54,627 bases of DNA, from positions 1 through 54,627 of the IMG/VR virus record IMGVR_UViG_3300027741_000082; one strand, given 5' to 3'. Position 1 is the stretch's first letter, and each line of letters opens with the position of its first letter. Source of the stretch: a virus. The position numbers and the translations under genes are program-made. The notes beneath the pieces were generated by a model, which saw only the letters and a list, made by a program, of their open reading frames with translations, made no database searches and was not told the origin of the DNA. Of this stretch, positions 1 to 54,627 are shown in pieces.

Positions 1-122
1 GCTGATTCGTTTTCGTAATAGCCCAGCTCGGGATTGATGCCAGTGGCGATCATCATCTCGATGATCTGCTCGGTGGTCTTGCGGTAGAGGTCGCGGTACA
101 TCTGCTCTGCGGTGTAAGACAT
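1..122 (-). CDS. partial small phage protein, duplicate of the N-terminus of the 54231-54611 gene
   Basis: This fragment encodes the first 40 or so residues of the same protein as 54231-54611 and is cut by the window edge. It carries the same AAAGGA ribosome site and ATG. The only differences are three third-position changes near base 1-12, all synonymous (GAA/GAG, GAA/GAG, TCA/TCC). It is therefore best read as the overlap produced by circular closure, not as a second gene. Its transcription would start at the promoter at 161-189. Function is unknown. Confidence 0.75.
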   Translation of the reverse strand, partial: MSYTAEQMYRDLYRKTTEQIIEMMIATGINPELGYYENES

Positions 123-138
123 GGGGTCATCCTTTCTG
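13..138. repeat. terminal direct repeat, left copy
   Basis: Bases 13-138 are identical to 54502-54627, and the match extends to base 1 with three mismatches. The contig ends therefore overlap, which indicates a circular map or circularly permuted, terminally redundant DNA. A true fixed direct terminal repeat should not carry mismatches at one edge. Confidence 0.9.
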
Positions 139-160
139 TGTTGGTCCCGTCTTGTATGTC

Positions 161-189
161 AAGATAGATGGGTGATTTGACAGTGTCAA
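161..189 (-). promoter_or_regulatory. left-facing sigma70-type promoter with palindromic -35 operator
   Basis: On the minus strand TTGACA (184-189), a 17-base spacer and TATCTT (161-166) form a strong promoter. The -35 box is half of the perfect palindrome TTGACAGTGTCAA (177-189), which suggests a repressor or activator site. It lies about 40 bases before the start codon at 122, and in the circular map it heads the whole 54611-46590 left-facing operon. The same arrangement recurs at 2627, 3452 and 4312. Confidence 0.75.
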
Positions 190-263
190 GTGGGGTTGTG
201 GAAATAATTTACAAATTGTTTTTCGAAGGGCGGCTGTCCTTTGTCCTTAGAGAAGATAGACTC

Positions 264-501
264 TATCAAACATTGTCAATGATATAGTGTGTAACCCTTT
301 GAATATAGGTAGATATCAAAATATAGGGGGTTTCCAGAATTATCATCACTTCCGTCGCGCACACAGTAAACAGAATTGTCGCCTCGTGCACGTACGCGGA
401 GACGGACCCCCCTCTGGACCGTTTCCTCGCTAAACCCCCTATAAGATGATATCCCCCTATATTCAAAGGCTTACATACTATATTTGTTACAATGTTTGAT
501 A
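264..501. repeat. long imperfect inverted repeat in the divergent control region
   Basis: Arms 264-333 and 432-501 are each 70 bases and match at 59 of 70 positions when one is reverse complemented. The 98-base spacer (334-431) contains TCCAGA/TCTGGA and the palindromes GTGCAC and CGTACG. The element sits between left-facing and right-facing transcription units. It could be a replication origin, a pair of mirrored promoters or operators, or a packaging site. The arm ends (TATCAAACATTGT) lie next to the outward transcription units. I see no convincing gene in 139-547. Confidence 0.8.
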
Positions 502-547
502 GAACTGTGATAGTTTATAGCAGAACCGCCAGCGAAGGAGAGCATCT

Positions 548-1141
548 GTGGCCCGTTCGAAAGTGACCCACCGCCCAAAACTTGACATTGTTGTCAACCC
601 GAAGAATGAAAAGGGATTGACCGAGAAGCAGGAGAAATTCTGCCGCATCTACGCCACCGAGGACGTGACCCGCACCGAGGCGGCACGGCTTGCTGGATAC
701 ACCGAGAGCACCGCACTGGTGGCGGGCTCTAAATTCTTGAACGGCAGGGACTACCCCCAGATACTTGCCCGCATAGCCGAGCTGAAAGAGGAGCTTGGCA
801 AAAAGTATGAGGTGACCTTCGACAACCACGTCCGACAGCTGGCCCGCATCCGCGATGCCGCGATGGAGAAGCAGAACTATGCCTCTGCTGTTGCCGCCGA
901 GAAGGCCAGAGGACAGGCCGCAGGGCTCTACATCAGTCGCTCGGAGATACTGGTCGGCAAGATCGATCAGATGTCGAAGGAGGAGGTTCTTGCCGAGATC
1001 ATGCGCCTTCAGGCTGAGTTTCCCGCGCTTGCACAGGGGACAGGCCCAACCATCGACATGGTCAAGACCATGCGCTCCGAAACAGGCGAGGACATACCCA
1101 CATACGAGTCACCCGACACCCTCGCGGAGCTCGACGAATGA
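548..1141 (+). CDS. terS: terminase small subunit
   Basis: A 197-residue protein likely to bind the packaging site and recruit the large subunit. The N-terminal half has the usual helix-turn-helix arrangement of phage small terminases: LTEKQEKFCRIYA followed by TRTEAARLAGYT around residues 25-55. A charged helical oligomerisation region follows. Translation starts at GTG with a clear GAAGGAG eight bases upstream. The stop overlaps the next gene by four bases (ATGA), so the two are coupled. It opens the right-facing late direction, yet the large subunit is 4 kb away, separated by an island on the other strand. Confidence 0.85.
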   Translation: MARSKVTHRPKLDIVVNPKNEKGLTEKQEKFCRIYATEDVTRTEAARLAGYTESTALVAGSKFLNGRDYPQILARIAELKEELGKKYEVTFDNHVRQLARIRDAAMEKQNYASAVAAEKARGQAAGLYISRSEILVGKIDQMSKEEVLAEIMRLQAEFPALAQGTGPTIDMVKTMRSETGEDIPTYESPDTLAELDE

Positions 1142-1611
1142 AGACCGAAAAAGCAATCTGGGAACACCTGAAAAAGGAAACCGACAAGGACGTTCACTGG
1201 ACCCGCATCGAGGCTTGGGCGGGTTCGGGTATCCCCGACCTGAACGGGGCCTATGTGTGGCCTTCTCTGTCGCAGGAAACCACCATTGAGCTGTGGTGCG
1301 AACTCAAGGTCTGTTCTACCATAAAATTTCAAGGGGATGGACTGTGGAGACCCGCGCAAATTGCATGGCAGACCAAGCGGTCCCGCGTTTCACGCAATGT
1401 CTATAACCTGATCAGCCACCCTCGGGCATGGGTCGTCAGGATTTATGGCGCAGAACACGTGACCCAACTGCACGACCCGTCGACAGAATCGCCAGAACCT
1501 TTGATGATCTTGCCCATTGGCAGGGGGATGTGGTCGGCTTTCCTCGAACTCGCGGCCTCGCGCTCGAAAGAATCGCCAGAATACAAGGACTCGACAGAAT
1601 CGCCAGTGTAA
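1138..1611 (+). CDS. PD-(D/E)XK-type nuclease (VRR-NUC or resolvase-like)
   Basis: A 157-residue protein. The core GSGIPDLN (about residues 29-36), then CELKV (about 54-58), then W..AQIAWQ matches the D...ExK...Q pattern of small PD-(D/E)XK nucleases such as VRR-NUC and archaeal Holliday resolvase-like enzymes. A role in recombination-intermediate or packaging-associated cleavage is inferred from its four-base overlap with the small terminase. The last 45 or so residues look non-globular. They contain STESP, SKESP and STESP, which are encoded by the same AGAATCGCCAG element that is scattered through the downstream intergenic DNA, so the 3' end seems to have been extended by repeats. Confidence 0.65.
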   Translation: MKTEKAIWEHLKKETDKDVHWTRIEAWAGSGIPDLNGAYVWPSLSQETTIELWCELKVCSTIKFQGDGLWRPAQIAWQTKRSRVSRNVYNLISHPRAWVVRIYGAEHVTQLHDPSTESPEPLMILPIGRGMWSAFLELAASRSKESPEYKDSTESPV

Positions 1612-1612
1612 A
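1480..1612. repeat. three AGAATCGCCAG repeat copies at the nuclease 3' end
   Basis: Copies of AGAATCGCCAG occur near 1486, 1568 and 1603, the last continuing as TGTAAAG, like the intergenic copies at 2726, 2783 and 3565. All three lie inside the coding frame of the nuclease. Confidence 0.7.
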
Positions 1613-1621
1613 GACAGCGGA

Positions 1622-1650
1622 CAAAGGAAAGGGGGCTTTCGCCCCCCTGC
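1622..1650 (-). terminator. rho-independent terminator for the 1655-2416 gene
   Basis: The stem GGGGGC-GAAA-GCCCCC (1631-1646) directly follows the stop codon of the left-facing gene. On the minus strand it is followed by a pyrimidine-rich TTTCCTTTG. It lies between convergent genes and may also stop right-facing transcription. Confidence 0.65.
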
Positions 1651-1654
1651 CCCC

Positions 1655-2416
1655 TTAGTGTGCCATGATGACAATGGACTTGCGGACCTTTGCCGAGTGC
1701 CCGCCGCATGCTTTGCAATCGGTGCAGGAAACCTTTGCGCCCGCCTCTTTCGATGCCGGACAAATCGCCTCGTTTGACAAGCGGCTTTCATCTTTCGCCC
1801 GAACTCTAAACGTGCGCCAGCCCGCGTCCCATGCTTGCAAGGCTTCGGCTTCATTGTCCGCGCTTGCCATGGTCAAGGCTTTGAACTTAGCGAACTCTGG
1901 CTTGTGCCACTGATGAGAATAACCGTTAACCATCGCCGCCCGCTTAACAGCCCGCGCCCACATTGCAAAGGGTGCAGCAGCAGGATCCCCGTAGGAACCC
2001 ATGCGAAAGGCTTTACCTTCGAACAAATCGGGCAGGATCCTAGGATCATAGTCTACAATCGGGCGAGCATATCGCCCGCGCCCCAAGGCTTTCCATGTCG
2101 AAAGAACCGACTGGAACACCTTAACATAGCAAGGTTTGATGCCCGCCGCTTTCGCGACACTAGGCCGCCGCTTGCAGTCTCCGCACACTGACGCGTCATC
2201 GCCGGACCGTAAAGCCTCGACCGGATTAATGTCGGACCGAACAATAAAAGTTTGGACCATTGCGCCAGTCTTATCATTATTGCTTTTTGTCGTTATGCGG
2301 TTTGCGATAACAGCAATCGGCTTGCCGTCCAATCGACTCGGACCCTCGTAAAGAATCACGCCCGCGAACTGTCCGCGCTTTAAAGCTTCGACCATTGCGT
2401 CCACTGTCTTAATCAT
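1655..2416 (-). CDS. conserved phage/plasmid protein with paired cysteine clusters
   Basis: A 253-residue protein beginning MIKTVDAMVEAL, with AAAGGA eight bases before the ATG. It has YEGPSRLDGKPIAVIA near residue 23, KTGAMVQTF near 49, a CGDC..(about 15)..C cluster near 98-117 and a second CPAS...CTDCKAC cluster near the C-terminus. These suggest one or two zinc sites. I recognise the pattern as a widespread uncharacterised phage family (I recall it as DUF7227, to be confirmed). It is the second gene of the mini-operon read from 2655. DNA or RNA binding is possible but unproven. Confidence 0.6.
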   Translation of the reverse strand: MIKTVDAMVEALKRGQFAGVILYEGPSRLDGKPIAVIANRITTKSNNDKTGAMVQTFIVRSDINPVEALRSGDDASVCGDCKRRPSVAKAAGIKPCYVKVFQSVLSTWKALGRGRYARPIVDYDPRILPDLFEGKAFRMGSYGDPAAAPFAMWARAVKRAAMVNGYSHQWHKPEFAKFKALTMASADNEAEALQAWDAGWRTFRVRAKDESRLSNEAICPASKEAGAKVSCTDCKACGGHSAKVRKSIVIMAH

Positions 2417-2591
2417 TGTTAGAATCCTTTCTATGGTTAGAAGCTATAAATTTTTGTCCGGCTGCAATCATTGCTTCTTCAACTTCTTCGCTATCAATAA
2501 TCCATTGCGTATCGTGTGGCCTAAAGATTGCCACAATATACCCCGCCGCTTCGAGTTTATTAATGGTTTCAACCACCTCGTTAATGTCCAT
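2409..2591 (-). CDS. small acidic hypothetical protein
   Basis: A 60-residue protein starting MDINEVVETINKLEAAG. I chose this ATG because GAAAGGG stands eight bases upstream; a longer in-frame ATG at 2624 has a poor ribosome site. The protein is helical, acidic and soluble, with no recognised domain. Its end overlaps the start of the 1655-2416 gene by eight bases, so both are probably co-translated from the promoter at 2627-2655. Confidence 0.6.
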   Translation of the reverse strand: MDINEVVETINKLEAAGYIVAIFRPHDTQWIIDSEEVEEAMIAAGQKFIASNHRKDSNND

Positions 2592-2626
2592 AGGATAACC
2601 CTTTCTTCGGTTTAAAAGACTCATTA

Positions 2627-2655
2627 GGTTTAACAGGATCCGGTGACATTGTCAA
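2627..2655 (-). promoter_or_regulatory. left-facing promoter with palindromic -35 operator
   Basis: On the minus strand TTGACA (2650-2655), 17 bases, then TAAACC (2627-2632). The -35 box lies in GTGACATTGTCAAC, one mismatch from the palindrome at 177-189. The -10 TAAACC followed by TA is identical to that at 3452. The start codon is 36 bases from the -10. Confidence 0.65.
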
Positions 2656-2689
2656 CTAATAAATCGCCAAAATAAATCGCCGCGATTTA

Positions 2690-2795
2690 TTGCGCCCGCC
2701 GGAATCGCCCGCCGCGCCCGCTCGAAAGAATCGCCAGTGTTTAAGATAGAACCCGAGAGAATCGCCCGCCGCGCCTCGTTAGAATCGCCAGTGTT
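2690..2795. repeat. promoter-upstream repeat cassette with four GAATCGCC copies
   Basis: GAATCGCC occurs near 2702, 2726, 2758 and 2783. Two copies continue as CAGTGTT. The segment TTGCGCCCGCCGGAA ... CCGCCGCGCCCGCTCG ... AGAATCGCCAGTGTTTAA recurs at 3508-3582 in the same position relative to the next promoter. Every copy contains GANTC, the CcrM methylation site. Confidence 0.75.
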
Positions 2796-2810
2796 ATAAT
2801 ATACAGGCAT

Positions 2811-2837
2811 AAAAAAAGGGCCCGCCGAAGCGGGCCC
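2811..2837 (-). terminator. rho-independent terminator after the 2856-3083 gene
   Basis: On the minus strand the perfect stem GGGCCCGC-TTCG-GCGGGCCC is followed by seven T. It closes the mini-operon read from 3480. Confidence 0.9.
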
Positions 2838-2855
2838 CCGTAGCAGGGCGACAAG

Positions 2856-3083
2856 TTAGAGCATGGCTTTCAATTCAGCCTTGATCCGCTTGGCGGTTTC
2901 GCCCCGCCAAGTGGCAGCGTTCGCGAGAAAGTAGCGAACGATGCTATCTCCAGAATCATAGTAAAAAGGGTCTTCGATGGAACTTAGCGTCGCCATGGCT
3001 TGCAGATATGGAACCGCTCCGAAGTAGGGCTTCTTCCAATCGACAGATATCTCGCGGGCGATAGTGTGCAATGGACGTGTCAT
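2856..3083 (-). CDS. small basic hypothetical protein
   Basis: A 75-residue protein starting MTRPLHTIAREIS, chosen for the AGGAGAAAGCAC ribosome site right before the ATG. The start at 3260 would run through the hairpin cassette. It is helix-rich with a lysine and arginine rich C-terminus (AKRIKAELKAML). I recognise no domain. It is the second gene of its mini-operon, following 3136-3414 across a GGGCCCGC hairpin, and is closed by the strong terminator at 2811. Confidence 0.6.
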   Translation of the reverse strand: MTRPLHTIAREISVDWKKPYFGAVPYLQAMATLSSIEDPFYYDSGDSIVRYFLANAATWRGETAKRIKAELKAML

Positions 3084-3108
3084 GTGCTTTCTCCTAATGA
3101 CATGTGGT

Positions 3109-3128
3109 GGGCCCGCCGGAGCGGGCCC
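3109..3128 (-). promoter_or_regulatory. intergenic GC hairpin cassette before a ribosome site
   Basis: GGGCCCGC-TCCG-GCGGGCCC on the minus strand, without a T tract, lies between the stop at 3136 and the AGGAGAAAG ribosome site of the next gene. The same block, TAACCC(T/C)ATC plus hairpin plus ACCA, is present at 3856. Possible roles are mRNA stabilisation, processing or attenuation. Confidence 0.65.
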
Positions 3129-3135
3129 GATAGGG

Positions 3136-3414
3136 TTAGTCGTTCGTGATGACAGGCAGGGCCGCTTGCATGGTGTAGATCCACTGGTCCACATCAGCAA
3201 TGGCCTGATCATACTGGCCCCGCTTGTAGACCTTGCCTGTAATCTTTCCGGCCCTCTCAAGAGAAGCCTTCGGAGTAGCAGTGCGGGTTAACCGCATGCC
3301 ATGCTTGATAGCCTTCAGAGCATGCTTAACCGCGAAAGCATGCAGTAACCGTGTCGCGTCAGGCCCGACATACGCGGTAACCCCTTCGCCTCGCTTTGCA
3401 ATGTATGAGTCCAT
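3136..3414 (-). CDS. small basic hypothetical protein
   Basis: A 92-residue protein starting MDSYIAKRGEGVTAYVG, with AAGGAGAAAGATT before the ATG. Upstream in-frame starts run into the promoter at 3452, so this start is preferred. It is strongly basic in the middle (KHALKAIKHGMRLTRT), compatible with nucleic-acid binding, but has no recognised fold. It is the first gene of the mini-operon. The palindrome CCTGAAC-C-GTTCAGG (3430-3444) lies in its leader. Confidence 0.6.
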   Translation of the reverse strand: MDSYIAKRGEGVTAYVGPDATRLLHAFAVKHALKAIKHGMRLTRTATPKASLERAGKITGKVYKRGQYDQAIADVDQWIYTMQAALPVITND

Positions 3415-3429
3415 AATCTTTCTCCTTAA

Positions 3430-3444
3430 CCTGAACCGTTCAGG
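3430..3444. promoter_or_regulatory. leader palindrome, possible operator
   Basis: CCTGAAC-C-GTTCAGG is a perfect 7-1-7 palindrome between the -10 box (3452) and the start codon (3414). It could be a second operator or a small hairpin in the mRNA leader. It is not present in the other two mini-operons. Confidence 0.45.
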
Positions 3445-3451
3445 CCATATA

Positions 3452-3480
3452 GGTTTATCAGTGACCTTTGACAGTGTCAA
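3452..3480 (-). promoter_or_regulatory. left-facing promoter with palindromic -35 operator
   Basis: On the minus strand TTGACA (3475-3480), 17 bases, then TAAACC (3452-3457). The -35 is half of the perfect palindrome TTGACAGTGTCAA (3468-3480). It has the same spacing and -10 as the promoter at 2627. Confidence 0.7.
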
Positions 3481-3507
3481 CAAATTATTTTGCGCCTCGA
3501 CCGGATT

Positions 3508-3582
3508 GTTGCGCCCGCCGGAAACGAAAAAGCGGGCCCGACTGAACCGCCGCGCCCGCTCGCTAGAATCGCCAGTGTTTAA
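3508..3582. repeat. second copy of the promoter-upstream repeat cassette
   Basis: TTGCGCCCGCCGGAA, CCGCCGCGCCCGCTCG and AGAATCGCCAGTGTTTAA appear in the order seen at 2690-2744. Here they are separated by a segment that carries the terminator of the preceding mini-operon. Confidence 0.75.
3526..3559 (-). terminator. rho-independent terminator after the 3586-3834 gene
   Basis: On the minus strand GCGGGC, a 16-base loop, GCCCGC and then TTTTTCG. It lies inside the repeat cassette and closes the mini-operon read from 4340. Confidence 0.7.
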
Positions 3583-3585
3583 AGA

Positions 3586-3834
3586 TTAGTCCGCTAGCAT
3601 CTCGCCGACACGGTCGGTGATAGATTGCCAATCGTCGCCCGACATGTGCTCCTTATAGATCATGTCGACAATCGCCAGTGCCCGCTCCGGCGTCACTGTC
3701 ATCTCTTGCTCTGCCGCAACCTCATAGATATCCTCTACCGATATCGATAGTAGAACCCTAACCCCGTTCGAATGCAACACGTCAAAGGCTCTCTGGATAC
3801 GGTCGTCTTGTCTTGCGTCACTGATGATAATCAT
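3586..3834 (-). CDS. small acidic hypothetical protein
   Basis: An 82-residue protein starting MIIISDARQDDRIQRAF, with AGGAGAAAGACC before the ATG. The N-terminus reads like a short beta strand followed by a helix (a DARQDDRI stretch and an SNGVRVLLSI strand), and the C-terminus is acidic. No family is recognised. It is the second gene of the mini-operon headed by 3883-4260, separated from it by a hairpin cassette. Confidence 0.6.
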   Translation of the reverse strand: MIIISDARQDDRIQRAFDVLHSNGVRVLLSISVEDIYEVAAEQEMTVTPERALAIVDMIYKEHMSGDDWQSITDRVGEMLAD

Positions 3835-3855
3835 GGTCTTTCTCCTATGGTTGGT

Positions 3856-3875
3856 GGGCCCGCCGAAGCGGGCCC
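3856..3875 (-). promoter_or_regulatory. intergenic GC hairpin cassette before a ribosome site
   Basis: GGGCCCGC-TTCG-GCGGGCCC on the minus strand lies between the 3883 stop and the next ATAGGAGAAAG ribosome site. It matches the block at 3109-3128 including the flanking ATC and ACCA. Confidence 0.65.
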
Positions 3876-3882
3876 GATGGGG

Positions 3883-4260
3883 TTAAGCGAGGATCGAGTC
3901 GCGGGCCTTGAACCCGACTGTCGTATCGTAGGGCTTATAGTGTTCGCCAAACATAACTTCGAAGTAGGCATGGGGCCCGAACGTCGACCAACGACCCTGC
4001 CCGCTTGACCCCTTCCAGTCCCAGATATGCATGACGAACCCTGTGAAGCTCTCGGGCCCGCCGACCTCGAACAGCCATTCGCGAGTGACCTTACCGCCGA
4101 GATCATCAGACTTGATCGATGGGATATTCAGGATCGACTCGATATGGCGGGCGGACACCCCGACAAGTTCTCCGGTCTTCCAAGTCTGGATACCGTGCCC
4201 GACGTCGTCCAGTGTGATGATCCGCATGGGGATCACGTAGCGTGATGTTTCTTTTGTCAT
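3883..4260 (-). CDS. hypothetical protein
   Basis: A 125-residue soluble protein starting MTKETSRYVIPMRII. It is rich in aromatic residues and glycine in the second half (HIWDWKGSSGQGRWSTFGP), suggesting a compact beta-rich fold, but I recognise no family. The ATG follows AGAGAAAGAAAGAAAGTC, a purine-rich ribosome region. It is first in the mini-operon driven by the promoter at 4312-4340. Confidence 0.6.
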   Translation of the reverse strand: MTKETSRYVIPMRIITLDDVGHGIQTWKTGELVGVSARHIESILNIPSIKSDDLGGKVTREWLFEVGGPESFTGFVMHIWDWKGSSGQGRWSTFGPHAYFEVMFGEHYKPYDTTVGFKARDSILA

Positions 4261-4311
4261 GTGACTTTCTTTCTTTCTCTACGATTAAGAACCACTCTCA
4301 ACCGTGCCTAT

Positions 4312-4340
4312 ACTCTACATGATACAATTGACATTGTCAA
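4312..4340 (-). promoter_or_regulatory. left-facing promoter with palindromic -35 operator
   Basis: On the minus strand TTGACA (4335-4340), 17 bases, then TAGAGT (4312-4317). The -35 is half of the perfect palindrome TTGACATTGTCAA (4328-4340). Confidence 0.7.
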
Positions 4341-4594
4341 CCTATACCTTAGTCGTAAGTAAAACTACTTAGTCTCGGGTCCCTTGGCAGATTTCCAGCT
4401 GTCAGGTTTCCGACGGTTTAAATCGCCGACCCCCCTTTTAGGCCCGCCCGCTCGCAGGACTCACCTAAAAATCCGATTTTCCCCGGAACGGCAGCAACTT
4501 CAAAACATTTGGCCTACCCCCTAATTGTCAACTAATAGTAATGGGTCCCCTACCCCCACCCCATAATAAAAATTTCAAAAACTATTGGACCGCG
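4341..4594. other. non-coding stretch
   Basis: No gene is supported here. The stretch is rich in C-runs (CCCCCC near 4430, CCTACCCCC near 4512 and 4550) and contains one more TTGACA on the minus strand at about 4527-4532 without a good -10 box. One GANTC site lies near 4458. Confidence 0.5.
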
Positions 4595-4740
4595 TTGACA
4601 TTGTAGTGTACCGGTTAATAACCGAGGTCAGAGGTTTTTTGCTGTTTCCCCTCTGTTTAGGTGGACCACAGGAGAACAGCGTCAGGTCCACCACTCGGAA
4701 CCTCCCATAAAAAATGGGGAGCCGAAGCCCCCCATTTATT
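4595..4740 (+). ncRNA. candidate structured small RNA ending at a terminator
   Basis: TTGACA at 4595-4600 is followed by TAATAA-like AT-rich sequence. Downstream three helices can form: GAGGT/ACCTC (4624-4628 with 4700-4704) closing over CAGAGG/CCTCTG (4629-4634, 4650-4655) and GGTGGACC/GGTCCACC (4660-4667, 4685-4692). A terminator-like hairpin with TTTATT follows. The -10 box is weak and its spacing to the first helix is tight, so transcription is uncertain. It is not a tRNA: I find no matching T-arm or acceptor stem. Confidence 0.35.
4709..4737 (-). terminator. rho-independent terminator after the 4760-4987 gene
   Basis: On the minus strand AAATGGGG-GC-TTCG-GC-CCCCATTTTTT forms a ten-pair stem with one mismatch and a T tract. 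The hairpin is nearly symmetrical and could also end right-facing transcripts. Confidence 0.85.
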
Positions 4741-4759
4741 GCTTTGTAGGTTGTGAGGG

Positions 4760-4987
4760 TTAGGCGAGGTCTTCTTCTGACCACTCGTCGTCTTCGCCTT
4801 CTTCGTCTTCTTCAACGATGATGTAGTCATCGTCCATCAGGTCGTACAAATGATCGATGAGCATATAGAGTGCACCGATGCGCTCTGGCAACGAGCATTC
4901 CATAAATTCGTCGGACAGGTTGAACTGAACGAGATCGATCTCGCCCTCGTTACGTTCTATAACAGCAGTACCGATAACAACAGACAT
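4760..4987 (-). CDS. small very acidic hypothetical protein
   Basis: A 75-residue protein starting MSVVIGTAVIERNEGEID, chosen for GGGAG eight bases upstream; the longer frame to 5101 adds an unlikely cysteine and phenylalanine rich tail. The C-terminal third is almost all acidic (VEEDEEGEDDEWSEED), like DNA-mimic or antirestriction-type small phage proteins, although such a role is only a suggestion. It has no TTGACA palindrome promoter, unlike its neighbours, but does have its own strong terminator. Confidence 0.6.
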   Translation of the reverse strand: MSVVIGTAVIERNEGEIDLVQFNLSDEFMECSLPERIGALYMLIDHLYDLMDDDYIIVEEDEEGEDDEWSEEDLA

Positions 4988-5145
4988 GGCAAACTCCCAC
5001 AGGTGAGGTGAACGTCTGCAAGCTACAAACAAAAGATGACAAATAAAAGACTTGCTTTTTCCATATGTTGCACTTGCGAAGAGCGGCATGCTGGTATACA
5101 TTGCGCGTACACCTTGTCTGCTCCATGGTGTTCCTCCCTAGACTT

Positions 5146-5188
5146 GGGACGGTAGCTATGGCTTTGATCTTGCTACCGTCCCCTTTTA
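5146..5188 (+). terminator. possible right-facing terminator before the large terminase
   Basis: GGGACGGTAGC (5146-5156) pairs with GCTACCGTCCC (5172-5182) over a 15-base loop and is followed by CTTTTA. It sits only 20 bases before the large terminase start, so it may be an attenuator or anti-termination site rather than a simple terminator. Confidence 0.6.
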
Positions 5189-5206
5189 TCTACGGAGCTT
5201 TATCCT

Positions 5207-6679
5207 TTGCCCTCTGAACTTGCACATAGCCTCCCGGAAGACGCGGCTCGCCAATACGCTCGTCTTTTGGAAAGAGCGGCGAGACTTGCCACTCTAGAGA
5301 AGGCCAAGGTTGGCTTTCTTGATTTCGTTAAGTTTGTGTGGCCCGGGTTTATTGCCGGGAGACACCATAGGATTGTTGCTGAGAAGCTTGAGGCCATGGC
5401 GCGTGGCGAGCTCAAGCGTTTGATCATCAACATGCCGCCGAGGCATACGAAGTCTGAGTTTGCCAGCTACCTGTTTCCGGCTTGGTTCATAGGGCAGATG
5501 CCAGACAAGAAGATTATGCAAGCGACCCATACCGCTGATCTGTCGATCCGGTTTGGGCGTAAAGTGAGAAACCTAATGGATGGGGATATGTTCAAGCCCA
5601 TCTTTCCAGAAGTGAAGCTACGGTCAGATTCCAAGGCAGCGTATCGCTGGGAGACCGATCAAGGAGGAGAGTACTATGCAGCGGGTGTTGGGGGTAATAT
5701 CGCAGGGCGCGGCGCGGATCTTTTCATTGTTGACGATCCGCACTCAGAACAAGACGCCCTCTCACCAACAGCAATGGAAGGCGCATGGGAATGGTATCAA
5801 TCCGGACCACGCCAGCGTCTTCAGCCCGGAGGGGCGATCCTTGTTGTTATGACCCGGTGGGGGGAGGCGGATCTGACCGCCCGCCTTTTAAAGCAGCAAG
5901 CGACAGATCCCAAAGCCGATCAGTGGGAGGTCGTGGAGTTTCCGGCAATATTGGATAGCGGTGAGCCGCTCTGGCCTGAGTACTGGAAGCTTGAGGAACT
6001 TGAGGGGATCAAGGCTTCGATCACCCTGTCCAAGTGGCAAGCGCAGTACATGCAGCAGCCAACGGCGGACTCGGTGTCCATCATCAAGCGTAGCTGGTGG
6101 AACGTGTGGGAGCAGGAGAAGGTTCCCCGTTTGCAATACGTCATGCAGTCTTACGACACGGCGCACACCAAAAAGAAGACGGCTGACTACAGCGCGATCC
6201 AGACGTGGGGGGTCTTTTACCCCAGAGAGGATGGCCCGGCGAACGTCATCTTGCTGGACTGCAAGAAAGGCAGATGGGAGTTCCCCGAGCTCAAACGCAT
6301 TGCCCTTGAAGAGTACAAGTACTGGGAACCGGAGACCGTGCTGATCGAAGCAAAGGCTGCGGGCCTCCCTCTGTTACAGGAACTCCGGAGCGTAGGCATC
6401 CCGGCGGTGGACTTTACGCCGAGCCGTGGGAATGATAAGCATGTACGTCTGAACTCGATTGCTTCCCTGTTTGAAGCGGGGCTTGTCTGGAGGCCAGAGG
6501 CATCTTGGGCGGAAGAGGTTGTCGAGGAGATAGCCGCGTTCCCCAACGGTGAGCACGACGACTTGGTTGACTGCGCTTCACAGGCCCTCATGCGATTCCG
6601 GCAGGGTGGCTTTGTTACACATCCGGATGACTACACCATGGACGAAGGTCCGAGGTCAACGTACAGGGTTTATTACTGA
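5207..6679 (+). CDS. terL: terminase large subunit
   Basis: A 490-residue packaging ATPase and nuclease. The ATPase shows a Walker A-type PPRHTKSE (about 77-84), Walker B LFIVDDP (172-178) and the coupling motif VVMTRW (213-218). The C-terminal RNase H-like nuclease shows YDTAHTKKKTADYS (about 316) and HDDLVDC (about 450). It pumps DNA into the prohead through the portal. Translation starts at TTG with GGAG nine bases upstream. The stop overlaps the portal start (TGATG). It is separated from terS by the left-facing accessory island, which is unusual. Confidence 0.95.
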   Translation: MPSELAHSLPEDAARQYARLLERAARLATLEKAKVGFLDFVKFVWPGFIAGRHHRIVAEKLEAMARGELKRLIINMPPRHTKSEFASYLFPAWFIGQMPDKKIMQATHTADLSIRFGRKVRNLMDGDMFKPIFPEVKLRSDSKAAYRWETDQGGEYYAAGVGGNIAGRGADLFIVDDPHSEQDALSPTAMEGAWEWYQSGPRQRLQPGGAILVVMTRWGEADLTARLLKQQATDPKADQWEVVEFPAILDSGEPLWPEYWKLEELEGIKASITLSKWQAQYMQQPTADSVSIIKRSWWNVWEQEKVPRLQYVMQSYDTAHTKKKTADYSAIQTWGVFYPREDGPANVILLDCKKGRWEFPELKRIALEEYKYWEPETVLIEAKAAGLPLLQELRSVGIPAVDFTPSRGNDKHVRLNSIASLFEAGLVWRPEASWAEEVVEEIAAFPNGEHDDLVDCASQALMRFRQGGFVTHPDDYTMDEGPRSTYRVYY

Positions 6680-9075
6680 TGGCAAAATCTCCCTTCAATA
6701 ACGTAGAAGATTCCTTGTACAACGGTCCTTTGTCCTCTGACCTTGGTGGCGCGGAGGTCGAGTTGCCGGAAGACGGTATTGACGAGAGCGATGATTTCAC
6801 GATTGAGGAGGATGAAGATGGTGGAGCTACAATCACTTTTGGCGACACAGATCCAGAGAAAATGGACATATCTTCACTCGGTTTTGGTGACAATTTGGCA
6901 CTGGTTCTGGATAACAGTGCTCTTGCAACCATCAGTCAGGATCTCTCGTCTGCTATTGATGAAGATGATTCAGGCCGTGAGGAATGGAAAAAGACTTACG
7001 AAGAGGGTCTTACTCTCCTTGGTCTTACGTATACAGAGCGCACTGAGCCGTTTAACGGATCGACTGGCGTAACCCATCCCCTGCTGAACGAGGCTGTCAC
7101 CCAGTTTCAGGCGCAGTCGTACAAAGAACTGCTCCCTGCGAGCGGCCCTGCCCGTGCGCGTATCGTTGGTAAGGTGACACCTGAGCGCGAACAGCAAGCT
7201 GACCGCGTCAAAAACTACATGAACTATCAGATTACGGAAGTCATGGAGGAGTATGACCCCGAGTTTGACCAGATGCTGTTCTATGTTGGCTACGGCGGCT
7301 CGGCTTTCAAGAAGGTTTACTACGATGGCGACTTCGGACGGGCTGTTAGCCCCTACATTTTGCCAAAAGATCTCATCGTTCCCTACGGTTCACGCGATTT
7401 GGCGACCGCAGAACGGGTAACCCATGTGTTACGGGTCTCGGAAAACGAACTCCGCAAGCAACAGGTCACCGGATTCTACCGTAATGTGGAGTTGACAGGC
7501 CCAACGGAGCCTGATCGTAGCGACATTGACGAAAAAATTGACCGGATTTCCGGGATCGAGCCGTCGGGTGACCCCAAAGACTACGTTTTGTGGGAGTGCC
7601 ACTGCTATTTGGACATCGAAGGCTTCGAAGATCTGGACGATGACGGCGAACCCACCGGGATCAAGCTGCCATACATCGTAACAATTGACTCTGACTCCGG
7701 CGACGTACTGGCAATCCGCCGCAACTACAAAAAAGATGACGTCCGGAAAAAGAAAAAGCAGTATTTTGTCCACTATAAGTTCCTTCCCGGCCTTGGCTTC
7801 TACGGTTTTGGCCTGATCCACCTGTTGGGCAACCTTGCCCGCAGCGGAACTTCCATTTTGCGCCAGCTAATCGACGCTGGTACGCTGGCAAACCTTCCTG
7901 CCGGGTTCAAAGCGCGTGGCTTGCGGATCCAAGATCAGGAATCCCCACTGCAACCGGGCGAATGGCGCGATGTCGACGCACCCGGCGGGGACTTGGCGCA
8001 GAATCTGCTGCCTTTGCCCTACAAAGAACCCTCTGCAACCCTGTTCCAGCTGCTCGGCTTCGTTGTTTCGTCGGCAGAGAAGTTCCTCGGGACTGCCGAT
8101 CTCGGTATGTCAGATGGCAACCAAGAGCTGCCAGTTGGAACCACCATCGCTTTGCTGGAACGTGGCTCTCGCGTCATGAGCGCGGTGCACAAGCGTCTGC
8201 ATTATGCCCAAAAGCAGGAGTTGCGGTTACTGGCTCAGGTGTTTGCCGAGTATATGCCTGACCAGTACCCATATGAGGTAGAAGGCGGCACTCCGGATAT
8301 TAAGCGTCAAGACTTTGACGACAAGATTGACATCCTGCCCGTCAGCGATCCCAACATCTTCAGCATGACCCAGCGTATCGCGCTGGCCCAGCAGCAGTTG
8401 CAGTTGGCAAAGGAAGCCCCGCAGCTGCATAACCAGTATGAGGCTTATCATCGCATGTATTCCGCACTCGATGTCCGGAATATTGACATGATCCTGCCAC
8501 CTCCCCCCCAGCCACAACCTCAAAGTCCGGCAATTGAAAATGCTCGTTCTATGCTTGTACCCAACGGTGCTCCTGCTCTTCAGGTTTTTCCGGATCAGGA
8601 CCATGTAGCCCACATTGAAGCGCATATGGCCTTCATCAAATCGCAGTTGATCCAGACTTCTCCGCAAGTCTACGGGATCTTGCTGGCCCACGTATTTGAG
8701 CATGTATCAATGGCAGCGCATGAGATGATCATGCAACAGATGCAGCAGTTACAGGGAGCCCCCATGCCTCCGCCCGAGGCCCTTATGAAACAACAGGCGC
8801 AGATCGAAGCGCAGATGATCGACAAGGTTATGGCAGATCTCAACCCACCGAAGGGCGCAGATCCGCTGATTGAGCTTCAGGCCAAGGACTTGGAAATCCG
8901 CGACAGAGCTGTTAAACAGAAGGCGGAAGAGGCTGCACTTCGTATCGACCTTGATGAGCGTCGTCTGGCTGCTAAGGAACGGGCAGATGAGGAGCGTCGT
9001 AACTCGAACGAGGACATCTCACAGCTTCGTGCCAACGTATCTCTTGCGAGAGCCCATGTAGCTAAAAGGCCCTGA
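6679..9075 (+). CDS. portal protein
   Basis: A 798-residue head-tail connector that forms the dodecameric DNA channel. The N-terminus is very acidic. The middle has typical podovirus-type portal sequence (THPLLNEAVTQFQAQSYKELLP, YVGYGGSAFKKVYYD). The C-terminal 150 residues are glutamine-rich and coiled-coil (LMKQQAQIEAQMIDKVMADL onward), as in long P22-like portals with a barrel. It starts on the last base of terL, so the two are translationally coupled, and the scaffold and capsid follow in the same operon. Confidence 0.85.
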   Translation: MAKSPFNNVEDSLYNGPLSSDLGGAEVELPEDGIDESDDFTIEEDEDGGATITFGDTDPEKMDISSLGFGDNLALVLDNSALATISQDLSSAIDEDDSGREEWKKTYEEGLTLLGLTYTERTEPFNGSTGVTHPLLNEAVTQFQAQSYKELLPASGPARARIVGKVTPEREQQADRVKNYMNYQITEVMEEYDPEFDQMLFYVGYGGSAFKKVYYDGDFGRAVSPYILPKDLIVPYGSRDLATAERVTHVLRVSENELRKQQVTGFYRNVELTGPTEPDRSDIDEKIDRISGIEPSGDPKDYVLWECHCYLDIEGFEDLDDDGEPTGIKLPYIVTIDSDSGDVLAIRRNYKKDDVRKKKKQYFVHYKFLPGLGFYGFGLIHLLGNLARSGTSILRQLIDAGTLANLPAGFKARGLRIQDQESPLQPGEWRDVDAPGGDLAQNLLPLPYKEPSATLFQLLGFVVSSAEKFLGTADLGMSDGNQELPVGTTIALLERGSRVMSAVHKRLHYAQKQELRLLAQVFAEYMPDQYPYEVEGGTPDIKRQDFDDKIDILPVSDPNIFSMTQRIALAQQQLQLAKEAPQLHNQYEAYHRMYSALDVRNIDMILPPPPQPQPQSPAIENARSMLVPNGAPALQVFPDQDHVAHIEAHMAFIKSQLIQTSPQVYGILLAHVFEHVSMAAHEMIMQQMQQLQGAPMPPPEALMKQQAQIEAQMIDKVMADLNPPKGADPLIELQAKDLEIRDRAVKQKAEEAALRIDLDERRLAAKERADEERRNSNEDISQLRANVSLARAHVAKRP

Positions 9076-9077
9076 CG

Positions 9078-10325
9078 ATGGTAGACAAAGCTCAGTACTT
9101 CCGTTCCCTTGAAGACCGCTATGGCTTGCCTGAGGGTTACCTCAGCCGGACGGAAACTATTGAAAGTCAGGGGAATGTACGGGCTTACAACAAGAACTCC
9201 GGGGCGGCTGGTCCCTTTCAGTTCGTCCCGAAGAGTCAAAAAGAGTTCAACCTTAAAGACCCCTACAGCTTGGAAGAGTCTGCCGAAGCAGCGGCCCGTA
9301 TGGCTGCTCGGAACAAGGTTTCTTTACAGCGTCAGGGTATTGAAAACCCAACAGCCGCCGATTTGTACGCGGCCCATCAGCAAGGGGCCAAAGGTTATGT
9401 TGATCTTTTGAGGGCCGGAGACCAGCCAGCGTCAAAGGTTGTTGGAGAAGATGCTGTTGTGTGGAACGGCGGCAAGCCCAATATGTCTGCCTCCGAGTTT
9501 GCAAACAAAATTACTAATAAGTTTTCCGGAGACGCCTCATCTCAACCCAAAACTTTTAGCCCTCCTTCTGCCGGAGTATTAGAGAAGCCTAAGGTTGACG
9601 TTGCAGAAACACCTGAGCAAGCAGCCGCCCTCGAAGGTCAGCAAGCAGCTTTGTCTACGCAGGATGTTTTGGATACCGCCAACGCTTCCTCGGGGCGATC
9701 CGGAAACGGCTTGAAAGAACTTGGGTTCCTCCACAACTATTTCAAATCCCTTGATACCAGTGCCACGGGGGTGAAGCCCTTAGCTGTTCCTGACTTTTTT
9801 CTCCAGCAAAGGTATAAGGAAGGTGGTATTGTTTCCTTAAAGGAGAATGCCAAGCAGGGTCGTGCTACTGGTATTGCCGGTATTGTTGACACACAAACAA
9901 AAAATGATAAAACTTACTTTCGCGGAATGTCTAACCGCGAATACAGGAGCTTTAAAAAAACAGGTCACATAAAAAGCACGGGTGAATATAATGTTGGCAG
10001 TAGTGAAAAAGGGTTGACATTTTTTTCAAAAGACCCCGCTGAGGCTGCATTTTATGCTCACGAATACGCACCCCTAAAATACAAGGCAACAGCAACAAAA
10101 CCCGCTTATGTTGTTGAGGCAAAAATACATGATTCAAAAAAGAAAATAGATGCGCCCGGCGGTGTTGGAGTTAATGGGAAAATACATGAAAAACATGTTG
10201 TTTCTGTGCATCGTGGTAGGCCAACCGAAAATGGAATGGAATGGGCAACCATTCACTCACCATCTGACCCAGTTAAAAAAATTCAATCTATAGCTGTGTT
10301 AAGTCAAATTAGAAAAGGTCTTTAA
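9078..10325 (+). CDS. virion lytic transglycosylase fused to a possible ADP-ribosyltransferase-like domain
   Basis: A 415-residue protein. Residues 1-150 look like a soluble lytic transglycosylase, with the likely catalytic E29 in ETIESQG and GAAGPFQFVP near 42-51. It would cut peptidoglycan during DNA entry. A flexible linker follows. From about residue 280 the sequence changes to YFRGMSNREY ... GLTFFSKDPAEAAFYA, a pattern reminiscent of R-S-E ADP-ribosyltransferase folds, but I cannot place the glutamate. The DNA becomes clearly AT-richer from about 9890, so the tail end may be acquired. It sits between portal and scaffold, consistent with an internal virion protein. Confidence 0.65.
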   Translation: MVDKAQYFRSLEDRYGLPEGYLSRTETIESQGNVRAYNKNSGAAGPFQFVPKSQKEFNLKDPYSLEESAEAAARMAARNKVSLQRQGIENPTAADLYAAHQQGAKGYVDLLRAGDQPASKVVGEDAVVWNGGKPNMSASEFANKITNKFSGDASSQPKTFSPPSAGVLEKPKVDVAETPEQAAALEGQQAALSTQDVLDTANASSGRSGNGLKELGFLHNYFKSLDTSATGVKPLAVPDFFLQQRYKEGGIVSLKENAKQGRATGIAGIVDTQTKNDKTYFRGMSNREYRSFKKTGHIKSTGEYNVGSSEKGLTFFSKDPAEAAFYAHEYAPLKYKATATKPAYVVEAKIHDSKKKIDAPGGVGVNGKIHEKHVVSVHRGRPTENGMEWATIHSPSDPVKKIQSIAVLSQIRKGL

Positions 10326-10327
10326 TC

Positions 10328-12241
10328 ATGGCTGATAATTATCAGGGGGTATTAAAGGGATTAGCAAGTTTAAATTCAGGGCTTGATTCAGCCGGAAGAT
10401 TTAACGCGCAAAATTATTTGATGAGTAATTTGCAAGAAGGGCAAATGATAATTCCTGCCGATGTTTTAAAGGCACACCCAGAGTTACAATCATCTTTAAA
10501 CCAAATTCTCTCATCTCATGACATGAATAGCAATCAGTTTTTGGTTGGAGATGAGGGTATGAGGTATACTGGATTTGGCCCGCAGATTCATTTAGGATCT
10601 GGATGGACCACTGGAAGTGCTGCTTACGGACCATATAGCGGTCAAACAACAGACGTTAATTTTCAAAACGCCTTTGCCGGTCCATACCTAGAAAACAATC
10701 CTGTTTCCCCAGATCAATATGATTTACGGGCAGACTTACCATCTCTCAAAAGTCAGCCTGTAAATCATATTGATACACAAAATGAAGATTATAAATTTGA
10801 CCAAACGGAACCCACTTCACAGGTTTTAAACACTGGGTTTAAAACCCAACCTGATGTGGTGACAGCACAACCGATTTTGCCAGATTTTGGTGATGTTCAT
10901 GTATTGCCACCAGATCCGCGTTCAGACTATACATTTTTTAATGTACAACCCAACCCAACAACTGATTTTATCAAAACCGCACAAGACACGGGCGATCAAG
11001 CTCTTAATCTAGGGGATCAATCAAAATATACATATCAGCCAGTCACCACTGACCCAGCGGGTGGAGTTAGCGGGGGTAGCAACGCTACAAAGGATATGAG
11101 CATAAGTTTTGTTAATCGAGACGATTTAGACCCACAAGAGCAGGCTAACGTTAACAAAGCTTTTGCTGCCATGCAAACCAATACGCAAACACCAACGTTT
11201 GAACAAAACCCGCTTTTAACAAAACCAGATCCAGGTTATGAAGAAAATAAATTTAACCAAACCAATACACCGACAACATTTTCATTAACAGAAACGGACA
11301 CGGACGCTACTAGCCCTAAAATAGACCGGCAGACTATTGATGAAGTTATTAAAAATGAGCCAGTTATTAAAAATGAGCCAGTTATTAAAAAAGAGCCAGT
11401 TGTTGAAAGAAGTTCAGACGTTGCAAAAACGCTTGATTTTTTACAGGCAAAAGATGAGGCTGAAGCGCAAGAGTGGAAAGATTATAACCAGCGTGTGTTA
11501 GAAAATGCCAAGGGTATTGGCAATATGGTTGATACCCTAAGTGGCACAAATTTAACACAAACCGTTATGGACGCAATTACAACTTCATTACAAAATAAAC
11601 AAAATGAGAACGCAGAATTAACCAAGGATCTTTTAAAAAATCCACTAACAAGTAACAATACGATTGATCTTCTTAAAGATTCTTTAACCAAGGATCAAGA
11701 AACAATCGATGCTTTTAAAAAATCCACTACCCAAACCGTCGTTGATACAACTACCGATGGAAAAACTACTACCGATGGAAAAACTACTACCGATGGAAAA
11801 ACTACTACCGATGGAAAAACTACTACCGACGGAAAAACTACTACCGACGGAAAAACTACTACCGACGGAAAAACTAGTTTAGACGATGGTACTGGCAAAG
11901 GGAAAGGACCGGGAGATGGTACTGACGATGGTACTGGCAAAGGGAAAGGACCGGGAGATGGTACTGACGATAGCTCTAAGACTCCACCAAAAGACATTAT
12001 TATAAACCCAAAAGAGCCGTATCAGGAACCTAAAATTGTTTCATTGGAGACAAACACAACCAAAACCGTGTCCCCAGTAAAATATGATGTTTCAAAATTT
12101 CTTGGGAGCTTGGGGAAACCTACTCCTACTGCCTCCGTATATAAATCGCATCCTATATCAGTGGCTCCTACTCAACTTGGTATAGGACAGTTCTATAAAC
12201 CATACTTCCCACTTGTTCCCTACCAAAGGAGATACCCATGA
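10328..12241 (+). CDS. AT-rich low-complexity virion-associated protein
   Basis: A 637-residue protein of unknown function. It is low in complexity, rich in T, D, N, Q, K and P, and AT-rich in its codons, unlike the portal before it or the scaffold after it. It contains three copies of an 18-bp unit (VIKNEP) at 11345-11398, seven of an 18-bp unit (TDGKTT) at 11753-11878 and two of a 42-bp unit (DGTGKGKGPG...) at 11885-11968. The C-terminus is proline and tyrosine rich. The position before lysis and scaffold genes suggests an internal or ejection protein, but this is inference. Confidence 0.6.
   Translation: MADNYQGVLKGLASLNSGLDSAGRFNAQNYLMSNLQEGQMIIPADVLKAHPELQSSLNQILSSHDMNSNQFLVGDEGMRYTGFGPQIHLGSGWTTGSAAYGPYSGQTTDVNFQNAFAGPYLENNPVSPDQYDLRADLPSLKSQPVNHIDTQNEDYKFDQTEPTSQVLNTGFKTQPDVVTAQPILPDFGDVHVLPPDPRSDYTFFNVQPNPTTDFIKTAQDTGDQALNLGDQSKYTYQPVTTDPAGGVSGGSNATKDMSISFVNRDDLDPQEQANVNKAFAAMQTNTQTPTFEQNPLLTKPDPGYEENKFNQTNTPTTFSLTETDTDATSPKIDRQTIDEVIKNEPVIKNEPVIKKEPVVERSSDVAKTLDFLQAKDEAEAQEWKDYNQRVLENAKGIGNMVDTLSGTNLTQTVMDAITTSLQNKQNENAELTKDLLKNPLTSNNTIDLLKDSLTKDQETIDAFKKSTTQTVVDTTTDGKTTTDGKTTTDGKTTTDGKTTTDGKTTTDGKTTTDGKTSLDDGTGKGKGPGDGTDDGTGKGKGPGDGTDDSSKTPPKDIIINPKEPYQEPKIVSLETNTTKTVSPVKYDVSKFLGSLGKPTPTASVYKSHPISVAPTQLGIGQFYKPYFPLVPYQRRYP
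11345..11398 (+). repeat. three tandem 18-bp units
   Basis: Three in-frame copies encoding VIKNEP, VIKNEP and VIKKEP; the third has one changed residue. Confidence 0.85.
11753..11878 (+). repeat. seven tandem 18-bp units
   Basis: Units ACCGATGGAAAAACTACT (four) then the GAC variant (three) encode TDGKTT. The block split of GAT and GAC units suggests recent slippage expansion. Confidence 0.9.
11885..11968 (+). repeat. two identical 42-bp units
   Basis: Two exact copies encoding DGTGKGKGPGDGTD follow the 18-bp array after a short gap. Confidence 0.9.
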
Positions 12242-12426
12242 AGTCCCCAATCCAAAGTGCTAAACAAAAGGATGTTCCAATCATCCACGATCTGGAAATC
12301 GTTAATCAAGGCACGATTCCTTACAAGCATCAAGAAGATGTCCCTGTCACCCCTGCTCCTAAAGGTCGTCAGGAAGCGCGTGGATTTGGTCTTCAGATGC
12401 GTCCAGTCAAATATCTCGTACGGTAA
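12238..12426 (+). CDS. small hypothetical protein
   Basis: A 62-residue protein starting MKSPIQSAKQKDVPIIHD, with AAAGGAGATACCC before the ATG and a four-base overlap with the preceding stop. It is soluble and basic at both ends with no recognised motif. Its base composition is back to that of the rest of the late block, marking the right edge of the AT-rich segment. It is followed by two more small basic proteins and then the lysis genes. Confidence 0.65.
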   Translation: MKSPIQSAKQKDVPIIHDLEIVNQGTIPYKHQEDVPVTPAPKGRQEARGFGLQMRPVKYLVR

Positions 12427-12431
12427 AAACC

Positions 12432-12731
12432 ATGGCAAAGACCCCAGCTTGGACTCGTTCAGAGGGCAAGAACCCAAAAGGTGGGCTCAATGCCAAGGGC
12501 CGTGCCTCTGCCAAGGCACAGGGGCATAACCTCAAGCCACCCGTTCTCAAGGGTGACAACCCACGTCGGGCAAGCTTCCTTGCTCGCATGGGAAACATGC
12601 CGGGACCAGAGCGGGATGAGAAAGGCAAGCCAACCCGCTTGCTGAAGTCTCTTCAGGTGTGGGGTGCTTCCTCTAAAGCGGATGCCAAGGCAAAGGCTGC
12701 GGCAATCAGCAAAAGGAATAAGGGCAAATGA
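12432..12731 (+). CDS. conserved small basic phage protein
   Basis: A 99-residue protein. The pattern WTRSEGKNPKGGLNAKGRA, then NNPRR-like DNPRRASFLARMGNMPGP and DEKGKPTR belongs to a widespread uncharacterised phage family (I recall DUF6321, to be confirmed). It is highly basic with few hydrophobic segments, compatible with binding DNA or RNA in the capsid or with a packaging accessory role. It ends in an ATGA overlap with the next small gene. Confidence 0.7.
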   Translation: MAKTPAWTRSEGKNPKGGLNAKGRASAKAQGHNLKPPVLKGDNPRRASFLARMGNMPGPERDEKGKPTRLLKSLQVWGASSKADAKAKAAAISKRNKGK

Positions 12732-12886
12732 AAAAACCTGTTTGGTCAAAACCACGGCCCAAGGAACTAGGTAAGTCTAAACCCTTATCCTCAGCACAAA
12801 AGGCTTCGGCCAAAGCCGCTGCTAAAGCTGCCGGACGACCCTACCCAAATCTTGTCGATAACATGAGAGCTGCAAAGAAAAAGTGA
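12728..12886 (+). CDS. very small basic conserved phage protein
   Basis: A 52-residue protein: starts MKKPVWSKPRPKELGK and ends GRPYPNLVDNMRAAKKK. It overlaps the previous stop by four bases (ATGA), arguing for real coupled translation. The middle is an alanine and lysine helix (SSAQKASAKAAAKAAG). The ending AAGRPYPN.VDN is one I recognise from small phage proteins of unknown function. It is probably nucleic-acid binding because of its charge, but that is inferred. Confidence 0.7.
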   Translation: MKKPVWSKPRPKELGKSKPLSSAQKASAKAAAKAAGRPYPNLVDNMRAAKKK

Positions 12887-12887
12887 T

Positions 12888-13358
12888 ATGGATCCTTTAA
12901 CCGTACTAGCCCTTGCCCAAACAGCTTTCTCAGGTTTGAAAGCGGGCATTGCTGCGGGCAAAGAGATTCAACATGTCGCCAAAGACTTGTCCGATTTGTG
13001 GGGTAGCCTTGCAAAGCTAACGCAGATTGCTGCGGAACCACCCCGCAAGTCCCTATTCTCAAATAAATCTGTGGAACAGATTGCTATTGAGAGGTATACG
13101 GCAAAAGCAGAAGCTCAAGATTTGGCCGCAAAAGCCAAGAATATGTTTGTCGGACAGTTTGGATTAGCGGCGTGGGATCAAGTGCAAAGAGAAGTCATCA
13201 ATATTCGTAAAGAGATTGAGCGGGAAAAGTACGCGGCGGAAAAGGCCCGTGCTGCAAAGCTTGAGGAAATTCGCGACGCTGCGGTCGTCACACTAATTGT
13301 TCTGGGCCTTGTATCGGTGATGGGCCTTGTTGGTATGGCTTTACTAATAAGAGGATGA
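12888..13358 (+). CDS. membrane-anchored coiled-coil protein
   Basis: A 156-residue protein with a long charged helical region (about 70-130, REVINIRKEIEREKYAAEKARAAKLEEIRDA) and one C-terminal transmembrane segment (VVTLIVLGLVSVMGLVGMALLI). It starts one base after the preceding stop and ends just before the holin. A tail-anchored protein next to a holin could be part of the lysis module, for example a spanin-like or antiholin partner, but no family signature proves it. Confidence 0.65.
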   Translation: MDPLTVLALAQTAFSGLKAGIAAGKEIQHVAKDLSDLWGSLAKLTQIAAEPPRKSLFSNKSVEQIAIERYTAKAEAQDLAAKAKNMFVGQFGLAAWDQVQREVINIRKEIEREKYAAEKARAAKLEEIRDAAVVTLIVLGLVSVMGLVGMALLIRG

Positions 13359-13363
13359 AATGA

Positions 13364-13882
13364 ATGGATCTTTCAAAAATCGGTGGCCTTTTGGGCCAAG
13401 TAGCTCCTACTATAGCTACAGCTTTGGGTGGCCCTTTGGCGGGGTTAGCGGTCAAGACCATTTCGGAGGCGATGTTCGGACATCCGGATGCAAACGAATC
13501 CGAAGTGTCAGCCGCTCTAATGGGCGCAACGCCAGAGCAGCTTCAGAAGCTGAAAGAAACCGACGCCACCTTCAAGTTAAAAATGAAGGAGCTGGACATT
13601 GATCTTGAGCGTATCTCGGCAGCGGATCGTGACTCTGCCCGGAATATGCAGATCCATACCAACGACTGGATCCCCCGTGTCCTTGCCATCATGATCACTG
13701 TTGGTTTCTTTGGCATCTTGGTTTGGATGTTGCTGAAGGGTATGCCGCCGACGGGAACCGAAGCACTCCTGATGATGCTCGGTGCGCTGGGGACAGCTTG
13801 GACTGGGGTTGTTAATTTTTACTATGGGTCATCTGCTGGGAGCAAAGCTAAAACGGAAGCCATGCAAAAACCAAGGGAGTAA
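13364..13882 (+). CDS. holin of the three-TM type
   Basis: A 172-residue protein matching the Holin_3TMs pattern: an amphipathic N-terminal helix with glycine (GGLLGQVAPTIATALGGPLAG), a charged middle ending in ADRDSARNMQ, then WIPRVLAIMITVGFFGILVWMLL and ALLMMLGALGTAWTGVVNFYYG as membrane segments and a polar tail GSSAGSKAKTE. It would form the inner-membrane hole for endolysin release. It lies far from the endolysin at 37626, inside the head genes. Confidence 0.8.
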   Translation: MDLSKIGGLLGQVAPTIATALGGPLAGLAVKTISEAMFGHPDANESEVSAALMGATPEQLQKLKETDATFKLKMKELDIDLERISAADRDSARNMQIHTNDWIPRVLAIMITVGFFGILVWMLLKGMPPTGTEALLMMLGALGTAWTGVVNFYYGSSAGSKAKTEAMQKPRE

Positions 13883-13884
13883 TT

Positions 13885-14085
13885 GTGAGCGATCTTTACA
13901 TTGTTGACAGATTGTTTAAAGTGATTCGAGAGCGGAGAGACGTAGTTGAAGAGGCGGTAACAAAAGGCCCCGTCTCAGACTTCTCCGCTTTCAGACACCT
14001 TCGGGGTAAACTCGAAGTGTGGGATGAGATCGAGAATGAGCTGCGCCTTTTGCTAAAAAATGAAAGAGACAGAGACAATGAGTAA
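13885..14085 (+). CDS. small acidic helical phage protein
   Basis: A 66-residue protein starting at GTG (MSDLYIVDRLFKVIRERRD), two bases after the holin stop. It is predicted to be almost all helix and ends acidic and basic alternating (LKNERDRDNE). It overlaps the following co-chaperonin start by eight bases. Similar small helical proteins are common beside head genes in these phages, with unknown function. Confidence 0.65.
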   Translation: MSDLYIVDRLFKVIRERRDVVEEAVTKGPVSDFSAFRHLRGKLEVWDEIENELRLLLKNERDRDNE

Positions 14086-14581
14086 TCTGATTCTACCCGA
14101 CCATGTTCAAAAGAAACTGAACGCCAAGGCCCCTGAGCCAGTCACTAATCCGGACCTTCTCAAGGAAGAACCCAAAGGTGCTTTGGGTCAGGCCTTTGTC
14201 CTCCCGGAAGAGGTCGTTCTCGACCCAACCAAGATCCCTCAGTCAGCCCTAGCACGATTGCCCCAGCCTACGGGTTGGCGACTTCTTGTGTTGCCCTATC
14301 GCGGCGCAGGAAAAACCAAGGGCGGAGTACATCTTGCTGAGGAATACGTAGAGCGTCAATCATTGGCAACCGTGGTTGCCTATGTTCTTGCCGTTGGACC
14401 AACAGCCTACAAGGATAAAGACAAGTTTCCTGATGGGCCGTGGTGCAAGCAGGGGGACTGGATTATGCTTGGGCGGTATGCCGGGGCACGGTTCCGTATC
14501 GAAGGCGGAGAAGTCCGCATCCTTAACGATGACGAGATCATCGCAACCATCTCTGATCCGGCGGACATCTTGAACGTCTGA
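14078..14581 (+). CDS. GroES-like co-chaperonin
   Basis: A 167-residue protein starting MSNLILPDHVQKKL. The C-terminal 100 residues follow the Cpn10 fold: GWRLLVLPYRGAGKTKGGVHL (strand and mobile-loop region), VVAYVLAVGP, then GDWIMLGRYAG and IEGGEVRILNDDEIIATI. Host GroES has the same order of LHDRVIVK, SAGGIVL, G.VLAVG and GD.V.F. Like T4 gp31 it probably caps host GroEL to fold the capsid protein encoded just downstream. The N-terminal 65 residues are an extra extension. The start at 14078 is preferred; an ATG at 14060 is in frame. Confidence 0.75.
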   Translation: MSNLILPDHVQKKLNAKAPEPVTNPDLLKEEPKGALGQAFVLPEEVVLDPTKIPQSALARLPQPTGWRLLVLPYRGAGKTKGGVHLAEEYVERQSLATVVAYVLAVGPTAYKDKDKFPDGPWCKQGDWIMLGRYAGARFRIEGGEVRILNDDEIIATISDPADILNV

Positions 14582-14604
14582 TCAGTGCAGCAACGGAGAT
14601 TGCT

Positions 14605-15513
14605 ATGAGTGAAGAAGACAAAGTCGAAGACGGCTCCATTGAGATCACCTTAGAAGATGATGGTGACGAAAAAGGAGAAGTCGAGGTTGAGGTTGCGGCA
14701 AAGCCGGAACCGGAGCTTGAGCGACGGCCCTCTCGTGATGACCAAGACCTTGAGGAGCATTCCGACAAGGTTAAGAAGCGTATCGACAAGCTGACCTTTA
14801 AGATCCGGGAAGCCGAGCGTCGCGAACGAGCGGCTCTTGATTTTGCCCGTGGGTTGAAGGGTGAGCTTGATAACTATAAGCAAAAAGCAACGATTTTGGA
14901 CCAGACGTTGGTCCAAGAGTTTGATAACCGCATTCGGTCTCAGGAACGGCTGGCCAAGGATAGGCTGAAACAAGCCATCGATATGGGTGATTCTGATGCC
15001 CAGATCGAGGCACAATCCCTTCTTGCAAACGTCGCCGTAGAAAACGAACGCTTGCGTGTCACCCGTTTGCGTCGGGAACAGGAGGATGTTGCGGAGCGTC
15101 AGCGGTATGAGCGGGAAGCTCGTGCCCCTCAAGAGGCTCCTCGCCAGCTGCAACCTGATCCAAAGGCTCAAGGCTGGGCAGAGAAAAACGAGTGGTTTGG
15201 TGCTGATCGTGCCATGACCGCTACGGCTTATGCCATTCATGAGGATTTAGTGACTCGTGAAGGCTACGACCCAACCAGCGATGAGTATTACGACGAGCTT
15301 GATCATCGCATGCGGCAAGATTTTCCCCACAAGTTCAAAAGATCGGAGCCCGCAGAACGGCCCCAGTCTCCCGTGGCTTCGGCCCGATCCACCGCAAAAC
15401 CCAGCCAGCGCAAGATTTCTCTGACCCCAAGTCAGGTAAGGATTGCCAAAGCACTCAATGTTAGTTTAGAAGAGTATGCGAAGCATGCTCGTAAGCAGAT
15501 GTTAGGACAATGA
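14605..15513 (+). CDS. scaffolding protein
   Basis: A 302-residue protein, acidic at the N-terminus and then a long coiled coil (about 50-170, with VKKRIDKLTFKIREAERRER). The C-terminal helix-turn-helix-like end (SLTPSQVRIAKALNVSLEEYAKH) resembles the capsid-binding tail of podovirus scaffolds. It would guide prohead assembly and leave before maturation. Its place between co-chaperonin and capsid fits. The ATG follows GGAGATTGCT. Confidence 0.8.
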   Translation: MSEEDKVEDGSIEITLEDDGDEKGEVEVEVAAKPEPELERRPSRDDQDLEEHSDKVKKRIDKLTFKIREAERRERAALDFARGLKGELDNYKQKATILDQTLVQEFDNRIRSQERLAKDRLKQAIDMGDSDAQIEAQSLLANVAVENERLRVTRLRREQEDVAERQRYEREARAPQEAPRQLQPDPKAQGWAEKNEWFGADRAMTATAYAIHEDLVTREGYDPTSDEYYDELDHRMRQDFPHKFKRSEPAERPQSPVASARSTAKPSQRKISLTPSQVRIAKALNVSLEEYAKHARKQMLGQ

Positions 15514-15977
15514 TTATGTCAGTTGACCGTACACCTCGTTCCGAGAATGCCCGAGCCAAACAAGCTCGCCCTCAAGTTTGGAGACCCCCGTCCTCGTTGG
15601 ACGCACCCCCCGCACCGGAGGGTTACAAGCATCGCTGGGTTCGTATGGAGACCAGCGGCTTTGACGATAAAAAGAATCTCCATTCCCGCTTACGCGAAGG
15701 CTTTGAACTTGTTCGCGCTGATGAGTTTCCGGACTTTGATCTTCCTACCATTAATGATGGCAAGCATGCCGGAGTTATTGCGGTAGGTGGATTAGTCCTA
15801 GCGCGTATCCCAGATGATCTTGTCAGACAACGGGAAGCGTACTACCGCAACCAAGCCCAACAGCAGATGGATGCGGTTGATAACGACCTGATGCGAGACC
15901 AGCACTCTTCAATGCCGATCAGTAAGCCAGATCGTCAAACTCGTGTAACCTTCGGTGGAAATCGTTCCGCCGGATAA
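15510..15977 (+). CDS. conserved head-module protein
   Basis: A 155-residue protein overlapping the scaffold stop by four bases. It opens with a disordered basic segment (SVDRTPRSENARAKQARPQVW) then GYKHRWVRME, a pattern I know from small proteins that stand between scaffold and capsid genes in marine and freshwater podophages. The function is unknown; a minor capsid or scaffold partner is likely from position. An alternative start is the second ATG, two codons in. Confidence 0.65.
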   Translation: MIMSVDRTPRSENARAKQARPQVWRPPSSLDAPPAPEGYKHRWVRMETSGFDDKKNLHSRLREGFELVRADEFPDFDLPTINDGKHAGVIAVGGLVLARIPDDLVRQREAYYRNQAQQQMDAVDNDLMRDQHSSMPISKPDRQTRVTFGGNRSAG

Positions 15978-15996
15978 TTTCAAAAGGATCTAAGCA

Positions 15997-16611
15997 ATGG
16001 CAAATATCAATGCCACTTTCGGGCTTCGCCCGTATCGTATGCTTGGAAGCGGTGCTAACACCAACGGCGACAGCACATATCTGATTCAGACCGCAGCTAC
16101 TGCGGGTACGTCCAGCTCCATCTACTGCGGCGCACCTGTCATTCCGCTGACTAACGGTATGATCGATCTCCCTGCTACTGCCACCGGCGGTACAGTACCT
16201 ATTCTGGGTGTCTTCCTCGGTTGTAACTACATTGATTTGACAGGCAAGCCCCGCTGGTCGCCATATTGGCCCGGCACTTCGGCTGTCTATGCAAACTCAA
16301 TTGCTACGGCAACTGTGGTCTCTAACCCTGACCAGCTGTTCTTGATCAACACAGACGCTGCTGCGGCTGATTCGATTGTCCACGCAAACGCCAACTTCGC
16401 AACCGCCATCACTGGCAGCGCGATCACTGGTTCGTATGCAAAGCTGGCAGTTTCAACGGTAGCAACTACCAACACTCTCAACCTCCGCATCATTGGCTTC
16501 GAGGATACTCCTTTCAATACTGATGCTTCGGTTGCTGGTCGTCTGGCGATTGTGCTGCTCAACAATCACTTCTATCGCTACAATGCCAACGGCACTGGCG
16601 CGGGCGTTTAA
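15997..16611 (+). CDS. putative capsid decoration protein
   Basis: A 204-residue beta-rich protein (MANINATFGLRPYRMLGS...), rich in A, T, G and S, just before the major capsid gene with an AAAGGA ribosome site. The opening NATFGLRPYR and the beta-rich composition resemble phage head-decoration or structural proteins of unknown fold. Expected to be abundant in virions, because the codon use matches that of the capsid gene. Assignment is by position and composition. Confidence 0.6.
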   Translation: MANINATFGLRPYRMLGSGANTNGDSTYLIQTAATAGTSSSIYCGAPVIPLTNGMIDLPATATGGTVPILGVFLGCNYIDLTGKPRWSPYWPGTSAVYANSIATATVVSNPDQLFLINTDAAAADSIVHANANFATAITGSAITGSYAKLAVSTVATTNTLNLRIIGFEDTPFNTDASVAGRLAIVLLNNHFYRYNANGTGAGV

Positions 16612-16624
16612 GGAGATTTGAACA

Positions 16625-17533
16625 ATGGCTATTACTCGTTCACAACTCCTCAAAGAGCTTGAGCCGGGCCTCAATGCACTCTTTGGGATGGAATATGATC
16701 GTTACGACAACGAGCATGCCGAGATTTTCGACACGGAAAATTCTGACCGTGCCTTCGAAGAAGAAGTCATGCTGGCTGGTTTCGGTCAGGCCCCAGTAAA
16801 GGGCGAAGGTGCAGCGATCACTTACGACACCGCTGGTGAATCGTATACTGCCCGCTACACCCATGACACCATTGCCATCGCGTTTGCGATCACCGAAGAA
16901 GCTGTCGAAGATAATCTCTACGACAAACTCTCGGCCCGCTATACCCGTGCAATGGCGCGTTCGATGTCCAACACCAAACAGGTGAAGGCTGCTTCGGTCC
17001 TCAACAACGCTTTCTCCTCGTCCTATCTGGGCGGCGATGGCGTGTCGATGGTCAACAGCGCACATCCTACCTTCGGTGGCGGTACGTTTGCGAACACCCC
17101 AACCACTCAGGCTGACTTGAACGAAACCTCGCTCGAACAGGCTCTGATTGATATCGCAGCTTTCATCGACGAACGCGGCCTGAAAATCGCTCTTCGTGGC
17201 ATGAAGCTGATTATCAACCCAGCTCTCCAGTTCACCGCCGAGCGTATCCTCAAGTCCGATCAGCGCGTTTCGACCGCTGACAACGACCTGAACGCGATCA
17301 AGTCAGGCGGCTATTTGCCGCAGGGCTTTACCGTGAACCACTTCTTGACCGACCCTGATGCGTTCTTCATCAAGACTGACGCACCAAATGGCTTGAAGCA
17401 CTTCGTTCGTTCGCCAATCAAGACTGCAATGGAAGGCGACTTTGAAACGGGCAACGCTCGTTATAAGGCCCGCGAGCGTTACAGCTTCGGTTGGTCTGAT
17501 CCTCGTGCGATCTACGGTTCGCAGGGTGCGTAA
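16625..17533 (+). CDS. major capsid protein, HK97 fold
   Basis: A 302-residue protein of the Mu gpT-like major head subunit type. Telling segments are FEEEVMLAGFGQAPVKGEGAA near the N-terminal arm, YTARYTHDTIAIAFAITEEAVEDN in the E-loop and spine region, and KLIINPALQFTAERILKSD with ARERYSFGW near the C-terminus. It builds the icosahedral shell. A strong right-facing terminator follows immediately, as usual for a highly expressed capsid gene. Confidence 0.85.
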   Translation: MAITRSQLLKELEPGLNALFGMEYDRYDNEHAEIFDTENSDRAFEEEVMLAGFGQAPVKGEGAAITYDTAGESYTARYTHDTIAIAFAITEEAVEDNLYDKLSARYTRAMARSMSNTKQVKAASVLNNAFSSSYLGGDGVSMVNSAHPTFGGGTFANTPTTQADLNETSLEQALIDIAAFIDERGLKIALRGMKLIINPALQFTAERILKSDQRVSTADNDLNAIKSGGYLPQGFTVNHFLTDPDAFFIKTDAPNGLKHFVRSPIKTAMEGDFETGNARYKARERYSFGWSDPRAIYGSQGA

Positions 17534-17556
17534 GCACTAAGTGCGGCAACAAAATT

Positions 17557-17588
17557 AAGGGGGTTGGCCTTGTGTCAGCCCCCTTTTT
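17557..17588 (+). terminator. rho-independent terminator after the capsid gene
   Basis: AAGGGGGTTGG pairs with CAGCCCCCTT over a short loop and is followed by TTTCG. It lies 24 bases after the capsid stop codon. Confidence 0.85.
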
Positions 17589-17594
17589 CGTATA

Positions 17595-17654
17595 GTCTCT
17601 GTGCAGTCCGGGGGTTCCGGCTATGTTGACCGTCCCGGCGGACGCTGCACAGAC
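17595..17654 (+). other. structured intergenic element after the capsid terminator
   Basis: TCTGTGCAG (17598-17606) pairs with CTGCACAGA (17645-17653), extended by TCCG/CGGA across a two-base bulge. The loop contains CCGGGGGTTCCGG and TTGACCGTCCCGG. It may be an RNA leader, a processing site or a recombination join for the fibre genes that follow. Confidence 0.55.
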
Positions 17655-17686
17655 AACATGGCTTACATCGTGCAGGAGTTTATACG

Positions 17687-18166
17687 ATGGGTATTACCAC
17701 TTTCTCTGGTCCCGTTAAAGTCGGCGACATCAAATTCACCACTGGCACAACCTTGGGCCAAGACGTAGCCAACCTTGGCACGGTCATCTCCATGCAGTCC
17801 GAAACCGTTTCTCAGGCGGGCGCAGGGGCAGACGGCATTTATACTTCCAACATCGTCATCCCCGCCGGTAGCACCATTACCTCCATTCAGCTGTTCATCA
17901 CCGCTATTTGGTCTGGCAGTTCGTCAACCCTCGGTGTTGGCACAACTGGGTCAGCTACTTATTTGACTGCTGCTGGTGCAGTGGCTGGTGGTACTCTTGG
18001 CATTATTGCCGCTACCGCTGGTGCAGATGCAACCCGTATCGGTAACTGGGCAAACGTTGGCACAACCGATATTCGTATCCGCCTGACCTCGACCAACACC
18101 GGCACAGGAACAGGCGTCTTGGTTGTTAGTTATGCTCAGAACCCTAACCTGACCTTTGTGGTCTAA
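17687..18166 (+). CDS. beta-rich structural protein
   Basis: A 159-residue protein (MGITTFSGPVKVGDIKFT) rich in T, G, S and A without charged stretches. The N-terminal TFSGPVKVGDI motif is common in phage virion or fibre-associated proteins. AGGAG lies ten bases before the ATG. It stands first after the capsid terminator and structured element, so it begins a new transcript segment. Its exact place in the virion is unknown. Confidence 0.6.
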   Translation: MGITTFSGPVKVGDIKFTTGTTLGQDVANLGTVISMQSETVSQAGAGADGIYTSNIVIPAGSTITSIQLFITAIWSGSSSTLGVGTTGSATYLTAAGAVAGGTLGIIAATAGADATRIGNWANVGTTDIRIRLTSTNTGTGTGVLVVSYAQNPNLTFVV

Positions 18167-18181
18167 TAATAGGGGGCCGCA

Positions 18182-18580
18182 ATGGCTGACACTGTAGCAA
18201 CACAGCTTCTTTATGATGGCGTTAAAAAAGCCATCATGAAGTTTACCAATGCCTCCGATGGCACAGGGGAAACCGCTGTTAAGAAGGTGGATGTTACAAC
18301 CCTGTCCACCTACTTTGGCAAGGCATGTTCCGCTGTTCAGATTGAACGCATCTACGGTCTTACGCATGGAATGGAAGTTCGTTTGCTGTGGGAAGCTACA
18401 GCAAACGTAACTATCCTTACATTTCCGCAAAATGCCGCTCAGACAATGGACTTTACGGATTCCGTTAATCTGACCAACAACGCAACTACGGGTAAAACAG
18501 GCAACATCCTGTTTACTACGTTGGATGCCTCTGCCGGGGATGCTTACACAATCATCCTCGTCTTGCGTAAAATCTACTGA
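18182..18580 (+). CDS. virion structural protein
   Basis: A 132-residue protein starting MADTVATQLLYDGVKKAIMKF after an AGGGGGCCGC ribosome region. It alternates short beta strands (VEVRLLWEATANVTILTF-like) and has no membrane segment. I recognise the opening VATQLLYDG..KA...FT..SDG from phage structural proteins that follow capsid genes. The role is not known, possibly decoration or tail-associated. Confidence 0.6.
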   Translation: MADTVATQLLYDGVKKAIMKFTNASDGTGETAVKKVDVTTLSTYFGKACSAVQIERIYGLTHGMEVRLLWEATANVTILTFPQNAAQTMDFTDSVNLTNNATTGKTGNILFTTLDASAGDAYTIILVLRKIY

Positions 18581-18595
18581 GCTGGGCGGGGTGTG

Positions 18596-18838
18596 ATGAA
18601 CATATCCATTGATTTAGTGTGGAACATGCTTCACACCCTCCTCATTGTCCCGATGGGGTGGGTACTAGTATATCTTAACAGCCAGCAAAACCAACTCTGG
18701 AAAACCGTATCTGAAACCAGAGAAAAGTACGTTACAAAAGCAGAGTTACAAAGCGACCTAGCCTTAATGCACAAAAGGTTTGATCGTATTGAAGAAAAAA
18801 TAGACCGTCTCATCGCAGACCATCTTGTGAAACGCTAG
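18596..18838 (+). CDS. small membrane coiled-coil protein
   Basis: An 80-residue protein: one N-terminal transmembrane segment (WNMLHTLLIVPMGWVLVYL) then a charged coiled coil (FDRIEEKIDRLIADHLVKR). The ATG at 18596 follows GGGCGGGG; a GTG one codon earlier is possible. The plan resembles XhlA-type haemolysin or accessory lysis proteins, but the position among structural genes leaves the role open. Confidence 0.65.
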   Translation: MNISIDLVWNMLHTLLIVPMGWVLVYLNSQQNQLWKTVSETREKYVTKAELQSDLALMHKRFDRIEEKIDRLIADHLVKR

Positions 18839-18848
18839 GAGAACTACC

Positions 18849-19286
18849 ATGGCCCTTATGAAAAAACCCGGCAAAAACGACTCCATGCCAAAGCGCATCC
18901 GTCAACGTGCCATGAACATGGCAATGGCGGACCGCCGTGGAGCGGGTGCTCCCATGCCCCCCGCTATGTCCGATGCTCCAATGATGACCTCCCCCATGTC
19001 CCCCGGTGCTGCTCCCCCTGCCATGAAAAAGGGCGGTGCTGTTAAGGAAAAAGGCAGCAAGGAAGTTTACGCTTCCAAGGCCGCAATGAAGAAGCACGAA
19101 GCTGGCGAAAGCAAGCGTAAAGAAGCCAAAGAGCACAAGATGCGTGGCGGCGGTGTAGCTACTCGCGGCATGGGGGTAGCTTTGAAAAAGGGCGGTCTCC
19201 CAAATGTCGGTCGCGTCAAAGGCGTTACACCCAACAAGCCTAAACTTATGGTTGTCATCGCTGTTGGCAAAGGCAAAAAGAAATGA
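18849..19286 (+). CDS. methionine, glycine and lysine rich small virion-type protein
   Basis: A 145-residue basic protein without a globular core. The middle is MPPAM...MMTSPMSPGAAPPAMKKGG. The C-terminal half carries RGGGVATRGMGVALKKGG, which returns almost unchanged in the gene at 19631 (RGGGIATRGMGVALNHGG). Such glycine-lysine tails occur in many phage virion proteins of unknown job. It overlaps the next gene by four bases. Confidence 0.65.
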   Translation: MALMKKPGKNDSMPKRIRQRAMNMAMADRRGAGAPMPPAMSDAPMMTSPMSPGAAPPAMKKGGAVKEKGSKEVYASKAAMKKHEAGESKRKEAKEHKMRGGGVATRGMGVALKKGGLPNVGRVKGVTPNKPKLMVVIAVGKGKKK

Positions 19287-19615
19287 AAAAGCTGACGGCC
19301 AAACAAAAGAAAATCGGCAAAGTAATGCACGAGTTCAAGGCTGGCAGTCTGCACTCTGGCAAAGGTGGCCCCCTTGTTAAGAGCCCCAAACAAGCAGTTG
19401 CCATTGCGTTATCTGAGTCAAAGGGTCTTGCTAAAGGTGGTGAGTGGATCAAGGATGCGATCAAAAACCCCGGTGCTCTTCGTAAGTCCTTGAAAGTCCC
19501 TGCTGGAGAAAAGATTCCAGCGGCTAAACTGGCTGCTGCTTCTAAGTCTTCCAACCCAACTCTTGCCAAACGCGCCAATCTTGCGAAGACACTTCGCGGA
19601 CTTAACAAAAGTTAA
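19283..19615 (+). CDS. basic phage protein with DUF6496-like N-terminus
   Basis: A 110-residue protein. The N-terminal KIGKVMHEFKAGSLHSG followed by V.SPKQAVAIALSESK fits the short family I recall as DUF6496. The second half, GEWIKDAIKNPGALRKSLKV then GEKIPAAKLAAA...LAKRANLAKTL, is a separate motif also found at the ends of unrelated phage proteins. It looks like two peptide modules joined in one small gene. Likely virion or DNA-associated because of charge and neighbours. Confidence 0.7.
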   Translation: MKKLTAKQKKIGKVMHEFKAGSLHSGKGGPLVKSPKQAVAIALSESKGLAKGGEWIKDAIKNPGALRKSLKVPAGEKIPAAKLAAASKSSNPTLAKRANLAKTLRGLNKS

Positions 19616-19630
19616 AGTAAGGATGTACTG

Positions 19631-19987
19631 ATGTCCCAGCGCGGATCACTTAATCTTGGAATCCTAACCAACCCCGAAGAAGACAAAGGAAAAAGTACCA
19701 TGGCTAAAATGAGCATGAAGGAGTGGGAAGGTTCTAAGAAGGACCTCCAGCAGGACAAGAAGTTGGCTAAGAAGCATGGTATGTCTCTTGCCGATTGGGA
19801 AAAATCTAGCATGGACACCAAGCACGACAAGCAGCAATCTCCAAAAGGTTTGCGCGGCGGCGGCATTGCAACTCGTGGCATGGGCGTTGCTCTCAATCAT
19901 GGGGGCTCCGTTTGCAAGGCTGGCGGCGGCATGGTAACTCCTAAGGGGGCTGGCGTAGGTCGGTCGAAAAGCTGCAAGGTAAGCTAA
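19631..19987 (+). CDS. basic small phage protein sharing the ATRGMGVA motif
   Basis: A 118-residue protein. It opens at ATG 19631 with AAGGA seven bases upstream. A second ATG at 19700 also has AAAGGA nine bases upstream and would give the common start MAKMSMKEWEGSKKD, so both starts may be used. The middle repeats the theme of lysine-rich helices around W, and the end is RGGGIATRGMGVAL followed by glycine-lysine sequence and two cysteines. Confidence 0.65.
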   Translation: MSQRGSLNLGILTNPEEDKGKSTMAKMSMKEWEGSKKDLQQDKKLAKKHGMSLADWEKSSMDTKHDKQQSPKGLRGGGIATRGMGVALNHGGSVCKAGGGMVTPKGAGVGRSKSCKVS

Positions 19988-19988
19988 G

Positions 19989-20693
19989 ATGGCAACTTCC
20001 GGCACGAAGACGTTCAACCTCGATCTAGGTGAATACATCGAGGAAGCTTTTGAGCGGTGTGGTATCGAGGTCCGTACGGGCTATGATCAGCGCACGGCTC
20101 GCCGAAGCTTGAACCTCTTGCTGGCAGAGTGGGCAAACCGTGGGTTGAACCAATGGACGATTGCTCGTGATTCGATTACGGTGTCTGCTAATGGTGGGGT
20201 CAATTCGGATGGTCTGACTTACGAACTTCCCACTTCCACCATTGATATCATCTCAATGGCCTGTCGGTTTGTTAACACTGCTGCCTCTCAAAACCAGCAG
20301 GACCTAACCGTTGACCGAATCAGCCGCGATTATTACCTCAGCATTCCGAACAAACTCTCAGTTGGGCGACCCCTTCAGTTTTATGTCAACCGTCAGATCA
20401 CTCCTCAGCTTATTATATGGCCTCGGCCCAATCAGGATTATTACCTTATTGTTGATAAGCTCGTCCGTATGGATGATGCTGGAAGCGGCGCAAACACACT
20501 CGACATCCCTTTCCGCTTCTATCCCTGTCTTGTGGCTGGTCTTGCTTATTATATCGCTATGAAGAAAGCCCCGGATCGTGTGCAGCTCTTGAAGGCTGTA
20601 TACGAGGAAGAGTTTGACAGAGCCAAGAGTGAGGACCGTGACCGCGCTTCACTGCAACTTACTCCGGTGAGGAACTGGTATAGGGTAGTGTAA
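19989..20693 (+). CDS. head-tail adaptor (P22 gp4-like)
   Basis: A 234-residue protein. The N-terminal helical domain FNLDLGEYIEEAFERCGIEV...ARRSLNLLLAEWANRGLNQW is characteristic of the first short-tail adaptor that docks on the portal and closes the channel, related to P22 gp4 and T7 gp11. The C-terminal beta domain ends RNWYRVV. It starts the tail-adaptor set 19989-21635. No gene gap lies before it. Confidence 0.75.
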   Translation: MATSGTKTFNLDLGEYIEEAFERCGIEVRTGYDQRTARRSLNLLLAEWANRGLNQWTIARDSITVSANGGVNSDGLTYELPTSTIDIISMACRFVNTAASQNQQDLTVDRISRDYYLSIPNKLSVGRPLQFYVNRQITPQLIIWPRPNQDYYLIVDKLVRMDDAGSGANTLDIPFRFYPCLVAGLAYYIAMKKAPDRVQLLKAVYEEEFDRAKSEDRDRASLQLTPVRNWYRVV

Positions 20694-20694
20694 T

Positions 20695-21000
20695 ATGGGC
20701 AAATACGCAGGAGGCAACTATGCAATTGCGCTATGTGACCGCTGTGGTCTCCAGTACCGTAACAACTCTTTAAAGAAAGAGTGGAATGGGTTGCGGACTT
20801 GCGTCGAATGCTGGGAACCAAAGCATCCGCAGATCCAGCCTATCTTCCCACCCACCGAGCCACAAGCTTTGTTTGAGCCGCGCCCAAGCCGGGTTGAACC
20901 AATGGACGTTCCGGTGGGTCAAGACATTTTTCCTTATCTTCAGAACATCAGCACACAGGGTGTTATGCAGATTGGTATCGTTACGGTGAGTATCACATAA
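20695..21000 (+). CDS. zinc-ribbon phage protein
   Basis: A 101-residue protein with two cysteine pairs, CDRC (14-17) and CVEC (about 36-39), around RNNSLKKEWNGLRT, and then EPKHPQ. This is a four-cysteine zinc ribbon widely found between the tail adaptor genes of podophages. The C-terminal half is beta-rich. It starts one base after the gp4-like stop and overlaps the next start, implying coupled translation. The role in tail assembly is unknown. Confidence 0.7.
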   Translation: MGKYAGGNYAIALCDRCGLQYRNNSLKKEWNGLRTCVECWEPKHPQIQPIFPPTEPQALFEPRPSRVEPMDVPVGQDIFPYLQNISTQGVMQIGIVTVSIT

Positions 21001-21635
21001 TGGCATGGACATACACGACGCTGGTACAAGCGGTAAAGGATTTCACCGAATACGATGAAACAACCTTTAACTCTTACATCCCCACCTTTATTCGCAACTG
21101 CGAAGAACGGATTCTGTTTTCCGTTCAGTTAGTCGATTTTCGTTATAATGTCTCCGGTACAACGACTGCCAGCAACAAGTACCTTGGTTTGCCCGCAGAT
21201 TTTTTGGCATCCTATTCGTTAAGCGTGACTGTCAGCGGGGAAACTTCTTTCCTATTGAACAAGGACGTTGAGTTCCTCCAAGAGTATAATCCTTCTGGTG
21301 CTACAGGAACCCCAAAGTATTATGCTTTGTATGATAAAAGTACGTTCCTTTTAGCCCCGGTTCCTGCTGGTGCTTACCCTGTGGAGCTGCATTATTTCTA
21401 TCAGCCCGCCTCAATTGTAGATACAGGTACATCTTGGCTGGGGGACAATGCAGAACAAGCCCTTCTTTACGGAACATTATTTGAGGCTTATACCTATATG
21501 AAGGGCGAGCAGGATTTGTTGAACTTATATAATCAACGGTTCGCGGAAGCATTAGCTCGCTTGAAGAACTACGGTGAGGGTCTCGAAGATGAGGATGCTT
21601 ATCGGGATGGTTTAGTCAAAACAAAGGCAACATAG
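21000..21635 (+). CDS. second phage adaptor / tail-tube protein
   Basis: A 211-residue protein. AWTYTTLVQAVKDFTEYDETTFNSYIP and FIRNCEERILFSVQL are typical of the phage adaptor family that extends the neck below the gp4-like ring. The middle strands (NKYLGLPADFLASYSLSV) and the last helices (EQALLYGTLFEAYTYMKGEQDLLNLY) fit the same family. Overlaps the zinc-ribbon gene stop by one base. Confidence 0.75.
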   Translation: MAWTYTTLVQAVKDFTEYDETTFNSYIPTFIRNCEERILFSVQLVDFRYNVSGTTTASNKYLGLPADFLASYSLSVTVSGETSFLLNKDVEFLQEYNPSGATGTPKYYALYDKSTFLLAPVPAGAYPVELHYFYQPASIVDTGTSWLGDNAEQALLYGTLFEAYTYMKGEQDLLNLYNQRFAEALARLKNYGEGLEDEDAYRDGLVKTKAT

Positions 21636-21636
21636 A

Positions 21637-21927
21637 ATGGTTGGTAGTCAAGGTACGGTCGGTGGTTTCAGAGTTGATGTTGAAACCTCTTCAAATGGTG
21701 GTCACCCACCGGAGTTCTGGGCAAAGCGGGCCGCTGATCGCATTGTCTCTGTTTCCGAAACAGCGCACCCTGCAATCCGTGAACAGGCCGTAGCCTTTAA
21801 GGATTTAGTGGAACAAGTAGTGCTTGATCACATAAAACGTGCTATATCCTGTGACAGGACCACGGTCAGCCATCTGGTAACAGAAGCTGGTCATCCTTAT
21901 TTAGCTGAACTTTTGAGGAGGCCATAA
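21637..21927 (+). CDS. small conserved phage protein
   Basis: A 96-residue protein with FRVDVETSSNGGHPPEFWAKRAADRIVSVSETAHP followed by two helices. The HPPEFWA..A..RI motif recurs in small genes of marine podophages and in my experience is of unknown function. It starts one base after the previous stop and overlaps the next start by one base, all within the tail-adaptor set. Confidence 0.65.
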   Translation: MVGSQGTVGGFRVDVETSSNGGHPPEFWAKRAADRIVSVSETAHPAIREQAVAFKDLVEQVVLDHIKRAISCDRTTVSHLVTEAGHPYLAELLRRP

Positions 21928-22385
21928 TGGCATTCACTGGCAATTTCATGGCAACTTCCTTCAAGTTGCAGCTGTTGAGCGGCATCCACGCTTTCAACAC
22001 TTCTGTCGTTCGTGCAGGGACGGGCGCAGATACTTTCAAAATCGCTTTGTATACCTCCTCGGCAACTCTTGATGCCTCAACGACGGTATACTCCTCGACC
22101 AACGAAACAACCAATACGACGGGCACAGCTTACACGGCTGGCGGTAATACGCTGACAAGTCCAACCACTTCTTCCAGTGGCACAACGGCTTGGGCAGATT
22201 TTGCTGACAGCTCGTGGTCTACGGCTTCTTTTACGGCTCGTGGCGCGTTGATTTACAACTCGACTCAGAGCAACAAGGCTGTTGTTGTGCTGGACTTCGG
22301 TGCGGATAAGACCGCTTCAGCTGGTACATTCACGGTTGTATTCCCCACCGCCGACGCTTCCAACGCTATCATTCGTATTGCGTAA
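21927..22385 (+). CDS. beta-rich virion protein
   Basis: A 152-residue protein starting MAFTGNFMATSFKLQLLSG. Nearly all T, S, A and G with short beta strands (FKIALYTSS, ALIYNSTQSNKAVVVLDFGADK). The pattern SFK..LL.G.HAF....D.FKIALYTS is common in phage structural proteins of unknown place. It sits between adaptors and fibre genes, so a tail-surface role is likely. Confidence 0.65.
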   Translation: MAFTGNFMATSFKLQLLSGIHAFNTSVVRAGTGADTFKIALYTSSATLDASTTVYSSTNETTNTTGTAYTAGGNTLTSPTTSSSGTTAWADFADSSWSTASFTARGALIYNSTQSNKAVVVLDFGADKTASAGTFTVVFPTADASNAIIRIA

Positions 22386-22391
22386 TGACCA

Positions 22392-23303
22392 ATGACCGAT
22401 GCAATCGTAGCCTTTGAAGGATGGGACCGGTCCCAAGGTTGGGGACTGGGCGCATTTGGCACGGATGCGATTGCTATCGGTCTGGCTACCGGTGATGTAG
22501 CTTCGTCAGCTACTATTGTTGCAGATGCTAACGTCAGTCCAACTGGCGTTGAGGCAACAGCAAGTGTGGGCTCCGTTGTAGCGGTAGTTGATGTCAGCAT
22601 CAATCTGACGGGAGTATCAGCTACGGGGGATGTGGCATCCTCCGCCACAGTTACGGCAGATGCCAATGTTAGCCCAACCGGCCTTTCTTCCACTGGAAGT
22701 GTGGGCTCTGCTACGGTCACGGCAGATGCCAATGTTAGCCCAACGGGGGTTGAGGCAACAGGTGGTATTGGGACAGTTGATTTTATACTGAGCCCCAATA
22801 TCAGTCCAACAGGGGTTTCTGCTACTGGGGATGTTGCGTCTTCTGCCACGGTTACTGCGGATGCTAATGTCAGTCCAACGGGCCTTACTTCTACGGGAAG
22901 TGTGGGCTCTACTACTGTTACTGCGGATGCAAATGTCAGTCCGACCGGTATCGAAGCCACTGGATACATTGGAACAGTTGACTTCATCCAGAGTCCAAAT
23001 GTTTCTGTAACGGGTGTGTCTGGGTCGGGTTCGGCAGGACAGGTAGACATTACCTCGGTCAACTTGATTGATGTAACGGGTCTATCTGCGACAGGTAGTG
23101 CTGGCTCAGTCACCATCATAGCAGATGCAAATGTCAGTCTTGCGGGGGTTTCCGCAATAGGGTATGGTGGGCAAGTTCTCGTTTGGGGGAATGTCGTTCC
23201 TAATCAAACGCCTAGTTGGACACAAGTGGTCCCAAGTGGAAGCCCTGCTTGGACCCCCACCTCTCCATCTCAGACCCCCAACTGGATTCAGATTGCCGCG
23301 TAG
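22392..23303 (+). CDS. repeat protein, putative tail fibre or surface protein
   Basis: A 303-residue protein made of about ten 22-24-residue beta repeats built around G(V/L)xATGxxGSxTV and TADANVSPTG. A block of three different repeats is itself duplicated (about 22613-22812 and 22813-23013). The copies differ mainly at silent sites. The C-terminus has a W-rich tail (TPSWTQVV, SPAWTPTS, TPNWIQIA). The fold is probably a beta solenoid or trimeric fibre. The same ATGxxGSVxV motif ends the small gene at 27609. Confidence 0.65.
   Translation: MTDAIVAFEGWDRSQGWGLGAFGTDAIAIGLATGDVASSATIVADANVSPTGVEATASVGSVVAVVDVSINLTGVSATGDVASSATVTADANVSPTGLSSTGSVGSATVTADANVSPTGVEATGGIGTVDFILSPNISPTGVSATGDVASSATVTADANVSPTGLTSTGSVGSTTVTADANVSPTGIEATGYIGTVDFIQSPNVSVTGVSGSGSAGQVDITSVNLIDVTGLSATGSAGSVTIIADANVSLAGVSAIGYGGQVLVWGNVVPNQTPSWTQVVPSGSPAWTPTSPSQTPNWIQIAA
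22613..23013 (+). repeat. two copies of a three-unit block, about 200 bp each
   Basis: The first copy runs VSATGDVASSATV ... TGGIGTVDFILSPN and the second VSATGDVASSATV ... TGYIGTVDFIQSPN. They are the same in protein at most positions but diverged at third codon positions. Boundaries are approximate. Confidence 0.75.
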
Positions 23304-23314
23304 GAGGCAGATAA

Positions 23315-25228
23315 ATGGCTAGCACTTATTCAACGAATCTTGGTCTCGAACTCATAGGGACGGGCGATCAGTCCGGTACATGGGGTGCTACAACCAATAC
23401 TAACCTCGGCACTCTGCTGGAAGAAGCAATCGGCGGGTATGTAACTCAAGCTATTACAGACGGCTCGGCGGCGACTACCACGATCACAATCCCCAACGGT
23501 GCTTCGGGTGTAGCGCGAAACATGTTCATTGAGATGACAGGCGCGTTGACGTATGCCACAACTAGCTTGATTGTTCCTGCCAAGGAAAAAATGTATTTTG
23601 TTTACAACAACACCTCCGGTGGTTTTGCTGTAACCGTGAAAGTGTCGGGTCAGACGGGGATACTCGTCCCCAATGGGAAGAAGGTAGTACTAACGTGTAA
23701 CGGCACAGACATCGTAGAGGCGCATACCGCTATCGTTGGCAATGCCACAATGGGTGGAACCCTCGGTGTAACGGGCGCGACTACTCTTAGTTCAACCCTC
23801 GGTGTAACGGGCGCGACTACTCTTAGTTCAACCCTCGGTGTAACGGGCGCGACTACTCTTAGTTCAACCCTCGGTGTAACGGGTATAACGACTGTTGCCG
23901 CGGGTAGCGCAGCACTCCCTGCCATTGTATCAACCACCGGCACAGCCGACACTGGTTTGTGGTTCCCCGCCGCCGATACAGTTGCGGCAAGTACGGGCGG
24001 CACTGAACGCATTCGTATCGACTCCAGCGGCAACGTGGGGATTGGGACAAGTTCGCCAAGCGCATCAGCAAAATTGACTCTTGCCGGGACATCAACAAAC
24101 TCAGCACTGCTTGTTTACAATAACACTGCTGCCGCTAATACAGGACTTTTTGGTTCTGTAGCAGCAATAACAGGTTCGGGAACTAGCAATGACCTTGCCA
24201 TTGGGGCGTTTGGTTCGTCCAACATGACGTTCTATACAAATGCTACCGAACGTATGCGCATCGACACCAGCGGCAACGTAGGGATTGGGACAAGTTCGCC
24301 AAGCACAAAGTTTACAGTAAGCGGAACACAAACAATCCGCGGCGCAGGAACTGATAACGGCATTTATACATGCCTTTATATGGACGAAAACACTGCACCA
24401 TACACAAGTACCTTTGCTGGTTATACGCTATCCCTAAACACTGGCAACAACAGCGCAAGAACATCAAGACTTTACATCGACCCCAGCGGCAACGTAGGGA
24501 TTGGGACAAATTCGCCGGGGGCTTTACTTCATGTAGGAACCACAACCGCAAAAATTAGGATTGGCGCAACTGCTGGTAGCGAATACTTGGATATTTCTAG
24601 GGATAGTGCAACTGGAAATATAATTTATAACGCCGCGCAAACCAGTTTCGGCACTCACAATTTTCAAATTGCTGGCATTGAAGCAATGCGCATCGACACC
24701 AGCGGCTATCTGCTGGTTGGTTGCACTTCTATTCCAAATGTAGGTATAGCAGGTCAATATGGTTTTTCTTCTTCTGTATCTGAAGTAGTCATTTCTAAAA
24801 ATACTTCAGGAAGTACACCTGCTATATATATCAGAACTAGTGCTGGTGCATCAAAAACACCAATAACTTTTTATAATGATACTTCACAAGTCGGTAGCAT
24901 TACCACGTCGACAACAGCAACGGCTTACAATACATCATCTGATCATCGCTTGAAAGAAAACGTGCATCCCATGACAACTGGGCTGGCGACAATCAGCGCG
25001 TTAAAGCCTGTCACATATGATTGGATTGGCGGTGATGAAAAAGGAGAAGGTTTTATTGCCCATGAATTGCAAGAGATTGTTCCTCTTGCGGTTTTTGGCA
25101 AAAAAGACGCAGTTGATGCTGATGGCAAACCTAAATATCAAGGCGTAGACTACAGCAAAATTGTTGTTCACCTCGTCGCCGCTATCAAAGAACTATCCGC
25201 AAAAGTTACCGCACTGGAGTCAAAATAA
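23315..25228 (+). CDS. tail fibre/spike with C-terminal S74 chaperone domain
   Basis: A 637-residue host-recognition protein. The N-terminus STNLGLELIGTGDQSGTWG is a common virion-anchoring start. The centre contains SGNVGIGTSSP repeats (about 240, 330, 395), typical of trimeric fibre stalks. The C-terminus has SDHRLKEN near residue 541 and a coiled coil (HLVAAIKELSAKVTALESK), the Peptidase_S74 intramolecular chaperone that cuts itself off after trimer folding. Three perfect 36-bp repeats lie at 23759-23866. Confidence 0.85.
   Translation: MASTYSTNLGLELIGTGDQSGTWGATTNTNLGTLLEEAIGGYVTQAITDGSAATTTITIPNGASGVARNMFIEMTGALTYATTSLIVPAKEKMYFVYNNTSGGFAVTVKVSGQTGILVPNGKKVVLTCNGTDIVEAHTAIVGNATMGGTLGVTGATTLSSTLGVTGATTLSSTLGVTGATTLSSTLGVTGITTVAAGSAALPAIVSTTGTADTGLWFPAADTVAASTGGTERIRIDSSGNVGIGTSSPSASAKLTLAGTSTNSALLVYNNTAAANTGLFGSVAAITGSGTSNDLAIGAFGSSNMTFYTNATERMRIDTSGNVGIGTSSPSTKFTVSGTQTIRGAGTDNGIYTCLYMDENTAPYTSTFAGYTLSLNTGNNSARTSRLYIDPSGNVGIGTNSPGALLHVGTTTAKIRIGATAGSEYLDISRDSATGNIIYNAAQTSFGTHNFQIAGIEAMRIDTSGYLLVGCTSIPNVGIAGQYGFSSSVSEVVISKNTSGSTPAIYIRTSAGASKTPITFYNDTSQVGSITTSTTATAYNTSSDHRLKENVHPMTTGLATISALKPVTYDWIGGDEKGEGFIAHELQEIVPLAVFGKKDAVDADGKPKYQGVDYSKIVVHLVAAIKELSAKVTALESK
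23759..23866 (+). repeat. three identical 36-bp units in the fibre gene
   Basis: Perfect tandem copies encode TLGVTGATTLSS, followed by a partial fourth. No silent differences are present, so the expansion is recent or kept identical by conversion. Confidence 0.9.
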
Positions 25229-25560
25229 TGTCCAATACTTACACTTGGTCCTTCCCAACGCTGTCGGCCTACCCTTCTTATGAAGGCGAAACTGACGTTG
25301 TGTTCACTGTGCATTGGGTAATGAATGGCACTGATGGCAATGGTCATTCCGGTTCTGTCTATGGCACGGTAGGCGTGACATATGCCGATGGTAGCCCATT
25401 CACGCCCTATGCTGATTTGACCGAAGCGCAGGTCACTGCATGGGTTATTGAAAGTCTCGGTGCAGAGCGCGTTGCTGAACTGGAAACCAGCATTGACAAT
25501 CAGATCCAGCAACAGGTATCACCTACCGTTGTCGACTTGCCTCCACCTTGGGCGGCTTAA
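25228..25560 (+). CDS. fibre-associated conserved phage protein
   Basis: A 110-residue protein overlapping the fibre stop by one base. TYTWSFPTLSAYPSYEGETDVVFTVHW, then GSVYGTVGVTYAD and FTPYADLTEAQVTAWV is a family I recall as DUF7936, always close to tail fibres. It may be a fibre assembly chaperone or minor tail protein. The ending DLPPPWAA is proline rich. Confidence 0.7.
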   Translation: MSNTYTWSFPTLSAYPSYEGETDVVFTVHWVMNGTDGNGHSGSVYGTVGVTYADGSPFTPYADLTEAQVTAWVIESLGAERVAELETSIDNQIQQQVSPTVVDLPPPWAA

Positions 25561-25578
25561 CCAAGAGGAAGAAAGACT

Positions 25579-25752
25579 ATGAAAGTTACACTGGAATTTA
25601 CCGTCGACGAAGTAAACTATGTGCTGATGTCTCTGTCACAACGTCCGTTTGGGGAAGTGGTAGACCTTATTGCAAAGGTTAAATCTTCGGCACAATCACA
25701 GCTACAGGCTTCCGACTTGGTTGCCCCTATTGAGACTTCGACTACTCAATAA
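25579..25752 (+). CDS. small hypothetical protein downstream of the fibre
   Basis: A 57-residue protein starting MKVTLEFTVDEVNYVLMSLS after AGAGGAAGAAAGACT. It reads strand, long helix and disordered end, like a small chaperone or regulator (VLMSLSQRPFGEVVDLIAKVK). It has no known family but similar small genes stand after fibre genes in other phages. Stop 25750-25752, nine bases before the next gene. Confidence 0.65.
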   Translation: MKVTLEFTVDEVNYVLMSLSQRPFGEVVDLIAKVKSSAQSQLQASDLVAPIETSTTQ

Positions 25753-25761
25753 AGGACAGAC

Positions 25762-27609
25762 ATGCCTTTTCAGAAACTCCAGTTTCGTCCCGGCGTTATT
25801 CGTGATGTCACAGGATACACAAACGAGGGCGGTTGGTTTGACTGCAACCTTGTGCGTTTCCGCTTGGGGTTTCCGGAAACAATTGGCGGCTGGGAAAAAC
25901 TATCAAGCAGCACCTTTCTCGGGTCTGCTCGAACCCTTTTGGCGTGGGTAACCCTTAACGGTAACAATTACCTTTCTCTTGGGACCAACCTAAAGTTCTA
26001 TGTTGAGAAGAGCGGTGGGTATTATGACATTACCCCAATCCGTAGAACCGTTGTCCTCAATGGGGCGTTCACCGCCACAAACGGACTCTCCACAATTGTG
26101 GTAGCTGATACAAGCCATGGGTGTGTTGACAAAGACTACGTTACCTTTAGTGGTGCTACTTCTCTTGGTGGGAATGTTACTGCTACCGTCCTCAATGCTG
26201 AGTACCAGATTACTTACATTGATCCAAACAGCTATAGCATCACAGTCCCTGTGACTGCCAATGGTTCCGATACAGGTCATGGCGGCACGACCATTACTGC
26301 GGCCTACCAGATCAATACGGGTCTTGATACCCAAGTTGGTGGTGTCGGCTGGGGTTCGGGTACATGGGGCCGTGGAACGTGGGGCTCTGGTACTACCGTC
26401 ACGGTTGGTAACACCCTTCGGCTGTGGTCACAAGACAACTATGGCGAAGACCTTCTCTTCAACGTCAGAAACGGCGGGGTCTACTATTGGTATGGTGGTG
26501 GGAGTATCACAACCAGAGCAGTTACCCTAAGCTCGTTGTCCACGGACACCTCTACACCCGATGTTGTTACCCAAATCATGGTCTCGGACCGTGATCGACA
26601 CGTCATTGCTTTTGGTTCAAACATGGGTGGGGGAGGATCTCAAGACCCCCTGCTTGTTCGGTTCAGCGATGGGGAAGATCCCTTCACTTGGTATCCTTCT
26701 GCCACCAATACCGCTGGAGATCTTCGCATTGGTTCAGGGACCAAGATCGTTAAAGCCGTTGAAACTAAGCGCGAAATCGTCATCTTCTCGGATACTGCCG
26801 TTTACTCCATGCAGTATCTTGGTCCGCCATACACCTTCGGCTTACAGCAGCTTGCCGCAAATACCACAATCATGGGGTATAATTCCGCAGTAGCTGTCGA
26901 TGACGCTGTCTTCTGGATGGGTCATAGTAACTTTTATGTTTATGCCGGTCAGACTCAGCCGTTGCCCTGCCCTATTCAGTCGTACGTGTTTAACGATTTC
27001 AATACTGCTCAATCCGACAAGGTCTTTGCGTATCTGACGGCCCAGTTTAATGAGGTCAGTTGGCTCTACCCTTCTGCAAACTCAAGTGAAAATGACCGTT
27101 ATGTAACCTATAACTACATCGATAAGGTATGGTCGTACGGGATACTAGCTCGTACAGCATGGCTAGATGATGGTGTTCGTCAACTTTCGATAGCTGCTGG
27201 TACAGATAATTACCTCTATAATCACGAATACGGAACGGATGATGGGAGCACAACTCCACCTTCTGCGTTGAATGCTTACATCGAAGCTTCTCCGGTTGAC
27301 ATTGCTGATGGGGATAAGTTCTCTTTTGTTCGTCGTATTGTTCCTGATCTGAAGTTTTTTAACTCAACGAGCAGCCCCGAAGTTTCCGTCATCTTGAAAA
27401 CCCAGAATTATACGGGTTCAAACTACGCCAGTGGTTCAAGTTCCGCGGTTGATCGAACATCAACTACTCCGGTGGATCAGTACACCAACGTGGCAAACGT
27501 CCGTGTACGCGGTCGCTCCCTGATCTTCCGTATTGAAAGCAATAAGGTCGGTACTCGATGGGGTCTTGGTTCTCCTCGTATTGAGGTCAGGCCTGATGGG
27601 GGTCGCTGA
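25762..27609 (+). CDS. large beta-rich tail hub/stabilisation protein
   Basis: A 615-residue protein starting MPFQKLQFRPGVIRDVTGYT. The opening F.PGV.RD.T.Y.NEGGW.D...VRFR.G.PE..GGW is a strong podophage signature for the large tail nozzle or packaged-DNA stabilising protein (comparable to P22 gp10 or T7 gp12). The rest is beta-propeller-like with many W and G. It ends on TGATGG coupled to the next gene. Confidence 0.75.
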   Translation: MPFQKLQFRPGVIRDVTGYTNEGGWFDCNLVRFRLGFPETIGGWEKLSSSTFLGSARTLLAWVTLNGNNYLSLGTNLKFYVEKSGGYYDITPIRRTVVLNGAFTATNGLSTIVVADTSHGCVDKDYVTFSGATSLGGNVTATVLNAEYQITYIDPNSYSITVPVTANGSDTGHGGTTITAAYQINTGLDTQVGGVGWGSGTWGRGTWGSGTTVTVGNTLRLWSQDNYGEDLLFNVRNGGVYYWYGGGSITTRAVTLSSLSTDTSTPDVVTQIMVSDRDRHVIAFGSNMGGGGSQDPLLVRFSDGEDPFTWYPSATNTAGDLRIGSGTKIVKAVETKREIVIFSDTAVYSMQYLGPPYTFGLQQLAANTTIMGYNSAVAVDDAVFWMGHSNFYVYAGQTQPLPCPIQSYVFNDFNTAQSDKVFAYLTAQFNEVSWLYPSANSSENDRYVTYNYIDKVWSYGILARTAWLDDGVRQLSIAAGTDNYLYNHEYGTDDGSTTPPSALNAYIEASPVDIADGDKFSFVRRIVPDLKFFNSTSSPEVSVILKTQNYTGSNYASGSSSAVDRTSTTPVDQYTNVANVRVRGRSLIFRIESNKVGTRWGLGSPRIEVRPDGGR

Positions 27610-27905
27610 TGGATTACCGTAGCGTATTTCCAACATTCCCCCGACCTCCCGGAGAGTACGATTCCAGATACTTTCAAGATGTCGTTAGAGCATTGGATGC
27701 TCTTGTTGTGGCTATCAGAAACCCCGGAGAAGGTCGTCAAACAACAATCGTTTTGACAAACCTTCAGGGGGATGAATATGGGTTGGAACAGGGTACTATT
27801 TTTCAAGTTGCGGGTGCTCTTCGTATCCCTCAACTTAATTCGGCATATGTTAGAGGTCTTTCCGCCACAGGGACAATTGGTTCCGTTTCAGTTACGACCG
27901 TATGA
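27609..27905 (+). CDS. small tail protein with one repeat motif
   Basis: A 98-residue protein overlapping the preceding stop by one base. The N-terminal half has RSVFPTFPRPPGEYDSRYFQDVVRALDALVV, a known short phage module. The C-terminus VRGLSATGTIGSVSVTTV is a single copy of the motif that is repeated about ten times in 22392-23303. The gene ends in ATGA, overlapping the micro-gene at 27902. Confidence 0.65.
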   Translation: MDYRSVFPTFPRPPGEYDSRYFQDVVRALDALVVAIRNPGEGRQTTIVLTNLQGDEYGLEQGTIFQVAGALRIPQLNSAYVRGLSATGTIGSVSVTTV

Positions 27906-27991
27906 CTTGTCTTTTAGGTAACAAACAGGTATGTTCACATTTGCCAGTATCAGGCTCTGGCCCTGCCAAATGTGAACATTTCGTATCGTAG
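27902..27991 (+). CDS. 29-residue Cys/His micro-protein candidate
   Basis: ATG overlaps the preceding TGA by four bases. The frame encodes 29 residues starting MTCLLGNKQVCSHLP and ending KCEHFVS, with C3, C11, H13, C24 and H26. Two C-x-H pairs could bind one zinc. The stop TAG overlaps the AGGA ribosome site of the following gene. Its codons form a near-perfect inverted repeat (27931-27979), so it may also act as an RNA hairpin. It is either a real micro-gene or a structured leader. Confidence 0.5.
   Translation: MTCLLGNKQVCSHLPVSGSGPAKCEHFVS
27931..27979 (+). repeat. inverted repeat with 17-base arms
   Basis: ATGTTCACATTTGCCAG pairs with CTGCCAAATGTGAACAT (16 of 17 positions) around a 15-base loop. 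It stands immediately before the ribosome site for the 28002 gene and could modulate its translation. Confidence 0.75.
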
Positions 27992-28001
27992 GAACGCATC
28001 T

Positions 28002-29639
28002 ATGCAGGGTATTGCAGCACTCAATCCAGCTAGCCCAGTTCAGCCCTATACGCAGAATGACTTCAAGCGTATTGCTAATACTGTTGGAACATTTTACGAG
28101 AATCTGGATCCAGAGAAAAAGAAGGCCTTGTCCGGTTTGGCGGATGAGATTGCGGCACTGCCTCTTCAGAAATTGAAAGTTTTTGACCAGCTTCTCAACT
28201 TCCTTGAACAACATGCCAACCGTTATCCTGAGGTTGTTGATGAACTTGTTCGTAATGGGGCTGTTGACGAAGGTGATATGCCAGCAGAATACAGCCCGCC
28301 TATTTTTGCAACCATCCATGCCATGGTCCGCGAATCAATAAATAAGGCCAGCAGCTCTGCAAAGAAGTTTGCAAAAGGCGGTCTTGCCTCCGTAAAGGAA
28401 TCTGCAAAGCGCGTTCAGGCTGCGGGTCGAGGCGAAGATAAAATCCTTGCCCACATTACTCCTGCCGAAGCAGAGCTCCTGAAGGCTCGAGGGGGATCTG
28501 GCGACATCAATCCTGCAACGGGTTTGCCTGAATATGGGTGGCTGAAAAGTATTGGCAAGCTTCTTGGTTTTGCTGCTCCTATTATTGGTACTGTCGTCGG
28601 CGGCATGGTTGGCATGCCGTTCCTTGGCGCAGTAGTTGGCGGCGGTCTCGGTGGTCTTGCCAGTGGTGGCGGTGTTAAAGGCGCATTGATGGGTGCCGCC
28701 ATGGGCGGTATCGGATCGCTGGCATTTGGTGGTCTCAGCAACGTGTTGAGCGGCAGCGGAACCTTTATGGAAGGTGTAACTGGTGCGCTTCCTTCCTACC
28801 TCGGTGGAACGGGCGAAAGCTTTGGTGGAACCCTGTTTGGAAGTGGGGCCTCCGGCGGTACGGGCATGAGTGGGTCTTATGCTCTGGAAACCGCTACAAA
28901 TGCCAAAGGCGTAGCTGGTGGCGATCTTACGGATTTGCAGAACAGCCTTCCTACTGAAGGCCCCAGAACGGTAACTCCGGGAACCGGTGGGGCAAGTCCA
29001 ACAATTTCACCTAGTTCAACAGCATCCAAAGGGGTAAGTTTCTTGGACGATCCAATGAAGTGGATCAAAACAAATCCGGGTACGGCCCTTGCCTTGGGCG
29101 GTGGAGCATTGCTCGCAGCAAACGCTCTAGGGGGAGAGAAAAAGGCTCCAGCCTCTCTTGCTGCAAGTCATCCTGACCTTACGCAATCAGAGCGTCAGGC
29201 TAAGTACCCATGGACCGTGGTCGACTCCAGTAAGTTCGTTAGCAACTATACCCCAGCAGCTAAAGTTCCAGAATATAGTTGGCAGCAGGGTGTTTATAGC
29301 TCTCCGAACTTCCCTCAGACGGGGGGTGTTGCCCAGAACGTGGCTTCAGCTCAACCAAGTAACCAGCAGATGCCTCCCCCACAATCATATGTTATCCCTC
29401 AGGGAGCATATTCTACCCCACAGTTTACTCGGGCTGCAACCGGTGGAATCATGGATGCAAGGACTGGGGGCCACCTTAATGGGCCGGGCACTGGAAAAAG
29501 TGATTCGATCCCTGCAAAGCTATCAGATGGTGAGTTTGTAATGACTGCCAAAGCCGTTCGTGGAGCTGGTGGCGGAGACCGCATGAAGGGTGCAAAGAAA
29601 ATGTACGAACTCATGCATAAATTTGAACGGGTGGCATAA
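28002..29639 (+). CDS. ejection-type internal virion protein with glycine-rich membrane segment
   Basis: A 545-residue protein from ATG 28002 (AGGA nine bases upstream; the GTG at 27972 lacks one). The N-terminal third is helical. Residues about 190-260 form a glycine zipper (IIGTVVGGMVGMPFLGAVVGGG), suited to insertion into the host membrane. The C-terminus GPGTGKSDSIPAKLSDGEFVMTAKAVRG is a motif of tail-length and ejection proteins. It is the first of four large proteins that likely form the DNA-ejection conduit. Confidence 0.7.
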   Translation: MQGIAALNPASPVQPYTQNDFKRIANTVGTFYENLDPEKKKALSGLADEIAALPLQKLKVFDQLLNFLEQHANRYPEVVDELVRNGAVDEGDMPAEYSPPIFATIHAMVRESINKASSSAKKFAKGGLASVKESAKRVQAAGRGEDKILAHITPAEAELLKARGGSGDINPATGLPEYGWLKSIGKLLGFAAPIIGTVVGGMVGMPFLGAVVGGGLGGLASGGGVKGALMGAAMGGIGSLAFGGLSNVLSGSGTFMEGVTGALPSYLGGTGESFGGTLFGSGASGGTGMSGSYALETATNAKGVAGGDLTDLQNSLPTEGPRTVTPGTGGASPTISPSSTASKGVSFLDDPMKWIKTNPGTALALGGGALLAANALGGEKKAPASLAASHPDLTQSERQAKYPWTVVDSSKFVSNYTPAAKVPEYSWQQGVYSSPNFPQTGGVAQNVASAQPSNQQMPPPQSYVIPQGAYSTPQFTRAATGGIMDARTGGHLNGPGTGKSDSIPAKLSDGEFVMTAKAVRGAGGGDRMKGAKKMYELMHKFERVA

Positions 29640-29641
29640 CC

Positions 29642-30616
29642 ATGGTCGAGACAACAACCCAAGAATACATCACGAGGGAATCCCCCGAGATCGAAGCCTA
29701 TAAGCTCGGTCTTCTTGATGTTGCAAAAAAGGTTTCCGAACAGCCGGTTAAAATTCCGGGGATGGAAATTGCGGGGATGTCCCCGCAGCAGCAGGATGCT
29801 TTGCGGATGGCTTCTCAGGGTATTGGTGTCTACCAACCCTATATGAATCAGGCTTCGCAAAATTACGCTAATGCTTCTGCGGGATTTAGTGGACTGCCTC
29901 AATACGGTCAGGCCGCTATAAATTACGGGGTTGCTGGGGCTCAAGCCTATAATCCTCAATCTGCTACGGAATATATGAATCCGTATCAGGAGCAAGTTAC
30001 CCAGAACGCTATGAAGGAGATGCAGCGTCAGGCTCAGGTCCAGCAGCAGGGTCTTAATGCCCAAGCTGTTAAGTCTGGTGCTTTTGGCGGTAGCCGTCAG
30101 GGTGTTCAACAGACCGAGCTTGGTCGTAACCTGTACGATATCCAGTCTCAGCGCATCTTCCAAGACTATGCCAACAACTACAATCAGGCGCAGACGGCCT
30201 CAATGAATGCTTTCCAGAACCAACAAGCCCGCGCACAGCAAGTGGGTAACCTATCCTTGGGCGCAGGAAATCTGGCACAGGCTGGTGCAGCAGGATTGGC
30301 TGGCGTTGGTCAGCAGACCGCGAACCTTGGACAGCAGATGTCTGGCCTTGCTCAGGGAGACACTTCCTTCCTGTACAATATCGGTGAAAAACAACAGGCC
30401 TACCAGCAGAAGGTCAACGATGCGGCTCGTCAGACTGCTTTGCAGCAGCAGTACGAGCCTTATCAGCGCGTGTCGTTCCTAAGCGATATCTATAAAGGTG
30501 CGCCGTCTTCACAACAGACAATTAGTCAAACTGCTGCGCCGTCTCCATCGCTGGTTTCTCAGATTGGTGGGCTTGGTATCGCGGGCCTTTCTGCGTATAA
30601 CTTGTTTAACAAGTAA
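29642..30616 (+). CDS. glutamine-rich internal virion protein
   Basis: A 324-residue protein, rich in Q, A, N and Y, predicted mostly helical. The stretch NAMKEMQRQAQVQQQGLNAQAVKSGAFGGSRQ is a recurrent signature of podophage internal or ejection proteins (P22 gp7, gp20 or gp16 type in role). Starts two bases after the 28002 stop. The last 15 residues (GGLGIAGLSAYNLFNK) are hydrophobic and may be membrane-active. Confidence 0.7.
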   Translation: MVETTTQEYITRESPEIEAYKLGLLDVAKKVSEQPVKIPGMEIAGMSPQQQDALRMASQGIGVYQPYMNQASQNYANASAGFSGLPQYGQAAINYGVAGAQAYNPQSATEYMNPYQEQVTQNAMKEMQRQAQVQQQGLNAQAVKSGAFGGSRQGVQQTELGRNLYDIQSQRIFQDYANNYNQAQTASMNAFQNQQARAQQVGNLSLGAGNLAQAGAAGLAGVGQQTANLGQQMSGLAQGDTSFLYNIGEKQQAYQQKVNDAARQTALQQQYEPYQRVSFLSDIYKGAPSSQQTISQTAAPSPSLVSQIGGLGIAGLSAYNLFNK

Positions 30617-30626
30617 GGTTTAAGTG

Positions 30627-32264
30627 ATGTATGATCCTGTTTTAAATCGTCCCATGTTCCAAGGTCCGTCGTCCACGGACCAAGGTCCATCCGCCCCCAG
30701 TGCCAAGGGAACGGGGATCACATCCATGGTTACAGCTCCGGATCTGGGGGCGCAGCAGCTTAGATCCTTTGCCAACCCTACAATACAACCAACTATTCGC
30801 GGATTTGCTGACGGTGGTTTCTTGGGCGGGGGTCAATCTTCTCCATTACCAGAAGATCCGATGAGTGGTAACCCCATTCAAACTGCGGTGAGTCGGGCTG
30901 TAGATCAGGCTGTCACTAACCCAGTCTCGAATTTTGCCAACGGCGGTCCTGTGCAGCACTTCCAGCAGGGTGGCCCCGCTGTTTCAAGCATGTGGGACAA
31001 TTTCGTCAATTCACTGACCATCAAAGAACCCAACCGTAGCGGTAACTACCGTTTGCCAGACATTGGTTTGCGTATTGGTCAGAATAACGAATACCGTCAA
31101 GAGGCTGGCATCACAGGTAATACTCCCAACTACGTTGAGCCTATTGATGTGGGTGGAAGAAACGCGCAAATCAGTCCCGAAGTTTACGATAAAGTTATCA
31201 GTCCTACCACGGAAGAACGTCGTGCCGAAGCTAGACGTAATATTGACAGCTATGAAGCACCTCCCCCCAATTCTTCTCCGATTGGTCGATCTTTCCAGCG
31301 TTTTATGGGTCAGGATGAAGCGGGCGTGGCGCAGTCTAAACGTCAGGCTCAAGAGGTTTCTGATGCTGCACTTGCACGTGAAGAGGCCTTGCGTAAACGC
31401 GAAGCCCTTCGTGCTCAGTACGAAGAGGCTGTTAATAAAAACCCAACAAGCGTGTCAGACTATTTCAGCAATATGACCGATGAAGAGCTGGCGCAAAAAC
31501 AGGCGCAGCGTCGTCAGGCCGAAGAAGCCGTGTTGAAGAAAGCTCGTCCAGAGGACTTTGTAGCTTCCGGAGATAGCAATCCAATGAACTTGGGTGGTCA
31601 GGGATTGGCCTCTCTTCCTCCTGTGCCCGGACCCGGGATCAAGACCGACACAACCGTTAACCCCGGAGTAGCTTCTGGGGGTGCGGGTGGCGGCAGCATC
31701 GCTACGCAACTTGCCCAGATTAAGGCCGAGCGCAATGCTCAGTCCGCAGCTGATCGTCGTGAAAACGCTTTGATGGCGTTGATGTCGGCGGGCTTTGGTA
31801 TGGCTGCTGGCAAGAGCCGTCACGCCTTGCAAAATATTGCGGAGGGCGGTCAACAGGGGATTGCTTCCTTTGCTGCTTTGGAACGTGCTCGCCGCGAAGA
31901 CGAGAACCGCCGCTATCTGGCTGCTCTTCATGAGCGCGAGCTGCTTGCAAAAGAGCCCTACATGCAAGCTCAGACTGAACAGGCTCAGGCTCAAGCCGCT
32001 TATCTTCGCGCCCGTCCCGGCATAGAACAAGCAAAACTTTCTGAAGCTGCAAGGCGAGCCGATAGCAGGGCTCGACTGCAAGCCGAAAAAGATGTCTATG
32101 CTCACATGGATAAAAACCCTGCTGCTTATTTAGGGGCAAACGGCAAGCCAGATCAGATGAAGATCGATGCCGAAATCGCCTTGCGTAAAAAGAACATTGA
32201 GCCCAACATCCTTTATGATATGCTTAACGGCGGAAGACAGACCGACAACTCTTCCGGGGAGTAA
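30627..32264 (+). CDS. ejection-type virion protein with coiled coil
   Basis: A 545-residue protein from ATG 30627 with AAGG eight bases upstream (a GTG one codon earlier is possible). It carries FADGGFLGGGQ and FANGGPVQHFQQGG motifs near the N-terminus and a long charged coiled coil (about 230-330, EEALRKREALRAQYEEAVNK). ENRRYLAALHERELLAKEP and following helices are glutamine and arginine rich. Likely the third ejection protein. It ends two bases before the giant protein start. Confidence 0.65.
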   Translation: MYDPVLNRPMFQGPSSTDQGPSAPSAKGTGITSMVTAPDLGAQQLRSFANPTIQPTIRGFADGGFLGGGQSSPLPEDPMSGNPIQTAVSRAVDQAVTNPVSNFANGGPVQHFQQGGPAVSSMWDNFVNSLTIKEPNRSGNYRLPDIGLRIGQNNEYRQEAGITGNTPNYVEPIDVGGRNAQISPEVYDKVISPTTEERRAEARRNIDSYEAPPPNSSPIGRSFQRFMGQDEAGVAQSKRQAQEVSDAALAREEALRKREALRAQYEEAVNKNPTSVSDYFSNMTDEELAQKQAQRRQAEEAVLKKARPEDFVASGDSNPMNLGGQGLASLPPVPGPGIKTDTTVNPGVASGGAGGGSIATQLAQIKAERNAQSAADRRENALMALMSAGFGMAAGKSRHALQNIAEGGQQGIASFAALERARREDENRRYLAALHERELLAKEPYMQAQTEQAQAQAAYLRARPGIEQAKLSEAARRADSRARLQAEKDVYAHMDKNPAAYLGANGKPDQMKIDAEIALRKKNIEPNILYDMLNGGRQTDNSSGE

Positions 32265-32266
32265 AA

Positions 32267-35200
32267 ATGCCTATCACCCTAGACGAGTATCGCAAAGCAT
32301 TTCCGGAAACGGCTAATGTTTCTGATGAAGCCTTGGCAAATACGCTGTATCAAAAGTACGGCGGGTCATCCGGCATGGAGAAGCCAGACTTTCTGCTTGC
32401 TTTGCAGGGCAGAGGTTCAAGGATGTCCCCCCTTGAGTCGGGTATTGCCAACCTGAAGTCTTCTTTGGGAACAACAAAAGCTGCCGTGGCTCAGGCCGTT
32501 GGTGCGGACGAGGCTGCTGGTCGTTACCTCAAGGAAGCGCAGGACATTGAGTCCGATGTCCGTGCCCGATATCAACCCGAAGTCCGTTCTTACGAAGATA
32601 TTGACAGCCCCTATAAACTGGGGCGTTACGTCTATGAGAAGTTTGGTGAGTCTGCTCCTCAGATGGGGTTGCAGATTGCGGGTGCTGTAGCGGGTGGCGG
32701 GATTGGCGGACTTGCTGCGAGAGGGGTGCTTGGATCCTTGGCAGCTCGTACTGCGGCTGCTCTCGGAACCGAAGGCGCGGCAATTGCTGGATCGACTGCG
32801 GCGGGTCTTCCTGCGTATACCGGATCCAATCTCCAACGTCAGATGGAAGAGGGTACTGAGTTCAAGGACGTAAGCCTTGCTCGTGCCGGGGGAGCTGCTG
32901 CCGCGCAGTCGGCTCTTGATACACTGTCACTTGCTACCGTCTTCAAAGCAATTCCTGCGCCCTCCCTTGCGGGCAAAACAAACATTTTTACGCAAGCTGT
33001 CATCCGTGGTGTGGAGTCTGGGGCAACGGAAGCCCTGACCGAGACTGCCCAGCAAGCGTTGGAGATTGCACAGGCCAATCCACAGAAGCTGTTCGACTTC
33101 AGCCCCGAGGTTCAGAAGGAACTGAAGGAAGCCGCCGTTGCTGGTGCGCTTCTCGGTGGGGCTATGGGTGGTGCGTCTGGTGCAATTCAGGCGAAGTTTT
33201 CGCCAGAGCCCGCTTCTCCTGCTCCCGCTGCCCCGCCTCCCACGGGGACAAACCCACCTCCACCACCCGCCCCGGCCCCGGGAACTTTACCCCCTCCTCC
33301 AGCTCCGGGAACTTTACCCCCTCCTCCGGCTCCAACTCCATCACCTATTCCTGTCCCGGGCCCGCCCCCTGCGCCTGTTGTTGAACTTGCCCCCAAGAGT
33401 TTTGGGTCCGAGGACTTAACAATTCCGGCACGTCAAACAACGGACCCTGTTACAGGTCGCCCGGTGGTTAGCGTATTTTTCCCAACGGAGGACGTGACGG
33501 CAAATGTTGAGTTCCAAAACGACTTTGACCGCGCACTACATTTGGCAGGGTCAACGGACGTAGACCCTGTAACTCGGCAGGAGTACCGTGACTTCCTGAC
33601 CTATCAGGGGTTGACGGAAGATCAGATCGATGACTTGCACGGCAAACTGGAACAGCACATTCGGGACAAGGTGATGAACGCTGACGAAGGACCCATGTCC
33701 TTCGAAGAAAAACCTTTGTCCGTTGACTTTTCTCGCACCGAAGCGTCCGATGTTTATAACAATCTTCCGATGATTGCGAAAACGTGGGGGGACCTAAAGA
33801 CGCAGGGCTTCACACCGACCCAGATCAACGAAGAGATGTCCGGTGAGGCGGCGCATAAAAACTCTGTTATGGGTCCTGTGCCCTTGGACATTCAAAAGGA
33901 AACCAACGTCTATTTCTACGGTAAGGAACTGCGCGGTCAGTGGGAGTCTGCCCCCCCAAACAAGCCGGATAAAAAATTTCAGGCAAAGCTGGAAGCCATG
34001 GCTCCCGGAATTACTGGGGTAATATCTGGGATTTTTCAACGGCTGATCCCCGGTCGGGATTTTCATATCTACAACTTTAAAACACCCGTTGGTGAAAATA
34101 TTATGGGTAGCGCGGGCTCAACCCGTTACTATAAGACAGCCCGATCAGAGGCGGGTCTTCCCACTCGCTCTGGGGATGTTGCAATTGGTTTAAACCTTGA
34201 GAAGCTTGCAGGAAAGCTAAAGGACTATTCTACAGCACCTGAATTTCGCAAAATGAAAATGGTGCACACGCTTTTCCACGAGATGAGTCACCCTGTCACC
34301 GACCTAATGCTGACCAATTTGACTGACGCTCAGTTTGAAGAAGTCATGCAGCAGTATTATGACACGAGAAACTCGGTAGTAGCCCGTAGATTTGCGATGC
34401 AATCAGTCTTTGAAAAAAAACTTCAGGCTATTGGAAAACAGGTTTGGGAACTTGACCCAAGTGATATCCGTGATAAGGCTTTGATGGACGGATTGAAGAC
34501 TTCAGCTGCCAAAAACTATGGAGCAACTGAAAAAGAATTTTCTGATTTTATTAAAGACTCTACAAAAAACGAGCTGGGTCTTGTCAAAAACCTAACCTAT
34601 CAACGTGACTTCCAAGAATGGGTTGCGGAAACCGGTGCTCGTTGGATGGCTCAAGAGTTTATGGGCCGCGTCCCTGAGACCTTCATGCAGAAGTTTGCTC
34701 GTGACGTATTCAAAAACCTTCAGCGGTTGTACTACGCTATTGAGTCTGCTCTGGGAGTTCCCTATAAGCCGGGTGCTTTTGAGAGGTTTATGAACGACGC
34801 GTTTGGTAAAACCAACGACGTTGTGTTTGATAAAAATCTTATCGAATCTCGATTGGCAGACCCTAGAAACACAAAGGAATACCCAAACAGTATTTATTAT
34901 AACAGGGCAGCTACCCCTGCCTCCGAAGGGTATGTGGGTCTCCCCGAGGTTCAGGTGGTTCGTCGCATAACTTCCGCTGCAAGTCTCAATCAGTTGCCCC
35001 CAGCTGGTGGTCTTGACCCAATCCTTGATAAGCTCCGCAAGGAAACCAAGAAGCCGGAGACGGGAATAAAAGCATTCTTTAGATCCATACGCGACGCTTA
35101 CAAAAACAATAGCTGGCGAGACCTTGCAGACGATATCACCGAAAAGGTGGCGGATAACATGATCAAGGTGCTTCGTCTTGATGAGCGTTATGCCGAGGAA

Positions 35201-37624
35201 CTGAAGAAGCAGGGTCGCACCATCGAAGCGGGGTACGATCAACGCTATCCCATGACTGCTCGCCTTTCGGCATATGCGGCAGCCCTTGCTCGCGACAACT
35301 CCCTTGCGATGGTGGAGACCATCCTTCACCACGGAGGTAAGATAGAATACGTAAAATCCGGAAATGAGGTGACGGACGGATACGTTCGCGTCAGCCGCGA
35401 TGGCGGAGGTCTTACCTTCCTTGGCGATCTGGTTCGTGCTGGCAAGCTCGAACGGTGGCGTGATTACGCCATGGCAAAACGCATCGAAGGCCTGACAGAT
35501 CGTGGTTTGAAAACCCCCATCACTCGGGCAGAAGCGCAGACCATCATCAACGAGTACGGTAAAGACGCTGATATCACCAAGGCGTATGAGGCCTATCAGG
35601 AACACAACCGCAACATGATCAATCTCGCTGTCGATACGGGTGTGATCACCAAAGAAGCGGGTGCGATGTTCTTAAAGAACAACGACTACTATCCATTCTA
35701 TCGTGAGATGGAAGAGGGCAAAGGTTTTTCGGGTCCTATCTTCACTGCTGGTATCGTCTCCCCTACCAAGATTGCTCAGGCGATGGGTGGTACAGAGCAC
35801 CTGAAGAACGATCCTGTCGAAGTGATCCTGAAGAACACGCACTTCTGGGCAAACGCTGCTGCAAAAAATGTTGCATCCAACAAGATGTATACGATGATGA
35901 AGACCTTGAAAGAAGCAACGGATCTTCCTGCCAAGGGCGGAGTGGTAAAACCCGGTGAGCTAGAGGGGGCAACCCGGATTGACGGTAAGGAACGTCGGTT
36001 TATCATCAAAGATCCGGGACTTGCTGCTGCCCTCGAATCAATGGGCGCAAGCCCTATGCCCAATTGGACCAAAGTACCCGGAGCGTTCACAAGTCTCTAC
36101 CGCGAACTTGTGACCCGTGATCCAACCTATATCCTCAAGAACCTTATGCGTGACCCGTTCTCCGCGATGGTCACCAGCGGCGTAAACTTCAACCCCTTCA
36201 AGGCTATCGGGAATTTCTTTAGGGCCTTGCGTAATCCAAAGGATATGGAGTCCTTGCTGGCCTTGCAGAACTTCGGGATCTTGGGCGGGTTCAAGTCGCT
36301 CCCCAATATGGACAGCGCAGAAAAACTTCTTGGCAGGGGCTTTGATCCCAAGTCTATCCAACAAGGCAGCGTCTTCGTTGTGCCGAACGCTAATACCTTA
36401 ACTGGTATAATCTCCAAATCGTGGAATGCCCTCGGTCGTATGTCCGAGGCTTCCGATGCGGCGACCCGTACCGCTATTTACGAAGAAGTCCTGAAGAAAA
36501 CGGGGAGCGAAGCCGAGGCTGCGTTCCGTGCACAGGAGGTAATGAACTTCCGCAAGCACGGCACAAGCCAAGGTATCCGTATCTTGAGCATGATGGTCCC
36601 CTTCGTCAACGGTCGCATCCAAGGTATCAGTGTCGCAGCGAGTGCGTTCAAAAAAGAAAACCTTCCATACACCATGATCCGCGGTGGAATGTTGTTCGGT
36701 GCTGCAATGGCCTTGCAAGCCCTAACCGCAGACGACAAGGATTACCAGCAGCTGCCGGACTACGTTCGTCAGGGGTCCTTGGTCCTTCCTTTGAAGACCC
36801 TTGGACTTGCCGACAAAGGGTTCCTTGCCATACCAAAGCCGTTCGAAATGGGCTTCATCTTTCAAACGATCCCGGAGATGTTGATCCAAGCGTATGGTCT
36901 TGACACTAAGGAAGACCGCGCTGTTCGCACGGTTCTTTTCAACTACATGGCACAGACCTTCGGTTTCAGTCCTTTTCCCTCTATCATTGCACCCTTCGCT
37001 GAGGTGTACTTCAACCGCTCCAGCATGACGGGCTTACCCATCATCACGCAGTCGATGGAGCATCTTCCTCCGGAGTTGCAGTACACTGCGGCAACCTCCG
37101 ACACGATCAAGAGCCTCGGACAGGTGACGGGTATCTCCCCCGCAAAGTTGGAGACCATCGTTAAAGGGTACGGCGGTCAGGTGATCACCACTCTGTTGGG
37201 TGTGGTCGACGGTATGTATCGCACAGCTTCTGGAAAGGGTGTGGAAAAGGATTTTACTCAGTACCAGCCTGTGTCCACGTTCATCAAAACCGAGAAGAAT
37301 ACCAATCCGCAGGGTGTCGCCGACATCTATCGGCTATCCGCTGAAATTCAGGGTCTGACCACCGGGTTCCAGAACTACATCAGCTACGGTATGGTGAAGG
37401 AAGCGCAGGAGCTAATGGAAAATAACCAAGGGTTGTTTGCAATCAAGCAGACAATCAACGGTTTGCGTAACCAACTTAATAACCTCAGCAAGCAAGAGCG
37501 TATGATGATGAACAGCGAGGGCATGTCCCAAGAAGCCCGTACGCAAGCCATCGATAGTTTGCGGGATGCCCGTCGCCAGATATCCACCATCATGCCTGAG
37601 CTCATCAAGTACACAGGGAAATAA
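32267..37624 (+). CDS. giant internal virion protein with HEXXH metallopeptidase motif and LPD38-type C-terminus
   Basis: A 1785-residue protein, larger than T7 gp16. Order: LDEYRKAFPETANVSDEALA at the start; a glycine/alanine-rich helical region (about 130-185); a proline-rich linker (about 315-378, PPPPPAPAP repeats); a domain with HEMSH at 671-675 and a later EWVAE (about 783), the pattern of a zinc metallopeptidase; then the long helical region (PTYILKNLMRDPFSAMV, NFRKHGTSQGIRILSMMVPF) that I recognise as the large polyvalent domain LPD38. It is probably ejected and cuts cell-wall or host proteins as DNA enters. Confidence 0.7.
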   Translation: MPITLDEYRKAFPETANVSDEALANTLYQKYGGSSGMEKPDFLLALQGRGSRMSPLESGIANLKSSLGTTKAAVAQAVGADEAAGRYLKEAQDIESDVRARYQPEVRSYEDIDSPYKLGRYVYEKFGESAPQMGLQIAGAVAGGGIGGLAARGVLGSLAARTAAALGTEGAAIAGSTAAGLPAYTGSNLQRQMEEGTEFKDVSLARAGGAAAAQSALDTLSLATVFKAIPAPSLAGKTNIFTQAVIRGVESGATEALTETAQQALEIAQANPQKLFDFSPEVQKELKEAAVAGALLGGAMGGASGAIQAKFSPEPASPAPAAPPPTGTNPPPPPAPAPGTLPPPPAPGTLPPPPAPTPSPIPVPGPPPAPVVELAPKSFGSEDLTIPARQTTDPVTGRPVVSVFFPTEDVTANVEFQNDFDRALHLAGSTDVDPVTRQEYRDFLTYQGLTEDQIDDLHGKLEQHIRDKVMNADEGPMSFEEKPLSVDFSRTEASDVYNNLPMIAKTWGDLKTQGFTPTQINEEMSGEAAHKNSVMGPVPLDIQKETNVYFYGKELRGQWESAPPNKPDKKFQAKLEAMAPGITGVISGIFQRLIPGRDFHIYNFKTPVGENIMGSAGSTRYYKTARSEAGLPTRSGDVAIGLNLEKLAGKLKDYSTAPEFRKMKMVHTLFHEMSHPVTDLMLTNLTDAQFEEVMQQYYDTRNSVVARRFAMQSVFEKKLQAIGKQVWELDPSDIRDKALMDGLKTSAAKNYGATEKEFSDFIKDSTKNELGLVKNLTYQRDFQEWVAETGARWMAQEFMGRVPETFMQKFARDVFKNLQRLYYAIESALGVPYKPGAFERFMNDAFGKTNDVVFDKNLIESRLADPRNTKEYPNSIYYNRAATPASEGYVGLPEVQVVRRITSAASLNQLPPAGGLDPILDKLRKETKKPETGIKAFFRSIRDAYKNNSWRDLADDITEKVADNMIKVLRLDERYAEELKKQGRTIEAGYDQRYPMTARLSAYAAALARDNSLAMVETILHHGGKIEYVKSGNEVTDGYVRVSRDGGGLTFLGDLVRAGKLERWRDYAMAKRIEGLTDRGLKTPITRAEAQTIINEYGKDADITKAYEAYQEHNRNMINLAVDTGVITKEAGAMFLKNNDYYPFYREMEEGKGFSGPIFTAGIVSPTKIAQAMGGTEHLKNDPVEVILKNTHFWANAAAKNVASNKMYTMMKTLKEATDLPAKGGVVKPGELEGATRIDGKERRFIIKDPGLAAALESMGASPMPNWTKVPGAFTSLYRELVTRDPTYILKNLMRDPFSAMVTSGVNFNPFKAIGNFFRALRNPKDMESLLALQNFGILGGFKSLPNMDSAEKLLGRGFDPKSIQQGSVFVVPNANTLTGIISKSWNALGRMSEASDAATRTAIYEEVLKKTGSEAEAAFRAQEVMNFRKHGTSQGIRILSMMVPFVNGRIQGISVAASAFKKENLPYTMIRGGMLFGAAMALQALTADDKDYQQLPDYVRQGSLVLPLKTLGLADKGFLAIPKPFEMGFIFQTIPEMLIQAYGLDTKEDRAVRTVLFNYMAQTFGFSPFPSIIAPFAEVYFNRSSMTGLPIITQSMEHLPPELQYTAATSDTIKSLGQVTGISPAKLETIVKGYGGQVITTLLGVVDGMYRTASGKGVEKDFTQYQPVSTFIKTEKNTNPQGVADIYRLSAEIQGLTTGFQNYISYGMVKEAQELMENNQGLFAIKQTINGLRNQLNNLSKQERMMMNSEGMSQEARTQAIDSLRDARRQISTIMPELIKYTGK

Positions 37625-37625
37625 A

Positions 37626-38219
37626 ATGAATTTCATCGGATTAGCAAAGCCATCATCCCTCTCCGACATTGAAGCTATCGCTGCGGAGATTGGCGTTCCA
37701 ACCGCCGCATTCCGTGCGGTGATTCAGGTGGAAGCAGGAGGCAAGGGGTATGATAAGTCGAACCGCCCCAAGGCTTTGTTCGAGCGTCACCACTTCTACA
37801 AGCACCTGAAGGACACGCCGGAGAAACTTGAGGTCGCCGTCAGCGAGGGGCTGGCCTATCCAAAGTGGGGTACAACCCCGTATCCAAAAGGCAGCGACGC
37901 TGTCTATGAGGAAATCCGTCGGGCCTGTGATATTGAGGAGGAAGCCGCCTTGCTGTCTACGTCGTGGGGCCTTCCGCAGATCATGGGTTCCAACTACAAG
38001 ATGGCGGGATGTTCTTCGGTCCATGAGCTGGTCGAGCAGTCGATGGAGTCCGAGGCAAATCAGCTGCGGCAGATGGCGAACTTCCTGAAGTCCGCTGGCC
38101 TTGCCGACGATCTGGCAGAATTAAATTGGGCCGCTGTTGCCCGTGGGTACAACGGCCCTCAATATGCAGTAAACAAGTACGACGAAAAGCTGGCAGCAGC
38201 TTACGAAACTTTCGCCTAA
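37626..38219 (+). CDS. endolysin, N-acetylmuramidase family
   Basis: A 197-residue lysozyme from ATG 37626 with AGGGA six bases upstream. QVEAGGKGYDKSNRPKALFERHHFYKHL with the likely catalytic E36, plus LLSTSWGLPQIMGSNYKMAG, fit the N-acetylmuramidase (DUF3380) family. The end EKLAAAYETFA is typical. There is no signal peptide, so it needs the holin. The last four bases overlap the stop of the left-facing helicase with no terminator between. Confidence 0.85.
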   Translation: MNFIGLAKPSSLSDIEAIAAEIGVPTAAFRAVIQVEAGGKGYDKSNRPKALFERHHFYKHLKDTPEKLEVAVSEGLAYPKWGTTPYPKGSDAVYEEIRRACDIEEEAALLSTSWGLPQIMGSNYKMAGCSSVHELVEQSMESEANQLRQMANFLKSAGLADDLAELNWAAVARGYNGPQYAVNKYDEKLAAAYETFA

Positions 38220-39661
38220 ATCAGCCAGTCCTTGTATCCTTCGTTCAGTACCTCCGTAGCAATGTTGATCTTGTTACGGAGGGCTAGAAGGATCTTCTCG
38301 TCGACCGTCCCCTCGGTGACGATGTCAATGTAGGTCACATTGTTCTTCTGACCTATGCGGTGAGCGCGGTCCTCGGACTGGAGCCGTACCTCTAAGTCAT
38401 AGTTATTTGAGAAGTAGATCACGGTCGAGGCTTCCGTGAGCGTAAGTCCGTAGCCACCTGTCCTTGGTTGACCGATAAAGAACCGCAGGGGGTGATTCGG
38501 ATCTTGGAAGTCCATCACCATCTGTTGGCGGTCCTCTGTCTTTGTCTCACCAAAGTAGATACCGCAGCTATTCGGTCCGTAAATTTCAGACAGCTTCTTC
38601 TCGATTAGCTTCAGGTCGTAGACGTAGTTGGCCCAAATGATGACCTTGCCGTCGACCTCCTCCAGTGCAGCTTCCAACTCATCAAACTTGTTGGAGTGCA
38701 TCTCGGTGACTGTCCCATCGTCCGCCTTAAAATAGCCGGAACAAATCTGTTGCAAGCGGATGATCTGAGTTAAAACGTTCTGAGCCGTGGCTTGCTTGTC
38801 ATTTAACTCTGCCACCGCCATCTTCTTCATGCGGTAGTACAGCACGGCTTGTTCGTCCGTTAGCTCTACGTTACGACGTGTGTACACTTTCTCAGGAAGG
38901 TCTAGGCATTCAGACTTTAGGATCCGGAAAGAAAAATTGTCTAGCTTCTCAGACAATTCGGAGAGGTTTTGATAGCCCACTACCTGATTGAAGGAGTGCG
39001 ATCCAACGTTGCGGCGGACCATGCGGGCATAGCGAGACTGGAATGTATAGAAAGAGGAATGCCCTAACAGCCAAGGATCAAGGAACTCGCACTGTGTGTA
39101 CAAGTCCATGGGGCTTTTGGTAATCGGTGACCCCGTCATGATTCTCTTATAGGCTGCGAGCATTCCAGCCCTAATGCAGTTCTTTGTGCGCTTGGCCTTG
39201 CCGTTCTTGATCGTCGTGCTTTCGTCCACTGCCATTAGGACTGGACGCTTCTTCAGGAAATCAATCGCAAATTGGGTCCCTCGTGATGAGGAAAACGCTT
39301 CGATATTCATCACGACGATTTTAAAGTTGTCATCCTCAACAAGAGCCAGCTTGAGACGCTCCTCTTGTTTCTTGGTTTGAGAGGGTGACCATACGATTAT
39401 GTCGTGCAAGATATGGTCGGGAAGGTGTTTGGGGATTTCGATCCTCTCCCAGTTCTTGTACACACCCTTGGGTGCGATAATGAGGAGGCCTGTTATGCTG
39501 CCTTTGTCATAGAGAATAGCGGCGTTGTCAATCAGGATTTTTGACTTGCCTGTTCCCATCTCGGCGAACAGCGCAAACTCTGGTTGGTTCCACGATTTAT
39601 TCAAGGCATCCTGTTGATGCTTGTACGGGGGGAGCTTAAACTTGTAACGTTGAATGTCCAT
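38216..39661 (-). CDS. SNF2-type DEAD-like helicase
   Basis: A 481-residue superfamily 2 helicase starting MDIQRYKFKLPPYKHQQDAL, chosen for AGAAAGGG before the ATG; the longer frame to 39799 crosses the divergent promoter. Motifs: Walker A EMGTGKSK (34-41), LIIAPKGVYKNW (Ia), DEST (146-149), TGSPITKS (III) and C-terminal QSEDRAHRIGQ (VI). These are the SNF2 family order. It could unwind or remodel DNA in replication or recombination. It is the only left-facing gene between 5207 and 46590. Confidence 0.85.
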   Translation of the reverse strand: MDIQRYKFKLPPYKHQQDALNKSWNQPEFALFAEMGTGKSKILIDNAAILYDKGSITGLLIIAPKGVYKNWERIEIPKHLPDHILHDIIVWSPSQTKKQEERLKLALVEDDNFKIVVMNIEAFSSSRGTQFAIDFLKKRPVLMAVDESTTIKNGKAKRTKNCIRAGMLAAYKRIMTGSPITKSPMDLYTQCEFLDPWLLGHSSFYTFQSRYARMVRRNVGSHSFNQVVGYQNLSELSEKLDNFSFRILKSECLDLPEKVYTRRNVELTDEQAVLYYRMKKMAVAELNDKQATAQNVLTQIIRLQQICSGYFKADDGTVTEMHSNKFDELEAALEEVDGKVIIWANYVYDLKLIEKKLSEIYGPNSCGIYFGETKTEDRQQMVMDFQDPNHPLRFFIGQPRTGGYGLTLTEASTVIYFSNNYDLEVRLQSEDRAHRIGQKNNVTYIDIVTEGTVDEKILLALRNKINIATEVLNEGYKDWLI

Positions 39662-39684
39662 GGTATTGCCCTTTCTGGTTGGCA

Positions 39685-39716
39685 CTGCTAGAAATAAACA
39701 ATGTAAAAAATATTTC
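39685..39716 (-). promoter_or_regulatory. possible left-facing promoter of the helicase
   Basis: On the minus strand TTGAAA, 16 bases, then TATTTC, followed by TAG. It lies 25-50 bases before the helicase ATG in the 117-base divergent gap. The -10 box is only fair. Confidence 0.4.
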
Positions 39717-39727
39717 AACCCCTCCTT

Positions 39728-39757
39728 GACAATCTTTTTTCGCTGACCCATTTTAGG
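39728..39757 (+). promoter_or_regulatory. right-facing promoter of the replication block
   Basis: TTGACA near 39728, a 17-base spacer and CATTTT lie about 25 bases before the GTG at 39779. It is a good -35 and a weak -10, without the palindrome of the island promoters. Confidence 0.5.
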
Positions 39758-39778
39758 AAGGCACAACGGGAGAAAGCC

Positions 39779-40105
39779 GTGACAGTCTACATAACGCAAG
39801 AGATCCGTGGGCGTGACTTATCAGACGCTCTGGAATTTGGTGAGCTTGAGATTCTGGTTCCCGCTAAGGAACAGGTCTCACTCTCGTCAATGCCGACCGT
39901 CCGCAGGATGGAACGCAAACTCAGCAAGTTTACCGACGAAGATTATTTGGTGCTGGCGGGTGACCCTGTCTGCATAGGTATTGCTTGCGCTGTCGCAGCC
40001 TTGAACAACAACGGACGATACAAAGTCTTGAAGTGGGACAGGCTTGATGAGCGGTACTATCCTTTAGACGTAGACGTTTACCACAACCAGAGGAAAGAAA
40101 GATGA
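39779..40105 (+). CDS. conserved phage protein at the head of the replication block
   Basis: A 108-residue protein starting at GTG with GGGAG seven bases upstream. VYITQEIRGRDLSDALEFGELEILVPA, then TDEDYLVLAGDPVCIGIACAVAA and YKVLKWDR is a pattern frequent in marine and freshwater phages, beside replication genes. I do not know the function. It overlaps the next gene by four bases. Probably part of the DNA metabolism set. Confidence 0.7.
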   Translation: MTVYITQEIRGRDLSDALEFGELEILVPAKEQVSLSSMPTVRRMERKLSKFTDEDYLVLAGDPVCIGIACAVAALNNNGRYKVLKWDRLDERYYPLDVDVYHNQRKER

Positions 40106-40650
40106 ACCTCGAAGACATTGCGAATGAGTTGAGCACTGTGAAGGATGACGATCTTGGCAAGGTTGCCAATCTTGTCCGTCACCAGCTCAGTCTCGAACTG
40201 CAAGTGGCCCAGCTGGAAGAACAGCTGAAGCGCACCAAGCGCGAACTTGACGAAGTCTCCGGACAACACCTTCCGGAAGCACTGCAAGAGTACGGCCTGT
40301 CCGAACTGACCATGGCTGATGGTTCCAAGATCTCGGTGCAGACCGTCATCTCGGCATCGATTAGCAAGGAGCGTCAGCCGGATGCCCACGACTGGTTGCG
40401 TGACCATGGTCATGGCGACCTGATTAAGAACACCGTGTCCGTTACCTTTGGTCGCGGGCAGGATGATGCTGCTAAGGATGTTGTCCGTGTGCTTCAGTCA
40501 AACGGTCTTGATCCTGAGCAGAAAGAAGCTGTTCACCCAAGCACACTCAAGGCTTTCGTGAAGGAGCAAATCGAGAAGGGAAGCGAAATTCCTTCCGAGA
40601 CGTTTGGAATTTTCATTGGTCAAAAGACCGTCATCAAGAAAGGTAAGTAA
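40102..40650 (+). CDS. conserved coiled-coil protein of the replication block
   Basis: A 182-residue protein with an N-terminal coiled coil (ELQVAQLEEQLKRTKRELDEV) and a mixed C-terminal domain (SKISVQTVISASISKERQPDAHDWLRDHGHGDLIKNTVSV). The family (I recall DUF7173-like, unconfirmed) is regularly found before the SSB-like or polymerase genes in podophages. Role unknown, perhaps in handling single-stranded DNA. Starts ATGA-coupled to the previous gene. Confidence 0.65.
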   Translation: MNLEDIANELSTVKDDDLGKVANLVRHQLSLELQVAQLEEQLKRTKRELDEVSGQHLPEALQEYGLSELTMADGSKISVQTVISASISKERQPDAHDWLRDHGHGDLIKNTVSVTFGRGQDDAAKDVVRVLQSNGLDPEQKEAVHPSTLKAFVKEQIEKGSEIPSETFGIFIGQKTVIKKGK

Positions 40651-40651
40651 G

Positions 40652-41464
40652 ATGAGCAAGTCAACCGCAGTTGCCACTAAGGCCCCCACCTCTGTCGCAC
40701 TCACACTGGCAGACATGGACCTTGAGTCCTTTGCCAACATGGGCATGGAGGAAATGACAGCGGACGATCTTTCCGTTCCGTACCTCCGCATCCTTGCACA
40801 GTTGTCACCACAGGTGAACAAGCGCGATGGTGCATATGTGCAGGGTGCTGAAGCGGGCATGATCTTCAACACTGTGTCCAACGAAGTCTACGACGGTGAG
40901 GAGGGCATCCTTGTTGTTCCGTGCTACTACAACCGCCGTCTGGTTGAGTGGAAGCCCCGTGCTTCCGGTGGTGGGTTGGTCGCCAGCTATGACGGCAACC
41001 ACTACATCAAGGACACCACGCAGAAGAACGACCGCTACGAGGACGTGCTTCCGAACGGTAATATCCTGAGCGACACCGCCCAGTTCTTTGTCCTGCTGGT
41101 TCATCCGACGCGGGGTCCTCAGCGTTGCCTGATCACCATGACCAGCACCCAGCTGAAGAAAGCAAAGACTTGGAATACTACCCTTCAAAACATGAAGGCT
41201 ATGGGGGAGAAAGGTATGTATACCCTTCCGTCCTTTGCCAGCATCTTCCGTCTTCGCTCCGTCGAAGAGCGCAACGATAAGGGATCGTGGTTTGGTTGGT
41301 CCATTTCGCATGAGCGTTTCGTTGACTGGAAGGGCCAAGACATTCACCTGTTTGCGATGGGTCGTGACTTTGCGGTGTCCGTCCGTGCGGGTGACGTGAA
41401 GGTTAAGGATGAGCATGAGGATGGCTCTGCTCGCAATATCGATGCGTCCGAAGACATTATGTAA
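40652..41464 (+). CDS. conserved replication-block protein, unknown function
   Basis: A 270-residue protein starting MSKSTAVATKAPTSV, preferred over 40604 because it has its own AAGG site and no overlap with the coiled-coil gene. LSVPYLRILAQLSPQVNKRDGAYVQGAEAGMIFNTVSNEVYDGEEGILVVPCYY, beta strands and a C-terminal acidic tail suggest an OB-fold-like or ssDNA-associated protein. This reading is inference. A strong terminator follows. Confidence 0.65.
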   Translation: MSKSTAVATKAPTSVALTLADMDLESFANMGMEEMTADDLSVPYLRILAQLSPQVNKRDGAYVQGAEAGMIFNTVSNEVYDGEEGILVVPCYYNRRLVEWKPRASGGGLVASYDGNHYIKDTTQKNDRYEDVLPNGNILSDTAQFFVLLVHPTRGPQRCLITMTSTQLKKAKTWNTTLQNMKAMGEKGMYTLPSFASIFRLRSVEERNDKGSWFGWSISHERFVDWKGQDIHLFAMGRDFAVSVRAGDVKVKDEHEDGSARNIDASEDIM

Positions 41465-41485
41465 TCGCCCATTGATCTGAAATAC

Positions 41486-41519
41486 GGAGAGCTGGAACAG
41501 CAATTTCAGCTCTCCTTTT
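41486..41519 (+). terminator. rho-independent terminator inside the replication block
   Basis: GGAGAGCTG (41486-41494) pairs perfectly with CAGCTCTCC (41507-41515), then TTTT. It separates the three upstream genes from the primase, so their levels may differ. Confidence 0.85.
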
Positions 41520-41534
41520 GTCGGAGTAGAAAGT

Positions 41535-43061
41535 ATGGGCGTTGCAGAAAGATTTTTTGAACTGTTTGCTGGGAACGATAGAGCCCACGGCACGTTCAAT
41601 GTACAGAACAACAGAGCCACTGACGGTAAGAAGACGGGACAGGCGCGAGTGTTACGCGAACCTCCGTCCGTTGACCTTTGGCAAAAGCATTTAGATGGCG
41701 CGAGCGGGTTGGGTATCATCCCCATCAAGGACACCAACACGTGTCACTGGGGCGCAATCGATATCGACACGTACAATCTTGATCACTCGGCCCTGATCAA
41801 ACAGGTCCTGAAGCATAAGCTTCCGGGGGTTGTCTGCCGCAGCAAGTCTGGCGGTGCACACTTGTTCTTTTTCCTGACGGAAGAGGTTCCGGCCTCTGAG
41901 CTACAGCCCAAGCTCGTCAGCCTTGCTGCCCTCTTGGGATTTGCTGGGTCCGAAGTTTTCCCCAAGCAGCAGCAGATCCTTGCTGATCGCGGGGACACGG
42001 GCAACTTCTTGAACATGCCATACTTCTCCGGTAGCCTGACCACACGGTACGGTTACAACAATGATGGAGAGACGCTTGGTCCAGAAGAGTTCCTCGACTT
42101 TGCCGAAGGTAGGAAGGTAACCCCAGATGCCTTCCTTGGAATCGAAACTAGCCATAAAAAAGCTGAAGAAATCCTCCCGAAAGGACCGCCCTGCCTCCAG
42201 CACTTGGCGGCACAAGGCTTTGGCGAAGGGGGCCGCAATAACGCCCTCTTCAACCTTGGGGTCTATGCGAGGATGTCCAACCCAGACAATTGGCAGAAGG
42301 TAATTGAGGAGTACAACCAAAAGTTTATGAAGCCACCCTTGGGTAATAAAGAGGTGGAAACAATTACCCAACAGCTGGAGCGCAAAGAATATTTCTACAA
42401 GTGCGATGACCAGCCAATCGCCAGCTTCTGTAACAAGGAGCTGTGCATCACCCGCAAGTTTGGTATTGGTCCGGGACAGAAATCAAATGACCTCGGGTCT
42501 TTGACCAAGATCAACGGTGACCCACCCATCTGGATCTTGGATGTCGATGGGCAGCGGGTGGAGTTAAGCACCGATTCGCTCGTGTCGCAGATGCAGTTCC
42601 AGAAGGACTGCCTATCGCAGATTAACCTGTTCCCTAAAACGATGAGCACCAAAGCATGGCAGGGCCGGATGCAAGTCCTCCTTTCACAGCTGACCATCGT
42701 CGAGGTTCCACCGGAAGCTACCCGCAAGGGCGAGTTCGAAGACCACCTGACCAGCTTCTGTTGCGACCGTGCCCGTGGGACAGATAGAGAAGACGTGCTG
42801 CAAGGCATCTCTGTTTGGTCCGAGGGTAGGGTATTCTTCCAAGTGAAAGACCTGAAGCGATACCTGACAAACAACCAGTTCAACCACTACAGCGCAGTGC
42901 ACATTGGTCTACGGTTACGTGAGTTCGGAGCGGACAAAATGTTTTGGAACGTCAAAGGAAAGGGCGTTCATGTGTGGGGGATCAGGCAAGACTTCTTCTC
43001 CCACTTCGCTCCGGTGTCCTTGGACCTTCCCCCAATCCATGTCGAGAAAGATATCATGTGA
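41535..43061 (+). CDS. primase of the archaeo-eukaryotic (TOTE-like) type
   Basis: A 508-residue protein from ATG 41535 (GGAG eight bases upstream). GAIDIDTYN (catalytic D.D), CRSKSGGAHLFFFL and EVFPKQQ follow the AEP primase order of TOTE-type enzymes. RNNALFNLGVYARM and the CDDQPIASFCNKELCITRKFGIG cluster resemble a PriCT domain with three or four cysteines. It makes primers for the polymerase at 44693. The stop overlaps the UvrD start by one base. Confidence 0.8.
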   Translation: MGVAERFFELFAGNDRAHGTFNVQNNRATDGKKTGQARVLREPPSVDLWQKHLDGASGLGIIPIKDTNTCHWGAIDIDTYNLDHSALIKQVLKHKLPGVVCRSKSGGAHLFFFLTEEVPASELQPKLVSLAALLGFAGSEVFPKQQQILADRGDTGNFLNMPYFSGSLTTRYGYNNDGETLGPEEFLDFAEGRKVTPDAFLGIETSHKKAEEILPKGPPCLQHLAAQGFGEGGRNNALFNLGVYARMSNPDNWQKVIEEYNQKFMKPPLGNKEVETITQQLERKEYFYKCDDQPIASFCNKELCITRKFGIGPGQKSNDLGSLTKINGDPPIWILDVDGQRVELSTDSLVSQMQFQKDCLSQINLFPKTMSTKAWQGRMQVLLSQLTIVEVPPEATRKGEFEDHLTSFCCDRARGTDREDVLQGISVWSEGRVFFQVKDLKRYLTNNQFNHYSAVHIGLRLREFGADKMFWNVKGKGVHVWGIRQDFFSHFAPVSLDLPPIHVEKDIM

Positions 43062-44572
43062 TGCATATTATTTTGGGCCCTCCCGGAACGGGAAAAACAA
43101 CACGACTACTGACCCTTGTTGAAGAGAGCTTGGCTAAAGGCGTTGCTCCGGACAAGATTGGGTACTTCTCTTTCACACGGCGGGCTGCACAGGAAGCAGT
43201 CCTTCGTGCGACGGTTAAGTTCCGGAAGTCATATCGGGATCTCCTTTACTTCCGTACGCTGCATAGCCTTGCCCTGCTCCGCACGGGGATCAAGAAGCAG
43301 AAGATCATGAGCTACGATCACTACATGGACTGTGCCAAGTGGTTGAGCATCGACCCATTCTCGGAGCTTACCATGCTGGAGGAGGGGCCGTATCAAGATT
43401 TTGGTTTCCGCGACAAGTTCCTTGGTATCATCAACATGGCGCGGATTACCCGCACACCCCTGTACGATATCTACAAGTACTCCTCCGTGCCCAATACCAC
43501 GGACTGGAGCAAGGTGGATTATGTCAACCGAGGGTTGACACAGTACAAGAAGTCACACGGTCTATACGACTTCACGGATCTGCTCGAAGAGTTCATTACC
43601 TATGACCTTTCCCCTGAGTTTGATGTCGTGTTCATCGACGAGGCGCAGGACCTATCGCCAATCCAGTGGGAGATGGTGCACCAGATAGCCCGCAAGAGCG
43701 GTCAGGTTTACGTGGCTGGCGATGATGATCAGGCAATCTATCGGTGGGCCGGAGCGGATGTCGATCAGTTCATTCGGCTTGGCGGTTCCGTCGAGGTCCT
43801 CGGTCAGAGCTACCGCATCCCCCGCACTCATCACGCCATGAGCCAGAAGGTGATCCAAGGTGTGCATCACCGACGCATTAAGGAGTTCAAGCCTCGTGAT
43901 GAAGAGGGCTTGGTTGCGTGGCACTGGTCAGAGGAAGAAGTCAATCTAGACAAGGACGATTGGTTGCTGCTGTCCCGCACCAAGAAAGGGGCACGTCAGT
44001 TGGAGCAAAGCGTCCGACAGCGGGGTCTGTTCTACTCATACAACAACAGCCGTGATGTGAACCACTCCGCACTGGATGCGATCCGTGTGTGGGAAGATCT
44101 GCGTAGTGGCAAAGCCTTCACTGCAAAAGATGTCCGCATGGTTTACCGTTTCATGATGCTGAACGAACAGGTAATGCGGGGGCATAAAACATTACCCTCC
44201 GTGGACGAGGAGAAACTCCTGACCCTGCAAGAGTTGAGAGAGCATCATGGCCTAATGACTGACGAGCCATGGGAAGATGCGCTCTCGGTAATTCCGGATG
44301 AGGAGGCTCGGTACTACAAGGCTTGCATCCGGCGGGGCGAAGACTTCACCAAGCCCCCGCGCATCCGCATCTCAACCATACATACTGCGAAGGGGGCCGA
44401 GGCAACCAACGTAATCCTGATGACAGACGTCCCAAAGAAGTCTAATAATACAATGGCAAACAGTTTGCATACGGACGATGACGAGCTCCGTGTGTTCTAT
44501 GTCGGTCTAACGCGGGCCAAGAAAGAGCTGCACTTGATCCACCCGCAGAAGAATGGGAAGCGTATCATATGA
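43061..44572 (+). CDS. UvrD/Rep-family helicase
   Basis: A 503-residue superfamily 1 helicase from ATG 43061. Motifs: GPPGTGKTT (6-14), FIDEAQD (about 191), AGDDDQAIYRWAGAD (III), STIHTAKGAE (about 437) and FYVGLTRAKKEL (VI). It unwinds the duplex 3' to 5' for replication or repair. The start at 42944 would overlap the primase by 118 bases and is rejected. Ends overlapping the next small gene (ATGA). Confidence 0.85.
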   Translation: MHIILGPPGTGKTTRLLTLVEESLAKGVAPDKIGYFSFTRRAAQEAVLRATVKFRKSYRDLLYFRTLHSLALLRTGIKKQKIMSYDHYMDCAKWLSIDPFSELTMLEEGPYQDFGFRDKFLGIINMARITRTPLYDIYKYSSVPNTTDWSKVDYVNRGLTQYKKSHGLYDFTDLLEEFITYDLSPEFDVVFIDEAQDLSPIQWEMVHQIARKSGQVYVAGDDDQAIYRWAGADVDQFIRLGGSVEVLGQSYRIPRTHHAMSQKVIQGVHHRRIKEFKPRDEEGLVAWHWSEEEVNLDKDDWLLLSRTKKGARQLEQSVRQRGLFYSYNNSRDVNHSALDAIRVWEDLRSGKAFTAKDVRMVYRFMMLNEQVMRGHKTLPSVDEEKLLTLQELREHHGLMTDEPWEDALSVIPDEEARYYKACIRRGEDFTKPPRIRISTIHTAKGAEATNVILMTDVPKKSNNTMANSLHTDDDELRVFYVGLTRAKKELHLIHPQKNGKRII

Positions 44573-44784
44573 ACATGGACCGAGAGATCCTTGCCGTGTG
44601 TGAGTGCGGCAAGGAAGAAAAAGTTTTGACACTGAGAAAAGTCAAAAGCTACTGGCCCATTTGTGCATGCCGTTTAGCGATGAGGATTAAGAATGTCGAC
44701 TCCGTATCAGTACGAGCACAAGACCGAATGGGTGATGCCGGACAGCTACCCGAATTTATCCGACGCTCACGAGATAGCGATTGA
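44569..44784 (+). CDS. small CxC...CxC protein overlapping the polymerase start
   Basis: A 71-residue protein starting MNMDREILAVCECGKEEKV, with C11, C13, C32 and C34 (CEC ... CAC) as a possible zinc site. Its start overlaps the UvrD stop by four bases. Its last 31 codons lie in another frame over the start of the polymerase (44693). The cysteine spacing and coupling argue for a real protein, but the overlap lowers confidence. Confidence 0.5.
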   Translation: MNMDREILAVCECGKEEKVLTLRKVKSYWPICACRLAMRIKNVDSVSVRAQDRMGDAGQLPEFIRRSRDSD

Positions 44785-46600
44785 CCTTGAAACCTACGAC
44801 CCTGACCTGAAGAGCAAGGGCAGCGGTTGGCCTATCAAGAACGGGCACGTTATCGGTATCGCCGTAGCGGTGCGCGGGGCTGAGTGGTACTTCCCCATCC
44901 GCCATGAGAACGGACCAAACCTTGATGTGAAGGCTACCCTTCGCTGGGTCAAGTCCATCTGTAACCTAGCAGATTGTACATACATATTTCATAATGCAAT
45001 GTACGACGTGGGTTGGTTGCGGGCTGAGGGCGTCGAGGTAGCGGGCCGCATCGTCGATACGATGGTTTCTGCTCCGCTTCTGGACGAGAACCGTTTCAGC
45101 TATGCGCTGAACTCGCTTGGTCGGGACTATCTCAATGAGACCAAGGACGAACGGGATCTGCGTGAGGCGGCACTGTCCATGGGGATCGACCCCAAGGCAG
45201 AGATGTACAAGTTGCCAGCGCACTTCGTCGGTCGGTATGCCGAGCAGGATGCGGCACTGACCCTGCGCTTGTGGCATCACCTCTACGGTCTGCTTGTGAA
45301 GGATGACCTCCTGTCAATCTTCGATCTGGAGATGCGCGTGTTCCGCGTGATCTTCGAGATGCGTAGCCGTGGGGTGCGCGTCGATCTGGAGAAGGCTGAC
45401 GGTGTGAAGCAGAAGCTTCTTGCCGAGGAGAACGCCCTGCTGTCCAAGATCAAGAAGACTTCTGGTGTTGAGGTCTCTGTCTGGGCAGCAGCCAGTGTGG
45501 CGAAAGCTTTTGATGCGGCTGGCCTTGAGTATCCACGCACTGCGGCAACCGGAGCCCCGAGCTTCACAAAGAATTTCCTGTCAAACCACAAGGCCGATCT
45601 GCCCAAGATGATTGTGAAGGCTCGTGAACTGAACAAGGCCCGCACCACCTTCATTGATTCGATCACCAAGCATGAGAGCAACGGTCGGATCTACGCTGAC
45701 ATCCACCAGCTGCGGAGCGACGAGGGCGGCACGATCACGGGTCGGTTCAGCTATTCGAACCCCAACCTTCAGCAGCTGCCAGCTCGCGATGAGTACATTG
45801 GCCCACTGATTCGCGGCCTGTTTCTTCCGGAAGAGGGCAACCTCTGGGGGTCCTTCGACTATTCCTCACAGGAACCACGGATCGTCGTGCACTATGCGGC
45901 GGCAGTGAAACTCCCGAAAGCTGATGACTTTGTCGATGAGTACCACAGGGACCCACGGTCTGACTTTCACCAGATTGCTGCCGATATTGTAGGTGTTCCT
46001 CGTAAGCAAGCAAAAACCATCAACCTAGGCCTGTTTTACGGGATGGGCGTGAACAAGCTAGCGGAGCAGCTGGGTTTGGATCTTGAGAGTGCGAAGGATT
46101 TGTTTGCCGTCTACCACAAAGAAGTTCCATTCGTGAAGCAGCTGTCCACCTACGCGAGCGGAGTGGCGGAAGAGAAGGGTCGTATCCGTACCCTGCTTGG
46201 TCGCGTCGGTCGGTTTGACAAGTGGGAGCCGACGGCGTTTGGTTCCAACAAACCTCTGCCCTTTGACGAAGCCGTAAAAGAATACGGTGGCCCCCGCAAT
46301 ATCAAGCGGGCGTTCACGTACAAGACCCTGAACAAACTGATCCAAGGGTCGGCGGCAGACCAGACGAAGAAGGCGATGGTTGACCTGTACGAGAACGGCA
46401 TCTTGCCAATGGTTCAGATCCACGATGAACTGGCGGTGTCGGTGGACAGTCCGGAGATGGCGCACAAGGTGATTGCCATCATGGAGAACTGCGTTCAGTT
46501 GGCAGTCCCGTCGGTTGTCGATGCAGAGGTGGGGCCTTCATGGGGTGAGGCCACCCACTCGCTTGGAGAGGATGGCCTCTTTTGGGGGGTCAAGAAGTAG
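44693..46600 (+). CDS. DNA polymerase, family A with 3'-5' exonuclease
   Basis: A 635-residue polymerase. Exonuclease: IAIDLETYD (about 28-36), HNAMYDVGWL (II). Polymerase: motif A FDYSSQEPRIVVHYA (about 388), motif B RKQAKTINLGLFYGMG (about 437), motif C QIHDELAVSV (about 576). It has no 5'-3' exonuclease, as in T7. The start follows GAGGATTAAG. It replicates the genome. The 3' end overlaps the convergent winged-helix gene by 11 bases. Confidence 0.92.
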   Translation: MSTPYQYEHKTEWVMPDSYPNLSDAHEIAIDLETYDPDLKSKGSGWPIKNGHVIGIAVAVRGAEWYFPIRHENGPNLDVKATLRWVKSICNLADCTYIFHNAMYDVGWLRAEGVEVAGRIVDTMVSAPLLDENRFSYALNSLGRDYLNETKDERDLREAALSMGIDPKAEMYKLPAHFVGRYAEQDAALTLRLWHHLYGLLVKDDLLSIFDLEMRVFRVIFEMRSRGVRVDLEKADGVKQKLLAEENALLSKIKKTSGVEVSVWAAASVAKAFDAAGLEYPRTAATGAPSFTKNFLSNHKADLPKMIVKARELNKARTTFIDSITKHESNGRIYADIHQLRSDEGGTITGRFSYSNPNLQQLPARDEYIGPLIRGLFLPEEGNLWGSFDYSSQEPRIVVHYAAAVKLPKADDFVDEYHRDPRSDFHQIAADIVGVPRKQAKTINLGLFYGMGVNKLAEQLGLDLESAKDLFAVYHKEVPFVKQLSTYASGVAEEKGRIRTLLGRVGRFDKWEPTAFGSNKPLPFDEAVKEYGGPRNIKRAFTYKTLNKLIQGSAADQTKKAMVDLYENGILPMVQIHDELAVSVDSPEMAHKVIAIMENCVQLAVPSVVDAEVGPSWGEATHSLGEDGLFWGVKK

Positions 46601-46904
46601 GCTCTTCTTCAGAGGCTCTTCGAATCATTGCCTTCAGCAAGGCCTTGTCGGAGGGGGGCATGTAGTACCCCTCTCCGTAGCGACTGTGAATGTGAAACCC
46701 CTTGGTTGCCAGCACGTGGCGCAGACGGTAGACCGCCATACGAACCGTTGATTTTGAGTGCTGGATGCGCGGGTTGTAATCCACAATAGCCTGATAGAGT
46801 TCGTCCTTGGTCACCTCCTGCTTGAGCAAGAGCAGTTCGAGGAGCATCGACAGCTGTGCTGAAAGGTTCAATCCAGTTTTAATCTCCTTCAGTAATGCGT
46901 TCAT
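46590..46904 (-). CDS. winged-helix DNA-binding regulator
   Basis: A 104-residue protein with AAAAGGA before the ATG. KDELYQAIVDYNPRIQHSKSTVRMAVYRLRHVLATKGFHIHSRYGEGYYM fits the wing and recognition helix of an OmpR-type effector domain without a receiver. It is a good candidate for the regulator of the TTGACANTGTCAA sites. In its own upstream region the half-sites TTGACA (46947-46952) and TGTCA (46965-46969) flank a 12-base gap. It is the last gene of the left-facing early operon. Confidence 0.7.
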   Translation of the reverse strand: MNALLKEIKTGLNLSAQLSMLLELLLLKQEVTKDELYQAIVDYNPRIQHSKSTVRMAVYRLRHVLATKGFHIHSRYGEGYYMPPSDKALLKAMIRRASEEEPTS

Positions 46905-47052
46905 GTCATAGGTCCTTTTATTGTTATGCGTGTAAAGCAGTTACTCTTGACACCCATTTTTAATTGTCACAGCAGTGTAAAAATATATCACATTTCCATG
47001 GGCTAATGCAAAGCCATCTCTGGAATAGACATGGTTCAACACGCGGGGCATC

Positions 47053-47469
47053 CTACTTCTTCGCCTTCTCTTCAACTGTAGGTACATCTTGTACAGGTGA
47101 ACCATAGAGCGTCTCCCTCAGATCGTGTTCTACTTGGGCCAGCACCACGTCGCGCATGTCCGAGCTCAAGGCTCCTCCGTCCTTTGCCATTGCAAGCTGT
47201 GCTGCAAAAGAGTCGTAAGCAATCGAGTCGATCCATGAGTCGGTATTGTTGGGGTCAAACGACAGGCGACTTTGTTTGACGCAGGATAGAATGACCACGA
47301 TGTCGTAAGCCGTGATGGTTTTGTTCAGGCGAATTGCCGCAAGTGCCGCCGCTCGTGTTGCCATTGGGTACATAGGTCCATATTGTTTGCCGCGTTCCTC
47401 GGTGATAGAAAGAGCCTTGCTCAAGATATCTTGATACCTCATAACTTCTTCTCCCAACTTATTGCTCAT
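47053..47469 (-). CDS. DUF6378-like small protein
   Basis: A 138-residue protein. ILSKALSITEERGKQYGPM and the DIVVILSCVKQSRLSFDPNNTDSWIDSIAYDSFAAQL block follow the widespread phage DUF6378 pattern, where early helices carry ERG.YG and the end has DS..D...Y. The start overlaps the preceding stop by four bases. Unknown function, likely nucleotide or host-related because it sits among early genes. Confidence 0.65.
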   Translation of the reverse strand: MSNKLGEEVMRYQDILSKALSITEERGKQYGPMYPMATRAAALAAIRLNKTITAYDIVVILSCVKQSRLSFDPNNTDSWIDSIAYDSFAAQLAMAKDGGALSSDMRDVVLAQVEHDLRETLYGSPVQDVPTVEEKAKK

Positions 47470-47789
47470 GCGTTACCAGCGGTTTTAAAATTCTCGGATA
47501 CAATTTCCATCGAACAATTGTACCCCTCTTTGCAGATGACGAGGAACTCCTCTAAGGGAATGCTGCTTTCCACAGCCAGATTGCAGATGTGGTACAGCAT
47601 GTTTAGCGCAAGGTACTCCCGACAAACATCGGCATCGTAGTCCCTCTCTTGTGCTACGTCGTAGAAAGCCCCAGTGATAGAGGCGTAGGCAAAGCTAGAT
47701 GCTGCCTTCCATGCTGCCTCATCCGGAAGGATGAGGCTCAATGCCTTGGCCCGTTCTTTTGCATTTACGGTGGATAAAAAATCAACCAT
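47466..47789 (-). CDS. hypothetical helical early protein
   Basis: A 107-residue all-helical protein starting MVDFLSTVNAKERAKALSL. GGAGAAAG lies before the ATG. It contains three cysteines and a DYDADVCREYLALNMLYHICNL stretch but no known motif. It overlaps the GcrA homologue stop by eight bases and the next gene by four, so all three are co-translated. Confidence 0.6.
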   Translation of the reverse strand: MVDFLSTVNAKERAKALSLILPDEAAWKAASSFAYASITGAFYDVAQERDYDADVCREYLALNMLYHICNLAVESSIPLEEFLVICKEGYNCSMEIVSENFKTAGNA

Positions 47790-48240
47790 CTTCTTTCTCC
47801 AGTTTGCGAGTAAAAACTCTATCGTAATGTGTGGCGCACCAGCTGGTGCAATTGTGGGTAGGCTCTCCGCAAACGATGGGGTTGACCTCTCGGTTCATAA
47901 CCCACCGACATTGATAACGGCTGATGTCAAACAGCCTTGGCTTGTCGTCCATGCCCAGCTTGACCTTAAACAGGTTGGGGCTGTCCTCTATCCTTGGTCT
48001 TGTCCGCTTTACCAAAGGCCGCATGGCGGACAAAGGTGGATGCTTTCTTTCCGGGGTCACCGCCTTGACGGGTCTGGGCACACGGGGTTTACGCTCTGTC
48101 CGGAAGTTCCGGTGGATGAAACCAAGCACAGCATTGCGGGTCTTGTTGATCTCCGCCCCGATCTCCCGAGCGGACTTACCAAGCATCATCCCTGCCTTCA
48201 AGGTTTCTATGTCGTCCTCTGTCCATAAGATGTTCGCCAT
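47782..48240 (-). CDS. gcrA: GcrA-family cell cycle regulator homologue
   Basis: A 152-residue protein starting MANILWTEDDIETLKAGM, the GcrA N-terminus with W, DD and GKSAREIGAEINKTRNAVLGFIHR helix-turn-helix. The C-terminus has CRWVM...CGEPTHNC..WCATHYDRVF, the GcrA-type zinc-like cysteine set. In alphaproteobacteria GcrA binds sigma70 RNA polymerase and activates promoters containing m6A-GANTC. A phage copy could redirect host or phage transcription. It starts overlapping the 48240-48503 stop. The frame to 48282 adds an unlikely tail. Confidence 0.8.
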   Translation of the reverse strand: MANILWTEDDIETLKAGMMLGKSAREIGAEINKTRNAVLGFIHRNFRTERKPRVPRPVKAVTPERKHPPLSAMRPLVKRTRPRIEDSPNLFKVKLGMDDKPRLFDISRYQCRWVMNREVNPIVCGEPTHNCTSWCATHYDRVFTRKLEKEDG

Positions 48241-48503
48241 TACTCTAGGTGCTCCGGAATCTTTACTTGGTCCTGTGCCCACTTGATGTAGCCGCTATTG
48301 ATGGCGTCAAGTGCTTCAGTCAGCAGGGCCTCCAGCTCCTTCATAGACTTTGCCTTTGCTTGAAAGGTCTCGGTGTCGTAGCCCCACATGTGGTTGTTGC
48401 AGTAGTGTGCAAACCTTATTTCATATGTTGTTTCTTCTCCGTTTCCTCTGCGAAACAAGTGAAGCTTCTTTTCATGTACGTCATTGATATTAATGTACCG
48501 CAT
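48240..48503 (-). CDS. hypothetical early protein
   Basis: An 87-residue soluble protein starting MRYININDVHEKKLHLF, with AAGGAG ten bases upstream. Aromatic and histidine-rich (FAHYCNNHMWGYDTETFQ), then a helix. No family recognised. It overlaps the lipoprotein gene 48490-48618 at its start and the GcrA gene at its end. Confidence 0.6.
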   Translation of the reverse strand: MRYININDVHEKKLHLFRRGNGEETTYEIRFAHYCNNHMWGYDTETFQAKAKSMKELEALLTEALDAINSGYIKWAQDQVKIPEHLE

Positions 48504-48618
48504 GATTTTGAAACTCCTTTGGACGAGGAGGGGGAAGTGGAGCCCCCTCCTTAACCACAACGGCACAGGCCCCCATCAGGTGAACCACGATCAGCAACAT
48601 GAGGGCCCGCTTTATCAT
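48490..48618 (-). CDS. tiny lipoprotein, Rz1-like candidate
   Basis: A 42-residue protein too short for most gene callers. It has a signal peptide MIKRALMLLIVVHLMGAC ending in a lipobox-like LMGAC, then a short proline-rich tail (APLPPPRPKE). This is the shape of an outer-membrane spanin (Rz1), although no inner partner lies beside it. GGGGAGG precedes the ATG, which overlaps the preceding stop as ATGA; the end overlaps the 48503 start by 14 bases. Confidence 0.6.
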   Translation of the reverse strand: MIKRALMLLIVVHLMGACAVVVKEGAPLPPPRPKEFQNHAVH

Positions 48619-48875
48619 GCCGCCTCCCCTTCGATGATGGTCACAGGAATTTCCGGATCACGTGACCGCAGGAAAATGACGCGGTCGACGATGTCATCGA
48701 TCACCTTTTCCCGAGCGGGTTCAGGCAGTTCCTTTATCAAAGAGAGGAAGAAGGTGTACATGTAACCATGCAGGAATCCTCCCCCATAAAGCATTGGGCG
48801 GGTGTTGCTGTCGTACACACGACGGATTTCGGTTTCGAGGTCCTTCATCAGAAGGTCAAACAGTTGGTTGCTCAT
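48615..48875 (-). CDS. hypothetical helical early protein
   Basis: An 86-residue protein with AAAGGA before ATG 48875. Sequence MSNQLFDLLMKDLETEIRRVYDSN, then a glycine and tyrosine loop and helices with LPEPAREKVIDDIVDRVIFLRSRD. No domain is known. A gap of 68 bases upstream holds TTGACA (minus strand, 48934-48939) with a poor -10, so it might restart transcription weakly. Confidence 0.6.
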   Translation of the reverse strand: MSNQLFDLLMKDLETEIRRVYDSNTRPMLYGGGFLHGYMYTFFLSLIKELPEPAREKVIDDIVDRVIFLRSRDPEIPVTIIEGEAA

Positions 48876-48943
48876 CGCACTTAATCCTTTCTATGTCTAA
48901 GTGGAACTGTAAAGTGTCACTGTTTAGTTACATTGTCAAGCGA

Positions 48944-49219
48944 TTATTTTGGCTGGTCCTTCAACAGGGGAATCCTAAACTTTGTGAGGGGCGGCTTCCA
49001 AGCGTCTGCCTCCCAGAGGTTTTTCTTGTAGTAAGGATCGTTCTGAAACTTCAGTTCGATCCACATCTTCTGATCCTTGTCCGCCTTCAGTATCCTAAAG
49101 CGGATGCCGTGCTTTTGAGCCAGCTTGGTTGTTGCATCTGTCATCGGCACGTAGACATCACCCACATAGGTGTCCATCTCCACGCCAAGGGCTACCAGTT
49201 CCTCATACAGGGTTGGCAT
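48944..49219 (-). CDS. hypothetical early protein
   Basis: A 91-residue protein starting MPTLYEELVALGVEMDTYVGDVYVPMTDATTKL, one base after the preceding TGA, with GGGAG nine bases upstream. It has a beta-alpha-beta look with conserved-looking WIELKFQNDPYYKKNLWEADAWKPP. Function unknown. Confidence 0.6.
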   Translation of the reverse strand: MPTLYEELVALGVEMDTYVGDVYVPMTDATTKLAQKHGIRFRILKADKDQKMWIELKFQNDPYYKKNLWEADAWKPPLTKFRIPLLKDQPK

Positions 49220-49220
49220 A

Positions 49221-49343
49221 TCAGCTCTCCCGAAACCCTGCTGCCAGCTCGATAACTAGCTTTGCCAAGAAGGCCGTTATGCCGAGCACGATTATGACAG
49301 TAGCTATGTCAGTCGTGATACTCACCCACTGTTCTTCGCTCAT
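49221..49343 (-). CDS. tiny single-membrane protein
   Basis: A 40-residue protein (MSEEQWVSITTDIA followed by a TVIIVLGITAFLAKLVIEL membrane helix and a polar end). It is missed by length cut-offs but has an AAGGA ribosome site and overlaps the HTH gene stop as ATGA. Ends one base before the 49219 ATG. Possibly a small membrane regulator. Confidence 0.6.
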   Translation of the reverse strand: MSEEQWVSITTDIATVIIVLGITAFLAKLVIELAAGFRES

Positions 49344-49531
49344 GGTCCTTTGTCCTTCACATCTTTTATGCCGAGCACCTTATAATACTTTAGGAGCACG
49401 GCACGTGCACTGTTTTTACTGATGTTAAACTTACGTCCTATCACCGCATAGGAACACCCCCTCTTCCGCATCTCGTGCATAGCTGCGCGTCGGATGGGGC
49501 GTTCCTCATGGGTGGCCTTGTAGGGAGCCAA
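49340..49531 (-). CDS. small HTH protein
   Basis: A 63-residue protein starting with TTG (AGGAT eight bases upstream). EERPIRRAAMHEMRKRGCSYAVIGRKFNISKNSARAVLLKYYKVL is a compact helix-turn-helix of the homeodomain-like resolvase or transposase type. It may regulate early genes. An alternative start is the first internal ATG, MHEMRKRG, which would lose part of helix one. Confidence 0.65.
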   Translation of the reverse strand: MAPYKATHEERPIRRAAMHEMRKRGCSYAVIGRKFNISKNSARAVLLKYYKVLGIKDVKDKGP

Positions 49532-49541
49532 TGTTTAGATC

Positions 49542-50048
49542 CTATACATTTAGGGAAGATTGTGCAGTTCCCTGCAACCACATCGTACTGGTAGAGTGGT
49601 CGAGGTTTTTGAGGGTAACGCTTCTCAATTCTCGCTCAACAATCTTATCCGAAACGATCAACGGTTCTTTCGTTTTAGGACGGCGACCAGCCTTATGTCC
49701 TGCCTTGTTCTTATTGCCGACAGGGCGTCCGAGCTTTTTACCCTTAGCCGAGAAGCGGACCTTTGATAGGTGGTCGTTGATCAATTGAGTGAAGGTTTGT
49801 CCTTCCGTAGGCCAGATGTACTTTGTCATTTGCTTTTCTCTTTCCTCTTTCTTTCCCAATGCTTCCCGCAGGGCGGAGTTACTTTGTTGCAATTGTTTGA
49901 TTGCATTATCAGCAAAATCAATTGCCGCCGCCGCTAGGCCGAGGAGTTTTCGTAGCTTCTCGATCTCGTCTGCGGCCTTGGCTCGGTCGGACCAATCCAT
50001 CTGGAATGACATCGGAACTTTCATCCGCAACCGTTCAACAATGTCCAT
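49542..50048 (-). CDS. coiled-coil protein with AT-hook-like C-terminal domain
   Basis: A 168-residue protein starting MDIVERLRMKVPMSF. The first part, MDIVERLR ... RAKAADEIEKLRKLL, is the coiled-coil module also found at 50484 and 50821. A new segment starts at MTKYIWPTEGQTF (about 95) and has the basic KKLGRPVGNKNKAGHKAGRR patch with a GRP core like an AT-hook or NUMOD-type DNA binder. It looks like a fusion of a common phage head piece and a DNA-binding end. TGATG overlap with the preceding gene. Confidence 0.6.
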   Translation of the reverse strand: MDIVERLRMKVPMSFQMDWSDRAKAADEIEKLRKLLGLAAAAIDFADNAIKQLQQSNSALREALGKKEEREKQMTKYIWPTEGQTFTQLINDHLSKVRFSAKGKKLGRPVGNKNKAGHKAGRRPKTKEPLIVSDKIVERELRSVTLKNLDHSTSTMWLQGTAQSSLNV

Positions 50049-50287
50049 CACTTGGCCTCCCGTGCTTTCATCATGGCATCTGCATAGGCGTATGCGTTTA
50101 TTTCAAACCATCCGCTTGCGGCACCACCTTCATCAAGGCACTTAGAAGCAAGCTTTTGATTTGACAGCAATCCGGTCAGTGCCGCCATTGCGAACTTGTC
50201 ACGCAGGGCTTTATGTTCTTGCTCTTTCTCCATCCGAAACCGCATTACTGCGGGATCAACGCCAGCTATATCGATCACATGATCCAT
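50048..50287 (-). CDS. small conserved phage protein
   Basis: A 79-residue protein starting MDHVIDIAGVDPAVMRFR, with GAGGAAAG before the ATG. LRDKFAMAALTGLL ... ASKCLDE ... YADAMMKAREA is a very common phage pattern of unknown function, often beside MDIVERLR proteins as here. Its start is within the 44-base junction repeat 50285-50328. Confidence 0.65.
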   Translation of the reverse strand: MDHVIDIAGVDPAVMRFRMEKEQEHKALRDKFAMAALTGLLSNQKLASKCLDEGGAASGWFEINAYAYADAMMKAREAK

Positions 50288-50328
50288 CACTCTTTCCTCG
50301 TCTGGTTCATTGATACATTCTCCTGCAA
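50285..50328. repeat. gene-junction direct repeat, copy 1
   Basis: About 39 of 44 bases match 50482-50525. The unit carries the last codons (VSMNQ.RKE), the GAGGAAAG ribosome site, the TGATG overlap and the next gene start. Confidence 0.75.
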
Positions 50329-50484
50329 TCTGACGGCAGGGTTAGGCCATGTCCAACATTCCCCCGTGTCATCCTGAAAGCACACCCAAAGCAAGTGATG
50401 CTCCTGCCCGTAGTCAATTACAAAGTGGGCCTTAGCTGGTCCTTTGGGCGTGTCCATTGGGATGGTGGGGTTAAGTTGAAGCAT
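50287..50484 (-). CDS. small hypothetical protein
   Basis: A 65-residue protein starting MLQLNPTIPMDTPKGPAKAHF, with GGAAAGAG before the ATG. GQEHHLLWVCFQDDTGECWTWPNP gives beta strands with W and H, seen in small phage proteins of unknown role. The last 13 residues (ENVSMNQTRKE) match the end of the upstream gene, because of the junction repeat. Confidence 0.6.
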   Translation of the reverse strand: MLQLNPTIPMDTPKGPAKAHFVIDYGQEHHLLWVCFQDDTGECWTWPNPAVRLQENVSMNQTRKE

Positions 50485-50525
50485 CACTCTTTCCTCATTT
50501 GGTTCATTGATACATTTGCTTGCAC
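50482..50525. repeat. gene-junction direct repeat, copy 2
   Basis: Second copy of the unit at 50285-50328, in the same relation to a gene end and the next start. Confidence 0.75.
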
Positions 50526-50696
50526 TCCTTGCCATAATGCGTTCCGTGCCGCTGCCCATAGATCATATTCACCTTTGTCATAAAGTTTGTCGGAAATAAT
50601 CTCTAATGCTTCCCGCAGCCGTTCAATTTCGTCTGCGGCTTCTTTCTGATCTGGGTCATAAGCGGCGCATATCCGCAACCGTTCAACAATGTCCAT
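50484..50696 (-). CDS. MDIVERLR coiled-coil protein
   Basis: A 70-residue protein starting MDIVERLRICAAYDPDQKEAADEIERLREALEII. This motif is shared with 49542-50048 and partly with 50821-51030. It starts in a TGATG overlap with the tiny membrane gene 50696-50821. Probably an oligomerising early protein; unknown function. Confidence 0.65.
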   Translation of the reverse strand: MDIVERLRICAAYDPDQKEAADEIERLREALEIISDKLYDKGEYDLWAAARNALWQGVQANVSMNQMRKE

Positions 50697-50821
50697 CACC
50701 GACTCCCTCTGGTAAATATATCCCGCAAAGCGTACCACATCAGCCAAGTCAGCATGATGACCGTGCCACCAAGCATGAACAAAACCCAGAGGCCAACAAC
50801 AAATTTGATAATGTCTTCCAT
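50696..50821 (-). CDS. tiny single-membrane protein
   Basis: A 41-residue protein MEDIIKFVVGLWVLFM ... TWLMWYALRDIFTRGSR with one hydrophobic helix and a basic C-terminal end. It overlaps the stop of the gene above (TGATG) and the start of the one below. The AT and G content of the ribosome site is weak (GGTGAG). Confidence 0.55.
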   Translation of the reverse strand: MEDIIKFVVGLWVLFMLGGTVIMLTWLMWYALRDIFTRGSR

Positions 50822-51030
50822 CACTCACCACCTGTTGCTTTAGCAAGGGCGGCTTTTGCAGCGTCTATTTCGGGGGCAACTTTTTCCCAACGACAGGCTT
50901 CATACAAACCCGTCAACGCCTTTAACAATTTTTGATTTTCACCCCGCAACCGTTCAATTTCGTCAGCGGCCTTCTCTTCTTCCAGCTTCTCAATACGGGC
51001 GATTATATTTTCCAGCATATCCTTCGTCAT
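50821..51030 (-). CDS. coiled-coil early protein
   Basis: A 69-residue protein starting MTKDMLENIIARIEKLEEEKAADEIERLRGENQKLLKAL, with AAAGGAG seven bases before the ATG. The central AADEIERLR is identical to the segment in 50484. The C-terminus (EVAPEIDAAKAALAKATGG-like) is another common phage ending, so the gene looks like a mosaic. Confidence 0.65.
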   Translation of the reverse strand: MTKDMLENIIARIEKLEEEKAADEIERLRGENQKLLKALTGLYEACRWEKVAPEIDAAKAALAKATGGE

Positions 51031-51463
51031 CTTCTGGCTCCTTTGGTGGTGCTGCCTCAAGGGCAATGCGTTTGTATTCTTTGGTAGTCGGGTGGATTCC
51101 ATCAGGTGACGGGGTAAAGTGAATCACACCGTCGCCCATCGTGTTAGCAATCTTGCTAACCATGGCTTGTATCTTCGTGATGGTAACGTTCGCCTCCTTG
51201 GCGTTACCCTGCGGCATGATCCAGTAGACCGTGTCCGCAGATATCCGTCCTCTGATCTTCAACAGTTCGTAGTTCGTCGGCACATACTGGTGATCGTTAG
51301 AACCGACGCTGATGATGACGGTCTTCGCCTCCAGTATCTTGTCCGCATAGATCGTGCCAAACTGCACTGAGGACAGACCCACCTTGGCATAGACCTCACA
51401 CTCCGGTCGGTGCATTGCCACACCGACCGCGATGCTATCTCCGAGGATCATGCATTCCAGCAT
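50990..51463 (-). CDS. SGNH/GDSL hydrolase-like protein
   Basis: A 157-residue protein, starting MLECMILGDSIAVGVAM. GDS (8-10), SVGSND (52-57) and PDGIHPTTKEY (D121, H124) give the SGNH order Ser, Gly, Asn, Asp-His. Known enzymes deacetylate or de-esterify sugars and lipids. In an early operon this could modify host cell-envelope or exopolysaccharide, or a nucleotide-sugar. The ATG at 51463 follows GGAG. Its end overlaps 50821-51030 by 41 bases. Confidence 0.7.
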   Translation of the reverse strand: MLECMILGDSIAVGVAMHRPECEVYAKVGLSSVQFGTIYADKILEAKTVIISVGSNDHQYVPTNYELLKIRGRISADTVYWIMPQGNAKEANVTITKIQAMVSKIANTMGDGVIHFTPSPDGIHPTTKEYKRIALEAAPPKEPEDDEGYAGKYNRPY

Positions 51464-51582
51464 CAAAAGAAACTCCGGACTGCCTCAACCAGTTCATCAG
51501 CGTAGTAAATGAACGGCAGCATCAAGGCAAAGAACAGGGTGTTGACGATCAGGTCGACCGTCTTGGGTGAAGGTTCGCTCAT
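51463..51582 (-). CDS. tiny membrane protein
   Basis: A 39-residue protein MSEPSPKTVDLIVN ... FALMLPFIYYADELVEAVRSFF with one membrane helix. AGGAAGAAAAAGAA precedes the ATG, which overlaps the wing-helix stop; its own stop shares a base with the SGNH start (TGATG). Confidence 0.6.
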   Translation of the reverse strand: MSEPSPKTVDLIVNTLFFALMLPFIYYADELVEAVRSFF

Positions 51583-51878
51583 TTCTTTTTCTTCCTGTTC
51601 ATTACCCACACGATAGCCATTCGGGTTGACAGGTTGGGTCTGCGGCCTCCGCAGTCTCTGATGAGCCCATCCTGCCTCAACTCGGTGAAACGCGGCCTGA
51701 TTGCCAGAACGCTCTCTTCCAGAATGGCGGCGGCTTCATCGGCGGTGAGCCCCTTCTTGTGCTTCTTCAGGATGTCGATAACCAGACGGCGCAAGGTTCC
51801 TGCCCGTCCGGCAATCATCGCAGCGGCATCCTGACTGGTGTCTGTCCCCCGATAGCCCGCTCCCACATAATCACCCAT
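51579..51878 (-). CDS. winged-helix-like early protein
   Basis: A 99-residue protein starting MGDYVGAGYRGTDTSQDAA, with TGGAG before the ATG. TLRRLVIDILKKHKKGLTADEAAAILEESVLAIRPRFTELRQDGLIRDCGGRRPN has the helix, helix, wing form of a MarR or phage O-like winged helix. The end is strongly basic (NRKKKK). It is a candidate DNA-binding regulator or replication protein. Confidence 0.65.
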   Translation of the reverse strand: MGDYVGAGYRGTDTSQDAAAMIAGRAGTLRRLVIDILKKHKKGLTADEAAAILEESVLAIRPRFTELRQDGLIRDCGGRRPNLSTRMAIVWVMNRKKKK

Positions 51879-52155
51879 GGTCGATCTCCACTTCATAAAC
51901 GTAATGCCACTCGGTGTTCTCATGATCCACCTCTGGATGCTCGAAGGTATACATGTCGCCTTGGTGAAACGGCACGGGTTCATCAAAGTCGGTGAGACCA
52001 GCCTCGCTTGAACCTTCGATGTAGTCCCGTTGCCAGATTTCCCACATTTCAGAGACGAGCTGGAGAGCTCGGGCCTCGGTGGCGCAGACGTTGACCACTG
52101 GCTCGCTCAAATTGCGACCGTCTGAAACGACCACCCATACTTTGTCCTTTGTCAT
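51871..52155 (-). CDS. hypothetical acidic early protein
   Basis: A 94-residue protein starting MTKDKVWVVVSDGRNLSEP, with GAGGGA eight bases upstream. VWVVVSDG....V..VCATE..A......W...W is a beta-alpha start known from small phage proteins. The rest is acidic and aromatic. Overlaps the gene below by eight bases. Confidence 0.6.
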   Translation of the reverse strand: MTKDKVWVVVSDGRNLSEPVVNVCATEARALQLVSEMWEIWQRDYIEGSSEAGLTDFDEPVPFHQGDMYTFEHPEVDHENTEWHYVYEVEIDHG

Positions 52156-52156
52156 T

Positions 52157-52345
52157 TCAATCATCCCTCGATGCGTCTTCATAATTGTCCTCGGGATCTG
52201 TCTCGATCAAATCGTACGCGACATCCCCCATCTCCCATTCCTTGAATGGTATCTGGTCGACCCGCTCGAAAGCATCGTCCTCGTTGTGGGCCTCGACGAT
52301 GATCTCGTAAATGACCACCGCCTCGATCTTATATGCTCGTGTCAT
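52157..52345 (-). CDS. small acidic early protein
   Basis: A 62-residue protein starting MTRAYKIEAVVIYEIIVEAHNEDDAFERVDQIPF, a beta-strand then an acidic helix. This small fold (I..VVIYEI..EA..EDDAFE) recurs in phage genomes near other early proteins. It shares the stop and start with 52345 (one-base overlap). Confidence 0.6.
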   Translation of the reverse strand: MTRAYKIEAVVIYEIIVEAHNEDDAFERVDQIPFKEWEMGDVAYDLIETDPEDNYEDASRDD

Positions 52346-52605
52346 CAGTCTTTCCCCTCAAAGTGATCTCTTATTTCGTTTGCAACCCAGCTGACATCAC
52401 CGCAAACCAGCACTGCATGTTGGGTTGCGGGAGTGTTGACTAGACAAGCCTCGCCCACCAATCTCCGCAACCCCCTTGGCTCGTAGGGGGTGATGATGAT
52501 GGGGGTGTCACGGGTAATGAAGAAGGCTATCTCATTACCTTCACTGACAATCTCGTAATCAAGTTCTTCCTTTACCTCGGCCCGTGTCATGTAGAGCGGT
52601 TTCAT
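52345..52605 (-). CDS. hypothetical early protein
   Basis: An 86-residue protein starting MKPLYMTRAEVKEELDYE. The strands EIAFFITRDTPIIITPYEPRG and helix RRLVGEACLVN look globular. Overlaps the gene above by four bases (ATGA). Family unknown. Confidence 0.6.
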   Translation of the reverse strand: MKPLYMTRAEVKEELDYEIVSEGNEIAFFITRDTPIIITPYEPRGLRRLVGEACLVNTPATQHAVLVCGDVSWVANEIRDHFEGKD

Positions 52606-52805
52606 TTATCATCTCCTTGCAAGAGTTCGGCACTGACGAGCTCGACAGAAACGTCGTCGTGGATGGGGTTGGTCCATTGTTCAATCGTCTCGGGGGCGTA
52701 AAAGATCATCCCGAGATCGTCTGAGTCAAGGGGTGTAGTGTCCAGTATGAAGGTCTTAGTTCCCGTGTACCGGACGGTGACGCGGTAGAGTTGTTTCTTT
52801 GCCAT
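52602..52805 (-). CDS. small early protein
   Basis: A 67-residue protein starting MAKKQLYRVTVRYTGTKTFI, all beta by appearance, ending acidic. Possibly an Ocr-like or inhibitor-type protein, but that is only a guess based on size and acidity. Confidence 0.6.
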   Translation of the reverse strand: MAKKQLYRVTVRYTGTKTFILDTTPLDSDDLGMIFYAPETIEQWTNPIHDDVSVELVSAELLQGDDK

Positions 52806-52807
52806 GG

Positions 52808-53437
52808 TCAGATGTACTCCACGATCTTGTAAGAAACGATGTCGCCATTGTCAGGATTTTCAGGATCGATAGACCACGTCAGGGCCGAGGCAACACACGG
52901 GTGTTGGGTGGGTTCCTGATTGCGGAACTTGACAAGAACAAGGGTCCGAGGACCTACCCCTTTGGGCAGAGTGCCTTTTAAATCGCCAAAGAAGGGCACA
53001 TAGCCGTCCTTTGCCCTTTCCCAGTCCTCCACTACCCGATAGGCGATGATGTCGCTCTCGTCGTATCTGCCCTCTGCCTGTGCCGCATAGTTGACATCCC
53101 AGTTGTAATGGCTTGCCAGTTCTGGGGACAAGACGTTGCCATCCCGCAGGATCACCGAGACGTAATCTTCGGGGCCGATACCACGAGGCATGGACTTCGA
53201 GTGTAGCGGAGGGTTCCAGAGCTTGTAGCCCGTCAGGTCCAGATCAGGTTCGACCGGAACCTCCGGCTCGAAGTAGTCAAACTTCTCGACAGAATAAACG
53301 AAATGGGTTTCGCCTGTCTCGTTCGCATGCCGCTGGGCATGTACCTGAGCGTCGGCACGTGTCCCATGCCAGTCGGCACTTGGAGCCTCGCGCAGGGCCC
53401 CGTGCATCTCCATGGATGATACAAAGAAAATAGTCAT
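52808..53437 (-). CDS. early protein with an internal duplication
   Basis: A 209-residue protein. Two similar halves are visible: PRGIGPEDYVSVILRDGN ... DESDIIAYRVVE and PKGVGPRTLVLVKFRNQE ... DNGDIVSYKIVE. These DI(I/V)(A/S)Y(R/K)(V/I)VE ends are common in single-domain phage proteins, so this is a tandem duplication of a small domain. GGGGAGAGG precedes the ATG. The first 75 residues are separate (SSMEMHGALREAPSADW). Confidence 0.65.
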   Translation of the reverse strand: MTIFFVSSMEMHGALREAPSADWHGTRADAQVHAQRHANETGETHFVYSVEKFDYFEPEVPVEPDLDLTGYKLWNPPLHSKSMPRGIGPEDYVSVILRDGNVLSPELASHYNWDVNYAAQAEGRYDESDIIAYRVVEDWERAKDGYVPFFGDLKGTLPKGVGPRTLVLVKFRNQEPTQHPCVASALTWSIDPENPDNGDIVSYKIVEYI

Positions 53438-53712
53438 TGGTCCTCTCCCCTGTGCAAAGAAACAGCCATCCGAACGAACTCCTCTTCGAGAGCAAGGACA
53501 GCACGGTAGCGTTCGCCGAAGGCCTCGCGGGCCTCCGACAAATCGCCATGCTTGTAGATGTAGTCAGGTGGATAGTCGCGCCCGTGTGGCGAGGCTTTGG
53601 CAAGATTGTCCAGCAACTCGCGGGCGGTGTTCGCCACCGCCATGTACTGGTTGACCAGATCACAAACGGGTGTGCCGTTCAGATTTGGCGAGGGTTTAAC
53701 AAGCGGTTTCAT
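53434..53712 (-). CDS. hypothetical helical early protein
   Basis: A 92-residue protein starting MKPLVKPSPNLNGTPVCDL, helical with basic and acidic residues mixed (SEAREAFGERYRAVLALEEEFVRM). AAAGGA precedes the ATG. Overlaps the gene below by four bases. No family recognised. Confidence 0.6.
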   Translation of the reverse strand: MKPLVKPSPNLNGTPVCDLVNQYMAVANTARELLDNLAKASPHGRDYPPDYIYKHGDLSEAREAFGERYRAVLALEEEFVRMAVSLHRGEDQ

Positions 53713-53745
53713 GGTGGTTCCTTTCTATGGTGAATAATGGTGGTA

Positions 53746-54171
53746 TCAGGTGGGGTTTTCTACCATACCGAAACTCGACAGAACCGTCCGGTCCAGCTTC
53801 CAACATATGGCAAGGTCTTGGAGGCGGCGGAACAAGTCGGAGGCGGTGTCATCCCAGTAGTCATGAGCGTCTTGGAACTGTTGCAGGAAAAGGGTCAGCT
53901 GTTCATCCTCTATCGGAATGACCGAAGACAATGCGTCTTTTAGTGCAGGGTTCGCCATGTTCTGGCCTTCGAAGGCCTCGCAATACAGCTCGTCTGGGAT
54001 GATGAAGCCAATCGCACAGCGAAGCTCGCCTTCGTACCCACCGCGATAAGAGCACTGGGTGTGGTTTTCTATTTCCTCGTGCAGAGTTATAGACCTTTCC
54101 CCCTGCTCGAACAGCAGGGGGGTCACGTAGTCAAAGATCTCTTGGGCGGTGGCAAAGGTCTTGAAGGTCAT
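53746..54171 (-). CDS. conserved early protein
   Basis: A 141-residue protein starting MTFKTFATAQEIFDYVTPLLFEQGERS, with GGAGAAAG before the ATG. RCAIGFIIPDELYCEAFEGQNM followed by LFLQQFQDAHDYWDD reads as a mixed small domain known from phage and plasmid proteins of unknown function. The C-terminus lies in front of a 33-base gap. Confidence 0.65.
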   Translation of the reverse strand: MTFKTFATAQEIFDYVTPLLFEQGERSITLHEEIENHTQCSYRGGYEGELRCAIGFIIPDELYCEAFEGQNMANPALKDALSSVIPIEDEQLTLFLQQFQDAHDYWDDTASDLFRRLQDLAICWKLDRTVLSSFGMVENPT

Positions 54172-54230
54172 GGTCTTTCTCCGGATTGTCAGATGTTTGG
54201 AAAGGGGGGCTTTTGGATTGTCTGACAACG

Positions 54231-54611
54231 TCAGCAGAGCTCGGCACTGGTGTCATACCAGCGGACCTGTTCATCGTTGTCGATGGGGATTTCATCATAA
54301 GGATCGATAACACAGTAGCTGATTGTGTCGTCAGCATCCTCGGCTGGACGGTCATAGGTCCAGTAGGGGATCTCGCCGCTGTCCTCTGCCTTTTGCACTG
54401 CGATGTCGCCGATGCGGTTCATCACGCGGGAGAAGTCGGATCCGCTAAGGCGGTTCATCAGATGCAACGCGCCCATGTCGAAGAGGTTTGCGGACTCGTT
54501 CTCGTAATAGCCCAGCTCGGGATTGATGCCAGTGGCGATCATCATCTCGATGATCTGCTCGGTGGTCTTGCGGTAGAGGTCGCGGTACATCTGCTCTGCG
54601 GTGTAAGACAT
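54231..54611 (-). CDS. first gene of the left-facing early operon
   Basis: A 126-residue acidic protein starting MSYTAEQMYRDLYRKTTEQIIEMM. AAAGGA precedes the ATG. LFDMGALHLMNRLSGSDFSRVMNRIGDIA is helical; the C-terminal half is acidic with aromatic residues. Its first 40 or so codons are repeated at 1-122 by the overlap of the ends. In the circular genome its promoter is at 161-189. Confidence 0.7.
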   Translation of the reverse strand: MSYTAEQMYRDLYRKTTEQIIEMMIATGINPELGYYENESANLFDMGALHLMNRLSGSDFSRVMNRIGDIAVQKAEDSGEIPYWTYDRPAEDADDTISYCVIDPYDEIPIDNDEQVRWYDTSAELC

Positions 54612-54627
54612 GGGGTCATCCTTTCTG
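54502..54627. repeat. terminal direct repeat, right copy
   Basis: Exact match to 13-138. It contains the start of the first early gene, so the join lies inside a gene and the operon is continuous across the ends. Confidence 0.9.

What the first reader, a model, noticed from the sequence alone, without database searches (positions are those of the whole stretch)
1622..4340. Three parallel two-gene mini-operons built from shared DNA cassettes
Each unit has a palindrome promoter, first gene, second gene and terminator (4340-3526, 3480-2811, 2655-1622). Two share a hairpin cassette (TAACCC.ATC, GGGCCCGC hairpin, ACCA, AGGAGAAAG) before the second gene, and two share the upstream repeat cassette. 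The proteins are unrelated to each other. This looks like a modular accessory island in which shared non-coding blocks allow gene swapping, possibly of anti-defence genes.
Basis: partly seen in the sequence, partly recalled or inferred. Interest (0 to 1): 0.7.

Follow-up and report, generated by a model that had tools for sequence, protein, structure and literature searches.

The report
Phage gene slots joined by hairpins
A phage carries a small leftward-read gene block in which the same RNA hairpin sits at its gene-to-gene joints, and near relatives of the phage have gained, lost or swapped genes exactly at those hairpins, so the block behaves like a plug-in board for small genes of unknown function.

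Summary
The window is a near-complete 54.6 kb phage genome related to HTVC023P/HTVC027P pelagiphages, and 1622-4340 holds three two-gene leftward units: A-B, C-D and E-F. Palindromic promoters, a 20-bp hairpin present three times and clustered GAATCGCCAG repeats all exceed chance. Five haplotypes carry, behind gene A, B (window, L013), another gene b (L007/L014), b plus B (L008/L011), or D directly (L040). Breakpoints fall in or at the edge of the hairpin cassette. The L013 joint is what a deletion between two 29-bp hairpin repeats of an L008-like genome would give. The L040 A-D joint equals the C-D cassette of L007 (52 of 52 bases) although gene D is only 75% identical. Gene E is likewise a present, variant or absent slot before F. 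Anti-defence function has no support. C, D and F are old conserved neighbours rather than cargo. The hairpin is probably an intercistronic mRNA-protecting element: several more distant relatives keep a T-less hairpin of unrelated sequence 6-8 nt after gene C. Closest precedents are T4 PeSL cassettes, morons and phage boundary sequences, so this is a new variant of a known kind.

The parts
3883..4260 (-). gene A (125 aa), first gene of unit 1; relatives found only in this phage clade; 72-86% nt identity between haplotypes
3586..3834 (-). gene B (82 aa), second gene of unit 1; replaced by b, preceded by b, or absent in relatives
3136..3414 (-). gene C (92 aa), first gene of unit 2; absent in L040; old neighbour of D in distant relatives
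2856..3083 (-). gene D (75 aa), phrog_13953, widespread phage protein of unknown function; small helical protein in the model
2409..2591 (-). gene E (60 aa), slot gene: same, diverged (57% aa) or absent in relatives; its frame overlaps the start of F
1655..2416 (-). gene F (253 aa), phrog_2554, with invariant cysteines, widespread phage protein of unknown function
4312..4340 (-). promoter P1 with palindromic -35 (TTGACAATGTCAA, 17-nt spacer, TAGAGT)
3452..3480 (-). promoter P2 with palindromic -35 (TTGACACTGTCAA, 17-nt spacer, TAAACC)
   Evidence: and sequence
2627..2655 (-). promoter P3 with palindromic -35 (TTGACAATGTCAC, 17-nt spacer, TAAACC)
   Evidence: and sequence
161..189 (-). promoter P4, same palindrome, in front of the leftward genes that continue at the other end of the record (54611 downward)
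3835..3882 (-). joint A/B: CCCCATC, UUCG hairpin (3856-3875), ACCA, AGGAGAAAG; no T tract
3084..3135 (-). joint C/D: CCCTATC, UCCG hairpin (3109-3128), ACCA, AGGAGAAAG; a second stem (TGTCAT/ATGACA) covers the start codon of D and encloses its Shine-Dalgarno
2809..2839 (-). same hairpin followed by T7: terminator of unit 2
3536..3582 (-). spacer repeat ACTGGCGATTCT..CGAGCGGGCGCGG between B and P2, next to a weak terminator-like hairpin
2698..2798 (-). two spacer repeats between the terminator of unit 2 and P3
1485..1607 (+). three more copies of the AGAATCGCCAG repeat inside the 3' coding tail of the ORF 1138-1611
1629..1648 (-). terminator-like hairpin after F

Best explanation
The region is a leftward block of small phage genes in which constant regulatory joints (palindromic promoter, intercistronic hairpin plus ribosome-binding leader, hairpin-T terminator, spacer repeat) frame exchangeable gene slots. 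SHOWN by comparison: among five haplotypes of otherwise close phages the slot behind A holds B, b, b+B or nothing before D, and the slot in front of F holds E, a diverged E or nothing; similarity changes abruptly at the edges of the hairpin cassette or just behind the promoter. INFERRED: short homologous recombination between hairpin copies, within or between genomes, makes the exchanges and leaves transcription and translation signals intact. INFERRED: in the transcript the hairpin, 7-8 nt after the stop codon of A or C and without a U tract, protects the 3' end of the first message and lets transcription pass; the same hairpin with a U tract ends the unit. INFERRED: the palindrome over the -35 box is an operator that lets one regulator control all four leftward promoters.
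For: Five haplotypes of the island. The L013 A-B joint equals the predicted product of a deletion between the two 29-bp repeats TCGGGCCCGCTTCGGCGGGCCCACCATCG of L008 (3 mismatches in 64, all in the leader of B). The L040 A-D joint is identical to the L007 C-D joint for 52 of 52 intergenic bases while D is 75% identical at DNA level; the crossover maps to TAACCC. The downstream flank of b is shared by L007 and L008 up to the last base of the hairpin (2 mismatches in 41 nt), then splits into a T tract or the leader of B. Window against L011: about 99% identity from TerL to promoter P1, abrupt drop at 4306 just behind P1, back to 30/30 at stop codon plus hairpin, then a mosaic in the leader and B with windows as low as 14-25 of 30. 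The exact cassette occurs in 10 stretches of the whole viral collection, all of this clade and at this locus. A T-less hairpin within 15 nt of the stop codon of C is kept in many distant relatives with unrelated sequences, against 1% of random positions.
Against: Only five independent haplotypes, each from metagenome assembly; the A-D state rests on one contig. Swaps at gene ends are also expected if illegitimate recombination is filtered by selection. No recombinase was identified among the genes scanned. No RNA data exist, so the roles of hairpin and palindrome are untested. The B terminator is weak.
Confidence: 0.72

Rival explanations
1. The hairpins are there only for RNA reasons (message stability, partial termination). 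Swaps happen by illegitimate recombination anywhere, and selection keeps those that fall between genes; the shared sequence is a by-product.
For: Distant relatives keep an intercistronic hairpin after gene C with unrelated sequences, so the structure is selected for itself; gene-boundary breakpoints without shared sequence are common in mycobacteriophages (PMC3029335).
Against: Within this clade the breakpoints fall inside or at the edge of identical sequence, one product matches recombination between 29-bp repeats, and a complete 52-bp cassette sits behind a new gene in L040.
Confidence: 0.3
2. Integron-like gene cassettes with attC-type sites recombined by a tyrosine recombinase.
For: Single genes alternate with a folded repeat, and attC arrays are known in phages (PMC9892861).
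Against: The repeat is a 20-nt perfect hairpin with a 4-nt loop; an R box GTTRRRY can be read at the A-B joint but not at C-D or b-B (sequences). No integrase was seen among the scanned genes, but not every gene was scanned.
Confidence: 0.02
3. The island is a set of counter-defence genes kept variable by selection from host defence systems.
For: Small variable genes under promoters shared with the other leftward genes; turnover of A, B/b and E.
Against: No match to any defence or anti-defence family; D and F are widespread conserved phage proteins; b has relatives only among hypothetical proteins of alphaproteobacterial phages.
Confidence: 0.2

Closest known systems
PeSL (promoter early stem-loop) cassettes of T4-like phages (Arbiol 2010, Comeau 2014; cited in PMC4503421, originals not held)
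   Same: Short regulatory blocks with a stem-loop flank small genes and mediate shuffling between closely related phages.
   Different: Different phage group; here the main swap joint lies inside a two-gene transcript and has no promoter of its own; promoter and hairpin are separate blocks.
Morons and short conserved boundary sequences of phage mosaicism (PMC3029335)
   Same: Genes present in one phage and missing in its sister; recombination at short shared sequences at gene edges, as in Brujita/Island3.
   Different: A moron carries its own promoter and terminator; b, B and E plug into an existing promoter and an existing joint. The same joint occurs at several places of one genome.
Start-associated sequences (SAS/ESAS) of cluster K mycobacteriophages (PMC3203893)
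   Same: Repeated short sequence, partly with inverted repeats, just upstream of start codons; suggested there as a possible recombination target.
   Different: Other sequence, spread over the genome there and confined to one locus here; here the hairpin follows the stop codon of the gene before.
Intercistronic mRNA-protecting hairpins (puf, malEFG and 26 E. coli gene pairs; PMC5927463)
   Same: Stable hairpin directly behind the first gene of an operon, not followed by a U tract.
   Different: Known cases are chromosomal operons; here one hairpin sequence is repeated and gene exchange occurs at it. No RNA data here.

Membership tests
PeSL cassette (definition from PMC4503421 and memory; original papers not held) | composite early promoter plus stem-loop in one intergenic cassette | tested here: not met
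   Intra-unit joints hold a hairpin but no promoter; promoter, spacer and terminator hairpin form separate blocks between units
PeSL cassette (definition from PMC4503421 and memory; original papers not held) | cassettes lie at the boundaries of genes that are swapped between close relatives | tested here: met
PeSL cassette (definition from PMC4503421 and memory; original papers not held) | carried by a T4-like myovirus | tested here: not met
   TerL 57-63% identical to HTVC023P/HTVC027P-type phages
Moron | inserted gene with its own promoter and terminator, absent in a sister genome | tested here: not met
   b, B and E are gained or lost without a promoter of their own
Mosaic junction by short boundary sequence | recombinant junction lies in a short sequence shared by both parents | tested here: met
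   29-bp repeat for L013/L008, TAACCC at the edge of the hairpin cassette for L040
Intercistronic protective hairpin | stable hairpin just behind the first gene of an operon, without a U tract | tested here: met
   8-bp stem 7 nt after the stop; the two joints fold at -21.6 and -26.1 kcal/mol
Intercistronic protective hairpin | stable mRNA 3' end maps to the hairpin | not testable with these tools
   no transcript data
Integron attC array | R box GTTRRRY at each site | tested here: not met
   no R box at the C-D and b-B joints (sequences, read by eye)
Integron attC array | integron integrase nearby | tested here: inconclusive
   none among the genes scanned, but not all genes were scanned
SAS/ESAS | GGGATAGGAGCCC-type 13-mer before start codons across the genome | tested here: not met
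   the leader here is AGGAGAAAG behind a hairpin, and the hairpin occurs only at this locus

The most novel reading that the evidence does not exclude
One hairpin sequence serves as a universal joint: with a T tract it ends a unit; without it, followed by a ribosome-binding leader, it links two genes. Recombination at the hairpin therefore turns a terminal gene into an internal one and back, and the phage population shuffles small genes by this joint without breaking expression.
Probability: 0.4. Interest if true: 0.6.

Novelty: new variant of a known kind. Interest (0 to 1): 0.45.

Why it matters
How phages swap single small genes without damaging expression is often put down to random breaks plus selection, because shared boundary sequences are rarely visible. 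Here the boundary sequence, recombinant products and likely parental joints can be read in close relatives, in a phage group outside T4. It gives a concrete, testable case in which RNA-level signals double as recombination sites, and a way to find interchangeable phage genes by looking for the joint.

Tried and rejected
Function of the proteins: Pfam, PHROGs, NCBIfam, PADLOC, PDB sequence search, and AlphaFold2 plus Foldseek for D (pLDDT 96) and F (pLDDT 91) gave no informative match, so no function is claimed. Gene A has no relative in 50,697 phage records. No relative of b was confirmed in bacterial genomes with the one scan made. Integron attC sites rejected: no conserved R box. Spread of the exact cassette to unrelated viruses rejected: the whole-collection scan finds only this clade. 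The spacer repeat was scanned too; apart from clade members, hits were single copies without any of the island genes, as expected by chance. Mis-assembly of L040 at repeats considered: in the window, L007 and L013 the A joint and the C-D joint share exact words of only 12-22 bp, short for assembler words, and L040 has its own diverged A and D; not excluded without reads. The original PeSL papers are not held, so that comparison rests on a citing paper and memory.
Full report
WHAT THE WINDOW IS. The window is a 54,627-base IMG/VR virus record. Its large terminase is 57-63% identical to those of pelagiphages HTVC023P and HTVC027P and of two other phages. It also encodes a portal protein, DNA polymerase, helicases, primase and endolysin. 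A relative (L012) runs across the record ends, and the last about 138 bases repeat the first with a few differences, so the genome is close to complete and circular or permuted. The finding lies between the small terminase (548-1141) with ORF 1138-1611, and the large terminase (5207-6679), all of which read rightward; the finding reads leftward.

THE OBSERVATION. Two points are added. First, a fourth palindromic promoter at 189-161 stands before the next leftward genes, which continue at the other end of the record (54611 downward), so the same promoter type serves other leftward genes as well. Second, each palindrome contains the -35 box, with a -10-like hexamer after 17 nt. One point is weaker than stated: the terminator of unit 1 has a long loop and no proper T tract.

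TerL, gene A and other island genes were used to fetch relatives. Contigs carrying the island fall into five haplotypes; h is the hairpin joint and P the palindromic promoter. Window and its near-identical copies: P-A-h-B, P-C-h-D, P-E-F. L007/L014: P-A-h-b, P-C-h-D, P-E-F. L008/L011: P-A-h-b-h-B, P-C-h-D, P-e-F. L013: P-A-h-B, P-C-h-D, P-F. L040: P-A-h-D, P-F. So the slot behind A holds B, b, b plus B, or nothing before D, and the slot before F holds E, a diverged e (57% aa) or nothing.

WHERE THE BREAKS ARE. (i) L008 carries two copies of a 29-bp word, TCGGGCCCGCTTCGGCGGGCCCACCATCG, one on each side of b. Deleting between them predicts the L013 A-B joint with 3 differences in 64, all in the leader of B. 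The direction (loss or gain of b) is not known. (ii) In L040 the intergenic sequence behind A is identical, 52 of 52, to the C-D joint of L007, although the two D genes are 75% identical; at 75% identity 52 matches in a row have a probability near 3e-7. The crossover lies within TAACCC. Because C-D-F is also the order in distant relatives, L040 most likely lost B, P2 and C. (iii) Downstream of b, L007 and L008 agree up to the last base of the hairpin and then continue as T6 terminator or as the leader of B. (iv) Window against L011: identity of about 99% from the terminase to P1, an abrupt fall at 4306 just behind P1, a return to 30/30 at the stop codon plus hairpin, then a mosaic in the leader and B. 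TerL is 98% identical in that pair, while A is 83% and B 81%.

HOW SPECIFIC THE CASSETTE IS. A scan of the whole viral collection for the hairpin plus YACC finds 10 stretches, all from this clade and this locus. In more distant relatives C, D and F keep their order, but the hairpin after C has another sequence (GGGGGAGC-GCAA-GCTCCCCC, or a 13-14 bp stem with TGGTGATCA) or is missing. Where present it again starts 6-8 nt after the stop and has no T tract. By the same criterion 1% of random positions have one. The structure is therefore kept while the sequence is not, which argues for a role in RNA.

MECHANISM. Best reading: a two-gene message starts at a palindromic promoter. The T-less hairpin behind the first gene acts as a 3' protective element, as described for many E. 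coli operons and the Rhodobacter puf operon (PMC5927463), and the second gene is translated from its own leader. At the C-D joint a second stem covers the start codon of D and encloses its Shine-Dalgarno, so D may be further controlled. Since the hairpin is the same at each joint, recombination between copies moves whole genes with the right leader or terminator. Shown: the haplotypes, the positions of the breaks, the conservation. Inferred: homologous recombination as the route, RNA protection, and the palindrome as operator.

FUNCTION OF THE GENES. Not determined. F (phrog_2554; invariant cysteines, AlphaFold2 pLDDT 91) and D (phrog_13953; four helices, pLDDT 96) have no significant structural match. 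They are neighbours in many phages, including Gordonia phages. b has distant relatives in Rhodobacter, Caulobacter, Brevundimonas and Rhizobium phages, which hints at an alphaproteobacterial host. Nothing supports anti-defence.

NOVELTY. Short boundary sequences, morons and T4 PeSL cassettes are known (PMC3029335, PMC4503421). What differs is that the joint lies inside the transcript, that one hairpin serves as both joint and terminator, and that recombinant and likely parental states are both visible in a phage group unrelated to T4. New variant of a known kind; interest moderate.

Noticed in passing
window 4621-4699 (+): Rfam CyVA-1 small RNA (RF02965, 52.6 bits, gathering score 41.4) in the non-coding stretch upstream of gene A on the opposite strand; also above threshold in L011, L013, L040, L014 and the more distant L017. 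A TTGACATTGTA promoter-like box lies at 4595.
   Followed up: partly
window 262-333 and 432-503: 72-nt inverted repeat, 85% complementary with 98 nt between the arms, in the divergent region between promoter P4 and the small terminase; similar repeats in relatives. Possible origin, packaging or regulatory site.
   Followed up: no
window 2856-3083 and 1655-2416: Proteins D and F are neighbours in many phages of very different kinds, including Gordonia phages where D is about 70% identical; they may work together. F has invariant cysteines like a metal site.
   Followed up: partly
window 1485-1607: The 3' coding tail of the ORF 1138-1611 holds three copies of the same GAATCGCCAG repeat that fills the spacers of the island, as if the repeat had spread into the gene.
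   Followed up: no
L172-L181, spacer between D and F: More distant relatives carry their own, unrelated repeat family (AATTGCATCTTAGGCCCGCGC) at the same place before F; the function of such lineage-specific spacer repeats is unknown.
   Followed up: no
window 1-138 and 54490-54627: The ends of the record overlap with a few differences, so the genome is essentially complete and circular or permuted.
   Followed up: partly
window 10001-12000: G+C falls to 0.40 against about 0.52 elsewhere, over the 637-aa ORF 10328-12241, which has only weak matches to unknown families; possibly recently acquired.
   Followed up: no
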